The translations under genes were made by a program, and so were the position numbers. A stretch of 64,000 nucleotides of DNA from Tsukamurella paurometabola DSM 20162 (GTDB lineage Bacteria > Actinomycetota > Actinomycetes > Mycobacteriales > Mycobacteriaceae). Shown here one piece after another: positions 1 through 64,000 of the stretch (its first letter is position 1; each line of letters opens with the position of its first letter). Below the pieces are notes generated by a model. It did not search any database. It was not told where the DNA came from and was given only the letters and a program-made list of their open reading frames with translations. The DNA lies in contig NC_014158.1 of NCBI RefSeq assembly GCF_000092225.1, positions 1,550,001 through 1,614,000 on the forward strand, read 5' to 3'.

Positions 1-69
1 GGTCCAGAAGTCGGCCCCGGTCAGCAGCCGGGCGCGGTCGGCGAGCGGAAGATCGGCGGCATCGGGCAT
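1..69 (-). CDS. Beta-glucosidase, glycoside hydrolase family 3 (N-terminal fragment)
   Basis: Only the first 23 codons lie in the window; the gene runs leftward off the edge. The ATG is at 69. The peptide ends LLTGADFWT, which resembles the conserved opening of actinobacterial family 3 beta-glucosidases (LLTGxDxW). The start lies 11 bases beyond the sir2 stop on the same strand, so the two are probably cotranscribed. The family name rests on this short motif alone. Confidence 0.5.
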   Translation of the reverse strand, partial: MPDAADLPLADRARLLTGADFWT

Positions 70-79
70 GGTGTTCCTT

Positions 80-946
80 TCAACGCTCGGCGAGCGCGGT
101 CAGTGCGGTCGCCACGTCGACATCGACGGTGACATCGGCGAGCGCGTCACCACGAGTGCGCCCGCGGTTGACGATGACGATCGGTTTGCCGTGCTTGTGC
201 GCGTACCGCACGAAACGCAGACCCGACATCACGGTCAGCGAGGTGCCGAGCACGAGGAGCGCGTCGGCGCGGTCGACCGCGGTGAAGGCTTCGGCCACGC
301 GAGGTTTGGGCACCGACTCGCCGAAGTACACGATGTCGGGTTTGAGGATGCCGCCGCACCGACCGCAATCGACCATGGTGAAGTCGGTGGTGTCCTCGAC
401 CACCACGTCGGCGTCCGGCGCGACCTCCAGCGCCCCGCGACCGGCGACGCGGGCGGTGAAACCGGCGTTGAGCGGTTCCAAGATGCCGTGCAACCGATGC
501 CGGCTGATCGTCGCATCGCAGCTCAGACAGCGCACCCGCGCATAGTTCCCGTGGAGGTCGATCACGCCGCGCGAGCCCGCTTTGAGGTGGAGCAGGTCGA
601 CATTCTGGGTGATCACGCCGGTGATGCCGGGGAGCCCGGCCACACCGCGATGAGCGGCGTTCGGGCGTGCGGAATCCATATGTCGCCAGCCGAGGTGGTT
701 ACGCGCCCAGTACCGGCGACGGAACTCGGGGGAGCCGAGGAACTGCTGCAGGGTCATCGGGGTGCGACGGGGCGCGCCCGGGCTGCGGTAATCGGGGATG
801 CCGGACGCCGTGGACACGCCCGCACCGGTCAGAGCGACGATGCGGCGGCCTCGGAGCAGGCCGGCGGCGCGATCGAGACGGTCGGTGAAGTCTTCATCGG
901 GCACGGTCGGTTCCGCAGGTTCCCACGCGGGTATCGCGGTGCGCAC
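80..946 (-). CDS. Sir2-family NAD-dependent protein deacylase (sirtuin)
   Basis: Predicted cytosolic NAD-dependent lysine deacylase of 288 residues. Family motifs appear in order: GAGVSTASGIPDYR near residue 41 (NAD-binding), TQNVDLLH, the catalytic-His segment LHGNY, a four-Cys zinc site (CLSC then CGRC), and GTSLTV near the C-terminus. The length suits a bacterial sirtuin with a short N-terminal extension. It is transcribed leftward, ahead of the beta-glucosidase gene. The substrate cannot be read from sequence. Confidence 0.93.
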   Translation of the reverse strand: MRTAIPAWEPAEPTVPDEDFTDRLDRAAGLLRGRRIVALTGAGVSTASGIPDYRSPGAPRRTPMTLQQFLGSPEFRRRYWARNHLGWRHMDSARPNAAHRGVAGLPGITGVITQNVDLLHLKAGSRGVIDLHGNYARVRCLSCDATISRHRLHGILEPLNAGFTARVAGRGALEVAPDADVVVEDTTDFTMVDCGRCGGILKPDIVYFGESVPKPRVAEAFTAVDRADALLVLGTSLTVMSGLRFVRYAHKHGKPIVIVNRGRTRGDALADVTVDVDVATALTALAER

Positions 947-1016
947 GAGACGATTCTACGCCGCCCGAGACGCCGCTCACCGGGAAGGGCTTCGCCTTCC
1001 GAAGTATCTTGTGAGG

Positions 1017-2387
1017 ATGTCTACGGATACCGTCTCCGCGCCGTCGATCGCGGCGCGCCTGGACCGCCTGCCCATGACCAGGCTCCATTTCGCCGCGGTG
1101 GGTGTGATCGGACTCGGGCTGTTCTTCGACCAGTACGAGAACTTTCTCGCTGCCACCATCGCGACGGTTCTGCGCCGCGATTTCGCCCTCGGCTCCGATC
1201 AGCTCAAGATCCTGTTGGCCTCGGCGTTCATCGGTCAGTTCCTCGGTGCCCTGTTCATGGGCCGGCTCGCGGACCGGGTGGGGCGCCGGCGCGCCTTCAT
1301 GATCAACCTGGCGATCTACTCCGCCATGTCGCTCGCCGGTGCGTTCAGCCCGAACGTAGCCTTCCTGGTGGTCACCCGGTTCGTCGCTGGCATCGGGATC
1401 GGGGGAGAGTTCGCCCTTGCCGACTCGTACCTGTCCGACCTGCTGCCCAAGGACGTCCGCGGTAAGTACATCTCGCTGGCCTACACGGTGTCCTTTCTCG
1501 GCGTGCCGGTGGTCGGTTTCGCAGCCCGGTGGCTGACGCCGCAGACCTTCCACATCGGCTCCGTCGAGGTGGACGGCTTGCGGCTGCTCTTCGTGTTCGG
1601 TGCCCTGGGGTCGTTCCTGGTGTGGCTGGTGCGACGAGGTCTGCCGGAATCGCCGCGCTGGCTGGAGGCGCAGGGCCGCTACGGCGAGGCCGACGCCATC
1701 GTCCGGCGGCTGGAGAGTCAGGCGGTCGCGGAGGGCAAGGTCCTCGATGATCCCGATCCGAGTCTGAGGCCCGTCAAGGCCCGTTCGATCGCGATCCATG
1801 ATCTGTTCCGCCCGCCGTACCGGCGGCGCACCGTGATGCTGTGGATCGTCTCCGCCCTGGAGGTGTTCGGCTACTACGGATTCGGCACCATCGCGCCGCT
1901 GGTGCTGGTGGCCAAGGGATATTCGATCCAGACCTCCTTGTTGTTCGTGGCGTTGTCGTACATCGGGTACCCGCTCGGTGCCGCGCTCGCCATGCCGATC
2001 GTGGAACGGGTGGAGCGCAAGCATCTCGTGATCGGATCTGCCGGTCTGATGGCGGTTTTCGGGCTGTGGTTCGGATTCGCACCCACTCCCACACAGATCG
2101 TGATGGCCGGATTCCTGTATACGCTGGCGTCGAACCTGTTCTCGAACGCCTACCACGTGTACCTCGCCGACTCGTACCCGACGGCGATCCGCGGTACCGC
2201 CGCGGGAGCGGCGTACTCGCTCACCAAACTGGTGACGGCTTTCCTTCCGTTCATTCTGCTTCCGATCCTCGACGAGCATGGCAGCGTGTGGGTGTTCGCG
2301 GTGGTGGCCGCCGCGATGGTTGGGCTGATGATCACCGTGGCCGTGCTCGGGCACCGGAGCACGGGCCGTTCGGCCGACGCGATCTAG
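1017..2387 (+). CDS. MFS transporter, metabolite:proton symporter type
   Basis: A 456-residue major facilitator protein with about 12 hydrophobic segments. The loop after helix 2 carries GRLADRVGRRR, the MFS signature, and GIGIGGEFALADSYLSD resembles the helix 4-5 region of sugar and organic-acid symporters. The ATG at 1017 was chosen because hydrophobic sequence begins about 20 residues later; an in-frame GTG at 1011 is possible. It converges on a remnant of a type II dehydroquinate dehydratase. Family members of this kind move aromatic or carboxylic acids, so quinate or shikimate uptake is a reasonable but unproven guess. Confidence 0.85.
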   Translation: MSTDTVSAPSIAARLDRLPMTRLHFAAVGVIGLGLFFDQYENFLAATIATVLRRDFALGSDQLKILLASAFIGQFLGALFMGRLADRVGRRRAFMINLAIYSAMSLAGAFSPNVAFLVVTRFVAGIGIGGEFALADSYLSDLLPKDVRGKYISLAYTVSFLGVPVVGFAARWLTPQTFHIGSVEVDGLRLLFVFGALGSFLVWLVRRGLPESPRWLEAQGRYGEADAIVRRLESQAVAEGKVLDDPDPSLRPVKARSIAIHDLFRPPYRRRTVMLWIVSALEVFGYYGFGTIAPLVLVAKGYSIQTSLLFVALSYIGYPLGAALAMPIVERVERKHLVIGSAGLMAVFGLWFGFAPTPTQIVMAGFLYTLASNLFSNAYHVYLADSYPTAIRGTAAGAAYSLTKLVTAFLPFILLPILDEHGSVWVFAVVAAAMVGLMITVAVLGHRSTGRSADAI

Positions 2388-2459
2388 CCGCTTGTGCGTC
2401 GCTGATCTGAGAGCGGTGTGGAGACCTTCGATCGGTAGTGCAGTCCGTCGTCGGTGAAC

Positions 2460-2849
2460 TCACTGCGCACGACGCAATAGCTCTAGAGCCGCTTCAAGCG
2501 CGAGGGTGTACCCGTGGAATCCGAGGCCGCAAATTGTTCCGCTGGCAACCGCCGAAATGATCGAAGTGCGCCTGAATTCCTCTCTCGCGTGGATGTTTGA
2601 GATGTGCACCTCTAGCACTGGAAGTTCGATCACGCTCACCACGTCGCGCAGCGAGAGACCGTAGTGCGAGAGCGGACCGGGATTGAGGATCGCGGCATCG
2701 TGCGTTCGCCGTGCCGCGGATAGGCGGCTGACGAGTTCGCCCTCATGGTTGCTTTGAAATGTGTCGAGATCGGCACCCCGCTGATTGGCCGCGGCCGTGA
2801 GTTCCGCCTCCAGATCGCCGAGTGTTCGGATGCCGTAGTGCTGGGGTTC
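2460..2849 (-). pseudogene. aroQ: 3-dehydroquinate dehydratase type II, 5'-truncated remnant
   Basis: About 129 C-terminal residues of a type II dehydroquinase remain in one open frame. It starts at EPQHYG, keeps the loop tyrosine, NPGPLSHY, the catalytic-His segment EVHISNIHAREEF and the C-terminal ICGLGFHGY. The first strand with its GPNLN motif and the loop arginine are missing because the reading frame enters the IS3 terminal repeat at 2849. Intact family members have about 145-150 residues. Without a start codon or the N-terminal active-site residues it should be inactive. The enzyme serves shikimate synthesis or quinate catabolism; the neighbouring MFS gene hints at the catabolic role. 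Confidence 0.85.
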
Positions 2850-2874
2850 GGGCCTGCTGCACGGGTAGGTGACA
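2849..2874 (+). repeat. IS3 terminal inverted repeat, left
   Basis: This 26-bp sequence reads inward as CGGGCCTGCTGCACGGGTAG and continues GTGACA. It is the exact reverse complement of 4118-4143. It joins the aroQ remnant directly. Confidence 0.9.
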
Positions 2875-2880
2875 AGTTGG

Positions 2881-3783
2881 TCAGGCCGCGTGTGGCGCGG
2901 CCGGGTTCATGGTGGACTCGAATGCGATGGGTGTCAATCGTCCAAGGCGGCGTTGTCGGCGCCGGCGGTGGTAGGTCCGTTCGATCCAGGTGATGATCGC
3001 GGTCCGCAGTTCCTGCCGGGTGGCCCAGCAGTGGCGGTCGAGGACGTTGTTCTGCAGCAGGCTGAAGAACGACTCCATCGCGGCATTGTCGCCGCAGGAG
3101 GCGACTCGGCCCATTGATCCGCGTAGTCCGTGATATTCCAAGGCACGTCGGAATTTTCGGCTCCGGAATTGCGATCCTCTGTCACTATGAACTATGCATC
3201 CGGTGACATCACCGCGCATCGCGACAGCGTTGTTGAGGGCGTTGACGGCGAGCCGGGCCTTCATCCTCGAGTCGACGGAGTAGCCGACGATCCGCCCGGA
3301 GTAGGCATCTTTGATCGCACACAGATACAGCTTCCCTTCCCGAGCCCTGTGTTCAGTGATATCTGTGAGCCACAACCGATTCGGTGCATCTGCGGTGAAC
3401 CGGTGACGAGTCCTGCCGTGCTCGTCGGTGACGGTGCATAGATCGTCGTGGACCGCGGGCCCGGGTTTGCCGCCCTTGCTCGAGCGTTTCTTTCCGAAGA
3501 CGCTCCACCACCGGTTGTCGCGGCAGATCCGCCACGCAGTGCGGTCCGCCATAGGCTCACCGGCAGCGCGGGCCTCGTCTGCGAGTAACCGGTGACCGAA
3601 CTCCGGATCATCAACGCTGGCGTCGAACAGGGCGTTCGCGCGATACGCCTCGACCAGCTCCGTCGCGGGGACCGGGGCGGCGAGCCAACGGTAGTAAGGC
3701 TGACGGGAGAGCTTCAAAACCCGGCACGACACCGTGACGGGAACACCGTCGTCGGCGAGCTCTTTCACGAGCGGGTACATCAT
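2881..3783 (-). CDS. IS3-family transposase OrfB (DDE catalytic subunit)
   Basis: A 300-residue rve-type integrase-core protein. The acidic triad is in WLTDITEH, HSDRGSQF and AAMESFF, with 35 residues between the second Asp and the Glu, as in IS3 elements. The N-terminal part has the usual HTH_21-like segment (VSCRVLKLSRQPYYRW). Its ATG at 3783 overlaps the orfA stop in the -1 frame. A slippery heptamer lies at the overlap, so the active protein is probably an OrfAB fusion of about 400 residues. No frameshift or missing residue is visible, so the element may be active. Confidence 0.93.
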   Translation of the reverse strand: MMYPLVKELADDGVPVTVSCRVLKLSRQPYYRWLAAPVPATELVEAYRANALFDASVDDPEFGHRLLADEARAAGEPMADRTAWRICRDNRWWSVFGKKRSSKGGKPGPAVHDDLCTVTDEHGRTRHRFTADAPNRLWLTDITEHRAREGKLYLCAIKDAYSGRIVGYSVDSRMKARLAVNALNNAVAMRGDVTGCIVHSDRGSQFRSRKFRRALEYHGLRGSMGRVASCGDNAAMESFFSLLQNNVLDRHCWATRQELRTAIITWIERTYHRRRRQRRLGRLTPIAFESTMNPAAPHAA

Positions 3784-4073
3784 TTTCCCGGCAGGTTCGC
3801 CTGCGACAGATACGCAGCCGCACGACGCAGGACCTCATTCTCCTGCTCAAGGAGCCGAATCCGCTTACGCATTTGCCTCTCGGTCGCCGACTGCGCCGCA
3901 CTGCTCCCGGACTTGGAGCCGGCCTCGACATCGGCGGTCTTCACCCAGTTCATCAGGCACGACTCGCTAATGCCGAAGTCGGCAGCGATCTGCTTGAGAC
4001 GGACTCCCGGCTCACGATTACGCGCGACACGGACCACATCGTCGCGGAACTCCTTCGGATACGGCTTAGGCAC
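3780..4073 (-). CDS. IS3-family transposase OrfA (HTH subunit)
   Basis: A 97-residue protein with an HTH_Tnp_1 domain (PKPYPKEFRDDVVRVARN, then IAADFGISESCLMNWVK) and a C-terminal leucine-zipper-like segment (RKRIRLLEQENEVLRRAAAYL), the usual OrfA layout. The GTG at 4073 is preferred because GGAAGG lies 9 bases upstream; in-frame ATGs at 4082 and 4109 are alternatives. In this family OrfA binds the terminal repeats and limits transposition, and fuses to OrfB by -1 frameshifting. Confidence 0.88.
   Translation of the reverse strand: MPKPYPKEFRDDVVRVARNREPGVRLKQIAADFGISESCLMNWVKTADVEAGSKSGSSAAQSATERQMRKRIRLLEQENEVLRRAAAYLSQANLPGK
3783..3789 (-). other. Programmed -1 frameshift site between orfA and orfB
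   Basis: The minus strand reads G GGA AAA, a canonical X XXY YYZ slippery heptamer, in the orfA frame directly before its TGA stop. Slipping back one base places the next codon exactly on the ATG-ATG that opens orfB, giving ...LPGK-MMYP... OrfB is in the -1 frame, as IS3 frameshifting requires. The ATGA overlap also permits reinitiation. Confidence 0.75.
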
Positions 4074-4117
4074 AGTGCACATCCTTCCAGCGGCACCCCT
4101 CGGCACCACAGATCAGA

Positions 4118-4143
4118 TGTCACCTACCCGTGCAGCAGGCCCG
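4118..4143 (-). repeat. IS3 terminal inverted repeat, right
   Basis: An exact 26-bp reverse complement of 2849-2874. It directly joins the open frame of the truncated ABC-2 permease gene. Confidence 0.9.
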
Positions 4144-4490
4144 GATTCGCGATGATCTGGTTCGGCATCCTCGTGGGTTGCCTCATGCAGTCGATCGAAG
4201 CCGTGAACGGATTCATGTTCGCGACGATGTTTCCGATCACCTTCTTGTCCAACGCTTTCGTGCCGACCGAGGGGATGGCGCCGTGGTTGCGCGCGGTGGC
4301 CGAATGGAATCCGGTGTCCTCGCTCGTGCAGTCGATGCGGGTGCTGTGGGGCAACGACGTACCGCTCCGGGCCGATGCGCCGTGGTCGCTGCAGAACCCG
4401 GTATTGGCCACGATCGCCTGGTCGATCGGACTCACCCTGGTACTGGCTCCGCTGGCGCTGCGGGCGTTCAACCAGCGCACCTCGGACTGA
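4144..4490 (+). pseudogene. ABC-2 type transporter permease, C-terminal remnant
   Basis: About 115 residues in frame from the IS3 repeat to a TGA at 4488-4490. The sequence runs from MIWFGILVGCLM through FPITFLSNAFVPTEGMAPWL and AEWNPVSSLVQSMR to a last hydrophobic helix (LATIAWSIGLTLVLAPLALRAF). This is the typical C-terminal half of DrrB-like ABC-2 permeases, including the conserved P(M/I)TFLSxxFVP segment. The N-terminal helices are missing and no ATPase gene is adjacent, so it is a non-functional leftover. Confidence 0.85.
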
Positions 4491-4541
4491 ACGGCGCCAC
4501 GTGCGCCCACGCAGCGATCGGTGCTGTGCAAGACTCCGAGG

Positions 4542-5327
4542 GTGATCGGAGACCCCCTTCCCCCGCGTGTGACCGACCCCGAACGCCGGCGCGAGCTGCT
4601 CGACAGTGGCGCCATCTACACCGCGCAGCGCTCGGTTCGCGGCGATGCGGTGAGCCAGGACCGCCGGCTCAAGTTCGACGGCGTGGCGCGGTACTTGCAG
4701 GACACCGGGCAGGATCACCTGCGTCACGTCGACTACGAGGACATCCACCCGTACTGGGTGGTGCGCCGCACCGTGATCGAGATCTTGGAGGGCGGCGAGC
4801 AGCCCGACGTGCTCACTGTGGAGCGCTGGGGCTCCAAGATGGGCTCGCGCTGGTGCACCGTGCGGATCGACATCGACGGGGTCAAGGGCACCCGGATCGA
4901 GACCGAGGCGTTCTGGATCAACTTCAACATCGACACACTCACTCCGTCGGCACTGAGCGATACCTTCCTGAACACCTTCGGCGCGGCCGCGGAACCGGGC
5001 GTGCTGCGCTGGAAGTCCTGGCTCGACCCGAAGCCGCATCCCGATGCCTACGAGGTGCCCTTCCTACTGCGCGCCGCGGACCTCGACATCATCCAGCACG
5101 TCAACAACGCCGTGTACTGGACCGCGTTGGAGGAAGTCCTCGCCACCCAACCCGACCTGCGCGAGCGCCTGCCGTTGCGTGGCGTCGTCGAGCACAACTC
5201 GGCGCTGCAGCTCGAGGATGCCCCGCGTCTGCTGGCCTACCGGGACGGCGATGTCCTGTACGCGTGGCTCGTGGCCGGTGACCGGACCGCGGCGGCGATG
5301 AGCGTCGAGGCGGTCGACCCGGCGTGA
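4542..5327 (+). CDS. Acyl-ACP thioesterase family protein (double hotdog)
   Basis: About 261 residues with two hotdog-fold halves. The first has YWVVRRTVIEI and RWGSKMGSRWCTVRIDI; the second has the family signature IIQHVNNAVYW. These match FatA/FatB-like acyl-ACP thioesterases found in Mycobacteriales, which release fatty acids from acyl carrier protein in the cytosol. The GTG at 4542 was chosen because the sequence before it (LCKTPR) looks untranslated; a GTG at 4521 is also open. Its stop overlaps the GTG of the downstream RNase gene, which implies translational coupling. Confidence 0.8.
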   Translation: MIGDPLPPRVTDPERRRELLDSGAIYTAQRSVRGDAVSQDRRLKFDGVARYLQDTGQDHLRHVDYEDIHPYWVVRRTVIEILEGGEQPDVLTVERWGSKMGSRWCTVRIDIDGVKGTRIETEAFWINFNIDTLTPSALSDTFLNTFGAAAEPGVLRWKSWLDPKPHPDAYEVPFLLRAADLDIIQHVNNAVYWTALEEVLATQPDLRERLPLRGVVEHNSALQLEDAPRLLAYRDGDVLYAWLVAGDRTAAAMSVEAVDPA

Positions 5328-6745
5328 CCGGAATCCCGATGCGGGGGACCGTTCCCTCCAGCGATGTCGACTTCGCGGCCGTCCGCGCCGAGTTCGAGCT
5401 CGTCGAGGAATTCCCCGCCGCGGCCCAGAGCGAGGCCGAGGAGGCCGTCGACCGCCACGCCGGGGACCGACAGGACCGCCGTGACATCGAGTTCGTCACC
5501 ATCGACCCACCCGGGTCGAAGGATCTCGACCAGGCCGTGCACATCGTCGCCGACGGTGACGGCTACCTCGTGCGCTACGCCATCGCCGATGTCGGCGCGC
5601 TCGTACCGCCCGGCGGCGCCCTGGAGGACGAGACCCGGCGCCGCGGCCAGACGATGTACCTGCCCGACGGCTCGGTACCACTGCACCCGCGCGCGCTCTC
5701 GGAGGGCGCGGGCTCCCTGCTCCCCGGGGAGGATCGGCCGGTCGCGCTCTGGGAGATCCGCGTCGATGCGGCCGGGGAGGTCACCTCGGCGACCGTCCGG
5801 CGCGCGACGGTCCGCTCTCGCGCACAGCTCGACTACGCCGGCGTCCAGGCCGACTTCAACGCCGGCCGAGTCCATCCCAGCGTCGCGCTGCTGCCCGAGG
5901 TGGGTCGGCTGCGCCAGGCCTGGTCCCGCGCGCACGGCGCCATCGAGCTGCGCCTCCCGGCACAGGAGGCGGTCCGCGGCGCCGACGGCTGGGAGCTGCG
6001 GATCGAGCCCCGCACCGACTTCGACGGCTACAACGCCCAGATCTCGCTGCTCACCGGCGTATGCGCGGCGGCGATCATGCTGGACGCGGGCGCCGGTCTG
6101 CTGCGCACCCTCCCGGCTGCGCCGAAGGACGCCGTCGACGATCTGCGACGCACCGCAGCGGCGCTCGGCCAATCCTGGCCGGAGGGCGCCTCGGTCGGCG
6201 ACTTCCTCGCCGGCGTCGACGTGAGTACGCCCCGCGGTCTCGCCGTCATGAGCGATGCCGCGCGCCTACTCCGTGGTTCCGGATACGCCGCCTTCGGTGT
6301 GCAGGGTGCCGTGGCCTTGCCCGCCGACGCATCGCACGCCGGAGTCGGCGCACCGTACGCCCACGTCACCGCCCCGTTGCGCCGTCTCGCGGACCGGTAC
6401 GCGACCGAGGTGTGCCTCGCGGCCTGTGCGGAAGCCGCGATCCCGGAATGGGCGAGCGCTGCGCTGATCGGCGTCGCCGAGACCATGCAGCGCACCAATA
6501 CTGTGGCGAACAAGGTTGACCGGGCGTGCATCGACCTCACCGAAGCGGTGATCCTCGGCGGCCGCGTGGGCGAGATCTTCGAGGCGGTCGCGCTGCGCGA
6601 AGACCAGGTACTGCTCGATGATCCGGCAGTGATCGCGCCCTGTACCGGTGCGCCGCCCGAGGGCGCGCGGGTGCGGGTCCGACTGGAATCGGCCGATGTT
6701 GCCACTCGAAAGGTCGGCTTCCGCTTCGAAGGCACGCTAGTTTGA
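5324..6745 (+). CDS. RNB-domain ribonuclease (RNase II/R family)
   Basis: A 473-residue cytosolic 3'-5' exoribonuclease. The catalytic RNB motif IDPPGSKDLDQAV, with its metal-binding aspartates, is near residue 61. It is followed by YLPDGSVPLHPRALSEG and the late RNB segment YAHVTAPLRRLADRY. The protein is shorter than RNase R: cold-shock domains are not evident at the N-terminus and S1 is reduced to a short tail (ARVRVRLESADV). This is the usual actinobacterial architecture. The GTG start at 5324 overlaps the upstream stop as GTGA. Confidence 0.9.
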   Translation: MTGIPMRGTVPSSDVDFAAVRAEFELVEEFPAAAQSEAEEAVDRHAGDRQDRRDIEFVTIDPPGSKDLDQAVHIVADGDGYLVRYAIADVGALVPPGGALEDETRRRGQTMYLPDGSVPLHPRALSEGAGSLLPGEDRPVALWEIRVDAAGEVTSATVRRATVRSRAQLDYAGVQADFNAGRVHPSVALLPEVGRLRQAWSRAHGAIELRLPAQEAVRGADGWELRIEPRTDFDGYNAQISLLTGVCAAAIMLDAGAGLLRTLPAAPKDAVDDLRRTAAALGQSWPEGASVGDFLAGVDVSTPRGLAVMSDAARLLRGSGYAAFGVQGAVALPADASHAGVGAPYAHVTAPLRRLADRYATEVCLAACAEAAIPEWASAALIGVAETMQRTNTVANKVDRACIDLTEAVILGGRVGEIFEAVALREDQVLLDDPAVIAPCTGAPPEGARVRVRLESADVATRKVGFRFEGTLV

Positions 6746-6749
6746 TTCC

Positions 6750-7484
6750 ATGAGCCGACGTCACTTCCTGGTCCCCGTCCTCGCAGCTCTCCTCGCACCG
6801 GTCGCACCGCTGGCCACCGCCGCCCCCGTCACCGCCGCTCCGTCGTGCGCCGATTACACCTTCATCGGCGCCGCCGGCTCCGGTGAGGGCGGCCTGGGCG
6901 GCGGCATGGGAACAATGGTCAACTCCGCCGCCCAGGCTTTCGCGGGCAAGGTACGCGGTGCGGGCAAGACGGTCGCGCTACGACCGATCTACTATCCGGC
7001 GGCACCGGTCCCCACCGGGCTGGATAAGGTCGGCGGCTTCCTGGCCAGCATCAACATCGGCGCGGGCAACACGCAGGGCGATGTCGACATCGTGGTCAAG
7101 GAATGCCCGTCCACGAAGATCGTGCTGGTCGGGTACTCGCAGGGCGCGTCCGCAGTGCACCGAGCGCTGCAGCGCATGGGCCCGCGGCCGCAGGTCGTGG
7201 CGGCCGGCCTCATCGCCGACCCCGACCGCATTCCGAACGACACCACCCGCTACCTCGGTTCCGCGCCCCGCACACCGGGTATGGCGCAGGCATCGGTCCC
7301 GGTGAGCGGTGCTGACCCGGCTCCGCTGCCGCCGGCCGTCGGCAGCCGCACGATCTCGGTGTGCAACACGGGGGATCCGGTGTGCCATTGGACCGGCGAC
7401 CTGATGAAGACGGTGAGCAATTCGCACAGCGACTACTCGGGCGCCGACATCGGCAACCGGGTCGCGGCGATCGCGGGCGTGTAG
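6750..7484 (+). CDS. Secreted cutinase-family serine esterase
   Basis: A 244-residue exported alpha/beta hydrolase. The first 32 residues are a Sec signal peptide with an Arg-rich start and cleavage near TAAPSCA. The nucleophile is in GYSQG, the acid probably in CNTGDPVCHW and the histidine in SNSHSDYSG. The paired Cys residues are typical of cutinases and mycobacterial culp proteins, which hydrolyse lipid esters outside the cell. The ATG at 6750 is 4 bases after the RNase gene, but the functions appear unrelated. Confidence 0.9.
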   Translation: MSRRHFLVPVLAALLAPVAPLATAAPVTAAPSCADYTFIGAAGSGEGGLGGGMGTMVNSAAQAFAGKVRGAGKTVALRPIYYPAAPVPTGLDKVGGFLASINIGAGNTQGDVDIVVKECPSTKIVLVGYSQGASAVHRALQRMGPRPQVVAAGLIADPDRIPNDTTRYLGSAPRTPGMAQASVPVSGADPAPLPPAVGSRTISVCNTGDPVCHWTGDLMKTVSNSHSDYSGADIGNRVAAIAGV

Positions 7485-7488
7485 CGAC

Positions 7489-8961
7489 CTAGCGGAGTTT
7501 CCGGAGCAGGTCGGGCAGCGATGCCCGGGCCTGCTGGGCGCGGCGCTCTTCGGCGGCGTCGAGACGGCCGAGGCGGAAGGCGATCACCGGATCGGTCGTT
7601 TCCGCCGCAAGGTCTGCGATGGCGTCGCGAGCAATGGTCGCGTCCTGGAACTCGCCGAGGCGTTGCTGCACCGCCGCGAGCGCCTTGACCTCGGCGCGCA
7701 GGTCGCCACGGACCACCGGCTCGACCACCGCGGCGGCGTACCGCAGTCGCTTCGCTTGTTTACGGACGGCGTGCACGTCGTCGTCGGTGGCCGCCGGATC
7801 GGCCAACAGGCCCGACGATTCCTTGGCGAAGGCGCGGATCCGCTTGTGCAGCAGGGGAGCCAGGCTTTTCGACGCCGCCTGATCGGCGCGCTCCTTGAGC
7901 GGAGGTTCGGCGATCAACGCGTCGATCGCGTCGAGCAGCAGATAGTAGCGGTCGGACTCGAGGGCGCTGTGGACCCGTACCCAACCGCGCGCCTCGGCGG
8001 CGCGTTGTCGCTCGGCGAGGGCGGAGCCCGCGCCGCCCAGCTCGTCGCCCGCGTCGAACGCCTCGAAGCGCTCCGCGAGCACCTCCGCATCGCGCACCGC
8101 GCCGAGTACCGAGGCGAGCAGTTTTAGCTCGGAGCTCAGGGCCGCACGGGCAGGCCCGGCGAAGAAGCCGGCGTACTCGGTGAGAACACTGCGCAATTGC
8201 CGCGTGGCCACCCGCATTTGGTGCACCGAATCGACGCCGTGCGCCCGCACCCGGGGATCCTGCAGCAGTAGCCGGTCCCGGTATGCGGCGAGTGCGGCGG
8301 TGAGCAACTGACCGGCCGTCGCGTGCGAGGCCTTCTTCGGCAGGTCGGCGGTGCGCCGAACCGGATCGGCGTCGATGGCGCGGGCCAATTTGGACGCCGA
8401 ATCGGGGGTGTCGCCGCCGGCCGCCCGCAACGCCTTGTCGACGGCGATCGCGGTCTTGCGCCCGAGCGCGGTGTCGGGGACTTCGAATTCCCATTCCCGC
8501 CAGGACTTCTCGGTGCCATCGGGCAGCAATGACACCGACGAGACGTGATCGTCGACGAACTCGCCGAGCAGTTCGCCGTCGGCGGCGTGGCAGTACGTGG
8601 TGTGCCGCTGATTCTCCACGATCGCGATCGGCGCCAGGACGCGGCCCCGGACGACGGCGCGGACCCGCTCGAGTAGTTCGGCCGGGACGTCGTCGCCGTC
8701 GCCCAGGGGCGCGGTCACCTCGCGGCGATCGGCACCGTCGGGCAGCTTGAGGTGCCACCCGTCGTCCTTACCACCGGTGCGGCGGCGCAGCGTGATCCGA
8801 TTCGAGGACAGGTCCAGCAACTCGGTGTCGTAGTACACCGCGGACAGGTGGAAGACCTCGTCGACCGACGTGTGGTCGACTCCCGGCACCGCGGTCAGCG
8901 CGGGCGCGAGGGTGTCGTCACCGACTTCGTACTTCGTCTCGATCTCACGCTGTTCGGCCAT
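7489..8961 (-). CDS. CYTH and CHAD domain protein
   Basis: A 490-residue protein. The N-terminal CYTH domain (about 1-200) opens with the signature EIETKYEV and has alternating charged strands (RITLRRRTGGKDDGWHLKL). The C-terminal CHAD domain (about 215-490) is an alpha-helical bundle with conserved His and Lys/Arg (VDSVHQMRVATRQLRSVL, VHAVRKQAKRLRYAAAVVEP). CYTH domains bind triphosphates and CHAD domains bind polyphosphate, so a polyphosphate-related role is likely. The MAEQ start follows the pip stop after 2 bases; an upstream in-frame extension inside pip was rejected. It is last in the panB-pip operon. Confidence 0.92.
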   Translation of the reverse strand: MAEQREIETKYEVGDDTLAPALTAVPGVDHTSVDEVFHLSAVYYDTELLDLSSNRITLRRRTGGKDDGWHLKLPDGADRREVTAPLGDGDDVPAELLERVRAVVRGRVLAPIAIVENQRHTTYCHAADGELLGEFVDDHVSSVSLLPDGTEKSWREWEFEVPDTALGRKTAIAVDKALRAAGGDTPDSASKLARAIDADPVRRTADLPKKASHATAGQLLTAALAAYRDRLLLQDPRVRAHGVDSVHQMRVATRQLRSVLTEYAGFFAGPARAALSSELKLLASVLGAVRDAEVLAERFEAFDAGDELGGAGSALAERQRAAEARGWVRVHSALESDRYYLLLDAIDALIAEPPLKERADQAASKSLAPLLHKRIRAFAKESSGLLADPAATDDDVHAVRKQAKRLRYAAAVVEPVVRGDLRAEVKALAAVQQRLGEFQDATIARDAIADLAAETTDPVIAFRLGRLDAAEERRAQQARASLPDLLRKLR

Positions 8962-8963
8962 AC

Positions 8964-9956
8964 TCAGTCCTTCGCGAATCGATCGGTGGCCGCGATGAGC
9001 GCTGAACGGATACCCGGCTCGAACGCCGAATGTCCAGCGTCGGGCACCATCACCAGATCCGCGGTGGGCCAAGCGCGGTGCAGGTCCCAGGCGCTACGGG
9101 CCGGGCACACCACGTCGTAGCGGCCCTGCACGATCACGCCGGGGATGCCGGCGATCTTCTCGATATCGCGCAGCAACTGCCCTTCGTCCAGGAAGCCGCC
9201 GTGCACGAAGTAGTGGTTCTCGATCTGCGCGAACGGGATCGCGAACCGCGGATCATCCGCATCGGCGGACGATTCCAGGGTGTTGATCAGATGGCTGGTG
9301 CTGCGCTCCCACTTCGACCACGCCTTCGCGGCCCGCAGTGCCACCGCGGTGTCATCCGAGTGCAACAGCCGGTGGTACGCCGCGATCTTGTCCGCCGCGG
9401 GGGAGCGGTCCGCTTCATCGAGCGGGGCCAGGTACTGCTCCCAGTTGTCCGGGTAGACGTGCGAGGCGCCGTCGTTGTAGTACCAGTCCAGCTCACTGCG
9501 CCGCAGCAGGAAGATCCCGCGCAACACCAGCTCCGTGACCCGCTGCGGGTGCGTCTGCGCGTATGCCAGCCCCAAGGTGGAGCCCCACGAGCCACCGAAC
9601 ACCTGCCAGCGGTCGATCCCGAGGTGCTCGCGGATCGTCTCGATATCGGCGATCAGGTGCGGCGTGGTGTTCACGGCGAGCCGATCGGCGAGCGAATCGC
9701 CGTCGCCGGTGGGAGGGTCGGCGATGTGTGGCTTGGACTGGCCGCAGCCGCGCTGATCGAAGACCACGATCCGGTAGCGCTCGGGGTCGAAGAACTGGCG
9801 GCACTCGGGCGAGGTACCGCCGCCGGGTCCACCGTGGATGAACACCACGGGCTTGCCGTCGGGGTTGCCGCTCTGTTCGACGTACAGCAGCTGTCCATCG
9901 CCCACGTCCAGCAGCTCGGTGCTGTAGGCGTCGATCGGCGGGTAGAAGTCGTGCAT
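8964..9956 (-). CDS. pip: Proline iminopeptidase (alpha/beta hydrolase, peptidase S33)
   Basis: A 330-residue cytosolic hydrolase that removes N-terminal proline from peptides. Family landmarks are the oxyanion region FIHGGPGGG, the strand VVFDQRGCGQS, the nucleophile in FGGSWGSTLGLAYA, and the C-terminal acid and histidine (GRYDVVCP and PDAGHSAFEPG). The length matches typical family members. Its ATG overlaps the panB stop (ATGA) and its stop is 2 bases from the CYTH/CHAD start, so the three genes are one leftward operon. Confidence 0.93.
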   Translation of the reverse strand: MHDFYPPIDAYSTELLDVGDGQLLYVEQSGNPDGKPVVFIHGGPGGGTSPECRQFFDPERYRIVVFDQRGCGQSKPHIADPPTGDGDSLADRLAVNTTPHLIADIETIREHLGIDRWQVFGGSWGSTLGLAYAQTHPQRVTELVLRGIFLLRRSELDWYYNDGASHVYPDNWEQYLAPLDEADRSPAADKIAAYHRLLHSDDTAVALRAAKAWSKWERSTSHLINTLESSADADDPRFAIPFAQIENHYFVHGGFLDEGQLLRDIEKIAGIPGVIVQGRYDVVCPARSAWDLHRAWPTADLVMVPDAGHSAFEPGIRSALIAATDRFAKD

Positions 9957-10816
9957 CAGAATCCGTGCTCCGGTCCGGGGAAGTCGCCCGAGGCGACCTC
10001 CGCCACGTAGTTCTGGGCGCCGCGCAGTAGCTCGTCGCCGATGTTCGCGTACCGCTTGACGAACCGCGCCACGCGGCCGCGATTGAGACCCGACATGTCC
10101 TGCCAGACCAGTACCTGGCCGTCACAGTCCTTGCCCGCCCCGATGCCGATCGTCGGAATCGAGATCTCCGCGGTGACCTCGGCGGCCACCGCCGAGGGCA
10201 CCATCTCCAGCACCACGGAGAAGGCCCCTGCCGCGTCGACCGCCTTCGCGTCGGTCCGGATCTTCTCCGCGGTTTCGTCGTTGCGGCCTTGGACGCGGTT
10301 GCCGCCCAGCGTGTTCACCGATTGCGGCGTGAAGCCGATGTGCGCCATCACCGGAATGCCGCGACGCTGGAGGAACTCGATGGTGGGCGCCATGTGCTCG
10401 CCGCCCTCGAGTTTGACCGCCTCGGCGCCGGCCTTCATCAGCGTCGCGGCGCTGCGGTAGGCCTGCTCGGGGGACTCCTCGTAGCTGGCGAACGGCATGT
10501 CGGCCACGACGAGCGCGTACTTCGTGCCGCGGCGCACCGCGGCGACCATCGCCGCCATCACGTCCAACTCCATCGGCAGCGTGGAGTCGAACCCGTACAC
10601 GGTGTTCGCTGCGCTGTCGCCGATCAGGAGGGCGGTCACGCCGGCCTCGTCGAAGATCGAGGCGGTCATGTAGTCGTAGCTGGTGAGCATCGCCCATTTC
10701 TCGCCGCGTGCCTTCAGGTCGGCGAGATGATGGATGCGCACCTTCTTGCGCGGTGGCCGCGCCTGCGGATCGGAATCTGGGCCGGATCCGCTTCCGTAGA
10801 GGGGCGTTTCGCTCAT
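9956..10816 (-). CDS. panB: 3-methyl-2-oxobutanoate hydroxymethyltransferase
   Basis: Makes ketopantoate from 2-oxoisovalerate and methylenetetrahydrofolate in pantothenate/CoA synthesis. It has 286 residues, with the conserved [17 protein letters not shown] start of the barrel, the metal site [13 protein letters not shown], the substrate segment [19 protein letters not shown] and [21 protein letters not shown]. The N-terminal 25 residues are a basic, Pro-rich extension as in other Mycobacteriales. It heads the operon with pip and the CYTH/CHAD gene. The next gene upstream, nadE, is on the same strand across a 66-base gap. Confidence 0.96.
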
Positions 10817-10882
10817 TGTGTCACTCCATTTCCGTGTCCCAGCCGGTCTCTCCGGTCCGGGCAGTCTGTGGGTGCGGCCTGC

Positions 10883-12631
10883 TCAGGCCGGGTCGTGCCA
10901 GCGGTTCGTGATCGGCATCCTCCGGTCTCGGCCGAAGGCCTTGGGGGTGATCTTCGGACCGAGGGGGTACTGGCGCCGCTTGTATTCGGCGCGGTCCACC
11001 AGGCGGGCCACCGTGCGGATCAGATCGGGCTCGTAGCCGGCGCCGTTGTTCCCGTCCGCCGCGATCTCTGCCACACCCTGGTCCTGCTCCACGTAGCGGC
11101 GCAGGATGTCGTCGAGGATCTCGTAGTCGGGCAGTGAATCGCTGTCCTTCTGGCCGGGGCGCAGCTCCGCGGAGGGCTCCTTGGTGATCGAGTTCTCGGG
11201 GATCGGCGGCGTCTCGCCGCGCTCGACGGCGAGCTTGTTGCGCCACCGCGCGAGGTCCCAGACGAGCGACTTCTCCACATCGCGGATGGGTGCGTAGGCG
11301 CCCACGGCGTCTCCGTAGATCGTCGAATAGCCCACGGCCAGTTCACTCTTGTTGCCGGTGGCGAGCACCAGGTGCCCGTCGAGGTTCGATAGCGACATCA
11401 GCGTCATACCGCGGCAGCGGGCCTGGATGTTCTCCTCGGCCAAGCCGGTCAGATGCAGTTGGCCGACGAAGGACTCCACCATGTGCTCGATCGGTTCGAA
11501 CCGGAAGTGGATCCCCATGCGCTGCGCCTGATCGGCGGCGTCATCCTTGGAGTGGTCCGAGCTGTACTTCGAGGGCATGCCCACCCCGTACACGTTGTCG
11601 GCGCCGACCGCATCGGCGGCGATCACCGCGACCAGGGCCGAGTCGATGCCGCCGGACATGCCGAGGGCGACGGTGCTCCCGCCCACCTTGTGCACGTAGT
11701 CCCGGGTGCCGGTGACCAGGGCCGCCCAGATCTGCGCGTACTCGTCGAGCTCGGGCCAATCGGTCACCACCTGCGGAGCGAGCGGTGTCGGTCGCGCCGC
11801 GAGCGCGAGTGATTCCACCTGCCAGCCCTCGACGGTGGTGGCGTGCTCGCGGCCCCGCGGGGACACGTCGACCAACTGCGTAAACTCGACGAACTGCGGG
11901 CCGGTCGCGGGTGCCCCTTCCGGCCCGAAGACGAACGAGTCACCGTCGAAGACGAGCTCGTCCTGCCCACCGACCAGGTTCACGTAGATCACCGGGGCGC
12001 CGCCCTCGGCGACCCGCTGCGCCACCACCTCGCGCCGCTGCTCGGGCTTACCCACCTCGAACGGACTGGCGTTGAGGCACAGCACCGCATCCACGCCGAG
12101 CTCGCCCAAGCCGGCTACGGGACCGTCGGGCCACCACACGTCTTCGCAGATGGCAAGACCGAGCCGGACGCCATCGACGTCGAGGACCACCAACCGGTCG
12201 CCGGGGGTGAACCAGCGCTTCTCATCGAAGACGCCGTAGTTGGGCAGGAAGTGTTTGTCGTACCGGGCCACGAGCTCGCCCCGGTGCAGCACGCCCGCCG
12301 CGTTCCGGGCGCCGCCGGTGGGGTTGGTGCTGGTCTCCGGAGCGTCAGGATCCCGGTCCAGGAAGCCGACCACCACGATGAGGTCGCCGCAGCCCGCGGC
12401 GTCGAGGGAGTGAGCCAGATCGTGCACCGCCTCGCGCGAATCGACGGCGAAGGAGCGGCGCAACAGCAGGTCTTCGACGGGATATCCGGTGAGGGCCATC
12501 TCACCGAACACGGCCACCTGCGCGCCGCGCTCGGCTGCGTCCCGCGCGGCGGCGGTGATCCGGCTGACATTGGCGTCCAGGTCGCCCACGACGGGGTTGA
12601 TCTGGCACGCCGCGACACGAAGGGGCGTCAT
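10883..12631 (-). CDS. nadE: Glutamine-dependent NAD+ synthetase
   Basis: Converts deamido-NAD to NAD with glutamine-derived ammonia. It has 582 residues. The N-terminal nitrilase-type amidase domain (1-260) has its catalytic Glu in FGEMALTGYP, Lys in YDKHFLPNYGVF and Cys in LAICEDVWW. The C-terminal synthetase domain has the ATP P-loop GMSGGIDSAL, LATGNKSELAVGYSTIYGD and the PxxKAFGRDRRMPITNRW end. This is the shorter NadE type, not the ~680-residue form known from M. tuberculosis. The gene is divergent from the Hip1-like gene. Confidence 0.95.
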   Translation of the reverse strand: MTPLRVAACQINPVVGDLDANVSRITAAARDAAERGAQVAVFGEMALTGYPVEDLLLRRSFAVDSREAVHDLAHSLDAAGCGDLIVVVGFLDRDPDAPETSTNPTGGARNAAGVLHRGELVARYDKHFLPNYGVFDEKRWFTPGDRLVVLDVDGVRLGLAICEDVWWPDGPVAGLGELGVDAVLCLNASPFEVGKPEQRREVVAQRVAEGGAPVIYVNLVGGQDELVFDGDSFVFGPEGAPATGPQFVEFTQLVDVSPRGREHATTVEGWQVESLALAARPTPLAPQVVTDWPELDEYAQIWAALVTGTRDYVHKVGGSTVALGMSGGIDSALVAVIAADAVGADNVYGVGMPSKYSSDHSKDDAADQAQRMGIHFRFEPIEHMVESFVGQLHLTGLAEENIQARCRGMTLMSLSNLDGHLVLATGNKSELAVGYSTIYGDAVGAYAPIRDVEKSLVWDLARWRNKLAVERGETPPIPENSITKEPSAELRPGQKDSDSLPDYEILDDILRRYVEQDQGVAEIAADGNNGAGYEPDLIRTVARLVDRAEYKRRQYPLGPKITPKAFGRDRRMPITNRWHDPA

Positions 12632-12685
12632 GAATCAACCCTATCGTCTCGGGCTTCGGCGCCGACGCATGGCAGGATCGAAACA

Positions 12686-14264
12686 ATGAAGGCCACCAAG
12701 CGCGCAGCGGGCGCGATCGTGCTGCTCACCGTCGCCGCTCTGTCGGCCTGCTCGACGCAGATCCCAGGGGCTCCGGTGAGCCCGGCGCCGAAGTCCGAGC
12801 GCGGGCTCGAGAAGTTCTACAGCCAGAAGGTCGACTGGGGTTCGTGCGCGGCGATGGCCAAGGCCGATGACGTCGACGACTACGACCCGCGGATGGAATT
12901 ACGACCCGCGGATGGAATGCGGCAAGGTCACCGTCCCGGTCGATTACAACGATCTCGGTGCCGGTGACGTGAAGCTCGCCGTCGCCCGGACGAAGGCCAC
13001 CGGCGAGCGCAGAGGCTCGCTGCTGATGAACCCCGGTGGCCCGGGCGGCTCCGGAGTGCAGTTGGTGGCGGGTAAATCGCGCGACCTCGGCAAGCTCGAG
13101 CTCGCCCGGAACTTCGACCTCGTCGGCTGGGACCCGCGCGGCGTGGGAGCCTCCTCGCCCGCGGTGAAGTGCCTTTCCGATCAGCAACGCGACGACAACC
13201 GGATGCTCACGCTGAGCAACGACAACTCCCCGGAGGGTATCGCCAAGCAGGAGGAGTTCAACCGGAACATCGCCACGTCCTGCGAGGACAAGATGGGCAA
13301 GAAGTTCCTGGAGAACGTGGGCACCATCGACACCGTCCGCGATCTGGACGTCCTGCGCGCGGTGCTCGGCGACGAGAAGCTGACCTACCTCGGCTACAGC
13401 TACGGCACGTTCATCGGCGCGATCTACGCCGAGACCTTCCCGGAGAAGGTGCGCGCCCTCGTGCTCGACGGTGCCGTCGATCCGTCGCAAGATTCGGCGA
13501 CCTCGTCGGTGGAGCAGATGACCGGATTCCAGACCGTTTTCGACGATTTCGCGAAGGACTGTGCCACGCGCCCGGACTGCCCGCTGGGCACCGATCCGGC
13601 CAAGGCCACCGCCACCTATCAGAACCTGGTGCGGCCGCTGATCGATACGCCCGCGCGGGGGCAGGGACGGCGGATGCTCAGCTACAGCGACGCCACCACG
13701 GCCACCATCCAGGGCATGTACGCCCAGCAACTGTGGGAGCCGCTGCGCACCGGGCTGGCGAACCTCAAACGCGGCGATGGTGCACTGCTGCAGCGCATGG
13801 CGGACCTGTACCTCAGCCGTGATGCGGGCGGGAAGTACTCGCCGATGATGGATGCCAACCGCGCGATCAACTGCGTCGACAGCCCCGCCATAACCGACCC
13901 CGCGGAGCTCGGCAAGCTCGACACCGATCTGCGACGCGTCGCGCCGTTCCTCGACGACGGCCGCGGAACCGGCCGTGCGGCCAAGGGGGAGTGCGCCTTC
14001 TGGCCCGCGGCGCCGACCCTCAAACCGCACGAGGTGAACGCGGTCGGCGCCCCGAAGCTGGTGGTGGTGTCTACCACGCACGATCCGGCGACGCCGTACC
14101 AGAACGGTGTGAACCTGGCGAAGCAACTCGGAGCGTCGCTGATCAGTTACGAGGGCAGCCAACACACCGTCTCGCTGGAGGGGAACTCCTGCGTCGACGG
14201 TGCGGTCACCGCCTACCTGCGTGACCTCACGGTGCCGCCCGCCGACCTCCGGTGCGCCCCGTAG
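12686..14264 (+). pseudogene. Hip1/CaeA-type lipoprotein serine protease, frameshifted
   Basis: Joining two frames gives a tripeptidyl-aminopeptidase-like hydrolase of about 520 residues. It has a lipoprotein signal (VAALSACS), MNPGGPGGSG, the nucleophile in GYSYGT, the acid in THDPATPY and the histidine in EGSQHTVSLEG. The N-terminal part, ATG at 12686, runs into the wrong frame at a perfect 19-bp tandem duplication (12881-12918). From 12867 a second frame reads through to 14264. All triad residues lie after the break, but the signal peptide lies before it, so any product from the internal ATG would not be exported. The mycobacterial homologue is a cell-envelope protease in the same gene position. 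A sequencing error is possible. Confidence 0.85.
12881..12918 (+). repeat. 19-bp perfect tandem duplication causing a frameshift
   Basis: The unit tacgacccgcggatggaat occurs twice in a row (12881-12899 and 12900-12918). Nineteen is not a multiple of three, so the second copy shifts the hydrolase frame by one. Deleting one copy restores YDPRMECGKVTVPVDY, the expected sequence. Confidence 0.95.
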
Positions 14265-14265
14265 G

Positions 14266-14847
14266 TCAGCTCGCGGACAGCACCACGACGGTGAAGACGA
14301 GGGTGTCGCCGGGTTCGATCCCGGCTTCGGCCTCGCCGGACGGGTAGGCGTCGGCGCCCGTGACCGCGGAGACCACGGTGGCACCGACCTGTTGGCCGGC
14401 GACCGTCTTGCGGAAGCCCGGGACCACGTCGGTGAGGGCGAATTCGGCGGAGGTCGACCGCACGAAGGAGTCGTCGAAGACATCGCCCGTGCGCCCGTTG
14501 ACGCCCTGGTAGCAGACGGTGACCACGGCGTTGTCGGCGAGTGCCGGGCCGTGCCCACCGTGGACCCGCAGAACCTGGGTGCGATCGACGCGGAAGGGCG
14601 TGGTGATCGCGACCCGCGGCGCCGTCGTCGGGGTGGGGGCGACGATCTGGGCGCGGCCGGCATCGCCGTGGAAGACCACGTCCGCCTTGGCTACGCCCGC
14701 CGGCGCGGCCGACGGGCAGTCCGCGACGGGATCGCTCGATGCGGACCGCTCAGGCTCGGCGGATCCGGGGGAGGGTGCCCCGCACCCGACGAGGAGCAGC
14801 GGGACCGTTCCCGCTGCTATCGCGAACCTGGTGAACCGCGCATCCAC
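14266..14847 (-). CDS. FKBP-type peptidyl-prolyl isomerase lipoprotein
   Basis: A 193-residue secreted lipoprotein. A GTG at 14847 gives a short basic N-terminus, a hydrophobic stretch and a lipobox (LLVGC); the longer open frame upstream adds an Arg-rich tail that does not look like a signal. A low-complexity linker follows, then a C-terminal FKBP domain (VTVCYQGVNGRTGDVFDDSF, FALTDVVPGFRKTVAGQQVGATVV, YPSGEAEAGIEPGDTLVFTVVVL). It resembles the second FKBP lipoprotein at 20894-21445. It converges with the hydrolase gene and is divergent from glnA2. Extracellular folding of envelope proteins is the likely role. Confidence 0.88.
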   Translation of the reverse strand: MDARFTRFAIAAGTVPLLLVGCGAPSPGSAEPERSASSDPVADCPSAAPAGVAKADVVFHGDAGRAQIVAPTPTTAPRVAITTPFRVDRTQVLRVHGGHGPALADNAVVTVCYQGVNGRTGDVFDDSFVRSTSAEFALTDVVPGFRKTVAGQQVGATVVSAVTGADAYPSGEAEAGIEPGDTLVFTVVVLSAS

Positions 14848-14895
14848 GCTCTGGACCCTACGTGCTGGCTCACCGGAATTGTTCCGGAACCGAAG

Positions 14896-14917
14896 TGTAC
14901 GACGCGAACGTCGTACA
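14896..14917. promoter_or_regulatory. Palindrome in the glnA2/FKBP divergent intergenic region
   Basis: TGTACGACG and CGTCGTACA are perfect 9-bp arms separated by CGAA. A second 10-bp palindrome, gttccggaac, lies just upstream at 14881-14890. The position between divergent genes, 40 bases before the glnA2 start, suits an operator. The binding protein is unknown. Confidence 0.5.
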
Positions 14918-14918
14918 T

Positions 14919-14934
14919 GTAACACAGAGTTAAC
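14919..14934 (+). promoter_or_regulatory. Possible weak GlnR box before glnA2
   Basis: GTAAC-ACAGAG-TTAAC resembles half of the actinobacterial GlnR motif gTnAC-n6-GaAAC with the spacing kept, but with two mismatches in the second element. It ends 23 bases before the glnA2 ATG. The better match before glnA1 makes this plausible but weak. Confidence 0.3.
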
Positions 14935-14957
14935 ACCCTCTCGCTTAGGGTCGACCT

Positions 14958-16298
14958 ATGGATCGGCAGCAGGAGTTCGTCCTTCGCACCATCGAGGAGC
15001 GCGACATCCGTTTCGTGCGGTTGTGGTTCACCGACGTGCTCGGTTTCCTCAAATCCGTGGCGATCGCGCCCGCCGAACTGGAGGGTGCGTTCAGCGAGGG
15101 CATCGGCTTCGACGGGTCGTCGATCGAGGGTTTCTCCCGCGTGTCCGAGGCCGATACCGTCGCCAAGCCCGATCCGTCCACGTTCCAGGTACTGCCGTGG
15201 GTGGGCAACGACGGCGAGATGCACTCGGTGCGGATGTTCTGCGATATCGCGATGCCCGACGGAACGCCGTCCTGGGGTGACTCGCGCCACGTGCTGCGCC
15301 GGCAGCTCAATCGTGCCGCCGACCTCGGCTTCTCCTGCTACGTGCACCCGGAGATCGAGTTCTACTTGCTCAAGAAGGATCTCGACTCGCAGGGCAATCC
15401 GATCCCCGCCGACACCGGCGGCTACTTCGACCAGGCCGTCCACGAGTCGGCCCCGAACTTCCGCCGCGCGGCCATCGAGGCCCTCGAGGCGATGGGCATC
15501 TCGGTCGAGTTCAGCCACCACGAGGCGGGGCCGGGCCAGCAGGAGATCGACCTGCGCTACGCCGATGCGCTGTCCATGGCGGACAACGTGATGACCTTCC
15601 GCTACCTCGTCAAGGAGGTCGCGATGGCGGGGGGAGTGCGGGCCTCCTTCATGCCCAAGCCCTTCAGTGCCCATCCCGGATCCGGCATGCACACTCATAT
15701 GAGTCTGTTCGAGGGCGACTCCAACGCCTTCCACGATCCGGACGACGAGTTGCAGCTCTCCGCCACCGGGAAGGCGTTCATCGCGGGCATCCTGCATCAT
15801 GCGCCCGAGATCTCCGCCGTGACCAATCAGTGGGTGAACTCGTACAAGCGCCTGGTGACCGGCGACGAGGCGCCGACCGCCGCCACCTGGGGTGCCGCGA
15901 ATCGTTCTGCGATGGTGCGGATCCCGCTGTACACCCCGAACAAGTCCAGCAGCCGTCGTATCGAGGTGCGCTCGCCCGATTCGGCGTGCAACCCCTATCT
16001 CGCCTTCGCTGTCCTGTGCGCCGCCGGCCTGGAGGGGGTCAAGGGCGGCTACGAGCTCCCTGAGGCTGCCGAGGACGACGTGCGGCAGATGACTGCGCGT
16101 GAGCGCCGTTCCATGGGCTTCCGTGACCTGCCCACCGCGCTCGATGATGCGCTCGTGCTCATGGAGAAGAGCGAGCTGGTCGCGGAGACGCTGGGGGAGC
16201 ACGTCTTCGAGTACTTCCTGCGCAACAAGTGGTCGGAGTGGAACGATTACCGCTCGGTGGTCACACCCTTCGAGCTCGACCGCTACCTCTCGCTGTAG
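14958..16298 (+). CDS. glnA2: Glutamine synthetase family protein GlnA2
   Basis: A 446-residue type I glutamine synthetase homologue, exactly the length I recall for M. tuberculosis GlnA2. It has [13 protein letters not shown] near residue 52, the metal-binding [27 protein letters not shown], the ATP/glutamate region [18 protein letters not shown], and [11 protein letters not shown]. The adenylylation-loop tyrosine region of GlnA1 is replaced by [13 protein letters not shown], so GlnE control is doubtful. In actinomycetes this branch has been linked to non-housekeeping glutamine or gamma-glutamyl-polyamine synthesis. glnE follows after 11 bases in an operon. Confidence 0.92.
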
Positions 16299-16309
16299 GC
16301 GGGCCGACG

Positions 16310-19300
16310 GTGCCGCCGACCAATCGCGAGGTGCGCCGACCGAGTGCGGGTCGGTTGGGGCTGCTCGACGAGAGCGCTGAGGCGAATCTCGGCGTCCTCG
16401 GATGGGCCAACTCCGAGTGCAGCGACGTGCTGTGGGCGCTCTCGCGTGCCGCTGATCCGGACTGGACCCTGCGTGCACTGGTCAGGCTTCGTGAGGCCGT
16501 CGGCGAGGACTGGCCCGAGATCGACCGGTTGATCCGGTCCGACACCACCTTCCGCGGACGGCTCTTCGGCCTTCTCGGTGCATCGGATGCGCTCGGCGAC
16601 CACCTGATCAGCCATCCGCAGTCCTGGCGGCTGCTCGCCGACACCGCGCCGCTCAAGAGTCGTGACGATCTGATCGCGGCGATGGTGGCCTCGGTGGACG
16701 CGGTGAAAGTACCGGGGCGGCGAGACGATGACCTGCTCTACCGTGCGGGAGTGACCGGCGGAGCGGCGATCTCGAAACTCCGCGATGCCTATCGCGATCT
16801 TCTCATGGTGCTCGCGGCGCGCGACCTCGCAGAGCTGGTGGAGAACGAGCCGACACTCCCTTTCCCGTTGGTGGGCGCGCATCTCGCCGATCTCGCCGAT
16901 GCCGCGCTCACCGCAGCGCTTGCGGTCGCGGTGGCGACGGCTTTCCCCGACAGTGATCCGGAAGGCCGGCTCGCGGTCATCGCCATGGGTAAATGCGGTG
17001 CGCGGGAACTGAATTACGTCTCCGACGTGGATGTCATCTTCGTCGCCGAACCCGCCGATCCGGCGAGCGCGCGGCTGGCCGGCGAGATGATGAGGATCGG
17101 CTCCGCCGCCTTCTTCGATGTCGACGCCGCTCTACGGCCCGAAGGGAAGAACGGTAGCCTCACCCGCACCCTGGACTCGCACGTCGCGTACTACAAGCGA
17201 TGGGCCAAGACTTGGGAGTTCCAGGCGTTGCTCAAGGCCCGGCCGCAGACCGGCGATCTCGAACTCGGAAACGACTACATCGCCGCCCTGAGCCCGATGG
17301 TGTGGGATGCGAGCCAGCGCGAAGACTTCGTGCCCGAAGTGCAGGAGATGCGCCGCCGGGTCGAGGAGAACATCGCCCCCGAGCTGCGTGAGCGCGAGCT
17401 GAAACTGGGCCGCGGTGGTCTCCGCGATGTCGAGTTCGCGGTGCAGTTGCTCCAGCTGGTACACGGTCGTACCGACGAATCGCTGCGCGAGCTGAGCACT
17501 GTGTCCGCGCTGTCCGCGCTCACCGCGGGGGGGTACGTGGGCCGCGAGGACGGTGCGAACTTCACTGCCTCGTACGAGTTCCTGCGCCTTCTGGAGCACC
17601 GCTTGCAGCTGCGCCGCATGGAGCGCACGCATCTGCTGCCGCCGAACGACCACGAGGAGGCGTGGCGCTGGCTGGCACGCGCTGCGCACGTGCGCCCGGA
17701 CGGCGACCGTGACGCCACGGGGGTACTGCGCGCCGAGCTCAAGCGGCAGTCGGCACGAGTGCGCCGACTGCACACCAAACTCTTCTACCGCCCGCTGCTC
17801 GATTCGATCGCGCATCTGGATTCCGATGCGATGCGGCTGTCCGACGACGCCATCATCTCTCGACTCTCGGCGCTCGGTTTCCGGCAGGCGGAGAACGCCT
17901 TCGCGCACCTGAAAGCGATGGCCGATTCCTCGCGCCGCGGTCGGATCCAGACCATCCTGCTCCCGACGCTCCTCGAATGGCTCAGCGAGACACCGAATCC
18001 CGATGCCGGCCTGCTGAACTACCGCAAGCTCTCCGAAGATTTGCGCGATGTCGAGTGGTATCTGCGGGTACTACGCGACGAATCCGTGGTCGCCCAGCGG
18101 TTGATGACGGTGCTGGGATCGTCGACCTTCGTCGCCGAGTTGCTCGCCCGCTCGCCCGATGTGATCCGGCTCTACGCCGATGGTGCCACTGGACCCAAAC
18201 TGACCGAGACCTCCCCGCAGGAGGTGTACAACGGGATGCTTGCGGCGGTCAGCCGTGCGCCACACCGGGATCGGGCGATCGGCGTGGCACGTGCCATGCG
18301 ACGCAGCGAGATCGCCCGGGTTGCTTCCGCCGATATCCTGGGCATGCTGACCGTGCCCGAGGTGTGTGCGGCGTTGTCCTCGGTGTGGGCGGCGGCTCTC
18401 GACGCCGCCCTCGTATCCGAGATCGCCAGCACCATCGCCGAACGCGAATCCAGCGGCCGCGAGGCGCCCCCCGGAGCCCCGGCGCGGATCGCCGTGATCG
18501 GCATGGGACGCCTCGGAGGACACGAAATCGGGTACGGCTCCGATGCGGACGTGCTGTTCGTGTGCGACCCGGTGTACGGCGCCGAGGAAGCCGACGCGGT
18601 TCGCTGGGCCAACCAGGTGGCGGACGCCGTCCGCAAGCGGCTCGGCGCACCGTCGGTGGATCCCGGGCTCGAGGTGGACACCGGCCTGCGTCCCGAGGGG
18701 CGCAACGGGCCGGTGGTGCGCACCCTGGCCGCCTATCGCGCCTACTACCAGCAGTGGGCCCAGCACTGGGAGGTGCAGGCGCTCCTGCGTGCCACCCACG
18801 TGGCCGGCGACGAGTCGCTGTCGCTGGAATTCCTGCACATGGTCGACGAGACGCGGTATCCGGCGGGTGGCGTCTCTCCCGCCACCGTGAACGAGTTGCG
18901 CCGGATCAAGGCTCGCGTCGATTCCGAACGACTCCCGCGCGGCGCCGATCCCGCCACGCACACCAAACTCGGCCGAGGTGGTCTCTCCGATGTGGAGTGG
19001 ACCGTCCAGCTCGAACAGCTGCGCTACGCGAGCGAGGTTCCGGCGCTGCAGAACACGTCGACTCTGGAGTCGCTCGACGCGATCGGCTCTCACGAGTTGC
19101 TCCCCGAGGCCGATGTGGAACTGCTGCGGGACGCCTGGCTCACCGCGACCCGTGCTCGCAATGCGCTGTTCCTGGTGCGCGGTAAGCCGGTCGACCAGCT
19201 TCCCGGACCCGGAGCGGTGCTCTCGAACGTCGCTTTCGTCGCGGGGTGGCGCGGCAGTTCGCTCGACTTCCTCGAGGACTATCTGCGCACCACCCGGCGC

Positions 19301-19339
19301 GCTCGGGCTGTGGTGGACCGGGTGTTCTGGGGCGAATAG
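16310..19339 (+). CDS. glnE: Bifunctional glutamine synthetase adenylyltransferase/adenylyl-removing enzyme
   Basis: Controls GlnA1 by adenylylating and deadenylylating a tyrosine. It has 1009 residues and two duplicated nucleotidyltransferase domains: [22 protein letters not shown] near residue 225 and [21 protein letters not shown] near 730. Each has the G-G-x11-DxD signature and is followed by an [10 protein letters not shown] or [11 protein letters not shown] helix. The GTG at 16310 fits the glnA2 stop and gives the usual length; the frame is open further upstream inside glnA2 but overlaps it heavily. Confidence 0.96.
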
Positions 19340-19394
19340 CCGCCACGACCGTGCGCATCGCGTCCGCAGCGGCGGCGCCCGGCACAATGGCGGC

Positions 19395-20333
19395 ATGAGG
19401 ATCATCCTTCGCCCTCTGGTGAGCATTCTGGGCACCGCGGCGTTGATCGGCGCAATCGGCGCACTGGCGTTGCACTTCTGGCCGGGAACCCAGAAGGTCA
19501 TCCTCGCCGCCGCAGCCGTCTCTCCCGTGCTGTTCGTCGCCTCGGCGGTGCTCGCGCTGGTGTGCCTGCTCTCGATCCGAGCCTGGCTTCGGCTGGTCGT
19601 GCTGGTGGCGGTCGCCGCGGCGGGCATCTGGGTGCAGGCGCCGCTGTACCGCGCCGACGGCCCGCCCGCGGGTCGGACACTGACCGTCGCTACGTCGAAC
19701 CTGCAGGTCGGTGCCGGCGACGTCGAGGCGCTCGCGAAACTGGTGCGGGACAACCGTGTCGACGTTCTGGCCGTCACCGAGCTCACACCGGCGGCAGCGC
19801 AGCGGATCAAGGAGTCGACCATATCGGCCGACCTGCCGTACGGGTTCGTCCGGCCGGTCGAGATGGCCGATGGCACCGGTCTGTACAGCCGTTACCCGGT
19901 AGCGAGCGCCGCGTCGATCCCAGGGTTCACTCTGGAAGGGATCACCGCGGTGGCCACCGTTCCCGGACGCGGCGACGTACAACTGTTCGCACTGCACCCG
20001 GTGCCGCCGTTGCAATCCGAGACCTGGGAACGCGAACTGCGGCAGATCGAGACGCTGCTGCAGGGCGTGCCGGCCGGGCGGCCCGTGATCGCGCTCGGCG
20101 ACTACAACGCCACCTACGATCACGCCCAATTCCGGCGGTTGCTCTCCGGTGGCTATCAGGACGCGGGCATCCTCGCAGGCGCGGGATGGCTGCCCACCTA
20201 CCCCACGGACAAGGCCTACCCGCCGATGGTGGGTATCGACCACGTCCTCGTGCGGGGGCTCGGTGCTACCGATGTGACCGCGCACGACATCCCCGGCGCC
20301 GATCACAGGGCCGTGCTGGCGAAGGTCGGCTGA
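19395..20333 (+). CDS. Membrane-anchored endonuclease/exonuclease/phosphatase family protein
   Basis: A 312-residue protein with three N-terminal hydrophobic segments (about 8-30, 40-62 and 63-83), then an EEP domain expected to face outside. Domain motifs: TVATSNLQVG (Asn strand), VLAVTELTP (metal Glu), ALHPVPP, VIALGDYNATYDH and the C-terminal IDHVLVRG plus GADHRAVLAKV (Asp-His pair). This resembles actinobacterial membrane EEP hydrolases of unknown substrate, which may cleave phosphodiesters in DNA or phospholipids. The gene is rightward after glnE and converges with the deazaflavin reductase gene. Confidence 0.87.
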   Translation: MRIILRPLVSILGTAALIGAIGALALHFWPGTQKVILAAAAVSPVLFVASAVLALVCLLSIRAWLRLVVLVAVAAAGIWVQAPLYRADGPPAGRTLTVATSNLQVGAGDVEALAKLVRDNRVDVLAVTELTPAAAQRIKESTISADLPYGFVRPVEMADGTGLYSRYPVASAASIPGFTLEGITAVATVPGRGDVQLFALHPVPPLQSETWERELRQIETLLQGVPAGRPVIALGDYNATYDHAQFRRLLSGGYQDAGILAGAGWLPTYPTDKAYPPMVGIDHVLVRGLGATDVTAHDIPGADHRAVLAKVG

Positions 20334-20336
20334 ACG

Positions 20337-20813
20337 TCAGGCGAGCCGCAGCTCCAGGCAGTGCTCGACGTTGAACAGGCGCAGCGTGCGGCGCAGCGAC
20401 GCGGGGAGCCGGTCGACCACGTCGGCCGTCGCCACCACCCGCGGTGCGGAGACTGCGAACTCGCGGCCGTGGCGCAGCACGTCGGCGCCGCCCGCCGCCG
20501 TGATGTTGCGGACCCAATCGGTGCCCGGTCCGTAGGGCAGCGCCACGATCAGGGTGTCGGAGCCGGTTTCGAAGGCGTCGACGGGTGTTTGATAGGCCTT
20601 GCCGCTCTTGCGGCCGACGTGCCGCACCACGGTGCGTGTCGAATCCTCCTTCTCCGCATCGCCGACCGCGAGCGGATTGGTGACCGCGCGATTGAACCGC
20701 CGTACCGCGTCGAGGATCGGCCGTACGTCGTAGCGCATGCCGAGCACGATCGTCGCGATCGCGGCGATAGGGAGGAGCACGAGGGCCCCGAGGATGTAAA
20801 GCACGGTGCGCAC
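20337..20813 (-). CDS. Deazaflavin (F420)-dependent nitroreductase family protein
   Basis: A 158-residue split-barrel protein with an N-terminal hydrophobic anchor (LYILGALVLLPIAAIATIVLGM). Family motifs are VVRHVGRKSGKAYQTPV and IVALPYGPGTDWVRNITAAGG, as in Ddn-like F420H2-dependent reductases. These reduce quinones and other acceptors at the membrane in Mycobacteriales. The GTG at 20813 is chosen because AGGAGG lies 7 bases before it; the open frame continues upstream without a better start. The downstream EEP gene ends 4 bases away. Confidence 0.85.
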   Translation of the reverse strand: MRTVLYILGALVLLPIAAIATIVLGMRYDVRPILDAVRRFNRAVTNPLAVGDAEKEDSTRTVVRHVGRKSGKAYQTPVDAFETGSDTLIVALPYGPGTDWVRNITAAGGADVLRHGREFAVSAPRVVATADVVDRLPASLRRTLRLFNVEHCLELRLA

Positions 20814-20893
20814 GGCCGCCTCCTGGATCGATGGTGCATCCAGTGTGCCCGGGCCCGCGTGCCCGCACATCGGGAAGATCCCCGAGAAAGCCG

Positions 20894-21445
20894 CTACTTC
20901 GCCGACAGGATCTTCAGTACGAAGACGAGGGTGTCGCCGGCCTGGATGCCGGCCGAGGGCTGCCCTTCCGGGTAGCCGTCGGCAGGGGAGACGGCTACGC
21001 CCACGGTCGAGCCCACCTTCTGGCCCTCCAGGGCCTTCTTGAAGCCGGGGATCACCCCGTCGAGGGAGAACTCGGCGGGCGTACCGCGGTCGTAGCTGCT
21101 GTCGAAGACATTCCCATCGCGGTCGTTGACGCCCATGTAGCAGACGGAGACCGTCGCTTTCTCGCCCACCTCGGCGCCATCTCCGCGCGGCGCGAAGGTC
21201 TGCACGTGCGTCTGCGCAACGGAGAACGGGCCATCGACCTTGATCCGCGGCGCGGTGGCATCGGTCGGCCCGGTCACCTCGAGCGATCCCTGGGTGCCCT
21301 GATACCGCCAGTCCGGGGCCGTCGACGTTCCGGGGGAGCCCGACGGGCACGTGGCCTCCGACTTGGGACCCGAACCGCACGCCGTGAGGGTTGCGGCGGC
21401 GAGCGTGGCGACGGTGACGGCGGTCAGGACACGGGACGCATACAT
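20894..21445 (-). CDS. FKBP-type peptidyl-prolyl isomerase lipoprotein (second copy)
   Basis: A 183-residue lipoprotein with a clean signal peptide (MYASRVLTAVTVATLAAATL) and lipobox TAC at Cys23. A Ser/Pro/Thr-rich linker and an FKBP domain follow (ATVSVCYMGVNDRDGNVFDSSYD, FSLDGVIPGFKKALEGQKVGSTVGVAV, YPEGQPSAGIQAGDTLVFVLKIL). It is the better-preserved relative of 14266-14847, with the same order and a matching CY(M/Q)GVN segment. The two copies flank glnA2-glnE, so they could be an old duplication. It should act on envelope proteins. Confidence 0.92.
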   Translation of the reverse strand: MYASRVLTAVTVATLAAATLTACGSGPKSEATCPSGSPGTSTAPDWRYQGTQGSLEVTGPTDATAPRIKVDGPFSVAQTHVQTFAPRGDGAEVGEKATVSVCYMGVNDRDGNVFDSSYDRGTPAEFSLDGVIPGFKKALEGQKVGSTVGVAVSPADGYPEGQPSAGIQAGDTLVFVLKILSAK

Positions 21446-21486
21446 GGCGCCAACCTACCCGGTACTGCGCCGGGCTTGCCTCGCCG

Positions 21487-22158
21487 TCACGGTTTCGTCC
21501 AATACAGGGTGTATCGAAAGGGAATCCGACGCGTGACTCTCGCGCCGGACAGACCAGCGGCGGCGGACGCGATCTCGGTGACAGTCTCTTTCGGAGCGGC
21601 CACGGGGAAGGGCGGTTGCGGTCTCGGTCCGCGGTGGGGACGAGGATGCTCGATCACGCCGATCACCGGATTCAGCACCGCGGACCCCAGTTCCCAGATG
21701 AGATCCGCAGGTTCCAGTGTTTGTCGTGCCAGGCCGACCACGAGCAGGCGTCCGCCCGGGGCGAGTAGTTCACGGCAGCGGAGCAGAGACTCGCGCAGCG
21801 GCAGGTGATGTAGCGCTGCAACCATGGTGATCAGGTCGTATTCGCCCTCCGCGCAGTCGAAACCATCGAGCAATGCGACCGGAAGTGCGGCGCAGCGCTC
21901 GGCTGTGGCAGACCTCATGGCGGGGTCGATGTCGGCAGCATCCACGTGCTCGAAGCGCTCGGCAAGACGCGCGGCCAACAATCCCTCTCCGCTGCCCACG
22001 TCGAGCGCGCGCCGACGGCGCTGCGGCAGATTCTTGAGGATCCACGGATGGAAATAGTCGTTGTGGCTGTACGGATGTCGGGTGTTGAACCACTCCAGGC
22101 CCCGTACCGGCACAGCGAAAGCCTTCGATGCCGTGATCGGGGACTGTCGGAGAGTCAT
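21487..22158 (-). CDS. Class I SAM-dependent methyltransferase
   Basis: A 223-residue cytosolic enzyme with the SAM-binding motif I RALDVGSGEGLLAARLA, the acidic end of strand 2 (VDAADIDP), motif III YDLITMVAALHHLPL and RELLAPGGRLLVVGLA. The N-terminal segment NTRHPYSHNDYFHPWILKNLP is typical of a subgroup of actinobacterial methyltransferases. The substrate is unknown. The last part is basic and rich in Pro. It is transcribed leftward and divergent from the decarboxylase gene across a 256-base intergenic region. Confidence 0.88.
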   Translation of the reverse strand: MTLRQSPITASKAFAVPVRGLEWFNTRHPYSHNDYFHPWILKNLPQRRRRALDVGSGEGLLAARLAERFEHVDAADIDPAMRSATAERCAALPVALLDGFDCAEGEYDLITMVAALHHLPLRESLLRCRELLAPGGRLLVVGLARQTLEPADLIWELGSAVLNPVIGVIEHPRPHRGPRPQPPFPVAAPKETVTEIASAAAGLSGARVTRRIPFRYTLYWTKP

Positions 22159-22414
22159 GTGTCGAGGCTACCGATGCGACTGATTTTCGGGCGCCGCGGA
22201 ACGACGCATGCACTTGTTCCGGGATGGGACGCGACGCGTCATGGTCGGGGCGTCTTTGGCCTGGTGTGCCGAGTACGAGACGCACGGGCGCGGATAGCGG
22301 TTGAGAATTCTCGCTAGCAGAAACGACCGACTGATGGCGTCGGTGCGGAGTTAGGTTCGAAACAAGAGACCAGCGAATGAGGTCACTCGACCACGGCACG
22401 AGAAAAGGACACAG
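22159..22414. promoter_or_regulatory. Divergent intergenic region with palindromes before the decarboxylase
   Basis: Separates the methyltransferase from the resorcylate-type decarboxylase. It contains gagaattctc (22303-22312, a perfect 10-bp palindrome) and an ACCGAC/GTCGGT inverted pair (22326-22331 and 22339-22344). A purine-rich ribosome site, AAAAGGA, precedes the ATG at 22415. A regulator site is likely here but cannot be assigned. Confidence 0.35.
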
Positions 22415-23407
22415 ATGAAGGGCAAGATCGTTCTTGAGGAGCACATCAGCACGGCGCGCAATGACCGCACGTGGGACAGTGCGGGCGAGTCGGCGCGAAA
22501 TGGAGCGTCATACATGGCCGCTGTGGAACACCGGCTCCGCGAGACCGATGAACGCCTGCTGGAGATGGATGCGTGCGGAATCGATTATTCGATTCTGTCG
22601 CTCACCTCGCCGGGCATACAGTCCATCACCGATACCGCCGAAGCGATCGATGCTGCTCGATCCGACAATGAAACGATCCAGCAGGAGTTCGTTGATCGGG
22701 CCCCGACCCGATTCGGCTGGTTCGCGGCGGTTCCGCTGCAGTCCCCCGACGCTGCCGCAGACGAGCTCCGGCGCGCGGTGGGAGCCGGTGCTGTCGGCGC
22801 ACTCATCAATGGCTACACGGATCTTCCGGACGGCACGGCTCGTTACCTCGATCACCCGGACAACCACGTCTTCTGGGAGACAGCGTCAGCCTTGAATGTC
22901 CCCGTATACCTGCACCCGCGAGAGCCGCTGCTCGGCCAAAGGAAGGTGTACGAAGGCTACGACTCACTCGTCGGATCTGCATGGGGTTTCGGCCACGAGA
23001 CCGCGACCCACGCCATTCGCCTGATGCTCGGCGGCATCTTCGATGAGTTTCCCGGCCTCCAGGTGATCGTCGGTCATCTCGGGGAGGGCCTCTCGATCCT
23101 ATTGCCGCGCCTGGAGCACCGCCTGCGGAAACAACGAAATGGTATCGGCCTGGGTACTGCGCAACTGCCCGTCGGCGACTATTTCCGGCGGAACTTCTAC
23201 GTCACGACCAGCGGGCACTTCCACACCAAGGCTGTCCTGTCTGCAGTGAGTGAACTCGGGGTCGATAGGGTTCTGTTCTCGGTTGATTACCCCTATGAGG
23301 ACATGGGCGAGGCGACCGAGTGGTTCGACCACGCCTTGCTGGCCGAATCAGACCGGCTGAAGATCGGCCGGGAGAACGCTCAACGGCTCTTCTCGCTCGG
23401 ACAGTGA
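22415..23407 (+). CDS. Gamma-resorcylate decarboxylase-like amidohydrolase
   Basis: A 330-residue amidohydrolase of the ACMSD/hydroxybenzoate decarboxylase group. It aligns from the first residue with gamma-resorcylate (2,6-dihydroxybenzoate) decarboxylases. The metal-binding E8 and H10 (KIVLEEH), H167 (VYLHPREPL), H221 (VGHLGEGL) and D291 (LFSVDYPYED) are all kept, with LMLGGIFDEFPGL and RRNFYVTTSGHF as family segments. Such enzymes reversibly decarboxylate hydroxybenzoates in the cytosol. No resorcinol hydroxylase or ring-cleavage gene is nearby, so the true substrate is open. The GC content looks lower than in the flanking core genes. Confidence 0.82.
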   Translation: MKGKIVLEEHISTARNDRTWDSAGESARNGASYMAAVEHRLRETDERLLEMDACGIDYSILSLTSPGIQSITDTAEAIDAARSDNETIQQEFVDRAPTRFGWFAAVPLQSPDAAADELRRAVGAGAVGALINGYTDLPDGTARYLDHPDNHVFWETASALNVPVYLHPREPLLGQRKVYEGYDSLVGSAWGFGHETATHAIRLMLGGIFDEFPGLQVIVGHLGEGLSILLPRLEHRLRKQRNGIGLGTAQLPVGDYFRRNFYVTTSGHFHTKAVLSAVSELGVDRVLFSVDYPYEDMGEATEWFDHALLAESDRLKIGRENAQRLFSLGQ

Positions 23408-23427
23408 CACCTGCTGCGTCCGCCGAA

Positions 23428-23661
23428 TCATCGCTCGCTCTTCCCTGCCATCGGTAGCTGAGCCTTCTCCTCGTCGGGCTCGGTTTCTCGCTCAGATGCG
23501 CAGACCGCCACGACGTCGTTGAGCCGGAAACGCCGGACGCCGCTCGGTAGCTGAATTGCGGGTATCAGCCCCTCGGCTGCCCAACGATTGATCGTGCGGG
23601 GCGACACTGCCAGAATTTTCGCAGCTTCAGAAGTTGATAGCAGGCGTGAATTATGCGCCAT
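23428..23661 (-). CDS. Small BldC/MerR-like helix-turn-helix protein
   Basis: A 77-residue protein with a winged-helix DNA-binding domain of the BldC/excisionase type: LLSTSEAAKILAVSPRTINRWAAEGLIPAIQLPSGVRRFR. An acidic, Glu-rich tail follows. The ATG at 23661 has AGGAGG 10 bases upstream, which rules out the longer open frame. It converges with the decarboxylase gene, with 20 bases between the stops. It could regulate the decarboxylase or the porin, but no operator link is visible. Confidence 0.8.
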   Translation of the reverse strand: MAHNSRLLSTSEAAKILAVSPRTINRWAAEGLIPAIQLPSGVRRFRLNDVVAVCASERETEPDEEKAQLPMAGKSER

Positions 23662-24074
23662 GTTTTGATCCCTCCTGATCATCGTAATGAAATTCCCCGC
23701 GAGTGATGTGTATTCACACGCAATATGAATCGGGTACGTACCGGGCGCCTTTGGCGGTACATGAATTCTTACACCGTGATCCATGGCGTCGAGGCCCATA
23801 GCCGGAGCGGATCTGCGGTCCCCTCTTGCTACCCGATCGCTCCGGCGCCACCGTAGCGGATTCTGCACACAAGAATTCGGTATGGCGACCAGGCGCGAAG
23901 CGGTATGGCCGGTGAGGATGATGGCGGCGAGCCAGTGTTGCTTCGGCGTTACAAAGTGGGCCAAGCGAGCCATCCGGGCCACGGTATGGGCAATTGTGAC
24001 GTTGGACTCGTTGCCGAGTAGTAGCGGGCGATGATTCGATTACCGCGAGCACCGGTTTCGGCCGTAACGGACCG
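23662..24074. other. 413-base intergenic stretch, no convincing gene
   Basis: Lower GC than the core genes. Open frames on both strands (for example 23783-24034 +) lack good starts and family resemblance. It holds the ribosome site of the HTH gene, a perfect palindrome ggtacgtacc (23733-23742) and a short tgtg/caca pair near 23707. It probably carries the promoter and operator of the HTH gene. Confidence 0.4.
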
Positions 24075-24299
24075 GTGGTATTGATTCCGAAAGGCGACTG
24101 TGAGGCGCGGCGATGCGAGGTGAATGGTAGCTGTCTCAGGACGTGTGCGGCGGTAGCTGTCGGAACCGCGTTGATGTGGTGGGGTATCACGATGTGTGGC
24201 GGGCTTCTTGCAGAACAGTGGCAGATGTTCGGTGAGGTCGGAGTCGTTCTTTTCTGCTCAGGACTTGCCGCATTCATCGTGTTGGTGCTGCGGCGATGA
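24075..24299 (+). CDS. Hypothetical small membrane protein
   Basis: Up to 74 residues, with two predicted membrane helices (CAAVAVGTALMWWGITMCGG and VGVVLFCSGLAAFIVLVL) and an RR end. The GTG at 24075 is open, but a GTG at 24120, just before the first helix, is as likely. No family is recognised. It precedes the MspA-like gene by about 130 bases on the same strand. It may be an accident of composition, although the two-helix pattern is clear. Confidence 0.35.
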   Translation: MVLIPKGDCEARRCEVNGSCLRTCAAVAVGTALMWWGITMCGGLLAEQWQMFGEVGVVLFCSGLAAFIVLVLRR

Positions 24300-24428
24300 C
24301 GCATATCTTTGCGCCCCGTAATCGAGTCGGTGGGCGCGCCTGAACACAACCGAGTATGTGATTCGACTCACCGAACTATCTACATATTCGGGTTGCGTTT
24401 AGTTGTACCTTCGGGGTTGTATGTGTTC

Positions 24429-25268
24429 ATGGCCAACAACAATATTGTCAATGCAATTCGCGTCGCCGCCACCGTATCGATGTCTGTTCTGATCGCGACT
24501 TCGGGCGCGTTGTCGGTATCCGCTGAACCGAACACGAAGCCGGCTCACACGTCGTTTCCAGACCGATCGGTCGTCAAAGAGACGCCCACCGGTGTGCTCG
24601 TCCGGGTGGGTTTGCGGAAGCCTCAGGTGGATGTGTATCCGCCGTTGGACTCCTCGCCGTTCAGCAGAGAGGCATTCCTGTCGATGACCGGCGCCGTGGC
24701 GCTGGGGGGCAACGCGAAGGAGATCGCGAAGTCGAAGACCTCACTCGATGTGGGGTATCAGATCGGATATCCCGTGACAGTGGCGAAAGACGGGGTGAAG
24801 GTTGGTCTGGTCACTCCCAATCTCACGGTGAACGCCGGGCTGACCCCCGAAGTCGGTGTGGGCGCGAACGCCGGCGTCACGCCGAAGGCGGGTGTCGACG
24901 GTTCCGTGACGGGTGGTGGTGGAACTTCCGGTGGAAACGGGTCGGGAACGGTGGGCGGTAACGCCGGTGTCGAGGTTCCACTCGGGGTGAACGGGAGCGC
25001 GAAGGTCGGCGCTGACCTCGGGGCGAAGAGCGACATCATCCCCAGTCAGAAATTTGATTTCACCATCGGTCACGGCGAAATCAAAGAGGTCTCCTTGAGT
25101 AAATTCGATGTCAAGAAGTCGGACGCGATCCTGGAGGTCGGTGGCACGGAAGTCAGCGTCACGGCCACTGCCGGACGGGTGAGTATCCGTCCCTACGTCC
25201 GAGCGACGATCGAGACCGATCGTGGCCGGATCACCACAGTGGTGTACGGAGACGTGCACTATTTGTGA
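24429..25268 (+). CDS. MspA-like porin family protein with a Gly-rich insertion
   Basis: A 279-residue exported protein with a signal peptide (residues 1-31, ending SVSA-EP). Segments match the mycobacterial MspA porin in order: FSREAFLSMTGAVALGG (MspA LTREWFHSGRA), LDVGYQIGYPVTV (LELGYQIGFPW), VTPNLTV (TPNI), GHGEIKEVSLSKFDV (GPGIQEVATFSVDV) and GRVSIRPYVRATIETD (GVLLRPFARLIASTG). Between the TPN strand and the GHGEI strand sits an unusual repeat of about 60 residues, rich in Gly, Ala and Val (VGVGANAGVTPKAGVDGSVT). MspA proteins form octameric channels in the mycolate outer membrane. The ATG at 24429 gives the best signal peptide. Confidence 0.75.
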   Translation: MANNNIVNAIRVAATVSMSVLIATSGALSVSAEPNTKPAHTSFPDRSVVKETPTGVLVRVGLRKPQVDVYPPLDSSPFSREAFLSMTGAVALGGNAKEIAKSKTSLDVGYQIGYPVTVAKDGVKVGLVTPNLTVNAGLTPEVGVGANAGVTPKAGVDGSVTGGGGTSGGNGSGTVGGNAGVEVPLGVNGSAKVGADLGAKSDIIPSQKFDFTIGHGEIKEVSLSKFDVKKSDAILEVGGTEVSVTATAGRVSIRPYVRATIETDRGRITTVVYGDVHYL

Positions 25269-25506
25269 CGACCATCGACCGGCGAATTCTGCCAGTGAGA
25301 ATCGTCGCCTTTTCTCGTTGTTGCCGCCTATAGCGTAAGAGAGCCGCGGCCGGATGGATTTCCTGTGTAGAGGACGTCTCTGCTCGGGTTGTCCACCGAT
25401 GCGGCGGCTCTCGACACGCGTTCATCGCCGATGGACGCGTCCTGCGACAGTTGCTCGGAGAGCGCTGTGAAGGCGCCCGACGGCAGGTTTGAAGAAGGTG
25501 ATCGAT

Positions 25507-27096
25507 GTGACTGGCAATTTCGCGCGGCGGCAGTTCATCCTTTCCGGCGCAGTGTGGGCGTCGGTGGTGTTGGGCCTGGCCGCATGTGGCAGCAACCTCC
25601 GAAAGTCCGATGATGACGGTCCGGTCGAGGTAGCGGTTGAGGCCGGACGGATTCGCGGAACCACGGAGACTGGTGTCGGGGTGTTTCGAGGTATTCCCTA
25701 TGCGGCGGCCCCGACGGGAGATCTGCGTTTCAAGGCCCCCGTTCCGGCTCGCGCGTGGCAGGGGGTTCGTGACGCCAACCGGTTCGGGCCGATGCCACCG
25801 GCAGGTGACCCGCAGCGTAATGAGCCGTCGTTGGACGTCGGAATCACGAACGGGGGAGATGAATGGCTCACGCTGAACGTGTGGACCACCAACGCCGGAG
25901 GTTCTCGACCCGACCTGCCGGTACTGGTGTGGATTCACGGGGGTGGCTACACGACGGGGACCTCAGCTGATGCGCGGTACAACGGTGCGGCCCTGGCCAA
26001 ACGAGGTGTCGTCGTGGTCACGTGCAACTACCGGGTCGGTGTGGAAGGGTTCGCGCAGATCAGTGGTGCCCCCGCGAACAGGGGTCTGCTCGATCAAATC
26101 GAAGTCCTGCGCTGGGTACGCGACAACATTTCCGTATTCGGTGGAGATCCGGGAAACGTCACGATCTTCGGACAGTCGGCCGGAGCAGGCTCGATCGCCT
26201 GCCTTCTGACATCACCGCTTGCCCGTGGGCTCTACCGCCGCGCCATCGCGGAGAGTGTGCCCGGTGACCTCTTTTCCGGAGCGCTTGCCGAGGAGATCGG
26301 AGGGGCTATCGCGCAGCAGCTCGGCGTGCGCCCCAGCATCGAGGAACTGGCGCGCTTCGCTCCGGCTGCGCTGGCGGAGGCCGCGCGGTCCACACGCCGA
26401 GACCAGTGGGGAGCCCGGGCAGTGATGACCACGGGATTCGCTCCCGTGATCGACTCCGTATCGTTGCCCGAGTCGCCGTGGCGCGCGTTGGCGCGTGGCG
26501 TGGCCCGCGATGTGCCGCTCATCGTCGGGCACACCCAGCATGAGTACAACAGCCAGATACTTCAAAAAGGTGGATTCGGCGCGGTGTCTGCAACGGATGT
26601 CGACGAGGTGCTCGGTCTCGTTCCGGGCGGCGCAGATGCCTATCGCCGTGGATATCCTGAGCTCGATGACGCGCACCTCTACGAAGTCGCTTCTTCGGAT
26701 CTGATTTTCAGGATGCCCAGTTTGCATCTCGCTCAGGCTCATACAGGAGCGGGAGGTACCACGTACCTCTATGAGTTCCTCTACAACACCAAGGGGGCTG
26801 GTTCTGGCCATATGGCTGAGCTGCCACTGGTGTTCGGTACGGTCGAGAGTTCGGCGGCAGGCGTAGCGCTCTACGGTAAGCCCGCGCCGGACAGTGCGCT
26901 CTCTCTGGCCGAGGAGATTCAGAGTAGGTGGGTGTCGTTCGCGCGCGGTGGCGACCCCGGATGGCCGGCGTACACTCCGGCTGAGAAGCTGACGCGGAAT
27001 TTCGATGCCGCATCCAGCACCGGGCGGTATCGCGAAACAGTGTCCGACGACATCTGGAACGGGACGAATTTCGACCCGATCGTTATCGAGTCATGA
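25507..27096 (+). CDS. Carboxylesterase type B, exported (Tat-like lipoprotein signal)
   Basis: About 529 residues. The N-terminus has RRQFILSG followed by a hydrophobic run and the lipobox LAAC, a twin-arginine lipoprotein pattern. The catalytic domain has VFRGIPYAAAPTGDLRF, EWLTLNVWT, VWIHGGGYTTG (oxyanion hole), the nucleophile in FGQSAGAGS and the histidine in GHMAELPLVFG. It should hydrolyse ester substrates at the outer face. The GTG at 25507, with AGAAGGTG upstream, gives the most natural signal; TTG 25489 is also open. It converges with the iclR-type gene and has a 238-base upstream gap with no gene seen. Confidence 0.9.
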   Translation: MTGNFARRQFILSGAVWASVVLGLAACGSNLRKSDDDGPVEVAVEAGRIRGTTETGVGVFRGIPYAAAPTGDLRFKAPVPARAWQGVRDANRFGPMPPAGDPQRNEPSLDVGITNGGDEWLTLNVWTTNAGGSRPDLPVLVWIHGGGYTTGTSADARYNGAALAKRGVVVVTCNYRVGVEGFAQISGAPANRGLLDQIEVLRWVRDNISVFGGDPGNVTIFGQSAGAGSIACLLTSPLARGLYRRAIAESVPGDLFSGALAEEIGGAIAQQLGVRPSIEELARFAPAALAEAARSTRRDQWGARAVMTTGFAPVIDSVSLPESPWRALARGVARDVPLIVGHTQHEYNSQILQKGGFGAVSATDVDEVLGLVPGGADAYRRGYPELDDAHLYEVASSDLIFRMPSLHLAQAHTGAGGTTYLYEFLYNTKGAGSGHMAELPLVFGTVESSAAGVALYGKPAPDSALSLAEEIQSRWVSFARGGDPGWPAYTPAEKLTRNFDAASSTGRYRETVSDDIWNGTNFDPIVIES

Positions 27097-27107
27097 ATCC
27101 GGCGCGA

Positions 27108-27938
27108 TCACTGAACCTCGCCGAACCCGGCGAGGTCGGTGGATATGGCGCGGGCGGCGGTGATCAATTTCGATAGGGTGCCGTCGTGAAGATTCTCCCT
27201 GTATCTCACGGTGGGCATGGTGAGGGTCGCGGCGGCGAGGATCCTCCCCTGAGGTGTACGAATCGCGGCGCCGAACGCGGCGACGCCGTGTTCGGTCCTC
27301 TCCAGGTTGACGGCGAAATCGGATCGGCGAACGGCCGCGAGGCGCGTCAGTAGTTCGGAGAACTCTACGTCGGTCAACGGTGGTGTGACCGGAGTGGAGT
27401 TCTGTCGATCCCTGGTGCGTGTCGACGGGTCGAGATACAGATCGCGGAGCTCGTCCTCCGCGCAATCGAGGAGGAGAATCTGTCCGGCGGCAGATATCCC
27501 GGCGTCCATGACGTGGCCTCGTCGATCGCCGATTCGGAGTAGCCGGTGACCCTCGGCGCTGTAGACGAAGCGTATGTGAGTCCCGACCCGGACGACCAGA
27601 TTCGCTGTCTCTCCGGTTGCGGTCGCCAATTCGTCGAGATGTGGCCGCGCGATAGCGTCGAGCGCACGCAGCCATCCCGATGATGCCGGTGGCACGCCGA
27701 GTGCGGGCCCCGGCATGTACTGCTTGTCGGGCCCCTGTACCGCGAATCCCCGGAAAACCAGCATGTTCAAAAGGCGGTGTGCGGTGGAATCGGCAACACC
27801 GAGTTCGGTGGCCGCAGTACTGACTCGCAGCGCGCCGACGTCGCGGAGAATGAGAAGCAGTCGGAGTGCGTTATCAACGGAGGCGATCGCGTAAGTCGGC
27901 CTGTCGGTGGGTCGGCTGTCGACCCGAACCTTCTTCAT
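27108..27938 (-). CDS. IclR-family transcriptional regulator
   Basis: A 276-residue regulator with the N-terminal winged helix (ASVDNALRLLLILRDVGALRVSTAATELGVADSTAHRLLNML) and a C-terminal effector-binding GAF-like domain (TGETANLVVRVGTHIRFVYSAEG, DAGISAAGQILLLD, FAVNLERTEHGVAAFGAAI). IclR proteins sense small metabolites, often aromatic acids, and control adjacent catabolic genes. It is divergent from the oxidoreductase gene at 28078 and convergent with the carboxylesterase gene, so either may be a target. The ATG at 27938 gives a normal length. Confidence 0.92.
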   Translation of the reverse strand: MKKVRVDSRPTDRPTYAIASVDNALRLLLILRDVGALRVSTAATELGVADSTAHRLLNMLVFRGFAVQGPDKQYMPGPALGVPPASSGWLRALDAIARPHLDELATATGETANLVVRVGTHIRFVYSAEGHRLLRIGDRRGHVMDAGISAAGQILLLDCAEDELRDLYLDPSTRTRDRQNSTPVTPPLTDVEFSELLTRLAAVRRSDFAVNLERTEHGVAAFGAAIRTPQGRILAAATLTMPTVRYRENLHDGTLSKLITAARAISTDLAGFGEVQ

Positions 27939-28077
27939 GGCTAAAGATTACGTGAATTGAGTGAGGTCAAGCGAAGCTGCTCGGAGCCGGACGGCGAGAT
28001 CTCGGATGGCGGGGGAAGAACACGTCACCGCGTGCGGTTGTGTGGAGTGGAATGACCGTCTGACCAAGGGGGAGAGA

Positions 28078-29031
28078 ATGCGCGTCATCGGATTCGAGCA
28101 CCCCGGTGGTCCGGAGGTGCTGCGGTGGTTCGACGTCCCAGAACCGGCGGTCCGGCCGGGGCAGGTGAAGGTCCGGGTGGTGGCGGCTGCGGTGAACCCG
28201 TCGGATGTTGTTGCGCGAGCAGGAGTCTTTCACGAGCGCTACTCGTCGATCGCACCTCCGTTCGTCCCCGGGTGGGATGCCGCCGGCGTCGTCGTGGAGT
28301 CGGCGCACCCGGCCTGGCGGACCGGCGATGACGTCGTGGCCGTGACGCTGCCGGTATTCGACGGCGGTGGTGCGTACGCCGAGCGGATCGTGGTGAACGC
28401 GGCATCGGTCGCGGCGAAGCCCGCCGAGTTGAGCTTCGAGGAGGCCGCCACCTTTCCGATGAACGGGCTGACCGCACTACTCGCGCTCGATGATGCCGAC
28501 GTGGACGCCGGATCGACACTCGCGGTGAGCGGGGCCGCCGGTGCGGTCGGGGGCCTCGTCGTGGAACTGGCAGCACGACGAGGAGTGACGGTGATCGCGG
28601 ACGCAGCCGACACGGATGTCTCGCTCGTGCGCGGTTTCGGGGCTGATCGGACGATTCCGCGCGGGCCCGGCTTCGGGGCAGCCGTTCGCGCGGTGATTCC
28701 GAAAGGTGTGGATGCCGTCGTCGACGCCGCACTGCTGCGGGACGAGGCCGTTCCGGCCGTGCGGGACGGGGGTATTCACGTGAGCCTCCGCACTCCGGAG
28801 GCGGGTGGCGGCATGTCCGCTCCTGATCGGCGGATTACGGTGCGCTACCCGGTGGTCGCGGCTGCGGTCGCCGATGGTCAGCGACTGCGTGCACTGATGG
28901 AACTCGCGGCCACCGGTGCCATCAGCGCGCGTGTCGCCGATGTACTGCCCGCTGGCTCCGCTAGCGAGGCGCATCGCAGGCTCGAGAGCGGCGGCCTCCG
29001 AGGGAGATTGGTGCTGCGGTTCGATCAGTAG
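28078..29031 (+). CDS. NADP-dependent quinone oxidoreductase-like (MDR family)
   Basis: A 317-residue medium-chain reductase lacking the zinc cysteines of alcohol dehydrogenases. It has the GroES-like N-terminal half (PGQVKVRVVAAAVNPSDVVAR), the quinone-reductase loop EEAATFPMNGLTALLAL and the nucleotide-binding AVSGAAGAVGGLVVELA. Expected to reduce quinones or enones with NADPH. The ATG at 28078 follows AAGGGGGAGAGA, a strong ribosome site; the open frame upstream has none. It is divergent from the IclR gene, its likely regulator. Confidence 0.85.
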   Translation: MRVIGFEHPGGPEVLRWFDVPEPAVRPGQVKVRVVAAAVNPSDVVARAGVFHERYSSIAPPFVPGWDAAGVVVESAHPAWRTGDDVVAVTLPVFDGGGAYAERIVVNAASVAAKPAELSFEEAATFPMNGLTALLALDDADVDAGSTLAVSGAAGAVGGLVVELAARRGVTVIADAADTDVSLVRGFGADRTIPRGPGFGAAVRAVIPKGVDAVVDAALLRDEAVPAVRDGGIHVSLRTPEAGGGMSAPDRRITVRYPVVAAAVADGQRLRALMELAATGAISARVADVLPAGSASEAHRRLESGGLRGRLVLRFDQ

Positions 29032-29061
29032 CCGACCGGGCTCGCAGGTTACGTTGGACGG

Positions 29062-29355
29062 ATGATCATCTGGCTCAACGGCGGCTTCGGTGCGGGGAAG
29101 TCGACAATGGCGGCCGAGTTGCATCGCCGGATGCCCGAGGCCGTTGTCTACGACCCGGAGATCATCAGGTCTCGCCTCCGCGCGCGTGCGGTCGACCGGG
29201 CTTCGGACCGGGGGGCTGCGAGCTGGACGATCGATCGTCTCGATCCGGGGGCGGCGTCCCGGCAACCGGAGGGCACCGTGGTGCTGCGCTCGGATCTGTT
29301 GGGCCCGGGCCAGTTGGCGGAGGCGGTGCTCGCGGTTGTCGGCCGGGCCGAGTGA
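29062..29355 (+). CDS. Shortened P-loop ATPase/kinase protein
   Basis: 97 residues beginning [23 protein letters not shown], an almost standard start of the actinobacterial P-loop proteins MIIWINGAFGxGKT (typically about 170-190 residues). The sequence follows the family to YDPEI and then jumps to a C-terminal-like tail ([16 protein letters not shown]). The middle of the nucleotide-kinase fold (lid and substrate parts) is missing, so an internal in-frame deletion seems likely. The frame is open with a good start, so a small protein could still be made. It ends just before a terminator shared with glnA1. Confidence 0.6.
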
Positions 29356-29387
29356 CGCTCACCGGGAACACCTCAAACACGGGCCGA

Positions 29388-29413
29388 CCCCGGACCTGAC
29401 ATCAGGTCCGGGG
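29388..29413. terminator. Bidirectional terminator between the P-loop gene and glnA1
   Basis: A 12-bp perfect stem, CCCCGGACCTGA / TCAGGTCCGGGG, with a 2-base loop, lies between two converging genes. There is no long T-run, which is common in GC-rich actinobacteria. Confidence 0.75.
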
Positions 29414-29438
29414 CCGGCACGCAGTTCAGTGAGACGAT

Positions 29439-30872
29439 TTACACGTCGTAGTAGAGCTGGAACTCGTACGGGTGCGGGCGCAGGTTGACCGGCTCGATCT
29501 CGTTCTCACGCTTGTACGAGACCCACTCCTCGATCAGGTCCTCGGTGAACACACCGCCGGCGGTGAGGTACTCGTGGTCCTCCTCGAGACGGTCGATCAC
29601 GGCGGGGAGCGAGGTGGGGGCCTGCGGGATGCCCTTGGCCTCCTCGGGCGGCAGCTCGTAGAGGTCCTTGTCGACCGGGGCGTGCGGCTCGATCTTGTTC
29701 TTGATGCCGTCCAGGCCGGCCATCATCATGGCGGCGAAGGCCAGGTACGGGTTGCCCGACGAGTCCGGGCAGCGGAACTCGATGCGCTTGGCCTTCGGGT
29801 TGTTCCCCGTGATCGGGATACGCACACAGGCCGAGCGGTTGCGCTGGCTGTACACCAGGTTGATCGGGGCCTCGTAACCCGGCACCAGGCGCTTGTACGA
29901 GTTGATCGTCGGGTTGGTGAAGGCGAGCAGCGACGGGGCGTGATGCAGGATGCCACCGATGTAGTAGCGCGCGATGTCCGACAGGCCACCGTAGCCGGCC
30001 TCGTCGTAGAACAGCGGCTTGCCGTCCTTCCACAGCGACTGATGCGCGTGCATGCCCGAACCGTTGTCGCCGAACAGCGGCTTCGGCATGAACGTGACGG
30101 TCTTGCCCTCCTGCCACGCGGTGTTCTTCACGATGTACTTGAACAGCTGAACATCGTCGGCCGCGTGCAGCAGCGTGTCGAACTTGTAGTTGATCTCGGC
30201 CTGGCCGCCGGTGCCCACCTCGTGGTGGCCGCGCTCCAGGGTGAAACCGGCGTTCTGCAGATTCGTCGAGATCTTGTCGCGCAGGTCGACGTAGTGGTCG
30301 TACGGTGCAACCGGGAAGTAGCCTCCCTTGCCCCGCACCTTGTAGCCGAGGTTCGGGGAGCCGTCCTCCTCGAGGGCGCGGCCCGTGTTCCACGAACCCG
30401 AGATCGAGTCCACCTCGTAGAACGATCCGTTGATGCTGGAGTCGTACGACACGGAGTCGAAGATGTAGAACTCGGCCTCGGCGCCGAAGAAGCAGGTGTC
30501 GGCGATGCCGGTGCTGACGAGGTACTCCTCGGCCTTGCGCGCGATGTTGCGCGGGTCGCGGCTGTAGGCCTCGCGGGTGAACGGGTCGTGGACGAAGAAC
30601 GAGACGTTCAGGGTCTTCGCCGCCCGGAACGGGTCGATCCGCGCCGTGGTGACGTCGGGGAGCAGCATCATGTCGGACTCATCGATCGACTGGAAGCCGC
30701 GGATCGACGAGCCGTCGAACGCCAGGCCATCCTCGAAGACGCTCTCGTCGAACGCCGATGCGGGGATGCTGAAGTGCTGCATCGTGCCCGGCAGGTCGCA
30801 GAAGCGGATGTCGACGTACTCGACGTTCTCCTTCTTGAGGTAGTCGAGAAGTTCCTCTTTGGTAGTGAACAC
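29439..30872 (-). CDS. glnA1: Glutamine synthetase type I (main housekeeping enzyme)
   Basis: A 477-residue ATP-dependent synthetase making glutamine from glutamate and ammonia. Motifs: [17 protein letters not shown] near residue 53, [12 protein letters not shown] (metal), [39 protein letters not shown] and [10 protein letters not shown]. The adenylylation tyrosine sits in [10 protein letters not shown], so GlnE can modify it. The start is GTG at 30872 with AAGGAG 10 bases upstream. A GlnR-type box lies about 120 bases before the start, suggesting nitrogen-dependent transcription. Confidence 0.97.
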
Positions 30873-30991
30873 CTGTTACTGGCTCCTTCGTCGTCCGGTG
30901 GCGGAAGCGAGCCGGGTGACCGGTGCGCTCCGTGACCGAGGTTACGAGAACTGACGCTATGGACGGGGTGTTGCCCACGAACTAACGGAAT

Positions 30992-31007
30992 GTTTCATCG
31001 GTGTTAC
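30992..31007 (-). promoter_or_regulatory. GlnR box upstream of glnA1
   Basis: The minus strand reads GTAAC-ACCGAT-GAAAC, an exact fit to the half-site pair gTnAC-n6-GaAAC of the actinobacterial nitrogen regulator GlnR. It is about 120 bases upstream of the glnA1 GTG. In Mycobacteriales glnA is a known GlnR target. Confidence 0.65.
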
Positions 31008-31062
31008 ACATCTGTTGGGACTGTGAAATCGCTCATCAGGGGCCTGGACGTACCCTGGAGGC

Positions 31063-31545
31063 ATGGGTCGAGAAACGGGATCATGGTTGTCCGGCGCCTC
31101 CGCGGCGCTGCCCGAGGGCGCGCACGGCGAGTACCGGGGCGCGGGCCTCGGCCTTCCTCGTGACGGGGTCGGGTCGATCGCCCCGACGGGTCGCCGCGTG
31201 CTCGCGCTCATGCTCGACTGGGTGCCCTCCGCCCTGATCGCGCTCGCGATCGCGGGCCCGGCGAAGGTCTTCGGTGGTGAACCCACCGCGTTCGACACCA
31301 GCGCGCTGGGCATCTGGTTCGTGGTGGGCGTGCTCGCCGTCACGCTGTTCGGCTTCACCCCGGGCCAGTATTTCGCCGGTCTCCGGGTGGCCCGGATCGA
31401 GGATCCGGGGATGCGAGTGGGGCTGCTTCGTGCGCTCGGCCGCAACGCGCTGATCGTCTTCCTGGTGCCGCCGCTGATCCAGGATGTGGACGGCCGCGGA
31501 ATGCAGGACCGCGCTACCGGCACCGTCGTCGTGCGGAGCCGATAG
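31063..31545 (+). CDS. RDD-family membrane protein
   Basis: 160 residues. The RDD signature appears as GRRVLALMLDW near residue 44, followed by a helix (VPSALIALAIAGPA), a second (LGIWFVVGVLAVTLFGF) and the family segment TPGQYFAGLRVAR. The N-terminal 40 residues are Gly-rich and soluble. A TGGAGG ribosome site precedes the ATG at 31063. It is divergent from glnA1, as in mycobacteria. The function of these proteins is poorly defined. Confidence 0.85.
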   Translation: MGRETGSWLSGASAALPEGAHGEYRGAGLGLPRDGVGSIAPTGRRVLALMLDWVPSALIALAIAGPAKVFGGEPTAFDTSALGIWFVVGVLAVTLFGFTPGQYFAGLRVARIEDPGMRVGLLRALGRNALIVFLVPPLIQDVDGRGMQDRATGTVVVRSR

Positions 31546-31561
31546 CGCGGTCGAGACAGGA

Positions 31562-32323
31562 CTAGTTCGAGCCGGTCTTGCGCCGGACGGTGCGCTGCAC
31601 GCTGCGCATCTTCGCGCCCTGCGGCAGCGGGCCGCGGGGAAGCTGCGCACCGCCGCCACGGTTCGACAGTGCGGCCAGGCGGCCCTCCAACTCGTCGATC
31701 TTCTTCCCGTTGATGTTCGACGGGAGCTTGTTCAGCTGCTTCTGCAGTTTGCGCAGCGGCACCTGCCCCTCGTCGGGACCCACCACGAACTCGTAGATCG
31801 GGGTCTGGCCGACGACGCGCGCCGTCTTCTTCTTCTCCTGAGCCATCAGACCGCGGACCCGGCCCTCGTTGCCCTCGGCGATCAGGATGATCCCCGGCTT
31901 ACCGATCACCCGGTGCACCGCATCGGCATGGGTGGTCCGGGCCACGGCCTGATTCACCCGCCATGAGCCACGCATGTTCTCCAGTGCCCAGCCCGCGGCG
32001 CCGACCTGGCCCTCGTTCTTCGCGTACACGCTGCGCTCGAGGCGCCGGGTGAACGTGATGAACGCGCCCAGGGCGCCGAACAGGATTCCGAGGATGAGGA
32101 ACATCCACCAGTTGCCGAAGAAGTAGCCGATCACCACCGATGCCACGATGGCCGCGAAGAAGACGCCGATCATGATCGGAAGGAGGGCCTTGTCCTCCTT
32201 CCGCTGCATCTGGAACGCCTGCCACATCTGCTTGCGGCGCTCCTTCGAGGCGGCCCGGCGGGCCTTCTTCGCCTCGGCTTTGGCGGCCTTGAGCTTCTGG
32301 GCGGCTGCGTTGTCCTGTGCCAT
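31562..32323 (-). CDS. DUF4191 membrane protein
   Basis: 253 residues. A basic, Ala/Lys-rich N-terminus (1-40) is followed by two adjacent membrane helices (LLPIMIGVFFAAIVASVVIGYFF and WWMFLILGILFGALGAFITF). A soluble domain follows (RVIGKPGIILIAEGNEGRVRGLMAQEKKKTARVVG) and a basic tail. The pattern and the place next to lipA match the mycobacterial DUF4191 protein. The biochemical role is unknown. It starts 22 bases after lipA ends, so the two are probably one leftward operon, and it converges with the RDD gene. Confidence 0.85.
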   Translation of the reverse strand: MAQDNAAAQKLKAAKAEAKKARRAASKERRKQMWQAFQMQRKEDKALLPIMIGVFFAAIVASVVIGYFFGNWWMFLILGILFGALGAFITFTRRLERSVYAKNEGQVGAAGWALENMRGSWRVNQAVARTTHADAVHRVIGKPGIILIAEGNEGRVRGLMAQEKKKTARVVGQTPIYEFVVGPDEGQVPLRKLQKQLNKLPSNINGKKIDELEGRLAALSNRGGGAQLPRGPLPQGAKMRSVQRTVRRKTGSN

Positions 32324-32344
32324 GGTTTTCAGTTTACGGCGCGG

Positions 32345-33370
32345 CTACTTGGCGGCGGCCATACGGCTCAACACCGAGGTGGCCTCCTGCGCCGCATCGC
32401 CCTCGGCGGTCAGGTGCGCCATGTTCTCCGGGATAGGGCGGCCGTGATGCGCCATCGCCTTGGCGTAGAGCTTGCCCGCGCGGTACGACGAACGCACCAA
32501 TGGTCCGGCCATGACGCCGGCGAAGCCCATCTCCTCGGCGGCCTGGGTGTGCTCGACGAATTCCTCGGGCTTGACCCACCGCTCCACCGGATGGTGCCGC
32601 GGCGACGGCCGCAGGTACTGCGTGATGGTGATGATGTCGCAGCCCGCATCGTGCAGATCATGCATCGCCTCCGTCACCTCCTCCGGGGTCTCGCCCATAC
32701 CGAGGATCAGGTTCGACTTGGTGACCAGACCGAAGTCGCGCGCCTGGCGGATCACGTCGAGCGAACGCTCGTACCGGAAGGCGGGGCGGATGCGCTTGAA
32801 GATGCGCGGCACCGTCTCCAGATTGTGCGCCAGCACCTCCGGGCGAGACTCGAAGACCTCGGCCAGCAGCTCGGGCTTGGCGTGGAAGTCGGGAATCAGG
32901 TTCTCGACGCCCGTGTTCGGGTTCAACCTGTGGATCTGGCGCACCGTCTCGGCGTAGAGCCACACACCCTCATCGGGAAGGTCATCGCGGGCGACACCGG
33001 TGATGGTCGAGTAGCGCAGGCCCATCGCCTGCACCGATTCGGCGACGCGGCGCGGCTCGTCGCGATCGAGTTCGGCGGGCTTGCCGGTGTCGATCTGGCA
33101 GAAGTCGCAGCGACGCGTGCACTGCTCGCCGCCGATCAGGAAGGTGGCCTCCCGGTCTTCCCAGCACTCGTAGATGTTGGGGCAGCCCGCCTCCTCACAC
33201 ACCGTGTGCAGACCCTCGCGTTTGACGAGGCCCTTGAGTTCGGTGAATTCGGGGCCCATCTTCGCGCGGGTGCGGATCCAGTTCGGCTTCCGCTCGATCG
33301 GCGTCTGCGCGTTTCGGACCTCAAGACGGAGTAGCTTGCGGGGGGTATCCGGGGTACTCACCCGGTCCAT
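32345..33370 (-). CDS. lipA: Lipoyl synthase
   Basis: A radical SAM enzyme that inserts two sulfurs into protein-bound octanoyl groups to make lipoate. It has 341 residues. The auxiliary cluster cysteines are in [12 protein letters not shown] (CX4CX5C) and the SAM cluster in CTRRCDFC (CX3CX2C). [31 protein letters not shown] and the C-terminal RSSYRAGK are family segments. The partner octanoyltransferase gene, lipB, lies 1.3 kb away on the same strand with an MFS gene inserted between them. GTG 33361 is a possible alternative start. Confidence 0.97.
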
Positions 33371-33467
33371 GCTACGCCGCCCCGCCGGGCCCGACGGTGT
33401 CGCGGGTCACGCCCCTGCGCCCCTGGTCGTTCGATCATCTAATCTGACCCGGACGGAAGGCGAGGAG

Positions 33468-34649
33468 ATGACGCAGGGCACGACCCCGTGGGGCACGTTC
33501 GGCGTGCTCTACCTGGTCTTCTTCCTGATGGGTGCCGAGATGAACCTGGTCGCCCCACTCCTGCCCGATATCGCCCGCGCCTTCGATTCCTCCACGGGCG
33601 CAGCGGGGAACGTGGTGACCGCGTACGTGCTCTGCTACGCGATCACCGGCCCGCTGTTCGGTCGTCTCTCGGACCGGCTCGCCCGCAGCCGCGCGATCGC
33701 CGCGGGCATGGCCGTGTTCGCAACAGCGGACGTGCTCAGCTACGTCGCGCCGTCGCTGGGCCTGCTGATCGCGGCGCGCGCACTGTCCGGTCTCGGAGCG
33801 GCGCTGGGCGCGCCGTCGATCTGGGCCTACCTCGCCGAGCACGCCGCCCCGGCGCAGCGCGGCCGGGCGGTGTCCCTCGGCGCCGCCGCCTACGCCGGCG
33901 GGCAGGTGCTCGGAGTTCCGCTGGGTGCCCTGCTGGCCACGGCGCTCGGCTGGCGGGCGCCCTACCTGCTGATCGGCGTGCCGATGCTCGCGGTGGCCGC
34001 CGTGATGGCGTGGCGCCTGCCGTCCGCGCCTGCGACGGAGCAGGGGCCGGCGCCGGGCGGGCTGTTCGCGCCGTGGCGCGACCGCAGGATTGCGCTCGCG
34101 TTCTCGTCCTCCGTGCTGCTGCAGGCCGGCCGACTCGGCGCGTACACGTACGTGGGAGTCCTTCTCTCCCAGCGATTCGGATACGGCCTCACGATGTTGG
34201 GGCTGGTCGGTCTGGTGGTCGGAATCGGCTCGATGTGCGGTTCGGTGGGGACGGGCGTCGTAGTGGATCGGCTGGCGCAGCGCGGCGTGCATCCCGCGTG
34301 GGTGCCGGCCTGCGCCGCGCTCGTGGTCGCCGTTGGCATCGCGGTGGCCACCACGGCGACGGCACCCGCGGTCGTCATCGCGGCGGTCGCCGTGTGGTGT
34401 GCGGGCGGCGGCGCGTTCTTCTCCGCGCAGCAGACCTACCTCTCCTCGGCGGATCCGGACCACCGCGCGTCGGTACTCGGCTGGAACAACGCCTGCACGA
34501 ATGCCGGTGTCGCGGCAGGCACCTCGGTGCTCGGCGCCCTGGTGGTGGGTAGTGCGTGGTTCGCCGCGGTCGGTGCCGGTTTCGCCCTCGCCGCCGCCCT
34601 GCTGTGTGTGGCATCGGTGCGCCTCGGTCCGGCGCCCGCCCGGAACTAG
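33468..34649 (+). CDS. MFS transporter (drug/arabinose efflux type)
   Basis: A 393-residue protein with about 12 membrane helices, signature GPLFGRLSDRLARS after helix 2, ARALSGLGAALGAPSIWAYL in helix 4-5 and SLGAAAYAGGQVLGVPLGALL in helix 5-6, the pattern of DHA1/AraJ-like exporters. The ATG at 33468 has GGCGAGGAG directly upstream; the longer open frame inside the lipA leader is not needed. It is divergent from lipA and convergent with lipB (4 bases between stops). It splits the lipA-lipB pair, so it may be a late insertion. Substrate unknown. Confidence 0.88.
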   Translation: MTQGTTPWGTFGVLYLVFFLMGAEMNLVAPLLPDIARAFDSSTGAAGNVVTAYVLCYAITGPLFGRLSDRLARSRAIAAGMAVFATADVLSYVAPSLGLLIAARALSGLGAALGAPSIWAYLAEHAAPAQRGRAVSLGAAAYAGGQVLGVPLGALLATALGWRAPYLLIGVPMLAVAAVMAWRLPSAPATEQGPAPGGLFAPWRDRRIALAFSSSVLLQAGRLGAYTYVGVLLSQRFGYGLTMLGLVGLVVGIGSMCGSVGTGVVVDRLAQRGVHPAWVPACAALVVAVGIAVATTATAPAVVIAAVAVWCAGGGAFFSAQQTYLSSADPDHRASVLGWNNACTNAGVAAGTSVLGALVVGSAWFAAVGAGFALAAALLCVASVRLGPAPARN

Positions 34650-34653
34650 TCGG

Positions 34654-35358
34654 TCATGCCTGGTGGGCGGTGGCGTGGAGATTCTCGTCGGTGACCGCGA
34701 GATCGCCGTCCAGTGCCCGGGTCACCGCATCGACGACGGCCTCCCGGACCTCGCCGACGGTGACGTCGCGCCCCAGCTCCGCGCTCAGCGTGGTGACGCC
34801 GGCATCGGGAATGCCGCACGGGATGATCGCGTCGAAGCCGCCGAGCGTGTTGTCGCAGTTGAGCGCGAATCCGTGCAGGGTCACCCCGCGTGCCACGCGA
34901 ATACCGATGGCGCCCACCTTGCGTTCGGGGCGCGCGCCGTCGGCGGGGAACCAGACGCCCGAGCGGCCCTCGATCCGGCCGGTGGTGAGGCCGAGGCCGC
35001 GGCACACCTCGATGAGTGCCTGCTCGATACGGCGCACGTAATCGACCACATCGACCGGCGAGGAGAGCTTGATGATCGGGTAGCCCACCAGTTGCCCGGG
35101 CCCGTGCCAGGTGATCTTGCCGCCGCGGTCCACGTCGATCACGGTGCTGCCGTCGGTGGGACGGTCCTGCGGTTCGGTGCGCCGGCCCGCGGTGAACGTA
35201 GGCGGGTGTTCCAGCAGGAGCAGGCGGTCGCTGATCTCGCCGTCGGCGCGCTGGTTCGCGAGATCGTGCTGGAGGTCGAACGCCTCCTGGTAGCCGATCG
35301 TGCCGAGGTCTTCGACCACGATGTCGGTGCTGGCGGCGCGGGCGGAGCGTGCGGGCAT
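34654..35358 (-). CDS. lipB: Lipoyl(octanoyl) transferase
   Basis: Moves octanoyl from ACP to lipoyl domains, the step before LipA. It has 234 residues. The conserved features are [32 protein letters not shown], the catalytic lysine in [10 protein letters not shown] and the catalytic cysteine in IIPCGI. The ATG at 35358 was picked over a much longer open frame that runs into the epimerase gene. It is 10 bases after the epimerase stop, and the E2 protein gene sucB is upstream in the same run, a natural substrate. Confidence 0.96.
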
Positions 35359-35368
35359 GGTCTCGACG

Positions 35369-36283
35369 CTACGCCCCGTCGGCCAGGGCCACGGCGAGTG
35401 CCGCGGGAAGCGCGGTATGCGCGAACCGGAATCCGGTGTCGTGCAGCACGCGGGGGACCGCACGCTGCGAGAAGAGCAGGCCCTCATCGGCGAACTCACC
35501 CGCCGTCGCGCGCAACGCGAAACGCGGAACGATCCAGCGGGCGGGCCGGCTGACCTCGCGGCCCAGCGCCTCACTGAACGCCTGCTGGCGGGACGGCGCG
35601 GGGCCGGTGATGTTGACCGGTCCGGTGATCGTGCCCGCGAGTGCACCGTCGAGCACGTGCAGGACGGCGCGCGTGGCATCCTCGCGCACGATCCACGAGA
35701 TCCATTGATGACCGCTGCCCAGCCGCCCGCCCAGTCCTAGACGGTAGATGCGCCGCAGAACCGCCAGCATGCCGCCCGCGTCGGAGAGCACCTGGCCGAA
35801 GCGCAGGTTCGCCACCGCGGCTCCCGCGGCGCGGGCCGGGACCGCAGCGGCTTCCCACTCGATGCACAGGTCGGCGAGGAATCCGGCCCCCGGCGGGGTG
35901 CCCCCGGGCGCGTCGACGCACTCGGTCTCGCCGGCGTCGCCGTAGATCCCGACACCGCTCGCCACGAGGTAGGCCGGAACGTGCGCGGCGACCACCGCCT
36001 CGGCGAGCGTGGCGGCGGGTTCGATGCGCGAATCACGCAGCTCCTGCTTCACCGCACCGGTCCATCGGCGGCCGGCGACCGGCGCGCCGCACAGATTGAT
36101 CACCGCATCGAAACCCGTGAGATCGGGCGCGGGGCCCGTGGGAGACCAGGCGAGCCCGCCGGGGCGGGGTGAGGATTCGGCCCGAACAAGCGGAACGACG
36201 GTATCGCCGCGCCGGGTCAGGGCACCCGACAGCGCGCTGCCGATGAGCCCCGACGACCCGGCGATGGCGATCCGTCGTTCCAT
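35369..36283 (-). CDS. TIGR01777-family NAD-dependent epimerase/dehydratase
   Basis: A 304-residue SDR protein. The Rossmann motif is [18 protein letters not shown]. Family signatures include [48 protein letters not shown] and [14 protein letters not shown]. The C-terminal DUF1731 region is [21 protein letters not shown]...P. In E. coli the homologue is YfcH. The reaction is not known. The ATG at 36283 fits the sucB stop at 36312; the gene lies between sucB and lipB in the leftward run, the same neighbourhood as Rv2216. Confidence 0.9.
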
Positions 36284-36311
36284 GGTTCTCCCGCTCGGGC
36301 GGAGGTGGCGA

Positions 36312-38072
36312 CTAGAGGCCGAGGTCGGCCTCGAACGCACCCTCCTCGAGCCGGTGCTTGACGGTGGTCAAGAAGCGACCGGCGTCGGCACCGTCGATGA
36401 GCCGGTGATCGTAGGTGAGCGGCAGGAAGGCCATCGGGTGGATGCCGATGGACTCGGTACCGGAGGCGTCCGTCACCACGACCGGGCGCTTGACGATCGC
36501 GCCGGTACCCAGCATCGCCGCCTGCGGCGGGACCAGGATCGGGGTATCGAAGAGAGCGCCCTCACTGCCGATGTTGGTGATGGTGAAGGTGCCGCCGGAC
36601 AGCTCGTCGGGCTTGAGACCACTGTTGCGGGTGCGGCTGGCCAGGTCCGCGATCGCGCGGGCCAGACCTGCCAGCGACAGATCGTCGGCGTTCTTGATGA
36701 CCGGCGACAGCAGGCCCTGTGGCGTATCGACGGCGATGCCGAGGTTCACCACACCGTGGTAGGTGATCTCCTTGAAATCGTCGCTGATCGTCGCGTTCAC
36801 GTTCGGGTGCACCTTGAGCGCCTCGATGACGGCCTTCGCGATGAACGGCAGGTACGTGAGATTCACACCCTCCTTCGCCGCGAAACTCGCCTTCGCCTTG
36901 GCGCGCAGCGCCACGATCTTGCTGAAGTCCACCTCGAAGACCTGCGTGAGCTGCGCGGACTGCTGCAGCGAGTCGCGGGTCACCTTCGCGGTGATCTGAC
37001 GGATGCGGTTGGTCTTCTGGGTGGTGCCACGCAGCTCGGCCAGCTCGGGGCGCGCACCCTTCGGGGCGGACGGGGCGGGCGCCGACGCGGCCGGGGCGGT
37101 GGCAGGTGCGGCCGGAGCCTTGGACGCCTCGGCGGCGGCCAGCACGTCCTGCTTGCGGATGCGGCCACCGACACCGGTGCCCTTCACCGCGTTCAGGTCG
37201 ACGCCGTTCTCCGCGGCCAGTTTCCGCACCAGCGGGGTGACGTACGGGGTCGAGTCGGACGCCGCCGGAGCAGCGGACGCCGCCGGAGCGGCGGGTGCGG
37301 CGGGAGCAGCGGGTGCCGGAGCTGCCGCCGCGGGCGCAGCAGGAGCGGGCTCAGGGGCCGGAGCGGGCGTGGGAGCTGGAGCGGGCTCGGGAGCCGGAGC
37401 CGGCTCGGGGGCCGGAGCCGGCTCGGGGGCCGGGGCGGCAGGTGCGGCCGGAGCGCCGCTGCCCACGATGGCGAGCACGCCGCCGACGGCGATCACGTCG
37501 TCTTCGTTGGCCTTGATCTCCAGCAGCGTGCCGGCGACGGGCGAGGGGATCTCGGTATCGACCTTGTCGGTGGAGACCTCAAGGAGCGGCTCATCGACCG
37601 CCACCTCGTCGCCGATGCCCTTGAGCCACCGGGTGACGGTGCCTTCGGTGACCGACTCGCCCAACTCGGGCATCGTCACCTCGGTGCCGGACGCGGGCGC
37701 CGACGATGCGGCGGGGGCCGCAGGCTCGGCGGGGGCAGCCGGGGCCTCGGGAGCAGCCGGTGCCGAGGCCTCGGGGGCGGGCGCCGGAGCTTCGGCGGCG
37801 GGCGCCGGATCCGCGGCGGGAGCGGGGGCCTCGCCGGCCTCACCGATCTGCGCGAGATCGCCACCGACCTCGACGACATCGTCCTCCTGGGCCAGGATCT
37901 TCAGCAGAACGCCTGATGCCGGAGCGGGGATCTCGGTGTCGACCTTGTCGGTCGAGACCTCGAGCAGGGGCTCGTCGACGGTGACGGTGTCGCCCTCCTG
38001 CTTGAGCCACCGGGTGACGGTGCCCTCGGTGACGCTCTCGCCGAGTGCCGGCATCTGGACGGAGAAGGCCAT
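36312..38072 (-). CDS. sucB: Dihydrolipoamide acyltransferase E2 (2-oxoglutarate/pyruvate dehydrogenase)
   Basis: A 586-residue E2 subunit. Two N-terminal lipoyl domains each carry the lipoylated lysine in TDKVDTEIP, at about residues 44 and 165. They are joined by Ala/Pro/Glu-rich linkers, followed by a peripheral-subunit-binding domain ([32 protein letters not shown]) and a catalytic domain with the active-site DHR segment [12 protein letters not shown]. This matches mycobacterial DlaT, shared by pyruvate dehydrogenase and peroxynitrite reductase complexes. The repeated GC-rich linkers create long antisense open frames. The ATG at 38072 starts directly at the first lipoyl domain. Confidence 0.95.
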
Positions 38073-38228
38073 GTCCTCTGACTCCTCGAAGTTGTTATCT
38101 GCTGTGATCCGAGCAACTGAACGTGGGCTTCGGCTGGTGGCCTCCGCCGACTCCAAACCCTACCCTCACCCGCAGGTTCTGCGCGGCGGTTGGGGGCCTA
38201 CTGGTCGGTAACCACCAGCCGTGCCCGG

Positions 38229-39746
38229 TCAACCGCGCTGTGCGATGTCGCGCAGCACGGCCAGCAGGGTACGAACCGGTACGCCCGTGCCACCCTTGCC
38301 GATGTACCCCCACGGCGCGCTCGTGTTGAACGCCGGGCCGGCCACATCGATGTGGGCCCACTGCACTCCGTCGGCGACGAACTCCTGGAGGTACACGCCC
38401 GCCGTGAGCATGCCTCCCCACCGGTGCGGGCTCACGTTCGCGAGATCCGCGACGCGGGAGTTGAGGTCGGCGCGCAATTCCTCGGGGAAGGGCATGGGCC
38501 AACCGTTCTCACCCACCGCCTGCGAGAGCGCGGCGACGCGATCGCGGAACTCCTCGGTGCCCATCACGCCGGGCGTGCGATTGCCGAGCGCCACCATCTG
38601 CGCGCCGGTCAGGGTCGCGGTGTCGATCAGGTAATCGGGGTCGTCCTCGCAGGCGCGGACCATCGCATCGGCCAGGATCAGCCGACCCTCGGCATCGGTG
38701 TTGATCACCTCGACGGTGGTTCCGCCGTACTGGGTGATCACATCTCCGGGTCGCTGGGCGGTGTCCGAGCGCATGTTCTCCGCCATCGGGACCGTCGCGG
38801 TCACGTCCACCGCGAGGTTGAGCTGCGCGGCCAGGATCACGGTGGCGATCACCGCAGCGGCGCCGCCCATATCGGAGGTCATGTTCTCCATGCCTGCGGC
38901 GGGCTTGATCGAGATGCCGCCGGTGTCGAAGGTGATCCCCTTGCCCACCAGGGCGACGTGCTTCGCGTCGTTCAGCCCGGAGGAGTGCTTGAGTCGCACC
39001 AGTCGCGGCGGGCGCGAACTTCCCTGTCCCACACCGACGATGCCGCCGTAGCCATGTGCGGCCAGGTACTCCTCGTCGAACACCTCGACCTGGAGACCGG
39101 CCTCGGCGCCGAGACGCTGCGCACGATCGGCGAACTCGCCGGGGGAGAGCACATTCGGCGGAGTGTTGACGAAATCGCGGGCCAGCGCCACCGCAGCGGC
39201 GGTACGCCGAGCCTGCTCGACGGTGCCGCGGGCCTCCTCGGTCAGCGCCTGCGAACCTTCGGCCACGAGCAGTGCCACCGCGCCCAGTGGCGCCTGTTTC
39301 GGCGCCGAAGAGTGACGGAACTCGGTGAACCGGTAGGCGCCGAGGTACGTGCCCTCCACGGTCGCAGCGAGATCGAGCGTCGACACAGTGGTCAGTGCCG
39401 AGCCGACTCCGTCGAGGGCGCGCCCCGCGACACCTGCGGCGCGGCGCACCGTCTCTGCGGGGACTCGGTCCTCGCCCGCGGGTGCGGCACCGAGACCCAC
39501 GCCGAGCACCGTCGCAGCGCCGAGACCGGCGCCGGCCGGCGCGGGCACGCGCACGGCCTCGCCCGGTGTGCCCTTCGCGCCCACGAGGGCGAGCGCCTCG
39601 GCGATCGGGCCGCGTGCGGCCTCCGGAACGCCGGCGTCCACGCTGATCCCCGCATCGCCGGAGAAGACGCCCACCACCAGAGCGTCGGCGACGGATGTCG
39701 CGTCGTGGGTGAGCGAGAACTCGGGACCGGTGAAGGGGGTGCTCAA
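38229..39746 (-). CDS. pepA: Leucyl aminopeptidase (M17)
   Basis: A 505-residue, two-metal cytosolic aminopeptidase. The C-terminal catalytic domain has [16 protein letters not shown] (metal Asp and Lys), [11 protein letters not shown] and the second metal motif [15 protein letters not shown]. The N-terminal macrodomain-like half is Ala-rich. A TTG start at 39746 is favoured: GAGAGGAA lies 8 bases upstream and the next codons (STPFTGPEF) fit. The longer frame to 39833 has no such site. It lies upstream of sucB on the same strand and is divergent from the AraC-type gene. Confidence 0.94.
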
Positions 39747-39790
39747 GGGGATTCCTCTCGTCGTGGCGGCAGGTGTGTTTGCCTGTAGGG

Positions 39791-40858
39791 ATGCTACGCC
39801 TGGGACAACAGGGCCCGCTGCCGCCCGGTGCACGGGACCACACGGCAGCCAGGCCCGCGCCCGTGGTCGCCTACCTCATCGAACGTCTAGGGCGCGAGGG
39901 ACATCCGGTACGGGCATGGGCCGACCGCGCGGGAATCGCGCGGATCGATCGGCTGTCCGGGCTGCGCCTGACCTTCCCCCAGACGGTGGCGTTCATCACC
40001 GAGGCGGTCCGTGCCGCGCCCGATCGTCCGCTCGGACTCCAGGTGGGTGCCCGGCCGTTACTCCAGTCTTTCGGGATGGTCGGCGTCGCGGTGCAGACCG
40101 CCGACGGTCTCGCCGCGGCAGTCGGGATCGGGCTGCGCCTGCACGAGGAGGCCGGCAGCCTGGTCGACTTCACCGTCGCCGAGGACGCCCGGACGGTCAG
40201 CGTCGGCGTGCTGCCCCGGTCCGATGTCGCCGAGATCCTGCCCTTCCTCTGCGAGGAGACGCTCCTCAGTTCCCTCACCCTGGTTCGATCTGCGCTGGCG
40301 GACGAAGATCTCGCGCCCATCGGCGTCGAGCTGGCGTACCCCGCGCCGTCGTACGCCGATGTCTATGACGATGTGTTCGGGTGCCCCGTGCGGTTCGACG
40401 CGCCCCGCACCGCAGTGACGATTCCCGGGCACCTGCTCGACCTCCCGCTGCCGGGCCGCCAGCCCGCCGTGCACGCGGCGGCGGTGGCCGCGTGCCGCGG
40501 GCTCATCGGAACGGATGACGCCGATGAGCTCGACCACGTCTGGGCGGTGGAACAGTTGCTTCGCGCCGATCTGGCGCGGGCCGCAACCATCGCGACAGTC
40601 GCCCGCCACTTGCGGACCACGGAGCGCACGCTGCGCCGGCGTCTGTCCGACGGCGGTGAGTCGTTCCGGTCGATCCACAACCGGGTCCGGCGTGAGCGTG
40701 CCGAATCCCTGCTGCGCAGCACCTCGATGCCGATCGGCGAGGTCGCAGCTGCGGTCGGTTTCGCCGATGCCCGGGACTTCCGGCGGGCGTTCCGGGCCTG
40801 GACCGGCCGGACCCCGGCCGACCTGCGCGGGAGCGGAGACGGCTCGGTGAGCGGATGA
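39791..40858 (+). CDS. AraC-family transcriptional regulator
   Basis: A 355-residue regulator. The N-terminal part (20-215) resembles the arabinose-binding-type domain of OruR/ArgR-like AraC proteins ([28 protein letters not shown]). The C-terminal part has two HTH motifs ([22 protein letters not shown] and [34 protein letters not shown]). The first in-frame ATG after the divergent pepA promoter that keeps the domain is 39791; GTG-like starts earlier are possible. It precedes the PLP enzyme and the lactone oxidase and probably controls them. Confidence 0.85.
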
Positions 40859-40941
40859 GGTGCGCGGTGATTCCGGACACCGGAGGGGCAGGTGCGGTCA
40901 CGTCCGGTCATCGGGCTCGTCCGCACGTACGATCGGTGACC

Positions 40942-42258
40942 ATGACGGCGAACGGCACGGGGCAGACCACGACCGGTACTGGGCTGGTGGATCTGGGAGC
41001 ACCCCCGTCGACCGTGGACCGAACGTGGGAGACCGACCCGGCGGCGTACTGGGCAACGATCGACGCCGGAACCCAGGGGCTCGACGCCCCGGTCCTCGTC
41101 GCCGATCTCGACGCCCTGCGGCACAACGTGGCCGATATGCGCCGCCGAGCCGGAGGTACACCCATTCGCGTGGCCTCGAAGTCGCTGCGCTCACGCCCGG
41201 TTCTCGATGCACTGCTTCGAGTTCCCGGCTATGCGGGGGTGCTCGCCTACGATGTCGCCGAGGCGCACTGGCTCGCCGCCGATGGCACCGACCACGACGG
41301 TGCCGAGCGTCCCGGGTGCCCCGACGTTCTGGTGGGGTATCCCAGTGCCGACCTCGGAGCGATCGCGGCGCTCGCCGCCGACGAGCAGGCGGCGTCGCGC
41401 GTGACGCTCATGATCGATGATCCGGACCAGCTCGATCTGGTGGACGCCGCAGTGCCGCCGAGCCGTCGCCCCGAACTGCGGATCTGCATCGACATCGACG
41501 CGTCCTTCCGGGCCCCGGTCCTCGGCGCGGTGGGCGCGCTGCGCTCGCCGATCCGCACCCGCGCCGAGGCCTCGGCATTGGCGGTGACGATCGCTGGCCG
41601 CAAGGGATTCCGGCTCGTGGGAGCGATGACCTACGATGCTCAGATCGCCGGCGTCGGAGACCTCAGCATCCGCCGCCCCGGCGCCGGGGCGCTGCTACGG
41701 ACGATGCAGCGGGCCTCCTGGGACGAGCTCGTCGAGCGGCGCCTGGATATCCTCACCGACCTGCGCCGGATCGCCGAGCTCGAATTCGTCAACGGCGGCG
41801 GCACCGGCTCGCTCGAGCGTAATGCGAGCGATCCGAATATCAGTGACATCGCCGCCGGCAGCGGCCTCTACGGCCCGCACCTGTTCGACGGCTACTCCCA
41901 CTTCCGGCCCGCTCCGGCGATGGCCTTCGGCCTGGCCGTGGTGCGTCGGCCCCGGCCCGACACCGTGACCTGTCACGGCGGTGGCTGGATCGCCTCCGGC
42001 GCGGCCGGCGAGGACAGGCTGCCGGTGCCGGTGTGGCCCGCCGGCCTCACGCTGACCGCTCGTGAGGGCGCCGGGGAGGTGCAGACTCCGGTCACGGGAG
42101 ACCGCGCTCGCCGGATCTCGCTCGGTGACCGAGTGTGGTTCCGCCACACCAAGGCCGGGGAACCGGCCGAACACACAACGCATATCGCGGTGTTGTCCGA
42201 CGGTGCCGTGCTCGCACAGGTGCCCACCTATCGCGGCGAGGGAAGGTGCTTCCTGTGA
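40942..42258 (+). CDS. PLP-dependent amino acid deaminase/aldolase (D-threonine aldolase type)
   Basis: A 438-residue fold-type III PLP enzyme, like alanine racemase in its N-terminal barrel. The Schiff-base lysine is probably in TPIRVASKSLRS after VLVADLDALRHNVADM. Later segments EFVNGGGTGSLERNASDPNISDIAAGSGLYGPHLFD and the C-terminal beta domain (ISLGDRVWFRHTKAGEPAEH) match the proteins called amino acid deaminase/aldolase. The substrate may be a D-amino acid. The ATG at 40942 is preferred over GTG/ATG starts that would overlap the regulator gene. Its TGA overlaps the GTG of the next gene. Confidence 0.83.
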   Translation: MTANGTGQTTTGTGLVDLGAPPSTVDRTWETDPAAYWATIDAGTQGLDAPVLVADLDALRHNVADMRRRAGGTPIRVASKSLRSRPVLDALLRVPGYAGVLAYDVAEAHWLAADGTDHDGAERPGCPDVLVGYPSADLGAIAALAADEQAASRVTLMIDDPDQLDLVDAAVPPSRRPELRICIDIDASFRAPVLGAVGALRSPIRTRAEASALAVTIAGRKGFRLVGAMTYDAQIAGVGDLSIRRPGAGALLRTMQRASWDELVERRLDILTDLRRIAELEFVNGGGTGSLERNASDPNISDIAAGSGLYGPHLFDGYSHFRPAPAMAFGLAVVRRPRPDTVTCHGGGWIASGAAGEDRLPVPVWPAGLTLTAREGAGEVQTPVTGDRARRISLGDRVWFRHTKAGEPAEHTTHIAVLSDGAVLAQVPTYRGEGRCFL

Positions 42259-43592
42259 ACACATGGATTCCGGGGATCGACGAGCTGACCGGGAAGCCGG
42301 GGCAGTGGCGCAACTGGGGGCGCACGGTGACCGCGCGCCCCTCGTACGTCTCGCGCCCCGGCACCATCGAGAACGTGGTGAAGGCGATCGAGCGCGCCCG
42401 CGAACGCGGCGGCACCGTCAAACCGGTGGGCGCCGGGCACTCGTTCACCGCCGTCGCCGCTCCGCGTGATGTGGCCATCGCGCCCGATCACCAGGGCGGC
42501 CTGGAGACCGTCGACGTCGAGCGCAAGCGGGTGACGCTGCGTGCGGGTACCCGGCTCTTCGACGTGCCCGGCCTGCTCGAGCCCTACGCCCTCGCGATGC
42601 CGAACCTGGGCGATATCGACAGACAGACCATCGCCGGTGCCATTTCCACCGGAACCCACGGCACCGGACTGGGATTCGGCGGCATCGCCACCCAGGTCGT
42701 GGGCGCGACACTGGTCAGCGGCACCGGTGAGATCATCAGGATCGGTGAGGACGATCCGCGCCTGAAAGCCGTGGCGCTGGGCATCGGTGCACTCGGCGTT
42801 CTCGTCGAGGTCACGGTGCAGTGCGTGGACCGGTTCGTGCTGGAGGCGGTGGAGAGTAGCGCGCCGCTCGCGGAGACCACCGAGGGCTTCCTCGAGACCG
42901 TGCGGTCGGCCGACCATTTCGAGTTCTTCTGGTTCCCCGGCACCGACATCGCGGTGACCAAGACCACCACCCGGCGGCCCGGGGACTACAAGCGCAGGCC
43001 GCTCAATCCCGTGCGCCGCTTCGTGGACGACCAGCTGGTGGGCAACGGGGCCCTGCTCGGGATGTGCGAGCTCGGCCGCGCCCGGCCCGGGCTCACGCCC
43101 CGCCTGGTGAACATCGCCGCCGGGCTGATGGGCAACCGCACCGTGATCGACTACTCCGCCGACGTGTTCACCACAGAGCGGTCGGTGCGGTTCCGGGAAA
43201 CCGAGTGGGCCGTGCCGCTGGAGAACACGATGGATGCTTTCGCCGCACTGAAAGCCGAGATCGCGCAGCGGGATTGGAACATCACCTTCCCGATCGAAGT
43301 GCGGGCTGCCGCAGCCGACGACCTCCTGCTGTCCACGGCGAGCGGACGCGAATCCGGATACATCGCCGCGCACCGCTACGTGCGCGATCCGGAGGACGAC
43401 TACTTCGCCGAGGTCGAGCGCATCATGATCGACCACGGCGGCCGTCCGCACTGGGGCAAGATGCACACCCGCACCGCCGACTTCTTCCGCCGGGCCTACC
43501 CCCGATTCGGCGACTTCCTGGCGGTACGCGACGAGCTCGATCCCGACCGGGTGTTCGCCAACGATTATCTGGACGCCGTACTCGGCGAGTGA
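42255..43592 (+). CDS. D-arabinono-1,4-lactone oxidase-type FAD enzyme
   Basis: A 445-residue VAO-type flavoprotein. The FAD domain has RPGTIENVVKAIERARERGGTVKPVGAGHSFT; the histidine of GHSFT is the FAD-linking position in aldonolactone oxidases. IAGAISTGTHGTGLGFGGIATQV follows. The C-terminal ALO domain contains EFFWFPGTDIAVTKT and the final GGRPHWGKMH. It oxidises an aldonolactone or polyol; M. tuberculosis has an L-gulono-lactone relative. The GTG at 42255 overlaps the upstream stop as GTGA, so the two enzymes are coupled. Confidence 0.9.
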   Translation: MNTWIPGIDELTGKPGQWRNWGRTVTARPSYVSRPGTIENVVKAIERARERGGTVKPVGAGHSFTAVAAPRDVAIAPDHQGGLETVDVERKRVTLRAGTRLFDVPGLLEPYALAMPNLGDIDRQTIAGAISTGTHGTGLGFGGIATQVVGATLVSGTGEIIRIGEDDPRLKAVALGIGALGVLVEVTVQCVDRFVLEAVESSAPLAETTEGFLETVRSADHFEFFWFPGTDIAVTKTTTRRPGDYKRRPLNPVRRFVDDQLVGNGALLGMCELGRARPGLTPRLVNIAAGLMGNRTVIDYSADVFTTERSVRFRETEWAVPLENTMDAFAALKAEIAQRDWNITFPIEVRAAAADDLLLSTASGRESGYIAAHRYVRDPEDDYFAEVERIMIDHGGRPHWGKMHTRTADFFRRAYPRFGDFLAVRDELDPDRVFANDYLDAVLGE

Positions 43593-43647
43593 CCGCGGCC
43601 GAGCATCGCCGCGATGGCAGGTCGGGACGGCGTGGATCGAGAAGTCG

Positions 43648-43851
43648 ATGCCACCGGTGTTCACGGGCATGCTCGGCCGACTCGCGATCGTCACCTCAGT
43701 GCTGATCGGGCATCTGGTGGCCTCGTTCTGCGGTGAGGTGGACTTCTCGAAGGTCTCGGCGGCCTCGTGCTGGGTGGCCGGAGTCGCCGCGATCGTGATC
43801 TACCAGGGGATGCGACCGTTGGGCCGCTCCGGCACTGCGGCCCTGGACTAG
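43648..43851 (+). CDS. Hypothetical small membrane protein (67 residues)
   Basis: Two hydrophobic segments ([18 protein letters not shown] and [17 protein letters not shown]). Third codon positions in this frame are mostly G or C, as in the neighbouring real genes, which supports translation. The ATG is at 43648. It lies between the lactone oxidase and gcvT, on the same strand, with its stop 10 bases before the gcvT ATG. No family is recognised. Confidence 0.6.
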
Positions 43852-43861
43852 AGTGCCGGGC

Positions 43862-44962
43862 ATGAGTGAGACGCTGATCGAGGGACCCCTGAACGCCGTG
43901 CATACCGAGCTGGGGGCGGCGTTCGCGCCGTTCGGCGGCTGGTCGATGCCCGTCAAGTACGCGGGCACCGTCGGCGAACACACCGCGGTCCGCGAGGCGG
44001 TGGGGATCTTCGATGTCAGTCACCTCGGCAAGGCCACCGTGGCCGGACCGGGCGCCAAGGATTTCGTCAACCGCGTACTGACCGCCGACCTCGACAAGAT
44101 CCGGCCGGGTAAGGCGCAGTACACCCTGTGCACCAACGAGACCGGTGGTGTGATCGACGATCTCATCGTGTACTACGTCTCCGACGACGAACTGTTCCTG
44201 GTGCCCAACGCGGCCAACACCGCCGCGGTCGTCGCGCACCTGCGCGAGCGTGCCCCCGAGGGCATCACCATCACCGATCAGCACCGCGACTACGCCGTGC
44301 TCGCGGTGCAGGGCCCGAAGTCGGCGGAGGTGCTGGCGGCCGTCGGGTTGCCCACCGACATGGAGTACATGGCCTACGAGGACGCCTCCCTGAACGGGAC
44401 CCCCGTGCGCGTATGCCGCACCGGTTACACCGGCGAGCACGGCTACGAGCTCATCCCCGCGTGGGGCGACGCCGAGACCGTGTTCCGGGCGCTGCTCCCC
44501 GAGATCACCGTCCGCGATGGCCAGCCCGCCGGTCTCGGTGCCCGCGACACCCTGCGCACCGAGATGGGTTATCCCCTGCACGGGCACGAGCTCACCGTCG
44601 ACATCACCCCCGTCCAGGCCCGCGCAGGCTGGGCCGTCGGGTGGAAGAAGCCCGAGTTCGTCGGCCGCGACGCCCTCCAGGCGGAGAAGGAAGCAGGTCC
44701 GGCTCGCAGGCTCTGGGGGCTCAAGGCCACCGGTAAGGGTGTGCTCCGCGCCGACCTCCCCGTGCTGGGAGCCGACGGTGCCCGGATCGGCAGCACCACG
44801 TCGGGCACGTTCAGTCCCACCCTGAAGACCGGAATCGCCTTGGCGCTCATCGATTCCGGCGCCGGTGTCGAGAAGGGCACCGTGGTGACCGTCGACGTGC
44901 GCGGCCGTGCGATCGAGTGCGAGGTCACGTTGCCTCCGTTCGTGGAGGCGAACACCAAGTAG
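43862..44962 (+). CDS. gcvT: Glycine cleavage system aminomethyltransferase (T protein)
   Basis: Transfers the methylene group from the lipoylated H protein to tetrahydrofolate. It has 366 residues with [31 protein letters not shown], the folate-binding [26 protein letters not shown] and [20 protein letters not shown]. The ATG at 43862 is preferred over GTG 43853, three codons upstream. No gcvP or gcvH is in the window and no glycine riboswitch was seen. lipA and lipB about 9-11 kb away make the lipoate its partner H protein needs. Confidence 0.95.
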
Positions 44963-45049
44963 GCGTCGTTCCCGGCCCGGCAAATACTTGGACGTCCTAC
45001 CGACCGGTATCTCATTGGGTCCGGGCGCTCGGTCGTAGAATCATGTGCC

Positions 45050-46153
45050 ATGACAACTGGCACGGCCTTCGCCCTCACCCGCAACGACCACCCCCGCTCT
45101 GCGGCTGAGCGCTCCGAGATCCTGGCGAACCCGGGATTCGGCAGGTACTTCACCGACCACATGGTCTCGCTCCGGTGGAGTGAGGAGCACGGCTGGCACG
45201 ACGCGGAAGTACTGCCCTACGGCCCGATTCCGATGGAGCCGTCGGCGTCGGTACTGCACTACGCGCAGGAGATCTTCGAGGGCCTCAAGGCCTACCGCCA
45301 GCCCGACGGCTCCGTGGCCACGTTCCGGCCCGACGCCAATGCGGCGCGGTTCCAGCGCTCGGCCGAGCGACTTGCGATCCCGCCGCTCCCGGAGGAGCTG
45401 TTCATCGAGTCGCTGCGGCAGTTGGTGGCGGTCGACGGCGAGTGGGTTCCGGCCGCGGGAGGTGAGGAGTCGCTGTACTTCCGGCCCTTCATCTTCGCCG
45501 ACGAGGAGACCCTCGGCGTCAAGCCCTCGAACAGCTACCGCTTCTTGGTGATCGCTTCGCCCGCGGGTGCGTACTTCGCCGGCGGTGTGAAGCCGGTGTC
45601 GGTGTGGCTCTCGCGCGAGTACGTGCGGGCGGCGCCGGGTGGTACCGGATTCGCCAAGTGCGGCGGCAATTACGCGGCGTCGCTCGTCGCGCAGGCGCAG
45701 GCCGCGCACCAGGGGTGTGACCAGGTGGTGTGGCTCGACGCCATCGAGCACGAGGCGATCGAGGAGATGGGCGGGATGAACCTGTTCTTCGTCCTCGGCT
45801 CCGGTGCGGATGCGACGATCGTCACTCCCGAGCTGTCCGGCTCCCTGCTGCCCGGCGTGACCCGCAGCTCGCTGCTGCAACTGGCCCGTGACGCGGGATT
45901 CGAGACCGAGGAGCGTCGCATCACCGTCGACGAGCTCACGGCGGGCGCGGCCTCCGGTGAGATCACCGAGGTGTTCGCGTGCGGCACCGCCGCCGTGATC
46001 ACCCCGGTCGGGCGGGTCAAGGGCGCGACCGAGGACTTCCTGATCGGGGACGGCGAGCCCGGCGAGATCACCATGGCCCTCCGCGAGACCCTCACCGGCA
46101 TCCAGCGCGGCACCGTCGAGGACAGGCACGGCTGGATGTCGACGCTGAGCTGA
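45050..46153 (+). CDS. ilvE: Branched-chain amino acid aminotransferase
   Basis: A 367-residue fold-type IV PLP enzyme for the last step of leucine, isoleucine and valine synthesis. It has [28 protein letters not shown], the PLP lysine in [33 protein letters not shown] and [15 protein letters not shown]. The length is as in other Mycobacteriales. It lies 87 bases after gcvT on the same strand with its own leader, and converges with an MpaB-family gene. Confidence 0.96.
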
Positions 46154-46164
46154 CCTGGTGCGCG

Positions 46165-47382
46165 TCAGTTCGTGACGTGGTGTGCGGCGTGTCCGATGGC
46201 GGCCTCGTCGGGGATCATCGTGCGCATCAGGCGGGCCTGGCGCCGGTCGCCGAGTTCGGCGCCGCGGCGCCGGCCCCCCGGGAGCTGGAAAAGCGCCGAC
46301 TCGACGAGATTGATCGGGATCTTCAGTGCCGGGTACCAGGGGAGCACGGCCGGTACTCCGAGTTCTCGCATGGCGTGCGGTCCCAGGTAGGCCGTGGCTA
46401 TCGAGAGGTGCTGCGAGCGCGCGATGCGCCTTCGCAGCCAGCCGAGGAACGGGTAGTGCCAGTGCAGCGGATCCTCCGCCATCGGTTGTGCGAGAGCTCG
46501 ACTGGTCTCGTCCGGGGTGGACAACGCCCGTGAGGTCTGGAACAGGATGCGGAGGCTGTCGCGGAAGCTGTGCGGCAGGAAGTCGTCGTGCACGCCCATG
46601 AGTCGGCCCACGTAGCGGGTCAGATGCGCGGCCGCCTCGTACTCCCGGGGGTTCGCCAGCATGCCCAGGCCCGTGCCCGTGGCGACCGGTGCGATGAGGG
46701 CACCCACGAGCGTGGCGGCCATATCCGTCTGATTGATCGGCAGGCCGTACGCCGCCGAGTCCCAATCGTCCATCGCGAGCACATGTCGGCGCACCAGCGA
46801 GTGGATGAACCGCACGTGCAGTGTGGAGCGGTAGCCGACGCCGCCGGGACGCAGCGCATCCTCGCCGATCACGTCCAGCGCCCATTGCGCGGTCTCGGCG
46901 AAGCGCCGGTTCGAGCCCTTCTCCAAGGCGCCCGTCCGCAGGAGCGTCTGGTTGAAACCCGAGAACATGTAGCCGCCCATCAGCGCCACATCGCGGGCCA
47001 CGGAGAGCCCGTCGGCGCCGCCGCTGCGCATGAGCCGGCCCCCGGTGCGAATGGTGTTCCACTCGGTCCACTCGGGAACGGTCTCCATGTCTTCGAAGAA
47101 GTCACGCAGGATCGGCGGCGCCTGCGGCACCGAGCTGATGCCATCGGTGAGGGCGCGGTTGAACATCGCTTTGCGCGTGTCGGTGTCCGCGGCGTACATC
47201 CACGCCACCAGCTCGTCCATCGGCTCATCGCCCACGGTGAGCAACTCACCGAACCGCCGGAACTCGGCGTCGGTGGGTTCCGGGAGACGCAGTGCCCTGC
47301 TCACGAACGTGATCGCCGGCGGCACGCGGCGCGGGCGGGCGGGATGACGGGAGGGGATGGGCCTCGAGGTGGCTGCGGTCAT
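46165..47382 (-). CDS. Oxygenase MpaB-family protein (DUF2236), long form
   Basis: 405 residues of the latex-clearing-protein/MpaB fold. The central motif RSTLHVRFIHSLVRRH is followed by the helix INQTDMAATLVGAL, then FQTSRALSTPDETSRALA, HWHYPFLGWLRRR and the basic end GAELGDRRQARLMRTMIP. Family members bind heme b and oxidise polyisoprenes or act in fungal mycophenolate synthesis. The ATG at 47382 has GCGAGG upstream. A perfect 7-4-7 palindrome 20 bases upstream looks like a TetR-type operator. A shorter relative is at 54006-54677. Confidence 0.85.
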   Translation of the reverse strand: MTAATSRPIPSRHPARPRRVPPAITFVSRALRLPEPTDAEFRRFGELLTVGDEPMDELVAWMYAADTDTRKAMFNRALTDGISSVPQAPPILRDFFEDMETVPEWTEWNTIRTGGRLMRSGGADGLSVARDVALMGGYMFSGFNQTLLRTGALEKGSNRRFAETAQWALDVIGEDALRPGGVGYRSTLHVRFIHSLVRRHVLAMDDWDSAAYGLPINQTDMAATLVGALIAPVATGTGLGMLANPREYEAAAHLTRYVGRLMGVHDDFLPHSFRDSLRILFQTSRALSTPDETSRALAQPMAEDPLHWHYPFLGWLRRRIARSQHLSIATAYLGPHAMRELGVPAVLPWYPALKIPINLVESALFQLPGGRRRGAELGDRRQARLMRTMIPDEAAIGHAAHHVTN

Positions 47383-47401
47383 GGTGCCTCGCAATCTCAC
47401 A

Positions 47402-47419
47402 CGACAACAGTCGTTGTCG
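47402..47419. promoter_or_regulatory. Palindromic operator upstream of the MpaB gene
   Basis: CGACAAC-AGTC-GTTGTCG, two perfect 7-bp arms, lies 20 bases before the start codon at 47382. Its size and centre fit TetR-family sites, and TetR genes often accompany MpaB genes elsewhere. No TetR gene is in this window. Confidence 0.55.
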
Positions 47420-47533
47420 AATCTCTCCTCCATTGTTCCAGGCGAACCCGCGCTCTGGAAGAGAATGCGTGAATCTCTATCAATCGACTGCGGGAGATCG
47501 CCATCGGTGGGCGTGGTGCCTGCCCCCGGGGCG

Positions 47534-48286
47534 TCACCGCACGCAGAGGCCCACCAGCGCGACGGCGGTCGCCAGCTCGATGCCGAAGCCGAGAACGTCA
47601 CCGCTGACCCCGCCGAACCGGCGGACGCAGTGCCGCATCGCGAGTGCGGCCGCGAGCATCGCCGCGACCACCGCCAATGGCCCCTGCCATGGGACGTCCG
47701 GCACTGCCCAGATCGCGGCGATCGCTGCCACGAACATCCAGAAGGCCTGCGCCGCACCGCCCTGTGTGCCCGCGGTGAGTGCACCGAAACCGTCCGGATT
47801 CGCGGCGCACCAACCCCGCCGGCATCCGATCACCGCGGCCACCCGGGCCGCGCCGATCGCGACGCCGATCGCGATCCACTGCGCGCGATCGGCCAGGTCG
47901 CCGATCGCGGCGGCGTCGATCAGCACGACCAGTGCCAGCGCGGCCGCGCCGAACGGACCGACACTGCCCTGCCGCATGATCTCGCGCGCCCGGTCCGGCG
48001 GGCCGTAGCTGCCGAGACCGTCCACGCAGTCGGCGAAGCCGTCCACATGCATACCGCGCGTCACCAGAGCCGCCCCGGCGATCGCGAGGGCGCCGATCAG
48101 CACCCAGGGAAGTCCCGCAGCCGCTGACGCCCACGCGATCCCGGTGACGATCGCGCCCACCACCGCCCCGGCCACGGGGACGAAGAAGATCACCCGCCCC
48201 GCCCCCGGACGGTCCACCGCGGGCTGCAGGCGCCGCGGAACCGGCAGCACCGTCATCCAGGCGAGCGCCGTCGGGAGGAACCGCAT
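47534..48286 (-). CDS. cobS: Adenosylcobinamide-GDP ribazoletransferase (cobalamin synthase)
   Basis: A 250-residue integral membrane enzyme joining adenosylcobinamide-GDP and alpha-ribazole. It has MTVLPVPRRL near the start, the acidic metal motif RGMHVDGFADCVDGLGSYG, IMRQGSVGPFGAAAL and several Ala/Val-rich helices. The ATG at 48286 follows the cobU-cobT stop after one base (TGAGATG), so translation is coupled. The substrates are made by the fusion protein encoded upstream. Confidence 0.94.
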   Translation of the reverse strand: MRFLPTALAWMTVLPVPRRLQPAVDRPGAGRVIFFVPVAGAVVGAIVTGIAWASAAAGLPWVLIGALAIAGAALVTRGMHVDGFADCVDGLGSYGPPDRAREIMRQGSVGPFGAAALALVVLIDAAAIGDLADRAQWIAIGVAIGAARVAAVIGCRRGWCAANPDGFGALTAGTQGGAAQAFWMFVAAIAAIWAVPDVPWQGPLAVVAAMLAAALAMRHCVRRFGGVSGDVLGFGIELATAVALVGLCVR

Positions 48287-48287
48287 C

Positions 48288-49967
48288 TCAGGCCCGCGAG
48301 ACCCCGGCGGAATCGAACGTCGCCATCTCGCCGAGTACCGCCACCGCCGACCGGACGATGGGCAGCGCGAGCGTCGCGCCGCTGCCCTCGCCGAGACGCA
48401 TGCCGAGGTCCACCAGCGGTTCCAGGTCGAGGCGGCGCAACGCGAGATCGTGAGCCGGTTCCGGGCTGCGATGCCCGGCCACCCACCACCCGATGGCACC
48501 CGGTGCCAACTCGTGCGCGACCAATGCCGCAGCGGTCACCACCACACCGTCGAGGATCACCGGGGTACGGCGGACCGCGGCCTGCGCGAGGAATCCGGCC
48601 ATCGCTGCCAGATCGGCGCCGGCGGCCGTGCGCAGCAACGCTTTCGGGTTCCCGGCGTGGGGCCGGGCGCGATACATGGCATCACGGACCGCAGCCGCTT
48701 TGCGCATCCACGCGTTATCGTCGATGCCGGTGCCGCGGCCCACCACGAGCACGGGCTCGGTGTCGGTGATCGCGCCGATCAGCACGGCCGCGGGCGTGGT
48801 GTTGCCGATGCCCATGTCGCCGAGAATCAGGAGGTCGGCGCCGGAATCGATCTCCTCGTCGGCGATCCGGCGGCCCGCGGCGATCGCGGCGATCGTCTCC
48901 TCGTCGGAGAGGGCGTCCGCCGTGGCGATATCGCCCGACGAGCGGCGGATCTTGTTGCGGCTCAGTTCCGGACTGGTATCGGCCGAGACGGCGATGTCCT
49001 CCACCCGCACCGATGCCCCCGCCTGGGTCGCGAGCACGTTCACGGCCGCACCGTCGGCGGCGAAGTTCGCCACCATCTGCGCGGTGACCTCCGGCGGATA
49101 CGCCGACACCCCGGTCGCGGCGACGCCGTGATCGCCGGCCATCACCACGATGCGGGCCCGCTCGAACTGTCGTGGGGGACAGGTCCCCTGGCATGCGGCG
49201 ATCCATTCACCGAGCTCCTCGAGCCGGCCCAGGGATCCCTTCGGCTTGGTGAGCTGCAGCTGCCGGTCCCGCGCCTGCTGCGCCACGGAGGCATCCGGCG
49301 GCGTGACCGAGGGGAAGGACAGCGGATCGGCGTCGGGGTCGAAGGGCGGCAGTTCGACCGGGGCGAGCGCGACGACGGGCGCTGCCGGGGCGGCCGGGGC
49401 GGCCGTCGCCGTCGCCGGGGCGGGCGCGGGCGCGGGCCCGGCCCGCCCGTCCAGGACCACCGCGCGCCCGGCGACGACGAGTTCGACCCCGTCGGCCACC
49501 GCCGCGAGGCGAGCGTTCAGATCGCCGAGAAGATCCTGGAACACACGTCCCGCGTGCGTCGCGGGAACCACCGATAGGCCGACCTCGGGGCTGACGAAGA
49601 CCAGCTCGCCCCGGTATGCAGCCGCCGCGTTCACCAGCGCCGCGACCTCGTCATCGACGCGAGCGGGACTCTCCCAGCCGGCCGCGTCGAGCCGCGCGGC
49701 GAGCCAGGCCCCGAGATCGTCGACCAGGGTGGCGACATCGCCTGTCGCGAACAGCGCCGCGAGGTCCTGTGTCTCGACCGTGGTCCACGACTGCGGTCGG
49801 CGCGAGCGGTGCGCGTCGATCCGGGACGCCAGGTCCGGATCACCGTCGGGCCGCGGCGCGGTGGCGACGTACCGGACCGCAGCGGAGCCGGCCGCGGCGG
49901 TGATCAACTGCTCGGCGCGAGCCGACTTACCCGAGCGGACACCGCCCAGGACGAGGCGCAGGCCCAT
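48288..49967 (-). CDS. cobUT: Fused CobU kinase/guanylyltransferase and CobT phosphoribosyltransferase
   Basis: A 559-residue fusion. Residues 1-175 are CobU: the P-loop [25 protein letters not shown] and [28 protein letters not shown]. An Ala/Pro linker (about 176-210) follows. Residues 220-559 are Cob[79 protein letters not shown] and [16 protein letters not shown]. It makes adenosylcobinamide-GDP and alpha-ribazole phosphate, with CobS using both branches. The gene is one open frame, so the fusion is real in this sequence. Confidence 0.94.
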
Positions 49968-49970
49968 AAC

Positions 49971-50657
49971 TCAGACCGCGTCGCCGGGCGAGACCCGGGG
50001 CCGGGGGATGCGCATTCGGCGCAACTGCGTCGTGCGCATGAAGGCGTACCAGCCCAGCTTGAAACCGGTCTCTGTGGTGTCCGGGTACTTCTCCTGCACC
50101 CGCTTGTTCACGCGGCGGCCGGTGAAGTACCCCTCGATGCCCATCACGATGATCAGGATCATCAGGATGGGCATCGCGAGCGCGCTCAGCGTCGGGCTCT
50201 GCACAGTGATGAACATGTAGATCATCACCGCCACCGCGATCGGAATGAACATCGTTGCGATGTGCCGTTTGGAGTCCACCAGGTCGCGCGCCATCGCCTT
50301 GATCGGCCCCTGATCACGAACGGGCAGGTAGCGCTCGTCGCCCTGCATCATCAGTTCGCGCCGCTCGTTCGCCGCGGCACGGCGTTCGGCCGCCGCCGCC
50401 TTGCGCTCCTCCTTGGACATGGAGTTCTTGAGCTCCTTGCGCCGCGCCCGCGCTTCGGCACGAGTCTGCGGGGCCGGGGCGACGGGGCCGCGCTTGCGGC
50501 CCTGCGCCTCACGGCGGCTCGGGGTGGGGCGGCCCTTGCCCGGGGTCTGCGCGGGCTTAGCGGCGGGTGCAGCGGCGTCGTCGTCCGCGGTACCGGTGCC
50601 CGCGCTGTCCGCGGTCTCGGGAGCCGTGTCTTCGGCCTTCTGCCAGGGGAGTTTCAC
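49971..50657 (-). CDS. DUF3043 membrane protein
   Basis: 228 residues. The N-terminal half is hydrophilic and charged (MKLPWQKAEDTAPE, then GKGRPTPSRREAQGRKRGP, the family's conserved PTPxRxxAxxxxRxP region). RYLPVRDQGPIKAMARDLVDSKRHIA follows, then two membrane helices (FIPIAVAVMIYMFITV and LSALAMPILMILIIVMGIEGYF). It matches the mycobacterial protein next to cobT. Function unknown. Its stop is 3 bases before the cobUT start, so it heads the leftward run cobUT-cobS. Confidence 0.87.
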   Translation of the reverse strand: MKLPWQKAEDTAPETADSAGTGTADDDAAAPAAKPAQTPGKGRPTPSRREAQGRKRGPVAPAPQTRAEARARRKELKNSMSKEERKAAAAERRAAANERRELMMQGDERYLPVRDQGPIKAMARDLVDSKRHIATMFIPIAVAVMIYMFITVQSPTLSALAMPILMILIIVMGIEGYFTGRRVNKRVQEKYPDTTETGFKLGWYAFMRTTQLRRMRIPRPRVSPGDAV

Positions 50658-50712
50658 GGCGTCCAGCCTAGAAGATCGCGGAGAGTGCGCGCACCGTGCC
50701 TACACTCGCCGC

Positions 50713-51813
50713 ATGTCGTCCCAGTTGGCGGGGGTCCCCGCGCGGATCCTGGTCGCGCCGGACTCGTTCGGGGGCACGCTCAGCGCCGCCCAGGCTGCCC
50801 ACGCGATCGCCGCCGGTTGGCGCGCCGCGCGGCCGGCCGATGAGGTGGTGCTGGCGCCGCAGTCCGACGGTGGGCCGGGCTTCGTCGATGTGCTCGCGGC
50901 AGGGCTGGGCACCGATCCCGACACGGCCGTGGTGTCCGGTCCGCTCGGCCACCCCGTGCCCGCCCGGTTCCTCATCGTGGGCGCGAGCGCCTATCTCGAA
51001 TGCGCACAGGCCTGCGGGCTCGACCTGCTGCCGCACGGGCCCACTCCGGCGTCGGCCGAGGCCGCCACCTCGCGCGGCGTCGGCGAGCTGATCCTCGCCG
51101 CGCTCGCCGCCGGCGCGACGACGATCACCGTCGGCCTTGGCGGTTCGGCCTGCACCGACGGTGGCGCGGGCCTCGCGGAGGCGTTCGGTGGCTTCGAACG
51201 CGCCGCGACCGCGCTCGCCAACGTCCACCTGATCGCCGCGACCGATGTGGAGAACCCGCTGCTGGGGCCGTCCGGAGCCGCCGCGGTTTTCGGACCGCAG
51301 AAGGGCGCACCGTCGGCCCTGATCCCCGCGCTCGAGGCCCGGTTAACGCAGGTCAGCGCTGACTGGCGGGCCGCTACCGGGCGCGTGGTCACCGGTCTGC
51401 CCGGTGCGGGCGCCGCCGGCGGACTCGGCGCAGCGCTGCTCGCACTCGGCGCCGACCGGGCCTCCGGTGCGGAGGTGGTCGCCCGGGCCACCGGGCTCGA
51501 CGAGTTGCTCGACCGGGTCGCCCTCGTGGTCACCGGGGAGGGCCGATTCGACGATCAGTCGCTGCGAGGCAAGGCGGCGATCGCCCTCGCCGCACGCGCC
51601 GCCCGGCACGGCGTGGACGCCGTGGTCCTGGCGGGGCAGGTCACCGTTGACCCCGCTCTCGCCCGGCAGCACCACGTGCGCCACGCCTATTCGCTGGTCG
51701 AGACCGCGGGATCGGTCGAGGCGTCGATGCGCGACGCCGACGGTGCCCTGCGTGCCCTGGCCGAGCAGGTGGCGGGCGCGGCGGAGGCAGGAGTATTCGA
51801 TCGAGAGGCGTGA
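50713..51813 (+). CDS. Glycerate kinase family protein
   Basis: A 366-residue GlxK/GarK-type kinase. It has ILVAPDSFGGTLSAAQAAHAIAAGW, PQSDGGPGFVDVLA, TITVGLGGSACTDGGAGLAEAFG, DVENPLLGPSGAAAVFGPQKGA and VVTGEGRFDDQSLRGKA. The expected reaction is ATP-dependent phosphorylation of D-glycerate. The ATG at 50713 is 55 bases from the divergent DUF3043 start. The open frame upstream within the neighbour's leader was not used. Confidence 0.92.
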   Translation: MSSQLAGVPARILVAPDSFGGTLSAAQAAHAIAAGWRAARPADEVVLAPQSDGGPGFVDVLAAGLGTDPDTAVVSGPLGHPVPARFLIVGASAYLECAQACGLDLLPHGPTPASAEAATSRGVGELILAALAAGATTITVGLGGSACTDGGAGLAEAFGGFERAATALANVHLIAATDVENPLLGPSGAAAVFGPQKGAPSALIPALEARLTQVSADWRAATGRVVTGLPGAGAAGGLGAALLALGADRASGAEVVARATGLDELLDRVALVVTGEGRFDDQSLRGKAAIALAARAARHGVDAVVLAGQVTVDPALARQHHVRHAYSLVETAGSVEASMRDADGALRALAEQVAGAAEAGVFDREA

Positions 51814-51883
51814 CGGGAGTACCGGGAATTCCCGGCGAGGGAGTACCGTTGAACCGAACACCCAGCGTGTGAGGAGAACGTGA

Positions 51884-53306
<1,423 letters not shown>

Positions 53307-53317
53307 GTCACATTCTC

Positions 53318-53351
53318 GGTTACCGACGCGTAACCTACGGTAGCGTAGGTT
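53318..53351. promoter_or_regulatory. Two overlapping palindromes before the hemolysin III-like gene
   Basis: GGTTAC-CGACGC-GTAACC (53318-53335) overlaps AACCTACG-GTAG-CGTAGGTT (53332-53351), both with perfect arms. The second ends one base before the ATG at 53353. A TAGCGT box at 53341-53346 could be a -10 giving a leaderless mRNA. A dimeric repressor such as a TetR protein is the likely ligand. Confidence 0.6.
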
Positions 53352-53352
53352 C

Positions 53353-54009
53353 ATGACGGTCGTCGGTGTGCCCGAGGTCAAACCGCGGTTGCGCGGTGTG
53401 ATTCACCAGTTCGGCGCGCTCGGGGCGATCGCTCTGGGCGTCCCGCTGGTGATCGCCGGCTTCCGGCAATCCGCTGGCGCCGGCCTCGCCCTGCTGGTCT
53501 ACGCGATCACCGTGTTCGGCGTGTTCGGGGTGAGCGCGGCCTACCATCGCGGACGCTGGACCGACGCGCAGCGCATCTGGATGAAGCGCGCCGACCACTG
53601 CATGATCTTCGTCTTCATCGCCGGCAGCTACACGCCGATCGCGGTGCTGGCATTGCCGTCCGGCGTCGCCCGGTGGGTACTCGCGGTCGTCTGGGGCGGC
53701 GCGCTCGCCGGCGTCGCGCTGAAACTGCTGTGGCCGCACGCACCGCGCTGGGTGGGCGTCCCGCTGTACATCGCCCTCGGCTGGGTCGTGGTGGCCGTCG
53801 CGGGCGATCTGGTCGACGGTGCGGGGTGGACGGCCTCGGCACTGCTCGCCATCGGTGGCGTGCTCTACAGCGGCGGAGCGGTGCTCTATGCCACTCGCTG
53901 GCCCGACCCCTGGCCCGGCGTGTTCGGGCATCACGAGTTCTTCCACGCCGCCACCGTGGTCGCGGCCCTGTGTCATTACGCGGCGATGTGGATCATCCTG
54001 CTCCGATGA
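53353..54009 (+). CDS. Hemolysin III (HlyIII/PAQR) family membrane protein
   Basis: 218 residues with seven predicted membrane helices. The family's metal-site residues appear as SAAYHRGRW near residue 62, KRADHCMIFVFIAGSYTPIAVLAL near 83 and the C-terminal FGHHEFFHAATVVAALCHY. Bacterial members are poorly understood, with proposed roles in membrane lipid homeostasis. The ATG at 53353 sits at the end of a strong palindrome. The stop overlaps the next ATG (ATGA), coupling it to the MpaB-type gene. Confidence 0.9.
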   Translation: MTVVGVPEVKPRLRGVIHQFGALGAIALGVPLVIAGFRQSAGAGLALLVYAITVFGVFGVSAAYHRGRWTDAQRIWMKRADHCMIFVFIAGSYTPIAVLALPSGVARWVLAVVWGGALAGVALKLLWPHAPRWVGVPLYIALGWVVVAVAGDLVDGAGWTASALLAIGGVLYSGGAVLYATRWPDPWPGVFGHHEFFHAATVVAALCHYAAMWIILLR

Positions 54010-54677
54010 GTTCGATTCTGCTGCGGCACCTCGACTCCCGCCGATTCCGGCTCGCCCTGCCGCGCGCCGTCGCACTGCAGGTGTTGCATCCATCGATCGC
54101 CGCCGCCTTCACCGAGCACGTCTCGTCGAGCCTGTGGGCACATAAGCAACGCACCGTCGGACCGCTCGTGCGGATGGCGTACCGCGGCGAGACGTCCGAC
54201 TGGATCATCCGATTCGCGCACGAGCACGTGAAGGGCGTCGACACAACGGGGGAGCGGTACCACGCGCTCGATCCGGGCCTCTTCCACTTTCAGCACGCCA
54301 CCTACGTGGACGCGCTGGTCGCCGGCATCGAGACCTACTCCGGACCGCTCACGCCGACCCAGCATGAGCAGCTGTACGCCGAGTGCTGCGACTGGTACCG
54401 CGTGTACGGCATCTCGGCGCGTCCTCTTCCTGCCACGTGGCCCGCGTTCACCGAGTACTTCGCCGACGCCTGCGCCGGGCTTCGTCTCACCCCCGAGGGA
54501 GCGGAACTCGGTTCCGCAGCACTGCGTCCGCCGCGCTGGGCGTTCGGGACCATTCCCGGCTTCGCCGCGCGCGGCATCCAACACGATCGTGCGCGGGAAT
54601 TGCTCGGCGTACCGAGGAGCGCCGTCGACCGGTTCGCCTTCGACGCCTTCGCCGCGGCCCAGCGTGCGCGGGCTTGA
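54006..54677 (+). CDS. Oxygenase MpaB-family protein (DUF2236), short form
   Basis: 223 residues: LALPRAVALQVLHPSIAAAFTEHVSS, then the family segment LDPGLFHFQHATYVDALVAGIETYSGPLTPTQHEQLYAE, and FTEYFADACAGLRLTPEG. This is the compact DUF2236 type, with R/H residues that may bind heme or metal. The stop at 54675-54677 overlaps the promoter/operator of the merR gene. Coupling to hlyIII by ATGA suggests a joint membrane or lipid function. No substrate can be named. Confidence 0.83.
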   Translation: MSSILLRHLDSRRFRLALPRAVALQVLHPSIAAAFTEHVSSSLWAHKQRTVGPLVRMAYRGETSDWIIRFAHEHVKGVDTTGERYHALDPGLFHFQHATYVDALVAGIETYSGPLTPTQHEQLYAECCDWYRVYGISARPLPATWPAFTEYFADACAGLRLTPEGAELGSAALRPPRWAFGTIPGFAARGIQHDRARELLGVPRSAVDRFAFDAFAAAQRARA

Positions 54678-54704
54678 CCTTGACGCGGCGTCAAGGTGTG
54701 TACT
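54674..54704 (+). promoter_or_regulatory. MerR-type promoter with 19-bp spacer and palindromic operator
   Basis: -35 TTGACC (54674-54679) and -10 TGTACT (54699-54704) are 19 bp apart, the long spacing typical of MerR-activated promoters. Inside the spacer region lies a perfect palindrome, ACCTTGACGC-G-GCGTCAAGGT (54677-54697). It precedes the merR-type gene, so autoregulation by DNA twisting is expected. Confidence 0.85.
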
Positions 54705-54728
54705 GCTCTCATCACTGAGGGAGGCACC

Positions 54729-55478
54729 ATGAGGATCGGAGACGTGGCCCGCATCGTCGGCGTATCCACCCGCACGATTCGGCATTACCACCGGATCGGA
54801 CTGCTCGGCGAGCCGGCGCGCGAGTCGAACGGATACCGCACCTACGGACTCGACGATGTCGTGCTCCTGCTGCGCATCCGCCGCCTCGCCGAGACCGGAA
54901 TGTCGCTCGACGAGATCGCCGACGTGCTCGATGACGACGAACGCCACCGCGACCTCGATGAGGTGCTCGCCGAGCTCGACGCCGACCTCGCCCGGCAGGA
55001 GGATGCCATTCGTGACCGCCGCCGACGCCTGGCAGAACTCCGGTTCACCGCCTCCGGCTCGCTCATGACCGAGCGCGTCGACACCATCGCCCGGCGGATC
55101 GCGGAGGTCTACGACGGCGCCGCGGCCAGGATGGAACTCGCGGTCATGGAGGTACTCACCGCCGTGGTGCCGGGAGCCGTCGATGCCTACGAGAGCGCGC
55201 TCGACGATCCGGCGGTGGTTGCGGCATCCAGCGAGATCGCCACGGACTTCGAGGCGCTGCGTACCGCCGATCCCGACGCGCCCGAGGTTCGCGCCCTGGC
55301 CGAGCGCATCGTCGCCGCGGCGGGCGCACTCGAGTTCTCCGCCGGTGCGGGCTCGGACGCGCCTCGCGTCCTGATCGAGGATGTGACCGCGTGGTTCGAC
55401 TCCGCCGACTGGATGTCGCGGGCACAGCGGCGTTGCATCGACGTGATGATGCAGCAGATGATCGGGCGCCGGCCGTGA
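54729..55478 (+). CDS. MerR-family transcriptional regulator
   Basis: 249 residues. The N-terminal winged helix (MRIGDVARIVGVSTRTIRHYHRIGLLGEPARESNGYRTYGLDDVVLLLRIRRLAETGMSLDEIADVL) is standard MerR. A coiled-coil linker follows (DLDEVLAELDADLARQEDAIRDRRRRLAELR), then a helical effector domain rich in Ala and Asp with no Cys for metal sensing. That points to an organic ligand. GAGGGAGG lies 6 bases before the ATG at 54729. Its TGA overlaps the GTG of the next gene. Confidence 0.92.
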   Translation: MRIGDVARIVGVSTRTIRHYHRIGLLGEPARESNGYRTYGLDDVVLLLRIRRLAETGMSLDEIADVLDDDERHRDLDEVLAELDADLARQEDAIRDRRRRLAELRFTASGSLMTERVDTIARRIAEVYDGAAARMELAVMEVLTAVVPGAVDAYESALDDPAVVAASSEIATDFEALRTADPDAPEVRALAERIVAAAGALEFSAGAGSDAPRVLIEDVTAWFDSADWMSRAQRRCIDVMMQQMIGRRP

Positions 55479-56122
55479 GCGGGGAGTGGTGGCGCACCGA
55501 GGCGGCGCTGAGCCGGGTGCTCCCGCCGCGGCTCGCCGGCGCCGTTCTCGCCGCGCCCCGCGGTGCATCGGTGATCGTCCGATGGGTCCTGCGTCGTAGG
55601 CCGAGCGGCAAAGCGTTCCCTCACCATCGCGATATGACCGTGCTGGCGTGGTTCCTCGTGGCGATGACCGTACTCGAAGGGGCGGTACTCGACGTGGTCC
55701 TGCGCGCGATCCTCGGCCCGTCGCCGTGGGTGTGGCTCGCGCTCGTCGCGCACCTGCTCGGCGTGTACCTACTGATCGCCGCCTATGCGGGGATGGTCAC
55801 CCGGCCGCACACACTCGACGGCGGCATCCTGCGGCTGCGAACCGGACTGGGAACCGAGGTCGCCATCGCCTTGTCGTCGGTCGAGGACGCGACCGCGGGG
55901 CGCTACCCCGGTTTCGACCAATCGGCCTGGCGGGTCGACGATTCCGGCGATGCCACCCTGGCCTGTGGCGACGCCAACCTCCGGCTCAGCCTGACGTGCG
56001 GGTCCACCGTGATGGTCAACGCGTGCCCGTGGCCCGCCCCGCGCACGGTGCATGTCACCGTCGACGAACCGCGCCTGATGGCAAGGGCGATCGCCGAGGC
56101 GCAGCAACTCGCGACGGCCTAG
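55475..56122 (+). CDS. Hypothetical membrane protein coupled to MerR regulator
   Basis: 215 residues. A basic N-terminal region is followed by two membrane helices (VLAWFLVAMTVLEGAVLDVVL and WVWLALVAHLLGVYLLIAAYAGM) and then a soluble domain of about 100 residues predicted as beta-rich (TLDGGILRLRTGLGTEVAIALSSVEDAT, ANLRLSLTCGSTVMVNACPWPAPRTVHVTVDEP). No family is recognised; the layout resembles PH-like membrane proteins. The GTG at 55475 overlaps the merR stop (GTGA), so it is probably the main target or partner of that regulator. It ends in a 4-base overlap with asnB on the other strand. Confidence 0.75.
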   Translation: MSGEWWRTEAALSRVLPPRLAGAVLAAPRGASVIVRWVLRRRPSGKAFPHHRDMTVLAWFLVAMTVLEGAVLDVVLRAILGPSPWVWLALVAHLLGVYLLIAAYAGMVTRPHTLDGGILRLRTGLGTEVAIALSSVEDATAGRYPGFDQSAWRVDDSGDATLACGDANLRLSLTCGSTVMVNACPWPAPRTVHVTVDEPRLMARAIAEAQQLATA

Positions 56123-58083
56123 AGCCGGACCGGGTAGTCCGGTTCCTCGATCGCCGGGTGGATGCGGTCCTCGACGAAGATGCCGTGCCACACCATGAAC
56201 ATCAGCACGGTCCAGATTCGGCGGGAATGATCGGTACCGCCGGGCCAGCCCTCCGGCGCCTTCGCCCGGTGCTCGTCGAGCATCGCCAGCACCGCGCGCC
56301 GATCGATCCACTCGTCGGTCTGCGAATCCTCGATCGTCACCCGCGCCCAGTCGTACAGTTCCGGGCCCGCCAGCCAATGTCGCAGTGGGACGGGGAAGCC
56401 CAGCTTCTTCCGGTGCAACACGTGCGGCGGGATGATCTCCTCCAGCGCACGGCGCAGTGCGTACTTCGAGGTGCCGCCGGCCAGCTTGAGGTCCGCGGGC
56501 AACGTTTCCGCCACCCGGAAGACCTCCTTGTCCAGGAACGGCACGCGCAGCTCCAGTGAATTGGCCATGGTCATCTTGTCGGCCTTGACCAGGATGTCGC
56601 CGCGGAGCCAGGTGAACTGGTCCAGGTGCTGCATCCGCTCGACGGGGCCCCAACCGCGGGTCTTCGCGTAGATCGGCGCGGTCACGTCGGTGTGCGTCCA
56701 CTCCGGCCGGAAATCGCGCAGCACCGACTGCAACTGGGCGTCGTTGAACGAACGGGCGTTGCCGTAGTAGCGGTCCCCCAACGCCAGCGAACCGCGCTGC
56801 AGCAGCGACTTACCACGCTGCCCCTCGGGCATCCGGTCACCGATGCGGCCCGCGGCACGACGCGCCCAGCCGGGCAGCTTGTCGAAGGGCGCCAGCGAAA
56901 GCGGTTCCTTGTAGATGGTGTACCCGCCGAAGAGCTCGTCGGCGCCCTCGCCGGAGAGCACCACCTTGACGTGCTTGCGGGCCTCCTTCGCAAGGTAGTA
57001 CAGCGGGACCAGCGAAGGATCGGCCACCGGATCGTCGAGGTACCAGACGATGGCGGGGATCGCGTCGCGGAACTCCTCGGGGGAGACCACCTTCACCACG
57101 TGCCGGGCGCCGATCGCCTCCGCCGACTCCGCCGCCACGTCGATCTCGCTGTAGCCGTCCCGCTCGAAACCCGTGGTGATCGTGATCAGGTCCGGGTTGT
57201 GCTGGATCGCCAGGGCCGCGACCGCGGTCGAATCGATGCCGCCGGAGAGGAACGAGCCCACGGTCACATCAGCGCGCATGTGCATCTTCACCGAATCGCG
57301 CAGAGCATCGGCGATATCGCGATACACGGCCTTCGCCTCGGCCGACTCCAACCCGCCCGACACCGGCTTCACCGGGAACGTCGGCTCGAAGTACCGCACG
57401 CCCTCGACATCGCCGCCGGGCACGACGGTGGCGTAGCACCCGGACTCCAGCCGACGGATGCCCAGGTGCAGGGATTCGGGTTCGGGGACGTACTGCAGCA
57501 CGGTGTAGTGCTGCACGGCCCGCGGATCCAGGCCCGGCCGCAGACCCGCGACCTCGGCCAGATCGAGCACCGACTTCTTCTCGCTGGAGAAGACGGTGCC
57601 GTTGGTCCCGGTCGCCACGTACAGCGGTTTGATGCCGAACGGATCGCGGGCGAGCGTCAGCTCGCGCTTGTCGGTGTCCCAGATCGCGAAAGCGAACATT
57701 CCCCGCAGACGGCCGAGGACGCCCGCGATGCCCCAGTAGTGGAAGCCGGCGACGATCGGCTCACCGTCGCCCTCGGTGCGGAACTGCGCCCCGAACTCCT
57801 GCGTCAGTTGCTCCCGCAACTCGAGGTAGTTGTAGATCTCGCCGTTGAAGGTGAGGGCGTAGCGGTCGGGATTCTCCGGCGGTCCCCAGCGCAGCGGCTG
57901 ATGGGCGTGCTCGATGTCGATGAAGGAGAGCCGGTTGAACGACAGGGCCAGATCGTCGTCGTGCCACGCGCCACCGAACTCGTCCGGGCCGCGGTGCCGC
58001 ATGCACCGGCCCGCCGCGGTCACCGCGTCGACGACATCGCCCGCGTGCTGGTTCGCGGACAGGAATCCCAAGAGGCCACACAC
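56119..58083 (-). CDS. asnB: Asparagine synthase (glutamine-hydrolysing)
   Basis: 654 residues. The mature N-terminus is the glutaminase Cys2 (MCGLLGFL), then RHRGPDEFGGAWHDDDLALSFNRLSFID. The synthetase domain has the PP-loop SFLSGGIDSTAVAALA, VLSGEGADELFGGY and ANSLELRVPFLDKEV. It aminates aspartate to asparagine with ammonia from glutamine. It is divergent from ctaC across 232 bases, as in M. tuberculosis. The ATG at 58083 must be right because Cys2 is the nucleophile. Confidence 0.96.
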   Translation of the reverse strand: MCGLLGFLSANQHAGDVVDAVTAAGRCMRHRGPDEFGGAWHDDDLALSFNRLSFIDIEHAHQPLRWGPPENPDRYALTFNGEIYNYLELREQLTQEFGAQFRTEGDGEPIVAGFHYWGIAGVLGRLRGMFAFAIWDTDKRELTLARDPFGIKPLYVATGTNGTVFSSEKKSVLDLAEVAGLRPGLDPRAVQHYTVLQYVPEPESLHLGIRRLESGCYATVVPGGDVEGVRYFEPTFPVKPVSGGLESAEAKAVYRDIADALRDSVKMHMRADVTVGSFLSGGIDSTAVAALAIQHNPDLITITTGFERDGYSEIDVAAESAEAIGARHVVKVVSPEEFRDAIPAIVWYLDDPVADPSLVPLYYLAKEARKHVKVVLSGEGADELFGGYTIYKEPLSLAPFDKLPGWARRAAGRIGDRMPEGQRGKSLLQRGSLALGDRYYGNARSFNDAQLQSVLRDFRPEWTHTDVTAPIYAKTRGWGPVERMQHLDQFTWLRGDILVKADKMTMANSLELRVPFLDKEVFRVAETLPADLKLAGGTSKYALRRALEEIIPPHVLHRKKLGFPVPLRHWLAGPELYDWARVTIEDSQTDEWIDRRAVLAMLDEHRAKAPEGWPGGTDHSRRIWTVLMFMVWHGIFVEDRIHPAIEEPDYPVRL

Positions 58084-58200
58084 GAGGACTCAGTATGCCG
58101 GAACCGTCCGCGCAGAGATCAACGCCGCAGGCCGCGGAACCGCACCTCCGACGCGACTCGCCATTTCGTGACCCCGGAGCGTGCACGGGGCCACGTTGGT

Positions 58201-58213
58201 CTACGCTGCGTAG
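58201..58213. promoter_or_regulatory. 13-bp palindrome in the asnB/ctaC intergenic region
   Basis: CTACGC-T-GCGTAG is a perfect inverted repeat about 100 bases before ctaC and 118 before asnB. Sequence around it (CGTAGTACAAG) could hold a -10. It may bind a regulator of cytochrome oxidase or of asnB. Confidence 0.4.
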
Positions 58214-58315
58214 TACAAGGGGAACGTGCAGCCCCGGCCCTGAGTTCCCGCTGGGATCCGTGCGGCCGGATCGGGCCCCGCAGCACTGACCGTGTTTCAG
58301 CAGGAAGGCGCGACA

Positions 58316-59416
58316 TTGGCACCCGGAAGTAACGCCCACGGTGGGCCCGCGTCCTGGCGTAAGCGCCTGGTCGTGGCCGCCGGACTGGTTGTCGGCATGT
58401 TCGCAATGTCGGGCTGCTCCGCCGACGAGGTGATGCGTTTCGGTTGGCCCGAGGGTGTCACCCCCGAGGCCCGTGAGATGACCACGCTGTGGAGCTGGTC
58501 CGTGGTGGCCGCTCTGGCGATGGGCGTGCTGGTGTGGGCGCTCACGTTCTGGACGATCACGTTCCACCGCAAGAAGGCCGATTCGCCCGACTTCCCGCGG
58601 CAGACCGCGTACAACGTTCCGCTGGAGCTGCTGTACACCGCGGTCCCGTTCCTCATCATCGCGGTGCTCTTCTACTTCACCGTGATCGTGCAGACCAAGG
58701 TTGAGAAGCTCGAGGACAACCCGGCCGTCACGGTCGACGTCACCGCATTCCAGTGGAACTGGCGCTTCGCGTACCGCGAGATCACCGAGAACGGCAAGGA
58801 CGGCGGCACGCCGATCAAGCTCGAGCGTCCGAACCCGTACGGCCAGCAGCCCGACCTCAAGAAGCTCAACGAGGAGGCCGCCAAGGAGAAGGCCGAGACC
58901 GGTGAGATCGAGCACCAGCCCGAGCGCGGCCCCAACCACGGCCGTTTCCAGGAGATCCGCGACTACCTGAAGTTCAGCACCGTCGAGGTGCAGGGCTCGT
59001 CCGCCGAGATCCCCGTCCTGGTCCTGCCGACCGGCGCGCGCATCGAGTTCGTGCTCGCCTCGGCCGATGTGGTCCACTCCTTCTACGTTCCGCAGTTCGC
59101 GTTCAAGCGCGATGTGATGCCGAACCCCAAGGAGAACCACTCGCAGAATCGCTTCCAGATCACCGAGATCGAGCGTTCCGGTGACTTCGTGGGCCGCTGC
59201 GCCGAGATGTGCGGTGACTACCACTCCATGATGAACTTCGAGATCCGCGCCGTGTCGCCGGAGAAGTTCACCCAGTACATCAAGGCGCGCCAGGACGGTA
59301 AGGACAACGCCACGGCTCTCGAGTCGATCGGTGAGTCGGGTGTGTCGACGAGCACCGCTCCGTTCGATACCCGCCGCACCGGTCGCACCGCCTCGACCGT
59401 AGAAGGAGCGAACTGA
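58316..59416 (+). CDS. ctaC: Cytochrome c oxidase subunit II (aa3-type)
   Basis: 366 residues. It has a signal and lipobox (LVVGMFAMSGC), two membrane helices (about 50-75 and 95-115) and a periplasmic cupredoxin domain with the CuA ligands in VVHSFYVPQFAFKRDVMPN and GRCAEMCGDYHSMM. An extra charged loop, about 60 residues, interrupts the domain (QQPDLKKLNEEAAKEKAETG), as in actinobacteria with a fused bc1-aa3 supercomplex. A TTG start at 58316 is supported by AGGAAGG 7 bases upstream; GTG 58292 is open. Confidence 0.95.
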   Translation: MAPGSNAHGGPASWRKRLVVAAGLVVGMFAMSGCSADEVMRFGWPEGVTPEAREMTTLWSWSVVAALAMGVLVWALTFWTITFHRKKADSPDFPRQTAYNVPLELLYTAVPFLIIAVLFYFTVIVQTKVEKLEDNPAVTVDVTAFQWNWRFAYREITENGKDGGTPIKLERPNPYGQQPDLKKLNEEAAKEKAETGEIEHQPERGPNHGRFQEIRDYLKFSTVEVQGSSAEIPVLVLPTGARIEFVLASADVVHSFYVPQFAFKRDVMPNPKENHSQNRFQITEIERSGDFVGRCAEMCGDYHSMMNFEIRAVSPEKFTQYIKARQDGKDNATALESIGESGVSTSTAPFDTRRTGRTASTVEGAN

Positions 59417-59419
59417 CCC

Positions 59420-59851
59420 ATGAAGGTCGAAGCGAAACTCTTCGAGTGGCTCACCGTGTTCTTCTTCGCCGTGGGCATCCTCTACACCGTGGTGACCTAC
59501 ATCTGGGGCACCGGTCATGACGGCGGCGGCGTCGAGTGGGTGGGCACCACCGGCATGTTCCTCACCGGCGGCCTCACGCTGATCACCGGCACCTACTTCC
59601 GGTTCGTCGCCAACCGCGTCGACACCCGCCCGGAGGACTACGAGGACGCCGAGGTGTCCGACGGTGCCGGCGAGCTCGGCTTCTTCAGCCCCCACTCGTG
59701 GTGGCCGATCCTGCTCTCGGCCTCGGTGGCCATCGTCGGCATCTCCGTGGCGCTGCAGCTGTACTGGCTGTGGGCCTTCGGCGGCTTCCTCGTCGTGGCC
59801 GCGGCCTGGGGCCTGGTCTTCGAGTACCACAAGGGTCCCGAGAAGCACTGA
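59420..59851 (+). CDS. ctaF: Cytochrome c oxidase subunit IV (actinobacterial)
   Basis: A 143-residue protein with four hydrophobic helices ([64 protein letters not shown] and [18 protein letters not shown]). It starts 3 bases after the ctaC stop. It is a small structural subunit of the aa3 oxidase found beside ctaC in Actinobacteria. A strong hairpin follows. Confidence 0.95.
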
Positions 59852-59862
59852 CAGACATCGCG

Positions 59863-59902
59863 AGCGGCGCCCGTCCCGAGTTCATCGGGGCGGGCGCCGC
59901 TT
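59863..59902 (+). terminator. Terminator after ctaC-ctaF
   Basis: An 11-bp GC-rich stem, AGCGGCGCCCG / CGGGCGCCGCT, encloses a second short stem, cccga/tcggg. It lies 12 bases after the ctaF stop and ends in TTGTT. Confidence 0.85.
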
Positions 59903-59951
59903 GTTCGTCTGTGTTCACCTGATCGTCGCCGGCTCCTGATTGCATGCAGGT

Positions 59952-60680
59952 ATGACGTCGGCCAAGTCCTCGCTGTCCGTTCGCAAGCTGACGGACGACG
60001 AGCTGCGCGGCAGGGGACGCACCGTCGCCACCGCACCCCCGCCGAAGTTGGACTTCGCCGAGACCGAGCCGGAGGCCTACGGCGGGGGAGCCTTCGACAG
60101 CGTCGGCCACGTCGATGTGGTGCACGTCCCCGAACGCTCCTATCTGGGCGTCACCACCTCCGGCAGCCCGCGCACCTCGGAGGACTACCGAGTGGCCGCT
60201 GAGGCCCTGTTCGCCGCCGCCTACGGCGTCAAGGTGCGCAACAAGGCCCAGGCGCGGCGCGGAACCCCCGGCGCCGACGACGCCGTCCGTTCCGACTTCG
60301 TGGTGCCGCCGCTGGAGCGCCTGCGGGGCGACCTCACGGCGCACACCACCGACGAGGCCCAATGGACACTGCTGCTGCGCCGTCCTGCCTGGATCGACGA
60401 TGCGGAGGTCGGCGACGTCCTCGAGCAGCTCGAGGTCACCAAAGGCCTGAAGAACCTGACCCGGGTCCGCTGTTTGGAACTGCCGCCCGCGTCCTATCTC
60501 CAGACCCGGGTGGACGGCCGCTGGTCGGTGGCCCTGACGCCCACGTCGAAGGCTTTCGATGTGCAGCTGCGTGAGCGCGGCCTGACGGCCGTCGAGGGTT
60601 CCTGGCACGAGGTGTGCCTCGGCGAGCCCGGCGCGCCGGTGGGGCAGAGCAGCTACCTGCTGCGCCGCCGCCTCGCCTGA
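59952..60680 (+). CDS. GyrI-like small-molecule-binding domain protein
   Basis: 242 residues in two halves of the SOUL/GyrI-like fold. Recognisable parts are VDVVHVPERSYLGVTTSGSPRTSEDYRVAAEALFAAAYGVKVRNK, then WTLLLRRPAWIDDAEVGDVLEQL and LELPPASYLQTRVDG. It resembles the widespread YdhC/GyrI-like ligand-binding proteins, with a role in binding or degrading small toxic compounds. The ATG at 59952 was chosen over 59940. The gene stands between the ctaF terminator and an IS30 element. Confidence 0.78.
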   Translation: MTSAKSSLSVRKLTDDELRGRGRTVATAPPPKLDFAETEPEAYGGGAFDSVGHVDVVHVPERSYLGVTTSGSPRTSEDYRVAAEALFAAAYGVKVRNKAQARRGTPGADDAVRSDFVVPPLERLRGDLTAHTTDEAQWTLLLRRPAWIDDAEVGDVLEQLEVTKGLKNLTRVRCLELPPASYLQTRVDGRWSVALTPTSKAFDVQLRERGLTAVEGSWHEVCLGEPGAPVGQSSYLLRRRLA

Positions 60681-60768
60681 CGGGGCAGACCTCAGTCGGC
60701 GCGAACGCCCGACGCGAGACCCACCCGTAGGACGACTGCGGCCCCTCCCCGGAGTGCGTGGGTTCTAG

Positions 60769-60811
60769 CGATCCCCGCAACACCGCGGATAGCAAGGAGT
60801 TGCGGGGATCG
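60769..60811. repeat. Internal inverted repeat near the IS30 left end
   Basis: CGATCCCCGCAAC (60769-60781) and GTTGCGGGGATCG (60799-60811) are perfect complements 17 bases apart. It covers the start of the transposase gene, so it could be a transposase binding site or a hairpin limiting translation. Confidence 0.6.
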
Positions 60812-62184
60812 TGCATTCACCGATGGTGAAGAAGAGGTTCTTCAAGGAATTGGACGTGTCTGACGGCAATGTGTCGGTCGCTGCTAGGGCGGCGGGGGTG
60901 ACAGTGAATACGGCGTTTGGATGGATGCGCAGGGCGGGCCTGCGTGGACGTGGGAGCACTAGCAATGGTGGTCATCCCGGCCGGGCCGAGTACGACCGGC
61001 TTCGCCGTGAGGGGGTGCTGCGGCCGGACGCTGCTCGGCGTGTCGGTGTCAGCGTTCGCACTGCTGGGGACTGGGATCGAGGGGTGCGCAAGATTGGCGA
61101 TACTCGTATCCATCCCGACGGACGCAAGATCGATTACCTGACAGGTGCGGTCACGTGGGTCGGAGTGGAATCGGATGCACCGAGGCAGCGGAGCCTGCAT
61201 CCACGGTTTCTGACCTTGACCGAGCGGGAAACTATCGCTGACATGCGCCGCGAGGGGGCATCGCTGCGGGCCATCGGCAGGGAGCTCGGCCGGCCAGCAT
61301 CGACGATCAAACGGGAGATCGACGCTGGCGTTGTCAACGGTGCCTATCGCCCGCATCAGGCGCACCGCAGGTGGGAAAAGAGCCGGTCACGGCCGAAGCC
61401 AGCGAAACTGGCCCAGGCCGGTCCGCTGCGGGACTACGTCGAGAACAAACTGCAGGACCAGTGGTCCCCAGAGCAGATATGTCACTCTCTAGTGACCGAG
61501 TTCCCCAACGAGCAAAGTATGCGTGTGAGCGTCGAGACGATCTACCAGTCGATCTACGTTCAGGCTCGGGGCGGCCTGCGCCGTGAAGTCGCGATGGCCT
61601 TGCGAACGGGCCGCACCCGCCGCAAGCCCCACCGCCGCGCCGAACATCGCACCAGACGATTCGTCGACAAGATGGTGATGATCTCCGACCGGCCCGCCGA
61701 GGTCGAGGATCGAGCCGTGCCAGGCCACTGGGAAGGTGACCTGATCGTCGGTACTCGCAGCGAGTCCGCGATCGTCACACTCGTCGAACGCTCCACCCGC
61801 TACGTCATGCTCGGCCACCTGCCTGGCGGCCACTCCGCCGAAGAAGTCCGTGACGTGCTGGTTTCGTTGATCGGAAATCTCCCAGGACATTTGCGGGGAT
61901 CACTGACCTGGGACCAGGGCTGCGAGATGGCCGCCCACCAACAATTCACGGTCGCCACCGGGGTTCCGGTCTACTTCTGCGATCCCCACTCACCCTGGCA
62001 GCGCGGAAGCAACGAGAACACCAATGGACTACTGCGCCAGTACTTCCCGAAAGGCACCGACCTGAGCGCCTACGGCCGCGAAGACCTCGAACTCGTCGCC
62101 CAGAAACTCAATCGCCGACCACGCAAAACGCTCGGCTGGAAGACACCAGCCGAGCGTTTGCGTGACCTCATTACAGCTCGCTAG
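60811..62184 (+). CDS. IS30-family transposase
   Basis: 457 residues. An N-terminal HTH part resembles a helix-turn-helix transposase domain (SVAARAAGVTVNTAFGWMRRAG). The IS30 HTH is FLTLTERETIADMRREGASLRAIGRELGRPASTIKREID. The catalytic core has HWEGDLIVG, LTWDQGCEMA and SNENTNGLLRQYFPK, with 33 residues between the last Asp and Glu, the DD(33)E of IS30. It is complete. GTG 60811 and ATG 60823 are both possible starts. Confidence 0.93.
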   Translation: MHSPMVKKRFFKELDVSDGNVSVAARAAGVTVNTAFGWMRRAGLRGRGSTSNGGHPGRAEYDRLRREGVLRPDAARRVGVSVRTAGDWDRGVRKIGDTRIHPDGRKIDYLTGAVTWVGVESDAPRQRSLHPRFLTLTERETIADMRREGASLRAIGRELGRPASTIKREIDAGVVNGAYRPHQAHRRWEKSRSRPKPAKLAQAGPLRDYVENKLQDQWSPEQICHSLVTEFPNEQSMRVSVETIYQSIYVQARGGLRREVAMALRTGRTRRKPHRRAEHRTRRFVDKMVMISDRPAEVEDRAVPGHWEGDLIVGTRSESAIVTLVERSTRYVMLGHLPGGHSAEEVRDVLVSLIGNLPGHLRGSLTWDQGCEMAAHQQFTVATGVPVYFCDPHSPWQRGSNENTNGLLRQYFPKGTDLSAYGREDLELVAQKLNRRPRKTLGWKTPAERLRDLITAR

Positions 62185-62237
62185 CACCGATGCCCCGCGC
62201 TCGTATCGCGAGCGTAGGACATCGTGCGGCGTTTGGA

Positions 62238-62396
62238 TCAGTGCTCGTCGTAGTGGTCACCATGCGGAGCGTGACGGTGCCCATCGTGGACGTAGTCCAC
62301 GTGATCGCCGTGCTGGATAGCCTCGTGGCCGCAGTCGGGTCCATGGGCATGGTCGGAGTGGTCGTGTGCCAGGTGCTCAGTGCGCGTCATCGTCAT
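62238..62396 (-). CDS. His-rich small metal-binding protein
   Basis: 52 residues with 14 histidines and one cysteine. The sequence includes HDHSDHAHGPDCGHEA, IQHGDHVDYVHDGHRHAPHG and DHYDEH at the end. It matches a family of tiny actinobacterial His-rich proteins, sometimes mislabelled as zinc transporter permease, probably binding zinc or nickel. The ATG at 62396 fits a leaderless mRNA from the promoter just upstream; ATGs at 62402 and 62390 are close. It lies between the IS30 element and an IS30-like end, so it may be cargo. Confidence 0.7.
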   Translation of the reverse strand: MTMTRTEHLAHDHSDHAHGPDCGHEAIQHGDHVDYVHDGHRHAPHGDHYDEH

Positions 62397-62403
62397 AGGC
62401 ATG

Positions 62404-62433
62404 ATTATATGCGAATGCGTGCACGTAATGCAA
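62404..62433 (-). promoter_or_regulatory. Promoter of the His-rich protein gene
   Basis: On the minus strand, -35 TTGCAT (62428-62433) and -10 TATAAT (62404-62409) are separated by 18 bases. The predicted first base, about 6-7 bases after the -10, falls on or next to the ATG at 62396, so the mRNA is probably leaderless. Such a consensus -10 is rare in GC-rich DNA. Confidence 0.7.
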
Positions 62434-62456
62434 CGAGCACCGCGGATCCCAGAAGC

Positions 62457-62481
62457 GCTCCGCTGGAATACTCAGCGGAGC
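62457..62481. repeat. 9-bp hairpin inside the IS30-like remnant zone
   Basis: GCTCCGCTG and CAGCGGAGC, with a 7-base loop. It lies between the His-rich gene and the IS30-like remnant and may be part of a decayed element or a weak terminator. Confidence 0.4.
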
Positions 62482-62507
62482 ACTTCCGTATGGTGGGCCC
62501 TACCAGG

Positions 62508-62534
62508 CTCGGTGTTGCGACGATCCCTAGAATC
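62508..62534 (-). mobile_element. IS30-like terminal remnant
   Basis: Read on the minus strand this 27-base stretch begins GATTCTAGGGATCG and continues TCGCAACACCGAG. It matches the left end of the nearby IS30 element in 22 of 27 positions by eye. It abuts the break in the GH3-family gene. No transposase gene is attached, so it is a lone end of a second, related element. Confidence 0.65.
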
Positions 62535-62537
62535 CGC

Positions 62538-62924
62538 CTATAGCGCGGGGCCGCGGTAGTTGGCGCGCCAGTGCCGGGTGGTCGGTACGAGCTTGGGCGC
62601 CCCAGATGTCCCGGATGTCTTGAGGAAGGCGTACGGATCACAGGTGGTGAGAACCCGCCGCTCGCCGGCCTGAGCCCGCTGGAGGTACGGGCGGAAGTCG
62701 TCGTAGGAACGGACCGGGACGGCGGCGCGCCAGTCCGCGAGGGTGCGTACCGAGGACAACGCGTGGTCGACTCCGAAGCTGGTTTCCGTCGCCTGATCGA
62801 GGATGTCGGCGAGCACCTGTTGCTGTGCGCCGGCGGGGTCCATGCAGTTTGCGCGCTGCATGGCCAGGGCGGTCGAGGTGCGGGTCAGGAAGTCGGTCGA
62901 GCCGGTGAATCGAGGCAGATGCAT
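62538..62924 (-). pseudogene. GH3 (auxin-responsive) family acyl-adenylate enzyme, 3'-truncated
   Basis: 128 residues from the ATG at 62924. The start fits the GH3 family (QRANCMDPAGAQQQVLADILDQA, TSFGVDH, VPVRSYDDFRPYLQRAQAGE), followed by the ATP-binding signature FLKTSGTSGAPKLVPTTRHW. Intact proteins have more than 500 residues and conjugate or adenylate acids. The frame ends right after YRGPAL, where an IS30-like end begins. About three quarters of the enzyme is missing, so it is dead. It starts 32 bases after the dehydrogenase stop. Confidence 0.8.
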
Positions 62925-62956
62925 GGCGGAACTCCTTGGACGAGTGCGGTTCTGAT

Positions 62957-64000
62957 CTACGGGAGGCTGGGTATCGGCTGCGCCCACCGACGCAGCCAGC
63001 TCGTTGTGACCGCGGGATTGGCGAGGTGCGCCGGCACCCGGCCGGCCAGCAGATCGGCGACGTTGCCGATCGCGGTGGGTACCAGCGAGTCGAACAGCTC
63101 GCGGGTGTGGCCGACGTTGTGGTTGGTGACGATGGCGTTATCGCACCGGGTTAGCGGGTGCTCCGCCGACGGGGGCTCGGCCCGGAAGGTGTCCAGTGCG
63201 ACGCCGCCGAGGTGGCCCGCCCGCAGCAGCTCGGCGAGGGCGTCCTCGTCGACGATGCCGCCGCGCGCCGTGTTGACCACAACCGCACCGGGCTTGGTCC
63301 GCCGCAGCATGTCGCGGTCCACGAGGTTCGCCGTGGAGGCGTTGAGCGGGGCGTTGATCGCGATCACATCGGCCTCTGCGAGCAGCGTGGGCAGGTCGAC
63401 GAACCGGACGTCGGGGAACCGCCGGGGAGCGGGGGTCCGGGTGTGGGCTAGGACGCGTCCGACGCCCCAGCCGGCGAGCCGCTGCTCGGTGGCCTGCGCG
63501 ATGCGGCCGTACCCGATGAAGCCGACCGTCTTGTCACGCAGCATGCGGCTGCGGGAGACCGCGGTGGAGGCCTTCGGACGGCTGCCGAATTCCGCTGTCT
63601 TGACCTGCAACCGCGCGAGCAAGGCCACCATCAGCATCACGTTGGCCTCGGCCAGGGAGTCGACGTTCTCGGTGGTGGCGCCGTTGGCGACCGCGATGGA
63701 GCGCGCAGTGGCCGCGTCGAGGTCGCAGCCGTTAGTCCCGATGGAACCGAAGACGATTCCCCGCAGCCGCTCGGCGACGGCCAGGACGTCGGGCCCGAGC
63801 GCGGTGCGGGAACTGATCACGGCCACGTCGACATCGCCATGATCGCGTAGCCATTGGGCGGGCGTCACTACGGTGCGCCGCGGTGCGGGCTCGGCCGCCA
63901 GCCGGCGGACGGAGTACCCCCGTCGAGCCAGGTCCTCTGCCACCGAGGCGAGGACGCCGCCGAGCGTGTGGTCGTCTCCGACGAGCACTGTGCCGTTCAT
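62957..64000 (-). CDS. D-isomer-specific 2-hydroxyacid dehydrogenase
   Basis: 347 residues ending 32 bases before the GH3 remnant, so the two were an operon. It has the NAD-binding KTVGFIGYGRIAQATEQRL, the catalytic Arg in VVVNTARGGIVDEDAL, then GVALDTFRAEPP (Glu/His region) and TNHNVGHTRELF. The 2-Hacid_dh N-terminal half (VISSRTALGPDVLAVAERLRGIVFGSIGTNGCDL) is present. The ATG at 64000 is the window edge, so the upstream region and true start are unseen. The substrate is not predictable. Confidence 0.85.
   Translation of the reverse strand: MNGTVLVGDDHTLGGVLASVAEDLARRGYSVRRLAAEPAPRRTVVTPAQWLRDHGDVDVAVISSRTALGPDVLAVAERLRGIVFGSIGTNGCDLDAATARSIAVANGATTENVDSLAEANVMLMVALLARLQVKTAEFGSRPKASTAVSRSRMLRDKTVGFIGYGRIAQATEQRLAGWGVGRVLAHTRTPAPRRFPDVRFVDLPTLLAEADVIAINAPLNASTANLVDRDMLRRTKPGAVVVNTARGGIVDEDALAELLRAGHLGGVALDTFRAEPPSAEHPLTRCDNAIVTNHNVGHTRELFDSLVPTAIGNVADLLAGRVPAHLANPAVTTSWLRRWAQPIPSLP

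Follow-up and report, generated by a model that had tools for sequence, protein, structure and literature searches.

The window gene and its family

What kind of channel would be built by an MspA-family porin whose stem hairpin is 88 residues long, against 39 in MspA? The gene that raises this question lies on the forward strand at 24429..25268 of the window, the 64,000-nucleotide stretch of DNA analysed here (C1:1550001-1614000 of a genome searched as two contigs of 4,379,918 and 99,806 bases), with its ATG at 24429 and its stop codon ending at 25268, and encodes 279 amino acids. Residues 55-276 match the Pfam MspA family (PF09203; E 1.3e-42, 146.1 bits against a cut-off of 22.9), the best PDB match by sequence is MspA (1uun, E 7.8e-8), and the score against the NCBIfam porin MspA equivalog model NF053716 (30.9 bits) is below the cut-off of 280. 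As judged from these matches, the window protein is a member of the MspA family and not MspA itself.

The N-terminus is hydrophobic and has, judged by eye, a cleavage-like site ending in Ala; residues 1-32 (24429..24524, this and the following features all on the + strand) are a probable signal peptide, with cleavage after ...ALSVSA. Sequence and model place the first half of an MspA-like body at residues 33-114 (24525..24770), and its second half (25038..25265) begins inside IIPSQ and contains GHGEI. The stem hairpin region, residues 115-202 (24771..25034), lies between them at the site of the MspA stem hairpin. The likeness to MspA proposed in the earlier note is borne out by the AlphaFold monomer in its confident part but not in the stem, which is below pLDDT 50: the top matches of Foldseek and VIA-align are 1uun (MspA) and 2v9u (the MspA rim domain), with 24 and 26% of the structurally aligned residues identical. 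Because the confident part has the fold of the MspA rim domain, the rim is kept. The earlier note, which placed the change in a part that helps to shape rim and constriction, is thus partly right: what has grown is the stem hairpin.

The gene is flanked by an amidohydrolase (22415-23407, +), a MerR/HTH_17 regulator (23431-23730, −) and, just upstream of the porin, a 74-residue ORF that has hydrophobic stretches but matches nothing in Pfam (24075-24299, +), and is followed by a carboxylesterase (25489-27096, +) and an IclR regulator (27108-27938, −). No tie to the porin was seen among these neighbors (22415-27938).

The window gene is one of 12 MspA-family paralogs in this genome and belongs to an ordinary porin family, found in all 16 Tsukamurella genomes searched. 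At E 1e-3 the window protein itself has matches in 10 of the 16, and at E <1e-30 in only three, its own genome included; at E 1e-6 it matches 103 of 401 genomes of the family-level group, in 17 of 31 genera. A scan of genome contigs with the single window protein found no relative; when alignment A2 served as the query, 46 stretches matched, which make up 40 loci. A tblastn search of plasmids and phages (E 1e-5) for a mobile origin returned no match. At least two MspA-family genes lie within 6 kb of one another in 15 of the 16 Tsukamurella genomes (G008 is the exception), three are adjacent in this genome (L002, L005 and L011; G000:C1:3376193-3378525), and two near-identical window-like long-hairpin porins of T. 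spumae (L042 and L052, G012:C56) are about 5.7 kb apart.

Composition and alternation of the hairpin

The glycine-rich stretch reported between the TPN and GHGEI segments of this MspA-family ORF is real, as composition and the PF09203 match both indicate: the 68 residues from LTVNAGL to ADLGA include 21 Gly (31%) and 11 Val (16%), and the rest of the protein has 8% Gly. Its description as a Gly/Val repeat holds in part, in that a two-residue alternation of hydrophobic and polar residues recurs in the protein, but no DNA repeat is present there. Tandem Repeats Finder returned no rows for 24700-25100, and a repeat search found a single 13-base copy pair, both copies outside the glycine-rich stretch. 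An origin of the stretch by DNA-level repetition or slippage is rejected on these searches and on comparison with a diverged paralog (L003, C1:304796-305596, 69% identical to the window protein), in which a 14-residue tip is identical as protein and 71% identical as DNA.

The alternation in the 88-residue hairpin is strong (z 7.0 over 5000 shuffles), whereas z was 1.1 and 1.6 in two stretches of the protein that served as controls. From this alternation we infer a descending amphipathic strand at residues 132-161 (24822..24911) and an ascending one at residues 174-203 (24948..25037), joined by the glycine-rich tip GGGGTSGGNGSG at residues 162-173 (24912..24947). Both arms contribute, with z 4.6 for the descending arm (plus the nine preceding residues) and 6.0 for the ascending arm. 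The longest zig-zag run of the hairpin, 26 residues, was attained in none of 20000 shuffles; by a strict count the run is only 12 residues in the descending arm and 27 in the ascending arm. Read by alternation, the two 30-residue arms would present LVALPVVAAVPAVGV and VGAVVLVGAVALASI outward and TNGTEGGNGTKGDST and TGNGEPGNSKGDGKD inward. Under an assumed equal-strand register, position 9 counted from the tip would pair a Lys on one strand with a Glu on the other, the latter being Asp in the paralog.

The long β-hairpin is absent from the AlphaFold monomer, in which mature residues 108-134 and 136-168 have pLDDT values below 50. Stem residues 82-126 of a short-hairpin control (L074), also modelled as a monomer, are likewise below 50, and since that control fails at the same place, the low values are uninformative rather than negative.

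The hairpin is conserved against L003, although saturation at synonymous sites, present in three of the four regions, makes the pN/pS ratios rough. The hairpin is 80% identical in amino acids (pN/pS 0.17), the C-terminal body 75% (0.19) and the N-terminal body 55% (0.38), and pN/pS in the signal region is 0.67.

Stem length among relatives

We compared stem lengths as residues between the GYQIGY and IIP anchors in 59 rows including MspA, for which the second anchor was placed manually; rows in which an anchor was missing were left out, as were those with the last 120 residues in common, and the rows kept contain no Cys-bearing Tsukamurella paralog. The window protein and L003, with 88 residues each, are at the top of a range from 31 to 88. 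Copies from T. spumae and Tsukamurella sp. TY48 have 73, a Rhodococcus phenolicus-type copy 65 and L068, which bears the same genus code as the latter, 82. The remaining Rhodococcus rows have 49-56, Gordonia rows 46-56 and Nocardia rows either 54-63 (six rows) or 31 (four rows, the shortest of all). In answer to the search for homologs proposed in the earlier note, longer hairpins recur among relatives in a graded series, and the Tsukamurella tip motif was not found in the 103 ORFs collected outside the genus.

MspA is a scaffold for nanopore sequencing, and its constriction is very short. A natural series of stems from 31 to 88 residues would suit the study of how barrel length and exit chemistry relate to conductance and selectivity.

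A tip motif in Tsukamurella

The tip has a consensus of roughly GQGGxSGGQGSGSV. Of 128 MspA-like ORFs of Tsukamurella, 29 carry the pattern G[GQ]GGx[SNT]G[GF]xx[SG]G[ST], and these come from 12 of the 16 genomes; three further genomes (G001, G006 and G009) have look-alikes, and none is listed in G010. A slightly looser pattern matched none of the 103 ORFs, 83 of them distinct, that were taken from other genera, a set that is not a census because its members were chosen for their resemblance to L012 or the window protein.

A tree built with the hairpin columns removed from 67 selected rows, of which 27 were drawn from the 128 Tsukamurella ORFs and 40 were others, placed the window protein and L003 with 11 short-tip Gordonia rows (13 rows, support 95/80), L042 and L043 with three other Gordonia rows (5 rows, 99/85), and 15 Cys-bearing Tsukamurella paralogs apart (100/100). 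The program flagged several branches, including that of the window protein, as long. The motif rows L029 and L013 took no resolved place near the preceding groups. Grouping all 21 motif rows together was rejected (p-AU 2.4e-61) and grouping only the window protein, L003, L042 and L043 was not (p-AU 0.159), values that are weakened by the motif having been noticed before the test was framed. Together with the tree, the rejection of the single grouping indicates that at least two branches carry the motif. The tip carriers are not one clade on this hairpin-free tree, which suggests genus-specific selection or reuse, or ancestry with losses; the history of the motif may be one gain followed by losses, convergence or an old transfer. 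The DNA of the window tip is 57% identical to those of L042 and L001, 52% to that of L012 and 48% to that of L057, which lends no support to a recent exchange of the tip among branches by gene conversion.

Among the Cys-bearing genes, L012 (G000:C1:4212567-4213454) has at its 3' end (C1:4213289-4213454) a copy of a sequence that in the window (60757-60920) belongs to a transposase-like gene. This copy explains why its C-terminal tail is unlike the long Pro/Ala/Lys-rich tails that extend beyond the porin domain in L047, L048 and L049, which are possibly wall-contacting segments. The window has a transposase-like gene (60757-62181), presumably IS30-like, whose ORF (60811-62181) has HTH_38 and rve domains; 164 bases of it (60757-60920, to the query end) are repeated at nine further places on the chromosome at 95-100% identity.

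A longer barrel or a flexible loop

We consider it probable (roughly 0.65) that the window gene encodes an MspA-family porin of the mycomembrane in which the stem forms two long amphipathic β-strands, giving a longer barrel with a glycine-rich turn. The protein would be exported and assemble into an MspA-like ring, an octamer by analogy with MspA. Each subunit would contribute two long strands with V, A, L and P toward lipid and T, N, G, S and charged residues toward the channel, joined by the GGGGTSGGNGSG turn at the periplasmic end, and the resulting channel would let small hydrophilic solutes through by diffusion. The greater barrel length is suggested by the alternating 88-residue sequence; relative to MspA it would amount, by our own arithmetic, to very roughly 20 extra residues per strand and perhaps 5 nm if fully paired. 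A glycine-lined exit would replace the Asp90/Asp91 ring of MspA. A Gly/Val-biased sequence could by itself yield alternation, which counts against this reading, although the shuffles preserve composition.

Alternatively, though somewhat improbably, the barrel might be of normal MspA-like length and the extra ~49 residues a flexible glycine-rich periplasmic loop, which may plug the pore or touch arabinogalactan or peptidoglycan. The 12-residue glycine-rich tip and the low pLDDT across the region are consistent with such a loop, and conservation of the tip among Tsukamurella paralogs is as expected of a contact site. However, a free loop needs no alternation, which is significant in each arm, and the short-hairpin control has low pLDDT as well. 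Gating or ligand binding by a moving glycine segment, as the earlier note proposed, we regard as very improbable: the corresponding MspA segment sits at the pore exit, and some flickering of open pores is described in PMC9233653 for PorARr, an MspA-like porin of Rhodococcus ruber, but the same text calls PorARr channels quite homogeneous, without the switching to substates of its neighbor PorBRr, and the Pfam search found no separate domain in the segment. With 12 MspA-family genes in the genome, one might imagine that this paralog is decaying or has lost its function and that its low-complexity segment is a mere expansion, but this is very improbable, given an open frame, an N-terminus resembling a signal peptide, a pN/pS that is low for the hairpin and for the C-terminal body against a 69%-identical paralog, and a stretch that is not a DNA repeat.

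A broader and quite speculative idea, which we think unlikely, is that at least two separate MspA branches in Tsukamurella share a genus-specific and strongly conserved glycine-rich tip on a stem up to twice that of MspA as if their channels spanned the arabinogalactan, with a glycine collar touching a genus-specific wall component or setting the exit aperture. The conserved tip would also offer a way to test if porins of the mycomembrane extend into the underlying wall.

Comparison with known systems

The window protein differs from MspA, whose constriction is treated in PMC3377714, in lacking the Asp pair at the aligned constriction positions and in having a glycine-rich tip. The nearest relatives found outside Tsukamurella, porins of Gordonia and Nocardia (among them L136, L139 and L130), have a GYQIGYP-like segment and the same arrangement, but those nearest the window protein have hairpins of 46-63 residues; their turns are GSGGG or GTGGG in several Gordonia and AP.PGAQ in Nocardia, and the Tsukamurella tip motif was not found there. 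Within the genus, the paralog groups L001, L012 and L057 have a closely similar glycine-rich tip and an extended hairpin, although they form the separate Cys-bearing branch and share 24-28% identity with the window protein. Among the open-licence papers listed by the literature searches, none was noticed that deals with the window gene or with the tip in Tsukamurella.

PMC9233653, which credits Dorner et al. 2004, states that Tsukamurella species possess channels of the MspA superfamily. It describes PorARr (WP_003937791) as having an insertion of ~60 residues between aa 130 and aa 190, which, if these numbers refer to the precursor, we take to fall in the stem and constriction; like the window protein, compared here with that published description, PorARr is thus MspA-like with an insertion. 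Its channels are cation-selective with a conductance of 3.06 nS, and those of PorBRr, the insertion-free neighbor of about MspA length, have 5.53 nS, a difference that fits a longer or narrower path. Since PorARr was measured, a conducting long-insert MspA-like porin is, by that account, already in print. The stem of the window protein is extreme in length but graded, and its published counterpart has an insertion of similar length; the genus-specific tip is the part worth following.
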